Shown one piece after another: positions 1 through 64,000 of a stretch of DNA of 64,000 bases. Every line of letters starts with the position of its first letter. Positions within the stretch are counted from its first letter, which is position 1. Source of the stretch: Echinarachnius parma. Taxonomy: Eukaryota > Echinodermata > Echinoidea > Clypeasteroida > Echinarachniidae. The translations under genes and the position numbers were made by a program. The DNA lies in contig JBAMJV010001284.1 of assembly GCA_037951105.1 (NCBI GenBank), positions 62,001-126,000 on the forward strand, given 5' to 3'. Below the pieces are notes generated by a model. That model was not told the DNA's origin and searched no databases. It saw nothing but the letters and a program-made list of their open reading frames with translations.

Positions 1-176
1 TGTAGGTTCCCTAATGTTAGAAAATGTTGATGTTCCATTATGTTCTCGATTCAAATCGACTGTTTCTAAACCAATTTTCCTTCAATAAATGTATTTAAAC
101 TACATTTTCATAGCTTCCCCTTGTATTTTTTTTTTTTTTTCAGAAGCACCCTCTTAACTAGAATAACAAAGCATGA

Positions 177-338
177 GGGATGTTGCATAAAAGGTTGCGA
201 GCAATTGCAAAGTTGTGATTAATAGAAAGTCAGAAAATGTGCCTAAATGCATAAATCTGATTGGCTCAAATGAATGTATTTTCTGACGTGCGTTTAATCG
301 CAACTTTGCGATTGACCACAACTCGTTATGCAACACCC
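177..338. mobile_element. Small MITE with terminal inverted repeats
   Basis: The ends are imperfect inverted repeats (GGATGTTGCATAA on the left, TTATGCAACACCCC on the right). An inner pair, CAATTGCAAAGTTG and CAACTTTGCGATTG, extends the fold. At about 160 bp with no coding capacity it fits a miniature inverted-repeat element. The rest of 1-1,188 shows no gene and no other structure I can support. Confidence 0.6.
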
Positions 339-1188
339 CCCTGGGCAAATATCCATGAAACCAGGCTAGCTTTATAAGTTTCATGCCAAGTCTACTTTGA
401 GTGATTTGTTCAAGCATGCAGGAAACTAATTTTTCAGTTGTCTAAGAACACTATATTGCTACTCGTTATATTTAAAGAATTATTTCCTCATCTTCTTAGT
501 TACACATGTGTATAACAAAACAAATGAGTCATTCAATACATGATGTATTATTTCTCAATAAACAACTTTTAATAACGGCAAAGGATTGTCACGTTAACAT
601 CATGATGTAACAATAGATTATTTTTAAAAGACCTCTCTACATGTATATAATTTTCGTCCACCTACAGATTTTGAGTTATGAGTAACTGAAAAAAAAAACA
701 TTTAGATAATTCATTTGTTTAACTTGTACAATAATTAACATAAAAATAAGCATCCCACAACCTAAATTATTACAAGCTTGCTTAAGTTTACTGCATAGTT
801 TCCAATAGATACCAGTTATACTCACGCATGCACTAATATGAGTATGATCACAAAATAATATAACAATTTCATAGAGAAATATCTTTCAGGGGCGGTTTCT
901 CAAGCTTTCTTGCATAAAAATAGCGCTCTAAAATTTGTTTTGCAATGATCATTGATTTCACAGTTACAGTACATGACCATGGATAATTTGGAGTCCATAT
1001 TTTGCAAAATAAATATACATTTTTAGGAATATAACCAACTACCTGTACTAGTCATAGTGAGAGTACAAATGAGGTAGAATCTTACTTTCACAATGGAAGA
1101 TTAATGATACACTGAAACTAGATTTCTATCTTATACTGTATTGAAATGCCGTGAGTGCACAAATCTCATTTGTAAAATGGTGTTGTAC

Positions 1189-1755
1189 TTAAAGGGGAAT
1201 TCCACCCCAGAAATGTGATGTTTGCTATAAAATGAAGTGAATATGAAGAATCATGATCGAAAATCTGAGCCAAAACGGTACAGCATTAAAAAAGTTATGA
1301 CAGGATGAACTTTGCTCCGATTTTGAGTATCGTTCGCAATTGCTATCGATCGTGACGTCACTTGCGAGCTGCAGCCATTTTGACTTCTACATGGAAATTT
1401 TATAAAATTTAAATTTTCTTAATAACAAAGCAAATTTATTAGCTTACAAATTCCAAAGAGGTTGGCCCATCGATATTCTTCTATGAATTCGAGAAAACAA
1501 GCAGAGAAAATTAATTTTTAGCAACGAAAATGAGAAATAAGTGTATTTTCATGTACTAAAGCCATGGCGAGTTGCTCGTCAATGATGTTGCATATGGCGG
1601 CAATTTTGAAACGATCGCTCATTACTACATGATGTTCAAATAGGTATAACTCCCGTGTTTCTTGTCCAATTTTGATCAAATTTTCACCAAGTATGCCTCT
1701 TATTCTGCTTATTCAAATAACGAATGGTTTTATCAGGCCCGGAATACCCCTTTAA
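1189..1755. mobile_element. TTAA-flanked MITE, about 570 bp
   Basis: The left end reads TTAAAGGGGAATTCCACC and the right end is GGCCCGGAATACCCCTTTAA, so the two form an inverted repeat flanked by TTAA. TTAA target duplications are known for piggyBac- and Kolobok-type elements; the superfamily here is inferred only from that. The element ends exactly where the next transposon begins. Confidence 0.55.
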
Positions 1756-3447
1756 TGTATATGGGCAACTCCAGCGTCACGGACATTACAAATCACGAGA
1801 ATTTTCATGACTTTCCAATGCCACTACTAATTCATACCTGTAACTAATGTCTAACTTTTATTTTGATTACAAATCAATAGCCTGGTTAAGTATTCAAAAC
1901 AAGTTTCAGAACATTTATCCAATTCGTTACTGAGTAATTCTGCAAAATGTGCGCCGTCACGGACATTGCATGTTTTGGACATGACTTTTTGCATCCATAT
2001 AGATCTTTGCAAAAGTCTGTGAGTTCTTAGACCTCACAAAGGTGATTTAGGTACTAAATTATAGACAAGGCAATGATGAATTGAATCCAAGTGGTTTTTT
2101 GCGAAACGGGCCAGGCATATGTGATCTAGACAACAGAACGTTGCGTCACGGACATTACATTTTTAGCGTCACGGACATTACACTTTTGTCCACTTTCTCT
2201 ATACTCGGAAATAACCCGCAAAAAATGCTCCATTGTGCATGAAACTTTTTTAATTGTACATTTGATATGTAATCAAACAGTTTTGAGGAAAAAAATTATA
2301 TTTCAGTTTTGTTTTTAATTAGCAAAAAATTATTTTAAAAATAGCAATAATTTTTTCCAAAATTATTGTAAAATTTGAAATTTTTCAAAAGAATGTGCAG
2401 TAACCCAAATGTTCAACTATTTTAAACAATATACATTTTTGATGAGGTACAATGCTGTTTTGTGCAAAAAAAATGTAAAATATAAAAAAAGTTGTGAACA
2501 TCATGTGCATAACACATGGAAGTGTTATGCACATGATGTTCACAACTTTTTTTATATTTTACATTTTTTTTTGCACAAAACAGCATTGTACCTCATCAAA
2601 AATGAATATCTGTTTAAAATAGTCTGAACATTTGGTTACTGCACATTCTTTTTGAAAATTTCAAATTTACAATAATTTTGGAAAACAATTATTGCTATTT
2701 TTCAAATTAATTTTTTTGCTAATTAAAATCAAACTGAATATAATTTTTTTACTTCAAAACTGTCTTGATTACATATCAAATGATACAATTAAAAAGTTTC
2801 ATAGCACAATGGAGCCCTTTTCTTGCGGTTATTTCCGGCTATAGAGAAGTGGACAAAAAAAGTGCTTAATGTCCGTGACCAGCCGTAAACTGTAATGTCC
2901 GTGACGCAACTTTCTGGACAAACCATCAAATATTTTAGTAAATGCTCTTGATATACTTTATGATATCACATTCTAGCTTTGCAAATTAATTTTAAATTAA
3001 ATTGAATTAGGACTTCTGCTTCTACAAAAACTTTTATATCTAAAACGTCACGGACATTACACATCAATGTTGTAAGAATCAAGATTTTATCCAATAACAG
3101 TTTTCAAAAAGTAAAGATTTTTACACAATTTCCTTTTCTATGATGTTAAAACAAAACATAAACAAGATATTAGAAGTAGAATTATTGTCTGAAGTGATCC
3201 ATATTTTAAAATTTTATTTCACAAACAACGGATGCAAATTTCATCATTTTAGGGGTAATGCATATAATTGTTGTCCCAACTTCAATGGCCAAAAAAAAAA
3301 AAAATTCTGCATTGAATTTCAAACTTTTTTCCTTTAGTCATCAAATATGGTCCTTCCTCATTACTATCCAGTAGTTAACAAGGCTGTCCCATGAGTTTCA
3401 TTTTTCCATCCTCGGGTAACATTTTTCGTGGAGTTGCCCATATACAT
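1755..3447. mobile_element. Non-autonomous DNA transposon, 1.7 kb, with internal palindrome and 15-bp motif array
   Basis: The ends are a 19-bp perfect inverted repeat (ATGTATATGGGCAACTCCA at 1755-1773, its complement at 3429-3447). Inside are seven copies of CGTCACGGACATTAC or close variants: plus strand at 1775, 1955 (one mismatch), 2144, 2167 and 3046, minus strand at 2867-2879 and 2892-2906. The centre is a large palindrome (2140-2910). No open frame resembles a transposase, so it is presumably mobilised in trans. The repeated motif may be a subterminal transposase-binding site; that is inference. Confidence 0.6.
2140..2910. repeat. Large palindrome inside the 1.7-kb transposon
   Basis: The two arms of about 385 bp are inverted copies of each other. 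The inner 157 bp (2441-2597) are almost perfect, differing visibly only in the length of an A-run, around a loop of a few bases near 2519. An open frame at 2409-2627 is only a reading of this palindrome. Confidence 0.85.
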
Positions 3448-3807
3448 ACGTAATGCCACTGTTGTCAGCATGAACATAACAAAAATATCAAAACAACCAA
3501 GACTTAGTCACAAAAAACACATTTTCATTCCCTTACGGGGTCTACTTCTATTACACAATAAAAACACATTAGTTCACACACTCACAAATCTACTAATATC
3601 AGTAAATGAGGCAGTTATTTATAATGATGATATACAAACATTTTTTTTTCATTTTGAATAATTAATTGCACAATATATGCAAGATTACCTTAAATCAAGT
3701 CCAATCTTTGCTTTGAATTAAATTGTTCACTGGCTTGCACCTACAGGGTTTATCAAATATATTCTTGTAGCTCCTAACATAATTACCCTACCTTAAAACC
3801 AACTGTT

Positions 3808-3962
3808 CAATAGACTGCCTTCTGTAATGTATGCAAATAATATGCGTATGGCGTCAGACTCCCCGTTGGCAAGCTTAACAATAGTAACTAAGCTTGCCGG
3901 ACCTAGTTACCGTCTTACGTCATACGCATAATATTTGCATACATTACAGAAGCAGTCTATTG
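3808..3962. mobile_element. 155-bp foldback MITE
   Basis: CAATAGACTGCCTTCTG at the left end is mirrored by CAGAAGCAGTCTATTG at the right. The inner arms carry ATGCAAATAATATGCGTATG and its near-complement. It is too short to code. Confidence 0.7.
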
Positions 3963-4017
3963 ACAAGCATAGAGCATAAACAACTAAACAAGCATACATG
4001 TATATCAGGGGCTTGTT

Positions 4018-4386
4018 TCATAAAAGGGTCTTGGCTATGTACGTTGTTAGGCACAGAGCTAGGGTGCAATTATCTCTGGGTTCAGACCCTAAACAAAGCT
4101 TTATAATTTCCAACGGCTATCGACACTCTGTACGAAACGCGGAGATAACTGCACCCTAGCTCCGCGCCAGACAATGTTCATAGCTAAGACCAGAGCTACC
4201 AACATTGAAATTCAACAATCAGGAAGATTTAGGGAAATGTCATCAGAAATCAGGGAGATATCTATCAAATGCATACAACCTAATGACAATAATCTTTCAA
4301 TAATCAGGGAGATTGGTTGATGAGAGTCTCCTGCGAAATCAGGGAGACTTGGCAGCTCTGTAAGACCCTTTCATAAAACAAGCCCC
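4018..4386. mobile_element. 370-bp MITE with 25-bp terminal inverted repeats
   Basis: GGGGCTTGTTTCATAAAAGG at the left is complementary to the right end, which closes with CATAAAACAAGCCCC. A second inner pair, GCTAGGGTGCAATTATCTC and GAGATAACTGCACCCTAGC, extends the fold. The right half has several direct copies of AATCAGGGAGA. Confidence 0.7.
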
Positions 4387-5046
4387 AGTATGACAACTAG
4401 AAGAATGCCAATGCAAAACTACATACGATGTATGCACATCCTACATTTCCATAAGCCCTACCCTGACACCGAATGACAAAAAAAGTATTGCTTATTTTCT
4501 GCCAGTGTCCACAGAATACCTATATATATACCATTTTAAGAAAAGTGAATAACATTCATTGGCAGAATATTAATACCTCCAGGCTTCCAACTATTGCACC
4601 ATACTACATTTTACTGGTCAATGTTTACTATAACTTACTGCAAAATATGCACAACTTTCTTGAAAATATTACATAACACACATGTTATTTTCAGCCTAAT
4701 AAAACTAATGTTTTTTTGCATGGAATTTGACTTGGAAATTTTAACTAGCACACTACAACAACATATAATTTTGAATACTTTTCATGTGGACAACACCAAC
4801 CACTGTCTTTAGTTTTACTGTCAATCAATGTTAAAGAATAACATTATTACTTCTCCAGAAGTTTAGAAATACAAGCGACACATTACACTTCAGTATACCG
4901 TTTCAAATTACTAGTACACATTTACAAACAATGTGTTTAACTGTACCTAAATAATGAGGCAGAATAATATAACTCCTGAATGATGACTACGGTATGAGTA
5001 CTTTACTCTGATCAGATATTATATCATTGGGTGAGAGTGAGAATGG

Positions 5047-5403
5047 TTAAAGGGATCTTGTAACTTTGTTGACAAGTGCAAACTAAGTGTTGCGTTGTTA
5101 ATAAAATGTGTATTGGTGTGATCTGATATGTCCAGAAAGTAATGTGTGAAAATTTCAAGTTAATTGGATGTTATTTGGCCAAAAAATGAGCGAAAATGCA
5201 GTGATATTCACTTACTCATTGCACTTACTTTGTACACGGCTGAAAAGGTCCCATAGATAATTTCATATCCGAACACTTCAATCGTAAATATCTTTTGAAC
5301 GAAATGGAAATTTGAAAAACTGAAACCTGTCCCATGTATGAGGGTACCGCTAGAATTCCAATTGGATTTTGAGAATATGGACAATGTTACTAAGTCCCTT
5401 TAA
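5047..5403. mobile_element. TTAA-flanked MITE family 2, copy 1
   Basis: It begins TTAAAGGGATCTTGTAAC and ends GTTACTAAGTCCCTTTAA. A second copy in the opposite orientation lies at 53124-53520 and a partial third at about 50130-50354, sharing for example the segment AAATATCTTTTGAACGAAAT. Multiple copies with matching ends identify a dispersed family. Confidence 0.75.
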
Positions 5404-6038
5404 GTCGGTTTTGGCTAAATTGCATTCTGCATACCATCTTGTATGTCAAAGCCTTTTCTATGTGATGCTACGTTTTCAGATAATTATTATTGTTTTTTTG
5501 TTTTTTTGGTAATATTCATAAATTAAAAGAGAGCTAAATTTGGTTTCTAGTGGCCCCGAGGCTCCTATACTTGTAAACATGATTATTTCTGGTGTACTCA
5601 ACCCGATGATATTTTCATACAAATAAGCATTCACTCGGCACAAGCACGAATGTTGGAAAAAGTCAGTTTATAAATTCAACTGCACCATGCAAGAGTTAAT
5701 TTCTTATTAGATATATAACATGCAACTCCACTGTTGAATTAGATAAATTAAAGCCCTGTTTATAGCTAATCATCATAATGATAATCTGATCTGAGGTGAC
5801 ACGAATGAAAGATAATGATAATCATGACAGTGTGCAGGAAATGTAAATGTCCACTGATCAAACGTAGCTTCTACCAATGACTGCACGATGAATGCACAAT
5901 ACTGTCAAACCTGTCTATACCATCCCTCAAACAGGATTTTTAAATAAAATTCTCACGCACAAAAGATTATGCACACATAAAGATTCCCCTGTTTTCTAGA
6001 AGAGCACCTCTCAATTCAGCATCTGTCTGTGGAATAAC
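5404..6038. other. Intergenic region downstream of RRM2, nothing seen
   Basis: The sequence is AT-rich with short T-runs. I see no coding frame with family resemblance and no inverted repeat. Confidence 0.4.
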
Positions 6039-6044
6039 TTTATT
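6039..6044 (-). terminator. Candidate poly(A) signal of RRM2
   Basis: The minus strand reads AATAAA about 65 nt beyond the RRM2 stop codon. It is the nearest canonical signal, but the actual cleavage site is not shown by sequence alone. Confidence 0.4.
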
Positions 6045-6106
6045 GCTCCTGTATAATTCATGAATAGGTGGTCACTAAAATGCTAGGAATGACTCAACGT
6101 CGACCC

Positions 6107-6262
6107 TTAGAAGTCCGCATCTAGAGTAAACACGTGCCTCGTGTGATCGGGCGCCATGACGTTCATCCTCTGGTATTCACCGACTCGCTTCTCAAAGAAG
6201 TTTGACTTCCCCTCCAGCGAGATGTTCTCCATGAAGTCAAAGGGGTTCTCTGCTCCATACAT
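6107..6262 (-). CDS. RRM2: RRM2 coding exon 8 with stop
   Basis: It encodes [19 protein letters not shown] to the C-terminal FTLDADF followed by TAA. The acceptor is TTCTTCAG. The tail matches the conserved R2 heptapeptide that docks on R1. Confidence 0.96.
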
Positions 6263-9200
6263 CTGAAGAAAAGAAAGGAGGATGACAATGAAATTTAATT
6301 ACCGCAGTTGTTTTTAAATGTGCACCATACATTTGCATTATTTGAATTTTTTTTTTAAAGGCATCCAATAGAATATACATGTATAATTATGTGAAAGTAA
6401 ATAAAATAATAACTTTTTCAAACGATAATCTTATTGTTTGAAGTGGCAAAAATATCAATGATTAAGTTAAAAACCATCAAACTCAATAGCCTATCAAGCG
6501 TAACATTTTCAACATGTGGTTTCAATTATTTCAAAGGATATATCTTATTGTTTGAAGTGGCTAAAATATCAATGATTAAGTTAAAATCCATCAAACTACA
6601 ATGTATATTCAGTAGCCTATCAAGCGTAACATTTTCAACATGTGGTTTCACAGAGGATTTCAAAATATAAAATCTTCCCTCACATTTGGTCACAAAAGCT
6701 CTGTCAAAAACCTTTCTGAAAGTAAAGGGCAGTGTTGTCACAAATGAGGGAGCTATCATTTTGTTCAAAAACAGGAGACTTCGTATTTAAATGTCTAAAT
6801 TCCTAGTACCTTTGGGCATCGGAGCTCCATCAGCAGCCTATCAGCAACAAACTCAATGTACTGGCACATGAGTCCCGCATTCATCCCGATGAGGCCCACT
6901 GGAAGCGCCTCCGACAAGAATTCCTTCTCTATGACGACGGCATCGCTGATGATCTCTTGGACGCGGGAGACGGTGGGATGGTGATGAAGATGGGTGAAGA
7001 GGAGGCAGGCAAAGTCGCAGTGAAGACCCTCATCCCGGCTGATCAGCTCGTTTGAGAACGTTAGGCCTGGCATCAGACCCCTGGGTAAAAATAAAATAAG
7101 TGGAGAAAAAAATAAAAAATAAATGAGGACATTTTGGAGATGGTGATATGATGATGGTGAAGATGATGATAATATAATTAATGATGGAGATGGTTAATAT
7201 ATATGATTATGAGGATGACAATAACGATGATGACGATGATGATGATGATGATGATGATGATGGTAATGATGGTGATGTTGTTGTTGTTGGTGATGATAAC
7301 GATGGTGTTCAATAATGATGGATGATAAAGAGAAATATGATGATACGAAAATGATGATGATGGCGATGATGATGTTTGTGGTAACAGTGGTGATGATAAT
7401 GATGATGATGAAGAAGAAGATAGTGTTAAATAATGATGCATAGTAATAAAGAGAAATATGATGGCGATGATGATGATAAGCTGATTATAACAAAAGGATC
7501 ATGATGATAATGATGAGGATAATTTGGCATGAAAATGAGGAGGATAATGATGATGATATTGACTATAATGTATATGTTAAGTAAATGTCTTACCGTTTTT
7601 TCAGCCAAAAGATGGAAGCAAATGACCCAGAGAAGAAGATCCCCTCTACCGCTGCGAAGGCAATAAGTCTCTCAGCAAAGCTGGAATCCTTGGATTCTAT
7701 CCACTTCAACGCCCAATCAGCCTTCTTCTTCACAAATGGCACTGATGGAATCGAGATAAAAGGGATGGGGAAAATGAAAACTCATTATAATGAGGAACTT
7801 GGGATCATGAAACAGTGCTTGTAGAAGCAAAATTACTATGAGAGGTTTTTGTTGTAAAAACGAGGTACCAGTATATCTAAAACATTTCCTATTGGGTTTA
7901 AAATGTAACTGGATATAGCAAAACCCTGCACTTGTCGGTAATTCATGTTTTGAAGAACTAGGCATTATACATTCACATAATGTATGCAAAAGACTTACAT
8001 TATGTTAGTAAATTGAAACAATCATATCTTTGCCAAATATTGTCCAATTTTTTTAGAACATACCATCAAATGAAAGCTTGTGAGGAGGCTTGAAAATCTA
8101 AATTTTGATTTTTACCGGCAAGTGCAGGGTTTTGCTATATCCAGTCGCAAATAGCTGGCCCTGATCAGCAAAGCTGAACAGAACACCAAGGTCAAGTTTT
8201 CATCATCTACTAGACTTCCAAATAAGAGGTTAATCCATTGGTCCCAACAATAATGGGGCTGGGGTATGTGGAAAATACCAGAATCAATCAGTCTTGAATG
8301 GGCTAATAAATATGCTATTCATACAGTCAAACCTGCCTTTGTGGCCACCTGTCGATATAGTGCCAACTGAAAGTGATCCCTTGCAAAATAAAACAAATGT
8401 TATGGAACCTGTCTATAGATATTTAAAAGGTCCCCCATCTACAGGGGCCACTTTCCTTGTTTTCCCAAGGTGGTCACTATACACAGGTTTGACTGTATCT
8501 ATAGAGGTCACCTGTCTACAATGGCCAGTTTTCATGTTTCCCAAAGGTGGTCACTATACACAGGTTTTACTATATTTGTACTCACTGGTATGAATGGCAT
8601 TGAAGAGCTTGTGTTTCTCTGCTTGGTCCTTGACGTATGCATCAATCAGCAGGCTGTACATCTCAGAGTGGATATTCTGGAAAGAAGAAGAACATAATTA
8701 CAATGGAACCTTGTTATTAAGAGCTCTTATACATGTAACAAGGTAATTTTGCTGGTCTTTTCCCTTTATATTGTTTTGTTTTTTAACCCTGATATAAAAC
8801 TTACCCCCATAGCAATCTAGAACCAATAGAAGCACTAAGCCTCAATTATAGTATTAGGGACTTAATAAAACAATGATTCCCCTCCAAGTGCTTGCATGCT
8901 CATGAAATTCATTAGTTGGTCCTTCTAATGGGTATAACTTTAAGGATGGAAAACTTACCTCCATAGCAATCTGGAATCCATAGAAGCACTTCGCCCTGGG
9001 TATAGTATTAGTGACTCCATAAAAGAATGCACACTTGAAGAGCTTGCATACTCAAGAAATTCATCAGTTTGTCTTTCTTTATGGGTAAAACTTACAAGAA
9101 TCTGAATGAAATACCTACCTCCATGGCAATCTGGAATCCATAGAAGCACCTGGCCTCGGTAATCTGCACCTCTTGGCTGAACCGCTCCACAAGGTTCTCA

Positions 9201-12200
9201 TTGACGATGCCATCGCTGGCAGCAAAGAATGCCAACACGTGGGTTATGAAGTGCTTTTCGCCAGGCTATAAGGAGAGAAGAGAAGAGTATAAAGGAAAGG
9301 AGATAAGTAAAACGATTTATAATGTGGCAGAATTTACCATAAACAGTGGTACCTTGTTATTATAATGCTCCACAAGGTTTTAATTGACTATATATACCAT
9401 CGCTGGCAGCAAAGATTGCTAACACATGGGTTATGAAGTGCTTTTCGCCCGGCTACGTGGGGAGAAAAGTGAGAAAAGAAGATAAGTAAAACTGTTGTGG
9501 CAGAGGTTAACATATAATGTAAGACGAACAAACTTGTTACACTTTGTATATGATTGCACACTATCCTGTTTATGACATGTCAGTGATGTTTCAATAATGT
9601 GTTTTAAAGGGTTAAAGCTAATGTGTTTGATCCATAATTGCGTATAATTGCGTATTTCTATCAATGATGTCAAGTGATGCTTTTAAAGATACCCATGACA
9701 TTTATATTCATCACTCCTGAGCAGTATTGCTGACAAAAAACAACAACAATGCTATAACATACCAGATTAAATTTCAATACACCGTGACAATTAGAATATC
9801 AACACAAGGATGCAATCAAATAAGATTTACCTTCATTCTGTTCCAATCCTTCCAGTCTTTACCAAGATCAACTTCCTCAGTTGTCCAGAACGATGCTGAA
9901 TGTAAATGAATTGGTCACAAATACATAAAATATTATGATCATGTTTTGCAAAGTAAATAAAGAAAGCAATTACATGTATGCCAACTTATTTGAGGCTCAC
10001 GCTTTCAAGGTGCAATGAGGTAAGTCTTTTAAAAGTATGACATATTTAAATTCAGCAATTAATATTTAATGTTCCAACCAATACCAAATCCTGTTCATTT
10101 CAATTCCTAAAAAATACTCACATCTGGGTGCGTGAAGGAATATTCATATAAATTGCAATGAAATGTCTTATTCTGCCAAATGGTTTACCACATAGGGTAG
10201 TAAGTTTAACTATAAGGTACCATTACCAGTCCTGGCAAACCGAACTGTCTTGTATGGCTAAAAGTTAATGAAATTTATTTTCTCTTTCATAGTCTTTACC
10301 TTGTGCTCTCTTGTAGAACTTCCAAATGTCTGGATACCTGATGGGGAAGAGAACATGGCGGTGGGGGTTGGGGGTGAGAAGGGGTTCCATCTCATCACTG
10401 CTTGGAGTCATTGACCTTCCATCCCCATCGAGTTCATTGACCTCTGGATGAAGTTCATTGACCTCTGGAAATAGTTCTTTGTCTTCTGGATGAAGTTCAT
10501 TGTCCTCTGGTGGAAATAGCTGCTTGTCTCCAGACGCTCCTTCCAGCGCAATCCTTCCCTCTGTCCTGCTCTCCCACTTTCCTCCATGTGCCAACTTTGA
10601 CCTTACGCTATCAGTGTCAGTTTCCAAATATCTGTGTTCATTGGAAGCTGCGATCGGTTTCACAGCATGGTGGCACGTGTGAGTTCCAAGTTTTCTGTGT
10701 CCTTGGTCACTTGATGTTGCTGGTGATTGGCACAGATTCTGCACAGACGGCGCTGATAACCCCTGCCATCTGATGTCGGTCTCCTCTTCGCATCTCTCAT
10801 CTGTGGTAACCGACATGGAGGAATCGCAGGCCTGCAAGCGGGTCAGGCTGCTCGGAAGTGATGACCTCTCATCCTCCTCCTCCTCCTCCACAGTCTCATC
10901 CCCATCACCTGCACGTTGGTTGCCATGGTGCCTCATTCTTTGTTGCACATCCTCCAGTTGACGGCTGTTTGGGCTTGCTGATGTTCCCTCGATGACGTCT
11001 GAATGCAGACCACCCGATTGCCGGCTTTTTGAATCACTCTCTTTGAGATTCGACGTACAAATGGCCGATCGCTGGCTCTCACATTCATCTCCATCCTCGT
11101 TGAAGTCCGACTGCAAATTGTTCAACTGAGAGTCAGGAACTGCGTCAACTGACATCATGGACACCTGGGATGAGGAGATGATGTGTTCGTCTCCTATCCC
11201 ATCATCGTCATGGTTACCGTCTTCCAGCCATCCAAGGGCCACTCCTCTCGCCTCCCCACCTCCTTCGGTGGGCAGACAAGGCATATCTCCCCTCTGCCGC
11301 TTCCTTTGGGGATCGGTGCTGTCTATCACTACCTGAAAATTATGGAAAGAGAGAAAATGTGGAGAGGCTTATGTCCATGAATAAATGTATATCACTTCTT
11401 ATGTTCTGCTTCAAACAGCAATGATGTAAACAATTAATTCAAAGGGGAAATTATCACAACTAAAGTTGTATCCAATGAATATGGATAGAACGATCGCAAT
11501 GCCACTTGTATAAAAAAAAACAATGTCAATGAGGATCAATTAATCAATGCACACCAAGGTAGGTTCACATTCAAAGACACACAATAAATTTTCTATCTAT
11601 AAATTGCAGAAAACCACAATAGAAATTTAGTGAACGAAAGGATGTCTTGACTCTTGCAATTTCATGTCGTAATTGATCTCTGTCTCAACTGTCAACAATA
11701 GGATATGGGATTCAGTTGACAGTCTCCATTTTTAAAATTTTGTTCATTAAGTTTTTCAAATTTGTCTTTACTTTTCTTTATGCTTGCCTTACGTAACAAG
11801 CAATGCAGGAGTTAATTTTTTATTTCAGGAGGCTACTTTTCCAATCTGATGGATATCCAGACATTTTTCACATAAAAGATGGTAATTTTAGGGGAGCTAC
11901 CTACTGATTTCAGGGGGCTATTTTGAATATTAGGGGGCAAAATCGCCCTCAGCCCCACATCTACAAAGTATATGGTCCACTTAGGTGGACCATTTACACG
12001 CAATATGGTAATACACGGGAGATTACCATACTGCCTATTCATACACTGTACCGTTCATCAGTTGAACGTCGTGTGTTAAGATGCATCGGTAATGAAAACA
12101 GACGGGGAAATAATCGTTTTTTTTCTACATTTTGCAATCTTCAAAACAACAAAGTCGGTAATTATTATCAAAGTATATGACTTAGGGATCACATAAACAA

Positions 12201-15200
12201 AAGTTTTTTTCATTTGCTGGTAAATTTAGGGAGAAATCGGCCGACAAAAATTGTTTGTTTTGGATAGTGCAGCAGGCAGAAGAGGTTGATCTCCACACAA
12301 TGCTACTGTAATGTACCTATGTGTGCTCAGCCCCACACATAGGTACATTACAATAGCGTTGTGCGGAGATCAACCTCTTCCGCCTGCTGCACTATCCAAC
12401 ACAAAAACATTTTTTGTCGGCCTATTTCTCCCTCCATTTACCAGCAACAATATACGGTACAATATACGCCAGATGGTGGACTGTACTTTCCAAGAAGAAG
12501 AAGAAGAAATGCAAAAAAACTTTCGTTTATGTGATTCACAATTCATATACTTTGATAATAATTACTGACTCTGTTGTTTTGAAGACTGCAAAATGTAGGA
12601 AAAAAACAATTATTTCCCATCCGTTTTCCTTACCGATGGCGATGCGTCCTAAAACATAGCGTTCAACTGTTGAACGGTACAGTGTACGAATGGGCAGAAT
12701 GCTTATCTCCAGCGTATATTGTGTGTAAATGGTCCAACTGATTGGACCATTTACTTTAGTAGATGTGCTCAGCCCCCGTATATTTCATACCCTGGTAAAA
12801 TTAAAAGCTATAATTTAGTATAAATAATTAATTAATTTATAATTATAAAGAAAGAGAAAGAAAGCCGTCACTGATTTCACGGGTACTATGCCCGTTTAAG
12901 AGGCACTTGACTGGCGGTATTCTCGAGTCTACCCGACCGTATATCCGCAGCGGCGGTAGACAATGAGTGCTCTCGTGCATGCCATGCCGACCTTTGTACC
13001 CCCGCGCGAGCGGCATGTATTGGGAATACATGACGCAAGCGCGGGCTATTCAAACTGGTCGGTCACACACGCACGAGCTAGATGCACCTCGGGAAAAGAC
13101 GCCATGTTTCGTTGCCAGTTCATCATAGGAGCGCGACGTGATCGGACGTGCGCCGGTACTGGATGGCCGAAATGGTGCCAGTTCATCCTACGAGCGTGAA
13201 GAGAGCAGACGTGCGCCGCGGGCGGGCGTTGCTCCGATCTTCGACGACACGAGGTTGGGGCTGGGCCGGTGGGATGGCGGATTCCAAAACGGGTTGTCGG
13301 GTAGACAAATTGGTGAAGGCTTTGGGGAAGCCATTTGAGTAGGTTGTTGTATAGGACCTAAATGTTATGTGTTTCACGTTGTGTGTCTTGTAGTTGTACC
13401 GTAAACTGTGTGTTTGTCGGGCACACGAGAAGGAAGCATGGCTCCACGAGGAGCCGAGGGTTTGGAAATGGGAATCCCGGGGATTCCCAGAGTTTGAAGG
13501 AACGGTCCGCCGAGCGAGATGACGGGCGAGTCACGTCGGAGCTCTGGAGGAGTCCGTTCTAGGTGAGTTACGTTTATGTTCGATTATCGTGTGACTGAGC
13601 GAGTGCGTGGTAATTGGCTGAGTATGAAGATAATTATGATTTTGATATAGCCCCGGCGGGCGGGGGCGCAGCACCCGCCCAAATCGGCTTTATTTGGCGC
13701 TGCGATAAATTAAAGAATAAAAAATTGAATGGGGGGGAAGGTGTGTTTATTTGGAAAATTAATGGAAATTTAGGAAAATTGAAATTATGGATTTTTGGGA
13801 GCACGTGGCGCGTGCAGGAAAGCACACTGTTTTTCTCGTTTAGTTGTATTGCGATAAAGTGTAGGGGGGCACTTTATACGGGAAGCCCCGTTGGTTGGGT
13901 GAAATTAGTGATTTTTGTGGATTATTTGGGATTTTTTGCGGATTCGGGGAAAGAAATTGAGGTTTTTTGGTATTTAAAATGATGCAATTGCATCGGGGAA
14001 AATGTTGTTGTTTTAGTAGGACTCACGAGGTGAGGGCCGATTTGAGCCATTGATTTAGTGTGTGGAAAATTGACAACGTGGCTTTTTGCACGGGAGTCCA
14101 TGCAGAGCGGACCCAGGCTATTGTTTCGATTGTTTTGCGATATAGGGTTGTAATAGTAAAAAGTGTTATTGTTGTTTTTCGGCGGAGTCAGTCGGGTTGA
14201 CGACTCTGATTTGAGGGGAATGCATTGCGCAATAATTTTCGCGATAGTGGTCGCACTGGCGTTTTGCATTTGTTTTGTGTGTAGTCTGGTTGTGTGATCA
14301 CACGGTGCATTAAAAAGTACAACATGAGTGTGATATGGTTTACCAGTGGATGGTTTTTTGCAGAGATCTTACGAGTTCTGTGAGGTAAGGTCGAGATTAG
14401 ACCGATATTTTGTTGGATTGTGATAACTGATTATTTTGGGAATGAGTGTTTCACAAATCGTGAAAGTGATGTGTTGTTTACAGGATCGATGCGATGTTCT
14501 GTAAATATTAGGATGATGATTTGACAGTACATCTGCCCACCCGTAAGGAATCGTGTCGGGTGTTCAGATGGTGCGTGATCCTGTCCACGGTCGTTTACAT
14601 ACTGCAGTGTTTGAATTATTGTTCGGTGATTATTTGCGGGCTTACTGGATTTGTAGTGAGTCTGTGAATTGTTGACTTGTATTTTTGTAAGGTGGATGAT
14701 CTTTATAAAATTACGATTACGATTTGTGTGGTGTTGTTTGGTGATTATCATGCTGTGTGATCATGATTTGTTGTGGAGTTGAGGCCAAGAGATTTAACCA
14801 ATGTGAGGTCGTACACCTGTGTGATGGTAGGCCAACAGAATCGGTTTGAGGTCGTCTGCGGGATCGTGGGGTCAAGACAACTATATGGTTTGAGGACTAT
14901 CAGTCTATGTACGAAGTCCAAGATGGGACCAGTTTGAGACCATGTATGTGTATGGAATGTAGGCAAAAATACCTGTGTGGTTTTGTCTTTGTTGTCGGTT
15001 GTTTGATTGTTGGCGTGGGTGTGTCCGTTGCGTGGATTGACATGATTGAACGTTTTGAAGCAGTTAAATTAAACATTCATGCGAGGTTTGTAAATATCAG
15101 TATCACTCGCATGAATTTTGTTAAATTTGTGTGAGAATCCTCACATGGATTATAATGTTTGTATTGTTTCAATGCAATAACCGTTGTGTTGAAATTTGTG

Positions 15201-18200
15201 AAATGCTGTAAATATGTGTGCTCTTTATGCCTTGCACTTTTATAAAAGGCATTGAGAAAATTACTAGATGTTTGGTAATTGTGGATGTTTGCTGGGGCCT
15301 GCGCTCCTAGTGAATATGTACAATTATAAAGGCGAAGTAGCCGATGGATTAATTTAGGGTTTGGTTAATAAAGGCCAAGCAGCCTAACCCAATTTAATTA
15401 TTAATTGACTTTCTAGTATAAATTTGCTGGAAGTGGCTTTATGAAAGTAAATGAGTTGGGAAGAATATTCAGAGTGTTCACAATAAATACACTCTGATAC
15501 AATTATGGGTTAGGATAAATTTAATAAGTTTGAGAAAGATACACTCTGACAAAAATATTCTGGGGAAGGGAATATTTTGTCTGGTTTTGTTTGATTTTTA
15601 CCCTTATGTCCTACTTCACTCGCGGTGATCCAGCGTTAACGGAATACACTTGTCGAGGAGACTAGTAGACACTGGGTGAATTCAACATTCTTTCTTTTAT
15701 TTTAAATTTAAGAAATCGCCCGCTGCCAAAAAGGGGTGGGAATGATTATGATTTATTTGGAAATAATTGCGAGAATTATTCGCGGTTTAAAATTTATTGA
15801 AGGTGAATTGTAACCTTCATTTGGGAATAGTTTAATAAAAAGAAGAATTGTTTATTGGTGCATACAGGAAATTTTGCGTGGTGCATCAGCCAATTGGGTG
15901 TCTTTTTTGGGTAGTGATTATTTATAGAAATTACTGGTGTTTATGCACACTGGTGGTTTACAAAATTAATGCACATGGAAATTGGGGTCATTTTTGGATT
16001 AATAGGATTTCAGAATAATAATTTTAGTTCATTGGAGAGTTTTTGAGAAAATAAAAGAAGCTCTTTAAAATAATTTTTTGGAAAGGGGAGGAGAGTGGGT
16101 TGAAAGTATTTGGCTGGGGGAATTTATTTTGAAAATTAGATATCAGCTAGATATTTTTGATTGATGACATTTGTTTAACCCTGCTTTTTAGTTCTTCTCT
16201 TTTCAGGAAAGATCGTCGTTCAGCTTCTCGCGGCGGCGATACATGGTTTAGCTGATATCAGCGCTGGAGTGAATTTGTCGTTTGTAGTTCGCATACAAGT
16301 TAGTGGCAGAATATTAATTTGAATAATTTGCGGTGGAATAATATGTGGTAGTTTCATGTTCACTCCAGTTGAGGTATTTAGTGTTAGTTCGCGAAGAGTT
16401 AGAAGGTACTCGCTTTATTTTATACTTCGCGGATACACGGTTGGAGTATTAGCACATCGCCCGACCTATGGTTTTATTTTAGGGCAACAGGACTCTGTTT
16501 TGATTGTTGCACTGGATATAGAAACATCCTTCGATTTTTGTGAAACCAACGTTGGAAGCGAATCCTTTGATTTATGGTGTTAGAGAGAAATGACTCTCAT
16601 TGCCATAATAACGTATGGTAATGTTTTTTAATTGAATTTAGGTTAGGGCGCATGAATTGTTTTGAAGTCAGGTCGCGGTTATTTTTAAGCTCATGAGTTA
16701 AATAAAATCGCGATACTTATGAGCGAGAGATTGAAGAAGACTCTACATTTATTTAGTAGACCAAGTGATTCTCCTTCAGCGAGTTCACATGGTCTGCGGT
16801 CTTTGCATTACCTCCGGTACCACTACCGGGCATATGCAAGCGGCCAGGATAGGGGAGCTACTTCAGTCCAATGTAATATGATCAGCTGGGTGTACCGGAC
16901 CGGTGGTGATCGGGCCCGGGTACTTCCCACTTTATTTATGACTGATTAATTACGTAATTTAGGGGGACCCGCGTAGACATAGCGGAGAGCGATTAGCGTC
17001 TTCTCATTGTGTAGCCATTTTAGGAGATTGGAGTTCTCCCATTAAAAACGTCGTGTAGCGAAGAGTATTTTGGGAGTCGACTACATTATAGTTTAGAGCA
17101 AGCCCAACGTTTGCAGCCAAGGAGTATGCTTTATTAAGTAATGCCTTTTTAGCATTGAACGATCGCTCGACTTTGTTAATTTTGGAATACACTTTAGCAG
17201 GGAATAATTTTCCCAGTATCGCATCGCAATTTGCGATGTATTTTTAGCCATTTGCGACACATATTTTTTTATGAATCGCACTTGTGCGCTGCAATGCAAG
17301 ATACATGTTTCACACAGCTGTGTAAGCATACATGTTTCACACACTAGCCAGCCCTGTGTATGCAAACTATGCAGACATGCAGTCTAGACATGCAGTTAAT
17401 TATGCAGTCTAGACATGCTGCTCTTCCAAGCTACACGTGGCTAGGCACACACAGCCGGCCAGCTAGCCCAGTGAGTGTGTATGCAATGTACTGCACTGCA
17501 CTGGGCTGATGTATCGCACGCTATACACAGTTTTCCACACAGCACAGTACACTTTCCTTACCTTAGTATAATTTCATTTGGTCATTGTGTGTGGTGTTAA
17601 TGTGCATTATGATTGCCTGAAAAAAAATTGCTATACAAGTTTATCCAATTGCTATACAAAAATTATTTTGTATAGCAAATTTGCTATGCAATTTTTGGGC
17701 TGGAAATTATTCCCTGCTTTAGTATAAGGAGCACCTAGGCAGCAAGTTTTGATGGAGCCGTTGGTAATAGCACTCCGAATGCAGTTGATGTCCTAGAATA
17801 TGCCGTTGCCGTGTAACCCGCAGAGTATGTTTATAGACTGACATGAGGCTGTTGCCGCTCAGCTAAAAGGATATATTTTGTAGGGTTTATTTTCTATATG
17901 GGAATGAAGCACTTCGCTACGACGCTACGGAGGAGCGATTTCGCGTTTATAGTTTCTACAATTTCGGAACTCGCAGAGCACACTTGGAATGGATTCGCGA
18001 ATACAGCAGTTCACCACAAGGCAACTTACATTAGAAGCGTGTGCCGAAGTTAAAGGGCCCTTTCTAATTATCGCCGGTTCTGGAACTTGTAGACTAGTAG
18101 CGCACGATCGCTCTACACTGTCTCGACGACACTACAGGGAAGTACTAGACAGATGAACACTGGGTAATGGGTATGACGTCCATGTTATATCATGTACGTG

Positions 18201-21200
18201 GGGTGTCATCTGTCAAGCTTCGAGGAGGTACCCACTCATTGTAGGATTGGCCAGGGACGTGATTTCAATAGGTAAGGTGAGCTTTGATCTTTATTTTTAT
18301 ATTTTGGATATCGCTGACCCTACATTATACGTGTTTGCATTGTGGGAGGCATGCACTTTATTTGAACACTCTGCTTTTGTTGGTGTAAAATTTAAAAAGG
18401 TCGCCAGCAGAGTTTTTAGCTCGAGTGTTCACGTGAATGCAGGAACTTCCTATAATTGGACACTTTTGACTATTTAAGGTTCCAGATGGACTTTATTGTG
18501 TTTCTTTCAATGGTTGTAAAATCCTGGAGTGTTTATGTCTGATATTGAAATATGGCTCTCCCTTAGATTCGTGTTAGACATAAATTCTCTCATAAGTCAG
18601 GATGACTTGTTGTTTTATGTTTGATTAACAATCGTCAACAATTACCGTTGGTGATGGACGACGTTTGTTGATCCTGGAGAGAAGTTAACTCCATGCTTTA
18701 ATTTGGTGTTGAGCAGACAAATGGTCCTCCGTTATTTGATTTGATTAGAGATCAAGAAGAATCTCTATTTGTTTGAATTGATTTATGGGGAGGCATTGCT
18801 CTTCTATAAAGAGTTTTAGGAAGATTTTGATGTTGAACGAACAGACATCGTTCACATAGTTTTTTATATAGATTTGTTAAGTAAGAGAGGCAATGAATAA
18901 GTCCTTTCGTATGGTGTATAAGTCGATATATATTTTGGTGCTTGAAAATTATGGGATAAGGGAGTGAAATAGTCTTATCCCAATCGCGCCGTTTGTGTTG
19001 GAAGATTTATTTGCGCAGAGAGTTAACATTTTGGGGTAAACTCTCTGGTTATGTTCTGAAATGCAGGGGTGTTGTTCTGTGTATATAGATTTAAGAGAGA
19101 ATTAAGTTATACACCCCTGTAAGCGGATAGGTTCGGAATTTAAAAGGAACCTAGGCTGCCTGAAATTCTCACTTGGCAAAGAATTTTTCTTTGAGGAGGG
19201 GGAATGGAAGGCAAAGCCATTTTTAAATTGTTGTGTTCCTTTTAAATTATCTTTGTTTAATGGAGTGGACAACATCATTGCATCGACTGGCAGTTTCATC
19301 GGGCGGTATTTGCGTTAGGACCAGGCACGAGGCTCTTGATCACAATTCGTGGTCAGATCCAACATGCATGGCCCTGATAAAAATGCTGTCCCTGACTGGG
19401 ATGTTTCAGCCTGTGCAGGCGAGTTTGTCTGTACTCCGAAGAACGCATACTCAGTTGTTGGGGCCTGTCAACCGGCTCTAAGCACAGGACCCGGGTTGTC
19501 CTCAATGCAGGCAACCAGGCTTCAGCGAAGAGCTTACCCCTTCGACCACAATTGAGATTGTAGTTCAGGCATTTTGTTATGTATTATAAGTTATTATTGA
19601 GGAGTGCTGCTCATTTGTATTCGGCAAATACAATTTGAGGAGCAGTATTTATGATGATTAAGGATGCTGGTCGTTCTACTTTGCATTATGTTTGTTTGGT
19701 CTATTGCTCTATTGAGTCTCGCTACAGGAATTCCTTGGACTGTTCGGGAGAATACTGGCTAGATTTTATTGGATAAGTGATAGGCTGAAATGTTGATTAG
19801 AATGGTTTAGGCGGAAACGTCGATTGGAATGGTTTCGGTTGAAATGTTAATTTGAACTGTTTCAATTGATTGTTTGTGATTTACACGTCTTTTAAGTTTC
19901 CACGGGTTCAGGCTTGGACGGAAGGAATTAGTCCGTCTTTTTATATCCTGACTGGAACCGTTGGAGTTAAATAATTTTTATGTTTAATTGGTTTCAGGTG
20001 CGGGAAGGAAGGATTTACTCATCCTTTCTTTCCTTGCTTGAATTGTTAGAGGTTGACAGGAAGAATTTCTGTTGATGATTTGTTTTGGATTCCAGAAGAA
20101 ATTCACTGGAATTCAACACATCTTCCTGTCATATCTCTATATTGTTTTCTCAAGTGTTTTTGCAGGTGGTCTTTTCAGGAGCTTGAAGTGTGTGCGGACC
20201 CCTTCGTGCTCCTAAGAGACTAGAGACCTCGTTGATAGGGGACCCGATCCCTATCCAAGTATATATGTATATTAGCGAAAAGGAGAGGCAGGACCTTCAG
20301 GGTAAGTTTACAAAAACATGCTCCTTGAAGGAATCCTCCCGAATCCTTATAGGGGCCTTGACTCGTTCCAGGATATTGTCCAATATGACAACTCCTGGCT
20401 GGTAAGGGTTCCTTTAAAGGGTTGGACAGTTGATGGGACCCCCTACCATTTAAAAGTGGGCGGGGCCATTCAACACAGTCTAAGTTCACTGTGATGAGGC
20501 CCAAGCGATTGCTCTTCGGAGATTGCGGGCCATCCATCACATTGGGCCATTCACTAGGACGTGGCCCTAGCGTTTGCTCTTCGGAGATCGCAGGGCCATT
20601 CAGGTTCGGCAGTTCCTGGCAGCAATTGAGGGTTCGGGAAATCAATTGCTGGCATGGATACCGTGAGATCAGTGCGACTATTCCTTACGTTTGGAGCTCA
20701 TTTCCACGCTGGAACTAAGCTCTATTAAACGAGGGGGATTGAAGCCGTCACTGATTTCACGGGTACTATGCCCGTTTAAGAGGCACTTGACTGGCGGTAT
20801 TCTCGAGTCTACCCGACCGTATATCCGCAGCGGCGGTAGACAATGAGTGCTCTCGTGCATGCCATGCCGACCTTTGTACCCCCGCGCGAGCGGCATGTAT
20901 TGGGAATACATGACGCAAGCGCGGGCTATTCAAACTGGTCGGTCACACACGCACGAGCTAGATGCACCTCGGGAAAAGACGCCATGTTTCGTTGCCAGTT
21001 CATCATAGGAGCGCGACGTGATTGGACGTGCGCCGGTACTGGATGGCCGAAATGGTGCCAGTTCATCCTACGAGCGTGAAGAGAGCAGACGTGCGCCGCG
21101 GGCGGGCGTTGCTCCGATCTTCGACGACACGAGGTTGGGGCTGGGCCGGTGGGATGGCGGATTCCAAAACGGGTTGTCGGGTAGACAAATTGGTGAAGGC

Positions 21201-22055
21201 TTTGGGGAAGCCATTTGAGTAGGTTGTTGTATAGGACCTAAATGTTATGTGTTTCACGTTGTGTGTCTTGTAGTTGTACCGTAAACTGTGTGTTTGTCGG
21301 GCACACGAGAAGGAAGCATGGCTCCACGAGGAGCCGAGGGTTTGGAAATGGGAATCCCGGGGATTCCCAGAGTTTGAAGGAACGGTCCGCCGAGCGAGAT
21401 GACGGGCGAGTCACGTCGGAGCTCTGGAGGAGTCCGTTCTAGGTGAGTTACGTTTATGTTCGATTATCGTGTGACTGAGCGAGTGCGTGGTAATTGGCTG
21501 AGTATGAAGATAATTATGATTTTGATATAGCCCCGGCGGGCGGGGGCGCAGCACCCGCCCAAATCGGCTTTAGGCAGAATGCTTATCTCCAGCGTATATT
21601 GCGTGTAAATGGTCCAACTGATTGGACCATTTACTTTAGTAGATGTGCTCAGCCCCCGTATATTTCATACCCTGGTAAAATTAAAAGCTATAATTTAGTA
21701 TAAATAATTAATTAATTTATAATTATAAAGAAAGAGAAATATAAATAATGAAATAACAATGCAATCTACGATATGATCGAGTCACCACTAGCACTGAGAT
21801 GAGCAAATTAAAGTCAAAATGTTCGTACATTTTGCACTCCGTTTGAGTTGACTTTGCATCAATGGCAATGCCATCAATCATCCATCATTCATTTCATTTC
21901 AATTTCAGTTACAATTTACGCATTCACGTTCACTAACGCTAGTTCTTACGTATGGGACTACACAATTAACCAGGGCGAATATGTAATATCATGAATTAAT
22001 GATTGAAATTGGTTATATTTACCTGATTTCTCTTCGTGCTTTTGAAGATGTCCAT
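6107..22055 (-). CDS. RRM2: Ribonucleoside-diphosphate reductase small subunit (R2), full gene of 8 coding exons
   Basis: R2 pairs with the large subunit R1 to reduce ribonucleotides to deoxyribonucleotides, and houses the di-iron/tyrosyl radical. Coding segments are 22055-22023, 11332-10300, 9895-9831, 9265-9119, 8676-8586, 7741-7594, 7080-6810 and 6262-6107. Splice phases agree throughout and the total is 1,944 nt (647 residues). The expected metal ligands are D395, E426, H429, E489, E523 and H526. The radical tyrosine is Y433 in the motif MENIHSEMY. The C-terminus FTLDADF is the known R1-binding tail. Residues 1 to about 326 are an acidic, serine-rich extension absent from typical animal R2 (human R2 is 389 residues). 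It contains a basic stretch RKRQR at 21-25 and an acidic run. It could be RRM2 or an RRM2B-like paralogue. Intron 1 carries a foldback element and an antisense LTR element. Confidence 0.93.
6429..6650. repeat. Tandem duplication in RRM2 intron (about 110-bp unit, 2 copies)
   Basis: TCTTATTGTTTGAAGTGGC recurs at 6429 and 6543, and both copies end in TTTTCAACATGTGGTTTCA. The second copy has a small insertion. Short open frames here are shadows. Confidence 0.85.
6810..7080 (-). CDS. RRM2: RRM2 coding exon 7
   Basis: It encodes [20 protein letters not shown], with ligands E523 and H526, through [11 protein letters not shown] and [11 protein letters not shown]. The acceptor is ACCCAG and the donor is the weaker GTACTA. 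It leaves in phase 0. Confidence 0.95.
7140..7560. repeat. Imperfect GAT trinucleotide microsatellite region
   Basis: About 420 bp is dominated by GATGATGAT with interruptions, on the plus strand of an RRM2 intron. Serine- and isoleucine-rich minus-strand frames here are artefacts of the repeat. Confidence 0.9.
7594..7741 (-). CDS. RRM2: RRM2 coding exon 6
   Basis: It encodes [15 protein letters not shown], then [19 protein letters not shown], with ligand E489. It enters in phase 1 and leaves in phase 2 at donor GTAAGA. Confidence 0.95.
7908..8145. mobile_element. MITE with 34-bp terminal inverted repeats in RRM2 intron
   Basis: ACTGGATATAGCAAAACCC starts the left end and GGGTTTTGCTATATCCAGT closes the right. 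The 34-bp ends differ at one position (7908-7941 against 8112-8145). The 238-bp element has no coding capacity. Confidence 0.8.
8333..8575. mobile_element. Dispersed repeat with ACAGTCAAACCTG ends
   Basis: It starts ACAGTCAAACCTG and reaches CAGGTTTGACTGT at 8496, followed by a second partial unit. Related sequence occurs at 58385-58570, and a fragment near 47100-47180. The shared phrase GGTGGTCACTATACACAGG marks the family. Confidence 0.65.
8586..8676 (-). CDS. RRM2: RRM2 coding exon 5
   Basis: It begins [17 protein letters not shown], with iron ligand H429 and the radical tyrosine Y433. The donor is GTGAGT. It enters in phase 0 and leaves in phase 1. Confidence 0.95.
8803..9118 (-). pseudogene. 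Two decayed tandem copies of the 3' end of RRM2 exon 4 with donor
   Basis: Units of about 155 bp each start with a copy of the exon-4 end. At 8961 the minus strand reads GTGCTTCTATGGATTCCAG, then a GTAAGT donor. At about 8812 a more decayed version has an in-frame TAG. The intact exon ends at 9119. They are remnants of local tandem duplication and do not maintain the reading frame of the whole exon. Confidence 0.75.
9119..9265 (-). CDS. RRM2: RRM2 coding exon 4
   Basis: These 49 codons run from [19 protein letters not shown], holding iron ligand D395, to the FYGFQIAME end, holding ligand E426. The acceptor is TTATAG and the donor GTAGGT, in phase 0 at both ends. Fragments of this exon are duplicated in both flanking introns. 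Confidence 0.95.
9365..9480 (-). pseudogene. Decayed copy of the 5' part of RRM2 exon 4
   Basis: It repeats the exon-4 stretch at 9188-9300, for example CATCGCTGGCAGCAAAG and GGTTATGAAGTGCTTTTCGC, with an insertion and substitutions that break the frame. With the copies on the other side it shows that exon 4 was caught in a tandem duplication. Confidence 0.75.
9831..9895 (-). CDS. RRM2: RRM2 coding exon 3
   Basis: It encodes [15 protein letters not shown] and onward, the strongly conserved start of the R2 fold. The acceptor is ATTCAG and the donor GTAAAT. It enters in phase 1 and leaves in phase 0. Confidence 0.92.
10300..11332 (-). CDS. RRM2: RRM2 coding exon 2: long N-terminal extension plus start of R2 core
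   Basis: This 1,033-nt exon enters in phase 0 and leaves in phase 1 at donor GTAAAG. The first 315 codons are hydrophilic, rich in Ser, Glu, Asp and Gly, and have no domain I recognise. The last 29 codons are classic R2 ([16 protein letters not shown], then [10 protein letters not shown]). The uninterrupted open frame and direct fusion to the R2 core argue that the extension is coding. An exon this long is unusual among the 65-271 nt exons of the rest of the gene. Confidence 0.85.
10427..10510 (-). repeat. Coding minisatellite in the R2 extension (4 x 21 bp)
   Basis: Four consecutive 7-residue units read [21 protein letters not shown] and PEVNELD on the minus strand. The period is 21 bp and the frame is preserved, so copy-number changes would lengthen or shorten the protein without a frameshift. 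Confidence 0.85.
11956..12767. mobile_element. 812-bp foldback (snap-back) element in RRM2 intron 1
   Basis: The arms of about 370-430 bp are inverted copies centred near 12,330. CACATCTAC starts the left end and GTAGATGTG closes the right. Each arm carries its own small hairpin (TGGTCCACTTAGGTGGACCA; TGGTCCAACTGATTGGACCA). The motif CTCAGCCC occurs just outside or at both ends and again at the centre, so it looks like two head-to-head units. No coding capacity is seen. Confidence 0.85.
12693..12859. repeat. 167-bp duplicated flank, left copy
   Basis: It is the last part of the foldback element plus about 90 bp of neighbouring AT-rich DNA. The same 167 bp, with one visible substitution (T/C around 12,721), recurs at 21573-21739, immediately after the LTR element. 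The duplication ends within two bases of the left LTR. Confidence 0.9.
12862..13692 (+). repeat. 5' LTR
   Basis: This 831-bp GC- and CpG-rich repeat begins AAGCCGTCACTG and ends CCAAATCGGCTTTA. It contains a good splice donor (CTAG followed by GTGAGT) at about 13,562 and a GC-rich hairpin-like stretch near its 3' end. Short frames in it, such as 13148-13342, are present in both LTRs but resemble nothing I know. Confidence 0.88.
13695..13705 (+). other. Candidate primer-binding site
   Basis: TGGCGCTGCGA lies 2 nt after the LTR, the normal position of a tRNA primer site. It would pair with a 3' end of the form TCGCAGCGCCA, compatible with a serine tRNA. Only 11 bases fit, so the assignment is tentative. 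Confidence 0.4.
13706..20730 (+). other. LTR element interior, no coding sequence recognised
   Basis: About 7 kb, G+T-rich on the plus strand. Candidate acceptors such as TTCTCTTTTCAG at about 16,206 exist, so spliced transcripts from the LTR are conceivable. A nested element lies at 17198-17716. Near 20,490-20,605 two copies of TTGCTCTTCGGAGAT form a short direct repeat. I could not find motifs of retroelement enzymes in any frame. Confidence 0.6.
17198..17716. mobile_element. hAT-like MITE nested in the LTR element
   Basis: The ends are inverted repeats (CAGGGAATAATTT and AAATTATTCCCTG), and CTTTAG lies directly outside both ends as a probable target duplication. CAGGG termini are common in hAT elements, though those usually make 8-bp duplications. 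At 519 bp with no frame, it inserted after the LTR element interior existed. Confidence 0.65.
20731..20738 (+). other. Candidate polypurine tract
   Basis: GAGGGGGA ends 3 nt before the right LTR, where second-strand priming would occur in an LTR retrotransposon. Confidence 0.45.
20742..21572 (+). repeat. 3' LTR
   Basis: It is identical to 12862-13692 except C to T at 21023. It is preceded by TTG, whereas the left LTR is preceded by GA. It abuts directly on the second copy of the 167-bp flank. Confidence 0.88.
21573..21739. repeat. 167-bp duplicated flank, right copy
   Basis: It starts at the base after the right LTR (GGCAGAATGCTTATCTCC) and ends AAAGAGAAA before sequence that is not duplicated. 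It matches 12693-12859. It is far longer than the 4-6 bp target duplications of LTR retrotransposons. Confidence 0.9.
22023..22055 (-). CDS. RRM2: RRM2 coding exon 1
   Basis: It encodes [11 protein letters not shown] and ends CAG followed by the donor GTAAAT, in phase 0. This matches exon 2, whose frame starts at the first base after its TTTTCAG acceptor. The start was chosen because an in-frame TAG lies six codons upstream. The exon recognition rests on phase and splice sites, not on conservation, so it is less certain than the others. Confidence 0.65.
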
Positions 22056-22059
22056 ACAC

Positions 22060-22080
22060 TCATTCGATTGCTAACACCAT
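22060..22080 (-). promoter_or_regulatory. Upstream ORF in RRM2 leader
   Basis: A 6-codon frame (MVLAIE, stop TGA) lies just upstream of the chosen RRM2 start. Its stop overlaps another ATG (22063-22061) whose frame, [14 protein letters not shown], runs over the RRM2 start and stops at the exon 1/exon 2 junction. Both would lower initiation at the RRM2 ATG if they lie in the mRNA. Confidence 0.4.
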
Positions 22081-22128
22081 GGAATGAAAATAGACACATA
22101 TCCTACACAAAATGGGAAAATTCATTCA

Positions 22129-22134
22129 TTTATA
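22129..22134 (-). promoter_or_regulatory. Possible TATA element of RRM2
   Basis: The minus strand reads GATTATAAATG about 75 nt upstream of the RRM2 ATG, with GCGCGG just upstream of it, which could serve as an E2F-type half. It is a weak single-motif call. Confidence 0.25.
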
Positions 22135-22139
22135 ATCAC

Positions 22140-23146
22140 CGCGCTAATAACAATTTGTGATGCAGCTGCAGAAATATAACATCGCACAACTTTATTCGCA
22201 CAAAACAAATCGATTTTGTATAGGGGCGGGAGCTACAAAGGAATGTATAGCCATGGGTAAAACACGTAATCACTGCATTAATGCGGACGATGTATTTTTG
22301 TGTCAAACAACTTATGGGTTTAAATGCCCAATTCTTGATTTCGTAATTTTGGGACATGTTATTACATGATGATGATGATGCACCCACGCCTAATTATCGT
22401 TTTGTGATGAGCAAGTGAGAGACAGATACAAAAACAAATCATATAATGGGGGAAAGGGAGCTTGAAGATAAGTGGAGGAATTAGCCTCCAACTAGCTCTT
22501 TATTCATTTTACTTTACGGTGAGCCTAGCTGGGTCATTTATAGCTGTCTCCTTTCTCCCTTTATCATCTGTATAATTATCTTCTTTCAGTTTGGAGAAAA
22601 TTATTGTCCCCCCAATATTCGCCACTGTTAGTGACTGATGTACTTGTTGGCCCAATAAATACTAATACAATTAATAATACAATTTTTTTTTTTTTTTTTT
22701 CTTTTATTGAATTCCATTTCTTTTGTTTGATTTTTCTCTGATCATGCATTTATTGTTGACTGTGCATGTGCATTCAGTACGATTTTACTATAGGGAAAGT
22801 TTTAGATAGGCAAACTCAAAACTAAAATGCGGTAACAAAAACACACGAACATGAACATGAACAATCATAATCATAATTAAAGTCCACTCCTAAACATCTA
22901 TGTGAGCAACATTTAATGTAGCAATTATGCTATAAACTATTTTCCCCCTACAGTACGCCGACCCAGTAGGGCAAGTAAATGCAGTTCTTTCGCCACAATA
23001 TACTGGTCTAAAAGCTGAATATAGCTGCTAGATTCAGCTGCTGATAGCCCCTCAAAAATACAATCATAAAAGTTATGTTATATATTTGGTTACCGTAGTT
23101 CGGGTGAGTAAAATTTAGATTAATTTAATTGTGATGGCCCAAATGC
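22140..23146. other. RRM2 upstream / NFI downstream intergenic, nothing further seen
   Basis: It contains a poly-T run at about 22,683-22,701. AATAAA hexamers on the minus strand near 22,499 and 22,754 could end the NFI transcript. No coding frame is supported. Confidence 0.35.
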
Positions 23147-23689
23147 TTAAAGGGGTAGTTTAGTTTTGGTAGAGAGGGCGCTGCACATCACAATTTTTTT
23201 GTGAGGTAATGAAAAACTGAGTGTCGAATTTGAGAGAACATGCAATTTTAATGGCAGAATAAACTTTATTTGGTCAAAATCGACCCAGAAATGGCTGAAA
23301 TATCAATAAATATATCTGATCTTATAATTATTTGGGGCCCAAATAATTAGATGATTTTTAGAAAAAAGAAAAAAATGCTTGCACTTTTCCAAAAATGTTC
23401 AAAAGTGTTTTTTAAATAGTTGTTGATGATCTCGCTATTTAATCATTATATCTATAAAACATCACATGCATAATTTTGTATGAAAAACGGTTGAAACCAA
23501 TGCCTTTTCAAAAAGCGCCCTCTTGTGTTTTAATGGCTCTTTTTGAATGATAACAGGCTTTTTACTTAGTCGTTTGTAATTTTGTATACCTTTCGAGCAT
23601 GGTGGAGTTATAACTATTAGTTTATAATGTTACTGTGCATGTTTTGGCTATCTAAGTTCAGCCTTACCAAAACTAAACTACCCCTTTAA
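23147..23689. mobile_element. TTAA-flanked MITE, 543 bp
   Basis: The ends are a long inverted repeat: TTAAAGGGGTAGTTTAGTTT on the left, complement on the right closing with CTACCCCTTTAA, both flanked by TTAA. The element at 48239-49071 shares its ends and parts of the interior in opposite orientation. Confidence 0.85.
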
Positions 23690-23749
23690 GTTTTAGTTGC
23701 CCTATACTGAGGCCAGGGGGCAAACATGCTACTTTTCAGCATTCATGTA

Positions 23750-24090
23750 GTCCTACAAACACATTAACACACACAAGGACACACAAACTGAAATACCTAC
23801 ATAAACATATATCTACAGCAACAAACTTACATATAAGTAAATTATTTAACATAAACATATAAACAGTGCACATACAAACATAATATCTCTGGCAAGAAAC
23901 ATACACATACATGTATTAACTGTGCACATACGTACAGCAACAAACATACAAATACATAAACCGTGCACATAATATACATCTACATCTACAAGAACCATAC
24001 AAAATACATTAATATAAACATATAAACAGTGCACATACATACATGAACACCCACACAAACACACAATTACAAAAACACACATACTTCCAG
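23750..24090. repeat. A/C-rich degenerate minisatellite
   Basis: Repeated phrases of the form ACATATAAACAGTGCACATAC and CAGCAACAAAC recur over about 340 bp. The cysteine-rich minus-strand frame at 23846-24082 is an artefact of this repeat. Confidence 0.7.
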
Positions 24091-26609
24091 TAATTCCCCA
24101 TCATCAGCAAACATCAGAACAATTCACCAACATTCTAAACCAGTCTGCTACCATCACTCCATAAAGAAGAAGAAACAAAAGACGTCGGATACGTTAAATG
24201 TATTACATAAGAATTTTAATCTTCCCATGACTATTAAAATTCTGGTGTAAAAGCTGTACAACAAAATGTAGTAATGTAGGTACTCTCTACGATAAAGTCT
24301 GGATGTTAGGTAAGTAAACATTTTAAAAATTGAAACAACTCATTTGTCACAGAGGAAAAGAAAGAAACAATTAAAAACAAGATTACTTAAGGATAATGTC
24401 AAGTATTAGTGCAATTTTGATAAATGTCCTTATGTTGGTGGGTTAGAAAAAAGGATCATAACTCTTGACATACATTTGAAACGATGCATAAAATTGCAAG
24501 AAGTTCAGAAAAGAACAAAATTAGATACAAAATGATTGCCTTTCAATTGACTGACTTTTGAACTTTGAAGTAGCAAATTGTTGAGAATTTATTAATTTGT
24601 TATTCAATAGTTTGGTTAAGTGTTTCTCTCGTCTGTGACTTTTTGAGTTAAAATTGTCTCAGTTTATTTAGCATGCAGTGGTAAATAGGCAGGTTACAAA
24701 CCATGTACACAGTATGGTATACACAAGAAAATATTCAATATTTGTATGGGATATTACAAATGAGCATATAGGCTACAGCAATACCTTTCATTGTTCTTCC
24801 TTTGTAATACACAACAATGTACAAACCTCTCATGAGTTAAGCAAACAAAACAATATTGTATCGTGAAAATAAAATGTAGTTTGTGCTCCACAATTATGAA
24901 AATATAGGCCCAACAAAAACAAATCAAACATAGAGGCAAAAATAAAATGTAACTTCTTCCCGTCGTAATTACACAATCTCCGAAACCACATCGATCCCTT
25001 CACAGATATTCTACAAGAGAATCCAGCTCATATATATAGATATATATATATATTTATACACTCATTATGTATATAACTCTGCTCCTTGTCAATTGCACAT
25101 ATTTTAGAATAAAAAAAAAATACTCCTTCAAACAAGCAAACTGAAAACATTTGCATGACTTTCACGTAATTATCATACAAAAATATATCCTCTCCAATAC
25201 ATTCTTTACTACAATTGTTAGAATTACATGTACATTCAGATCAATTTATTTTGTCACATTTCATGCCCTGACTAGAATGTGCGATATGCTGCATTTTCCA
25301 TACTTTTTTCTTTTTTTTAGAGAGAGTCAGTTGGGGGCCTAATAAGCTTTCGATGCAAGCAGAGTCTTTGTCAGGGGAGAAAAGGTCCTCTGATATAGAT
25401 ACTGCTATGATTAAAATCTCAGCCCTTTACTGACCCTCAATTTTTAATATCACACAGGCAATATTTTTTTAGTAGAAAAGCAGTTTTCAGCATATTTTTC
25501 TGCAGGTCCATCTTTTTGTATTGATTGTAAATGGGAATAGTATTTTTTTTTTACAAATTAATTATGATAGTGAAATTAATGTTGCAGAGGTGTCTTATTT
25601 TGTTTTTACAGGAAAGACGTTACATCATAAATTAGATATTTAAAATTTAGAGAAAGAATCGAGACAAATATGCACTTTATAACCGTGCCATGAACAATCG
25701 GTAAATACCACCACCAAATCCTTCTGCTCTTTGAAATATTTCAGTAATTCCACTTTTTACAAAAGATAAATCGACATCTTCTACTCTCACTATCTCTCTT
25801 TCACTCTTTCTCCCTCGTACGTCACCTTCAACTAAATTGTTGGAGCACAATTATCTAATCAATTTGAACGTCAAGTAGTGCGGAAATTAAATGATCAAAA
25901 CCAGGTGAACATGTCAAACATATATGAACAAAAAAATCATGCACTTTTCAAAAAAACACTTATATATTTGGTTAAACCTACATGGCAAGATAAAATTTAT
26001 ATTTCATTTTTCTACAAAAATCAAATGAACAGTTAATACTCGGGAACACAATTTGTATATTTGTTCTCCTTTAAAATACGTATCAATCGGATTGAAATAC
26101 ATGTATCTATACACATTATCTTAGAGATTATGCAATTATTGTGTATATTGTATTGTTCCTTTTGATTTCATTACAAGCAAATAAAAGAGGTTAAAACTCC
26201 ATTGCAAACTGGGGAACGGTGTGTTGCCACGATAATAACAAATGTCAAAATCAAAAAGACAAAATTCTCCCGTTTTGACTTACATTACACGAACAATTCA
26301 TTCAGGGCCAGTTATTCGATACGTGTGCGTCTACAAGAACTCATTAAAATATTAATCATTACACACAACAAAATAATCTATACAATATTATAATAGCTTA
26401 CATTAAATTGCACTTCAGGAAAGTTATATAAAATGAGAGTAGGCAAATTGTTTACAAAACAGAAGGAAAAAATACGAAGGAGGGAAATTTATTTAGCTCC
26501 TAATCAATTACAACATGCACAAACTAAGTTATGCTTAATAAATAATTCATCAGCGATACGTTCTATACAGTACACATTTACAATCAGAAACAAAAATCAT
26601 CACAATAGT

Positions 26610-26670
26610 CGGTGTCACACTGGTGCCAATTATCTAGAAACTATTATCTAGATAATTGTGTGTGACACCG
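26610..26670. repeat. 61-bp inverted repeat
   Basis: CGGTGTCACAC and CAATTATCTAGA on the left are mirrored by TCTAGATAATTG and TGTGACACCG on the right. It would form a stable hairpin in RNA or single-stranded DNA. Confidence 0.75.
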
Positions 26671-26833
26671 GCTTATCTTTGGTCCCATCGTTGAATGACA
26701 AGCCCCGCAATGCATAGTTGCAGAAAAGATTTGAAAGATTTTTTCCCATCAGAAATTTCTCCTTTTTTTTTATAGCTTAAAGTAACTGTGTCGCCGCTTT
26801 ATAGAGGGAGCCCTTTAAAGGGATCAGAGGGAG

Positions 26834-27012
26834 GTGCCATATATTACTAACATGATACTTGCACGAGTGCCATACTCACCACTGGCGCAGATTTAGTTGT
26901 TGATCAGGGGGGATTTATCAATAGATCACCCCCCTTGACCAATATGTATCATTTACAGATCTGCCCCAGTGGTGAGCACTCACGGACCAATCTGGTTATA
27001 AATATATGGCAC
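26834..27012. repeat. 179-bp imperfect palindrome
   Basis: GTGCCATATATT at the left pairs with AATATATGGCAC at the right. Inner pairs are CTCACCACTGG/CCAGTGGTGAG and TGATCAGGGGGGAT/ATCACCCCCCTTGACCA. A short hairpin with AAAGAGC/GCTCTTT follows at about 27,033-27,068. Confidence 0.7.
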
Positions 27013-29224
27013 TGCCCATTGATTTTTTGTTTAAAGAGCCATCTCTAGGTCGAAGACCCAGCTCTTTAACTTGTGAATTTTTCAAGAAAAAGTCATGAAT
27101 ACATAAAAGAAACATAAAGACAGTTTCAAAATAGAATTTAACTTTTTTGCAACATAGTACACTGTACAATCTTCGTTAAAAAAACAAACAATTCATACAA
27201 ATATCCTCCCTTTTTTTCATTGTGAACATCTCTATGTACAAATATAGAACTTAAGCTGATTTCTTACATACACGTACACTCTATCTCTATTTACATTCTA
27301 TTGAAGAAGCCTGTTGCTTCAACACACCTTACATTACCTCACACAAGATTTCTGAATACTATAGGAAGTTTGTAACTATGAAGAAAAATAGATATACCTA
27401 AATAATATAAGGATATTAAAATGCAAATATTAGAATTCATGAAAGAATTGGAAGGTAACTATTCCAGCAAGATGAGTATTTTTATAGGGCATGCACCCCT
27501 TCCCAATCATGTAATAGGGTTCGCACCTTCCCGATCAGGTAATAGGGCAAGCACCCCCGTTTGTTCCTACTGGTGGTAAGTAGCATTCTGATGGTGGTGG
27601 CCCTATTAATATACCAATCTTGCCGCAGCAGTATTAATCATGACTTTGTGCTCCCTTGAAACATTTGTACTCACAAACTACTAGATGTACATGAGGAAGA
27701 CTATAAAACAATGAATTAAAACAAATATATCAAAACATGGAACTTTCAATAGCTGCAAAAATTGTTGGGGAGTAAAAAAAAAAAAAAAAAGGCAAAAATA
27801 AGGACAAGATACAATCCCTTTCTACACCATAAATATGATCTGAAGATTCGACACAAGAATTGGTATCCATCAATCATAACAATAATGTTCAATAAAACAA
27901 CAATAACAAGCAACAATAACAAAATAATAACATCTGTCGTTTAAAAATGTTACAACTTCTTCCGTGTAAATTCCTTTGTATTGTTTAATTTCTTGAGAGT
28001 TTTGTGACGAGAGAAAAACTGATTTTGTTGGTTACCAGTCATCTTTAATCAAGAGATTTTTGTTTAATATCAAGAATTTACGGTTGGAGATTTAGGGCCC
28101 TAATATTCTGTTCAGCTTTTTTAAACTGTGCTAATTATCATTGGTACTAAAATTAATTGTGAGAAATGGTATCCGGATTCATAGATTGACTTACCAAAAC
28201 AGTTTTCTCTCTAGTATGAACAACTTATTTCAAAACTCTGGATCAAGTGTTTAAAAACAATTTGTTTGTATTCATTATTATTAATTCCATGGGGGGGGGG
28301 GGGGGGGGTGGGAGGAGATCTCTGTATGAATGCCGACACAAACTATAATTCAATAATTAAAGCTTTTGACCATCACTAGATTAAAGGGACAAATGTGAAA
28401 GAGAGACAAATAGAATGAACGAAAGAAAGAAAGAAAGAAAGAAAGAAGAATTCAGAATATGAAAAATAGTTTTAAAGCTAGAAAGGACAATTTATATTAA
28501 ATCTACATTTATTAGAGGCACAAACCCCGAAACTAACGATCATACACTCACGACTCGTACTGCTGCCTTGTAGTACTGAACTAGTCGGCTATCTTCAGAG
28601 ACTCTCCTTGGGTCAACAGAGGGCGCTAATTATCAACGAGGGACACTTATTTATTATTAATCCATACAACACTGGTCACAGAACTACTAAGTATGGGTCC
28701 TATTAAGAATTACTTATAAGATTACATTTTTTTTACTCTGATCGCTAAAATTAAATGTAAATGTTGCAAGTAGAATAGAGCATGATGTCTTCATAGATGT
28801 GTGTACATTTCAAACTACAAAGCATTTTTCAGCAGACTAGCAATGTAACTTAATGGGAGAGACTGGTTCGAAAATTGGCATTGTTGCAATTTATGTCTTT
28901 ACAAAACGTGATAAATGTTTAACAATGTGTCTTTGTCTAGTTTTGCAAGAAAAGATTTCACAAAACATAGAGCTTCAAGCGATTCGGAAAAAGGGGCCAG
29001 GGTTCAAGTATACATCGCCAAGGGGCAGACGCACTGAAATAATAATAAAGAAATAACACAGGTGTCCGTCCCGACCACCTTCCCCCCACCCCCGGCAAGA
29101 GAAATTAATAATTACAGTCATCATCATAAAATAAATAAATGAATAATCAATGAAAACATACATTATACATGAGGGGGAAACATCATTTGAAGAAAGAAGA
29201 AAAAAAAAGTCTTAACTCACAATG

Positions 29225-29405
29225 CAGCATTTCAAGCCAAATTCCCGCACACCAATTTCTCACAACAATTTGATAAATAAAGCTTTCAGTTCTGGAAAAT
29301 TCTGGTCAAAATTTCAAGCCAAATTCCTGCAAACCAATTTTTCACAACAATTTGATAAATAAACTAAGCTTTCCGTTCTGGAAAGTTCTGGTCAAAATTT
29401 CTCCA
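29225..29405. repeat. Tandem duplication, about 85-90 bp unit, 2 copies
   Basis: TTTCAAGCCAAATTCC through TTCTGGTCAAAATTTC occurs twice in a row with a few changes. A similar two-copy duplication (GTTTCCTTAATGTCTAAA) follows at about 29,668-29,790. Confidence 0.75.
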
Positions 29406-31925
29406 AAAAAAATAATGGATTTAGAAGAGAAAATATGAGTATCAATTCTTGGCCGTTCACAATATCCCGTTCTTCCATCCATGTAAAGATGCAACTTATT
29501 TTCTTTACAAATTTAAATGTGATACTACAGCTAGTCTTTACTGTAATTTTCACAAAGCAACCAACAAAGTTGGGGAATAAGGTATGGATTCATGTTATCA
29601 ACGCAAAATGGTTCAAAACATTCCATACTGTAACCTTCTTTCAAAGTGAAGATGAGCGATTACCTTTGTTTCCTTAATGTCTAAAGAGGATTTAAAAGTC
29701 CTTCATGTCATTTTCATGAAATAATAAAATCAAGATTAGAGATAGAATGTTTCCTTAATGTCTAAATATGATTAAACAGTCCTTTGAGTAACTTCCATGA
29801 AAATTGGAAATGAAATAGAAAAATTAATGTGTAAACCCTGTTTAATGACTATCATACACAGTTGGATAATACAACAACACTCAAACTGTACGCTTCTTAA
29901 ATAACTGGTACTGAGCTAAATATCATAATACAAGCACATGCAATTCCTAGACCATACTTAATTAAAGCATCCATAACAGTACAAATGAGTGTAATGCGAA
30001 CAGCTGATTACCATGGCAACCTATGCACTTACAATAATACAAATACATTTTTTACATTAACCATACAAACATGAGAATCACGATTACAAGAGAGAATTAC
30101 ATATAACTGCGAATATATATATATATATATATATAATATGAATAAATGTATAAGGCTGGGTAGTAAACATCAACAAGTAGCACTTTGAAAATAGCATATA
30201 TATATATGTACGACAATAGATGATACAAGCATTAAAATGTACTATTTCTTAAGCTACGTCATGAGAATTCGATTCTATCTACAGCAAAAGATCACATGAC
30301 CTTTATACATGTGACATTAATTACACCAATCAACTTCAGTCTTTTTTTTTCTTCAGTTTCCATGACAACAAGAATAGATTCTCAATCGTTTATTCATGTT
30401 TTGTGCATAAAAATATTACTTTCTTTCCAAAAAAACCTCTGTACAAGAACATTATGAATTCAATGTTAAAGACAGCTCAGATTTTAGTTATCGCACGTCT
30501 GTACAAGCAGCAACACGATGAAAAAAAACATGAAGAGAAAAATATATATATATGTATATTATGTACAAAGTATCATCAGAAATCATTTAAAAACAGCTGA
30601 TTTTTCATGAACAATCCGTTTCCACCTTTATACGCACCTTAATATACAGTGGAATTACAATACTGCCTTTTGAAAAAAACAACACACACAAGAACACGGT
30701 ACATACTTCACTCAGGCTTAGTCCTAGGAATTCAACCGACAGTAACATTTACATTAATGAGGAAGACAAGTCCTGCGTTTCAATTCATGGAATTCGTTAA
30801 TATCATCAACAAACAGAATAATCATAACGACAATAACAATAGTTATCAAACACTTTTGTCTCATTCCTTAAAACTCGAATCTCCACCAGAAAAAACGGCA
30901 CAAAAAACAACAATTTCAAAATTCTCAAAGTTATTGCTATGATAAAGCACAATAAAAATATAATTTCATAAAAGTGCAATTCCATCGGGGGATGAATGAA
31001 GACTGTATTTTTTACAAACATGCGCATCGAGTTTCCGATGATACAGGACACGGCCCAAGCATTTCCGCGACCAGTCCCGAATGGGTTAAACTCGTTCCAA
31101 ATTTGGGTAATGGTATATGACAGCAATACAGACTGTTGCTTTGATCTTATACAGAGATTATGCACTGAAAAAAAAAAGACACTGATAGTCTTACTTCTAG
31201 AATACAACTCGTAAAATATGTAATAAACCGGGTGTAAATATGATTACCGAACTCGGTTTCGATTATATGTATGTGCAAATCACAGAATAGATATGTAAAA
31301 TGAAAACATGTTGCGATATATCTTGAGTTTCTTTATGTATAAATGTACATAATACCCGCTGTCCAGAGGGTATATACTGTATGAGCTCTCGAGCTGGAGT
31401 CGATAAAACTGCTCACTGTTACATGGGTTTGTAGAAGACATCCATTTCTCGGCAGTGTCGTGCGTCGCCTCATATTAGCCATCTTGAATGTACCGACGTC
31501 ACGTGGTAGAGCCATTTGAGAATGTCATGTTTCAAACGCGTATCACATGACTGCGTTGGGTCCAATCGCCGTTCACTCGTCCAATTAGAGCACAGGGATT
31601 CATCTCACTCGATTCAAGATTAAGATCGACAAAGCTTTGGTTTCGATATCATGAGCACAAACGGTATCTTCAATGTTCAAAGGATTCTTCAAAAAATCCA
31701 TGACTTGTCTGTTGGTCATGTGACATACCAACATCACCTGACAACATCACCTGACACAACACTGGTCCATACATAAAAAAGTCTTTTTCAAACAGCCCAT
31801 GCCTTGCTGAACATGTAAACACAATAGTCACATGATACATCATGTGACATCACATGCCTGATATCACCTGACACAGCACTGGTCCATATCCATTGCTTAC
31901 TGCTCCTGGGAAGGCTAGCTGTTTT

Positions 31926-32071
31926 CTGTCCGAGGGGCAAGGTATGATTGGATATCGCTGCTACTTGTTGTCCGAGGGGCAAGGTATGCTGGGATATCGC
32001 TGCTACTTCCTGTCCGAGGGGCAAAGTATGCTGGGATATCGCTGCCTGTCCGAGGGACATAGTAGGCAGAG
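31926..32071. repeat. 42-bp tandem repeat just after the NFI stop
   Basis: CTGTCCGAGGGGCAAGGTATG starts units at about 31926, 31968, 32010 and 32046 (the last truncated). The array ends within 10 nt of the NFI stop codon, so it should lie at the start of the NFI 3' UTR. Confidence 0.85.
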
Positions 32072-32079
32072 ACGTCTAG

Positions 32080-61866
<29,787 letters not shown>

Positions 61867-62047
61867 CTGTTATGCAAACAAATTAAAAAAACAAACAAAA
61901 CGTGAGAAAACATTGAAAAGGTTGAGAAAAAACACATTATTTACAAATTTATAATAAATAGGCATATCAAAGAACAAAGTACAGTAAAACCACCTTACAA
62001 AGAGCTTTGATATAAACACATTTTTATGAGAAAGCAATGTTGACAGT

Positions 62048-62358
62048 CCAGGGGGGTATTTCACAAAGATTCTAAGTTGAACTTAACTCTAAGTTGGGCC
62101 TAATAATTATGGAAAGCCATTTGAAACCTTGGAATAAAACATACATTCAAAAGTAAAACAATAAAAGTATTTGAGACTTCCCACCCCCCCCCCCAAAAAA
62201 AAAAAAAAAAAAAAATTTCAAGGCTCCTTGATAATAACAACTATAACTGACTATCAAACTTTATGCCTTTTCAAAAGAACTGATTCAATAATTTTACAAA
62301 GAAACTAACAGCTCTCTATAATTGTTAGGTCTTAGAATCTTTGTGAAACACCCCCAGG
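62048..62358. mobile_element. 310-bp MITE in NFI intron
   Basis: Left CCAGGGGGGTATTTCACAAA, right mirror ending GTGAAACACCCCCAGG, with AAAGATTCTAAG/CTTAGAATCTTT inside. A C-run followed by an A-run lies in the middle (62,184-62,215). Confidence 0.8.
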
Positions 62359-62784
62359 CTTTTCATATCCACTTCATATTCAACATTTTCAACATTTTCA
62401 AGGTAATTTTCATCGTTCCAAGGTCCTCGTTATAATGATGTTCCACTGTACGGTCAAAGTAACTTTCTCTTTGACAATTCTTTGCAGTGCATGACAAGTC
62501 ACAAGACGTGAAAAACAAGTTCCTGTTTACGATTATGTAGGTTTGTTTTTGGATTATTTGTTGTTAACTCCAAACTGCTAATCCCCAAAAGAAAAAGGAC
62601 GAGCACCATACATGAGACATGTATGTACGTGTATGTTCAACTGGGCTATCTTAAACATATACCTGGATTGTGAAATTAAACCCTTTTTTAATGGGAATAA
62701 GGCCCAACAAGATATCTAGAGGTTTCTAAAAATACTAGAAAAAGATTGCCATGTGTTGGAATGTCAAGGACACTGAACATTGTA

Positions 62785-63155
62785 CAAGTATGCTACACCG
62801 CCGATCATCTTTTTGAATTAGGATAGTTTGTGCGCACTACCTAACTGAGCCAGTGGGTGATTTCAAGTATGGTGTTTGGGGTTGGTGTTGGTGCTTATTA
62901 AACACTTACACCGGCCTTAGGCACCATATTTGAGATGACTTCGTGTTAGGATGGTATACAGTGACATTGGGGGATGTCAAATATGGCGCCTAAGGCCGGT
63001 GTTAGTGTTTAATAAGCACTAACACCAACCCCAAACACCATACTTGAAATCACCCAGTGTGCATTCGTAATTCATTTAATTCAGCACCCTGCGCACGACA
63101 TACGCCAGATGGAACCGTACTGTACATCTGATGTACGAATTCAAACTACCTTTAA
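62785..63155 (-). repeat. Dispersed repeat family 1, copy D, split by a palindromic insert
   Basis: In reverse complement it reads TTAAAGGTAGTTTGAATTCG, then GGTTCCATCTGGCG, and after the insert CTCAGTTAGGTAGTGCGCAC. The insert is the palindrome at 62852-63060. Confidence 0.7.
62852..63060. mobile_element. About 205-bp palindromic MITE nested in family 1 copy D
   Basis: GGGTGATTTCAAGTATGGTG at the left mirrors CACCATACTTGAAATCACCC at the right, with long matching inner arms (for example AACACCAACCCCAAACACC). The centre is about 62,940-62,975. Confidence 0.85.
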
Positions 63156-63790
63156 GGCCCGCATCAGCTGATTCGTCACTCAGTAAAGGAAGGAAGGATA
63201 GGAGGCAAACCTTAAGGTGTGCAAACGACCCCATACAAAAATAAGAATCCCTCCATACTTACGCACTTACTGATTACGCACTGCACTTTTTTTTAATACA
63301 AACACCCCTCAAAAGATGGTTACAAAACGCTTGATCAAAGTTTGATCAATCAAATTGCTCTTATCATTGTATTATCATTGCATCATCTTTATACCATCAC
63401 TATCATTTGCTGTTTAAATAAAGAATGATATCACGGATTTTCGCAATTGAGGCATGTCAGCAGTAAATAAATACAGGGAAATAAAAGAACCGAGAACTTC
63501 AAAAAGGTAGGGCTTGAAATAAGTCTTGGCCCACAGGCCTAGGGACATAACAAATAATGAGCTTTTAACCAACCAAATTTTGATATTAAATTCTTGATTA
63601 TACTTGCCCTAAAGAGCCATTAGTGAGAAGAAAAAAAATGAATTGGGCATTGCCTATTAGAGTGCATGTTTGTTCATCAAGAAACAAGCTCTGTATCAGC
63701 TGATTCGTCACTCAGGAACGGAAGGAAAGACGAAGAGGCAAACTTAAAGGTGTGCTCACGCATTTCCATCAAAAGTATTCCCTACATCCC
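63156..63790. repeat. Direct repeat of about 95 bp in upstream NFI intron
   Basis: ATCAGCTGATTCGTCACTCA followed by GGAAGGA-type sequence and GGTGTG occurs at about 63,163 and 63,694. The remaining sequence to 64,000 is AT-rich without a supported feature. Confidence 0.65.
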
Positions 63791-64000
63791 CCTGATATCA
63801 CTCTAAAGAGGCTCTGTCATATGAAATGGTTTTCAATAGTGCACAGCAGTGACAGCACTAATTGTTTCATATTCATTGTATATAGGTAGGTCTTTTTCAA
63901 TCACAGTGCAACCTGTTTCGGCAGCCAGCTGTATACAAGGAACACCTCCGTTTCATAAAACACTTGCAATTGTTGTAAGTGTCCAATTATTGTAACTATT

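Follow-up and report, generated by a model that had tools for sequence, protein, structure and literature searches.

An LTR element with one damaged end and a 167-bp flanking duplication in Echinarachnius parma, a probable case of one-ended integration

Long host duplications at described insertion sites

A long host duplication combined with one damaged element end is a known, yet uncommon, accident of retroviral-type integration. In the published survey of 15 XMRV integration sites, the host duplication was 4 bp at 13 sites and 5 bp at one, and at the remaining site, clone C-3, it reached 273 bp (PMC2857682). In the description of that clone, the U3 end of the left LTR lacks 5 bp, including the conserved dinucleotide (PMC2857682). 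Aberrant HIV-1 proviruses formed by inhibited or mutant integrase, as portrayed in PMC5041404, mostly have one normal end, and truncation is frequent at the other. Their commonest outcome is a host duplication, hundreds to thousands of base pairs long, and in the model put forward there a host polymerase uses nearby host DNA to extend the viral end left unjoined, after which recombination follows (PMC5041404).

Comparable duplications are on record for the endogenous retrovirus HERV-K (HML-2). From 451 loci with a putative duplication, Kahyo and colleagues list eight in which it exceeds 10 bp (13, 18, 61, 96, 111, 206, 250 and 450 bp), crediting earlier cases to Mamedov et al. 2004 (PMC5488345); a further source on long HERV-K target duplications is PMC4422153. 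According to the same list, five of the eight loci are solo LTRs, the empty site was determined for two, and at one long-duplication locus two nucleotides lie between the duplication and the LTR (PMC5488345). Kahyo and colleagues caution that some of these long duplications may be later rearrangements (PMC5488345).

Anatomy of the element and the duplicated tract

In the window, by which we mean the whole 64,000-nt stretch of E. parma DNA analyzed here, an LTR element lies on the forward strand between two copies of a host tract. Its right LTR (20740-21572) is complete by comparison with sibling LTRs: it opens with TG at 20740-20741, after a polypurine-like stretch, and closes with TA, as in its own subfamily. 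The left LTR (12862-13692), which starts AAGCCG and ends CGGCTTTA, lacks the first two bases. Over the part common to both LTRs (12862-13692 and 20742-21572), a script found one difference in 829 positions compared, C at 13143 and T at 21023. At the outer left end, GA (12860-12861) stands in place of the U3-terminal TG that is present in the 18 sibling copies tabulated below and in the copy's own right LTR. Because this GA in place of TG is the sole abnormality at either end, the element is taken to span 12860-21572 (8713 bp).

The family's LTRs start with TG and end with CA, replaced by TA in a subfamily that includes the window copy. Near-identical direct LTRs with such family ends identify an LTR retrotransposon, even though the outer left end of this copy lacks TG. 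An earlier note on this DNA had stated that the LTR ends lack TG...CA. This is misleading: the outer left end has no TG and the subfamily ends in TA, but the right LTR and the siblings do start with TG, so the missing dinucleotide is a defect of a single outer end and not a trait of the element. Loss of the TG through later mutation appears unlikely from the sequence, because it would take two changes in two bases against one in 829 elsewhere in the LTRs.

Between the LTRs lies an internal region of 7047 bp (13693-20739). By eye, TGGCGCTGCGA, just inside the left LTR, resembles a primer-binding site and GAGGGGGAT, preceding the right LTR, resembles a polypurine tract; both assignments are putative. 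A nested insertion (17198-17716) has inverted ends, CAGGGAATAATT...AATTATTCCCTG, and CTTTAG on each side, with ends and flanks likewise placed by eye. It has no counterpart match in a sibling copy, C8293, which has long internal stretches in common with the window copy at 86 to 92% identity. C8293 (L049) itself has an insertion in its internal region, an array of ttcgttattccgaagg-like repeats that run in both orientations.

The internal region has no recognizable coding sequence. Its longest stop-to-stop frame, 154 codons, was equalled or exceeded in 13 of 200 base shuffles. A coding function within the element was considered and set aside: the 10 frames tested, out of 47 of at least 60 codons, gave no Pfam match above the cut-off and two weak ones below it (LPD3, E 0.0097; DUF4922, E 0.05), and the gag and pol sequences of an autonomous LTR retrotransposon were not among them. 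A 67-codon frame (17953-18153) that by look resembled a UvrD-type helicase fragment was dropped after Pfam, at E up to 1, and solved structures both came back empty. A search of Rfam over 11500-22500 returned nothing at gathering scores. Because recognizable coding sequence is lacking, the element is probably non-autonomous. Large retrotransposon derivatives (LARDs) are long LTR elements without recognizable coding sequence that are probably mobilized in trans.

Outside the element, the window holds two minus-strand open frames with partial or weak matches. In a 367-codon frame (10265-11368), the terminal ~50 residues match ribonucleotide reductase subunit M2 in its N-terminal part (best E 1.7e-07), and the long stretch before that match has no Pfam match. 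A 182-codon frame (45757-46305) matches the CTF/NF-I family weakly, below the cut-off (E 0.005).

The host tract flanking the element is 167 bp long. Its left copy (12693-12859) and right copy (21573-21739), both in forward orientation, are identical at 166 of 167 positions, the sole substitution being T at 12722 against C at 21602. The first base of the right copy is the next one after the intact U5 junction, directly abutting the right LTR; the left copy stops two bases short of recognizable left LTR. The homology of the two copies ends at the element on either side. A match of this quality abutting both ends of an element cannot be a product of chance, and the duplication, which the earlier note had described in these terms, is real. 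Among foldback relatives compared at the position of 12722, five of six have C and one has T, so the base in the left copy is probably the derived one.

Also as that note had described, the duplicated tract combines the end of a foldback element with other DNA. The foldback element, a long inverted repeat, occupies 11960-12767 and has one end inside the tract. The inverted-repeat alignment runs to about 12767 and relatives match to 12767-12785, leaving roughly 75-92 bp of other DNA. In a genome search that scored the best 40 of 2979 first-look candidates, the foldback end had at least 41 further matches on other contigs. Among the matches scored, the non-foldback 75-92 bp was met only at the two window sites, and there was no third copy of the whole tract.

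A 4-bp norm among sibling copies

The LTR search returned at least 55 matches, and among the 40 scored of 162 candidates the nearest other LTRs are about 96.5% identical to those of the window copy. The window copy is a young member of a large LTR retrotransposon family. A script tabulation of outer junctions covered 18 further copies in which both outer ends are in view, 13 with two LTRs and five with a single LTR. In 17 of these the target duplication is exactly 4 bp, directly outside intact TG...CA or TG...TA ends, five of them TA-ended. Excluded were copies showing a single outer end (for example C3833, C591, C8293, C5162, C1074, C1487 and more distant relatives, the last from a search that scored 40 of 115 candidates) and those with incomplete LTR matches (C7897, C11081, C4502). 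One further copy, C8951, was left uncounted; it has a left flank in common with C12351, and to judge from this sequence the two may be one locus. In C12351 the outer LTRs stand 17.5 kb apart in AT-rich flanks, for which reason its 4-bp match is weaker evidence than the others. Separately, a solo LTR in C7952 (L032) and an LTR with internal sequence in C5162 (L080) have the same right flank, and represent either both haplotypes of one locus, retained side by side in the assembly, or a locus that has been duplicated.

A short target duplication of fixed length is therefore the rule in this family, and it is absent from two copies. At the window copy, the junction tabulation found no ordinary 4-bp duplication; the right end is complete and the outer left end is without TG. 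At the other, C13554 (loci L021 and L025), the left end is intact, the right LTR is cut back by ~20 bp and there is no target duplication, and a comparison of its two flanks for a longer common repeat found only chance-level matches of 10-13 bp. C13554 is possibly a deletion-type counterpart of the window copy.

The 167-bp duplication is thus a one-off and not a property of the element. A new integrase with a wide stagger is ruled out by the 4-bp duplications of 17 of the 18 siblings. An element of another class, such as the tyrosine-recombinase or Penelope type, was considered because the ends had been described as lacking TG...CA; the same duplications, together with the TG...CA/TA family ends, rule it out.

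Origin of the duplication and its parallels

We consider it probable that the insertion was made by uncoordinated, one-ended integration, with the U5 end joined normally and the U3 end joined by host repair. The intact U5 (right) end would have been attached to host DNA at GGCA by integrase, as in an ordinary insertion. Its partner, the U3 (left) end without the terminal TG, would then have failed to join 4 bp away, and host repair would have linked it instead to a point 167 bp further along, the left junction being made by repair synthesis or end joining. With the U3 end joined there, the stretch between the two joining points would come to lie on both sides of the element. Polypurine-tract cleavage during reverse transcription fixes the first bases of the outer left LTR. 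The U3 end may thus have been damaged beforehand, for example by slightly misplaced cleavage at this tract, which would cost the outer left LTR its TG and spare that of the right LTR, as is observed.

Two features of the window copy are those expected of uncoordinated integration: one end is normal and the other altered, and the duplication, at 167 bp, is not of the 4-bp length that siblings have. In our analysis, one-ended integration would predict just this pattern of a long duplication around an element whose U5 end, at GGCA, is intact and whose U3 end is damaged. The numbers of differences between the LTRs (1/829) and between the host repeats (1/167) are compatible with a single event (Fisher p = 0.31). 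The GA at the left junction may be a 2-bp filler, or may reflect a 2-bp microhomology (AA) with a gained GAAA unit. Uncoordinated end joining, already suggested in the earlier note, is the best-supported reading, and it has close precedents in the XMRV, HIV-1 and HERV-K accounts cited above.

An ordinary insertion with a 4-bp duplication at GGCA would have ended in an identical sequence, with its right end intact and its left end damaged, if a break had later occurred at the left junction. The broken left flank would have copied some 163 bp, with the homologue, the sister or the right flank as template, before being joined to an LTR that had lost its TG. Long inverted repeats are break-prone, and one lies immediately left of the site. 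This course of events would require two events where one is enough, and the near identity of both the LTRs and the host repeats leaves little time between any two events; we think it unlikely.

An assembly artefact, made by stitching together two haplotypes or else a pair of reads that both end within the element, seems quite unlikely. The assembly comprises 14790 contigs, and some loci may exist in it as two haplotypes, such as the pair with a common right flank in C7952 and C5162. Stitching two normal insertions would nevertheless have left the left-end TG in place, and the right flank of the window copy, searched in the assembly, is single-copy except for a weak 48-bp match, with no empty allele or second haplotype found. 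The earlier note would have yielded to ordinary 4-6 bp duplications in other copies combined with misassembly here: the ordinary duplications were found, and a misassembly could not be demonstrated.

The foldback element offers another route, which we regard as very doubtful: its long inverted repeat, extruded or under repair, could trap one cDNA end while the other is joined far away, making foldback ends hot spots for one-ended LTR insertion. The insertions in C4302 and C685 lie just outside a short taaatggtcc...ggaccattta...tagatgtg motif that by eye resembles this foldback end. C9052 has a foldback-end piece about 115 bp past its right end, and C3455 has foldback-like sequence a few hundred bases outside each end. 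In all four the duplication is an ordinary 4-bp one, which argues against such hot spots, as does the abundance of the foldback family in the genome (2979 first-look candidates); with a family this common, nearness to a foldback means little by itself.

If each of two homologues had received its own insertion, 167 bp from the other, crossing over within the elements would place the same tract on both sides of a single composite element. The idea is akin to the published 'pseudo-TSD', of which a segmental-duplication version is discussed for HERV-K in PMC5488345. We find it highly improbable, since it predicts normal outer ends on both sides, and the left one is abnormal; moreover, with LTRs differing at 1 of 829 positions and the nearest other LTR only ~96.5% identical, the two insertions would need to be each other's closest relatives among the 40 of 162 LTR candidates scored. 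Finally, a tandem 167-bp host duplication predating the insertion is unlikely, because the junctions coincide with the boundaries of the repeat and one of the LTR ends shows damage.

One-ended integration, if it is the origin of this insertion, is a phenomenon already known, and the window copy adds a further natural germline case. It would be a recent instance of LTR DNA with a single normally joined end, beyond the HERV-K and cell-culture precedents, with the defect at the failed end still visible and the siblings serving as a clean internal control. A long flanking duplication is not in itself a sign of a new integration mechanism, and the condition of both LTR ends should be considered along with it. 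With C13554 as a second candidate in the family, a genome-wide measurement of how often such accidents happen would be feasible.

Set beside known systems, the window element is like LARDs in being long, LTR-flanked and without recognizable coding sequence, although LARDs are known mainly from plants. HERV-K provides germline LTR insertions with long target duplications, there from a human endogenous retrovirus (PMC5488345). The aberrant HIV-1 proviruses described in PMC5041404 resemble the window copy in their one normal end and long host duplication, but were provoked by drugs or enzyme mutations in cell culture. XMRV clone C-3, as documented in PMC2857682, likewise combines a long host duplication with a left LTR shortened at its U3 end and a normal other end; the clone differs in being an exogenous retrovirus in an experimental cell infection, and in having lost 5 bp from the U3 end, against 2 here.
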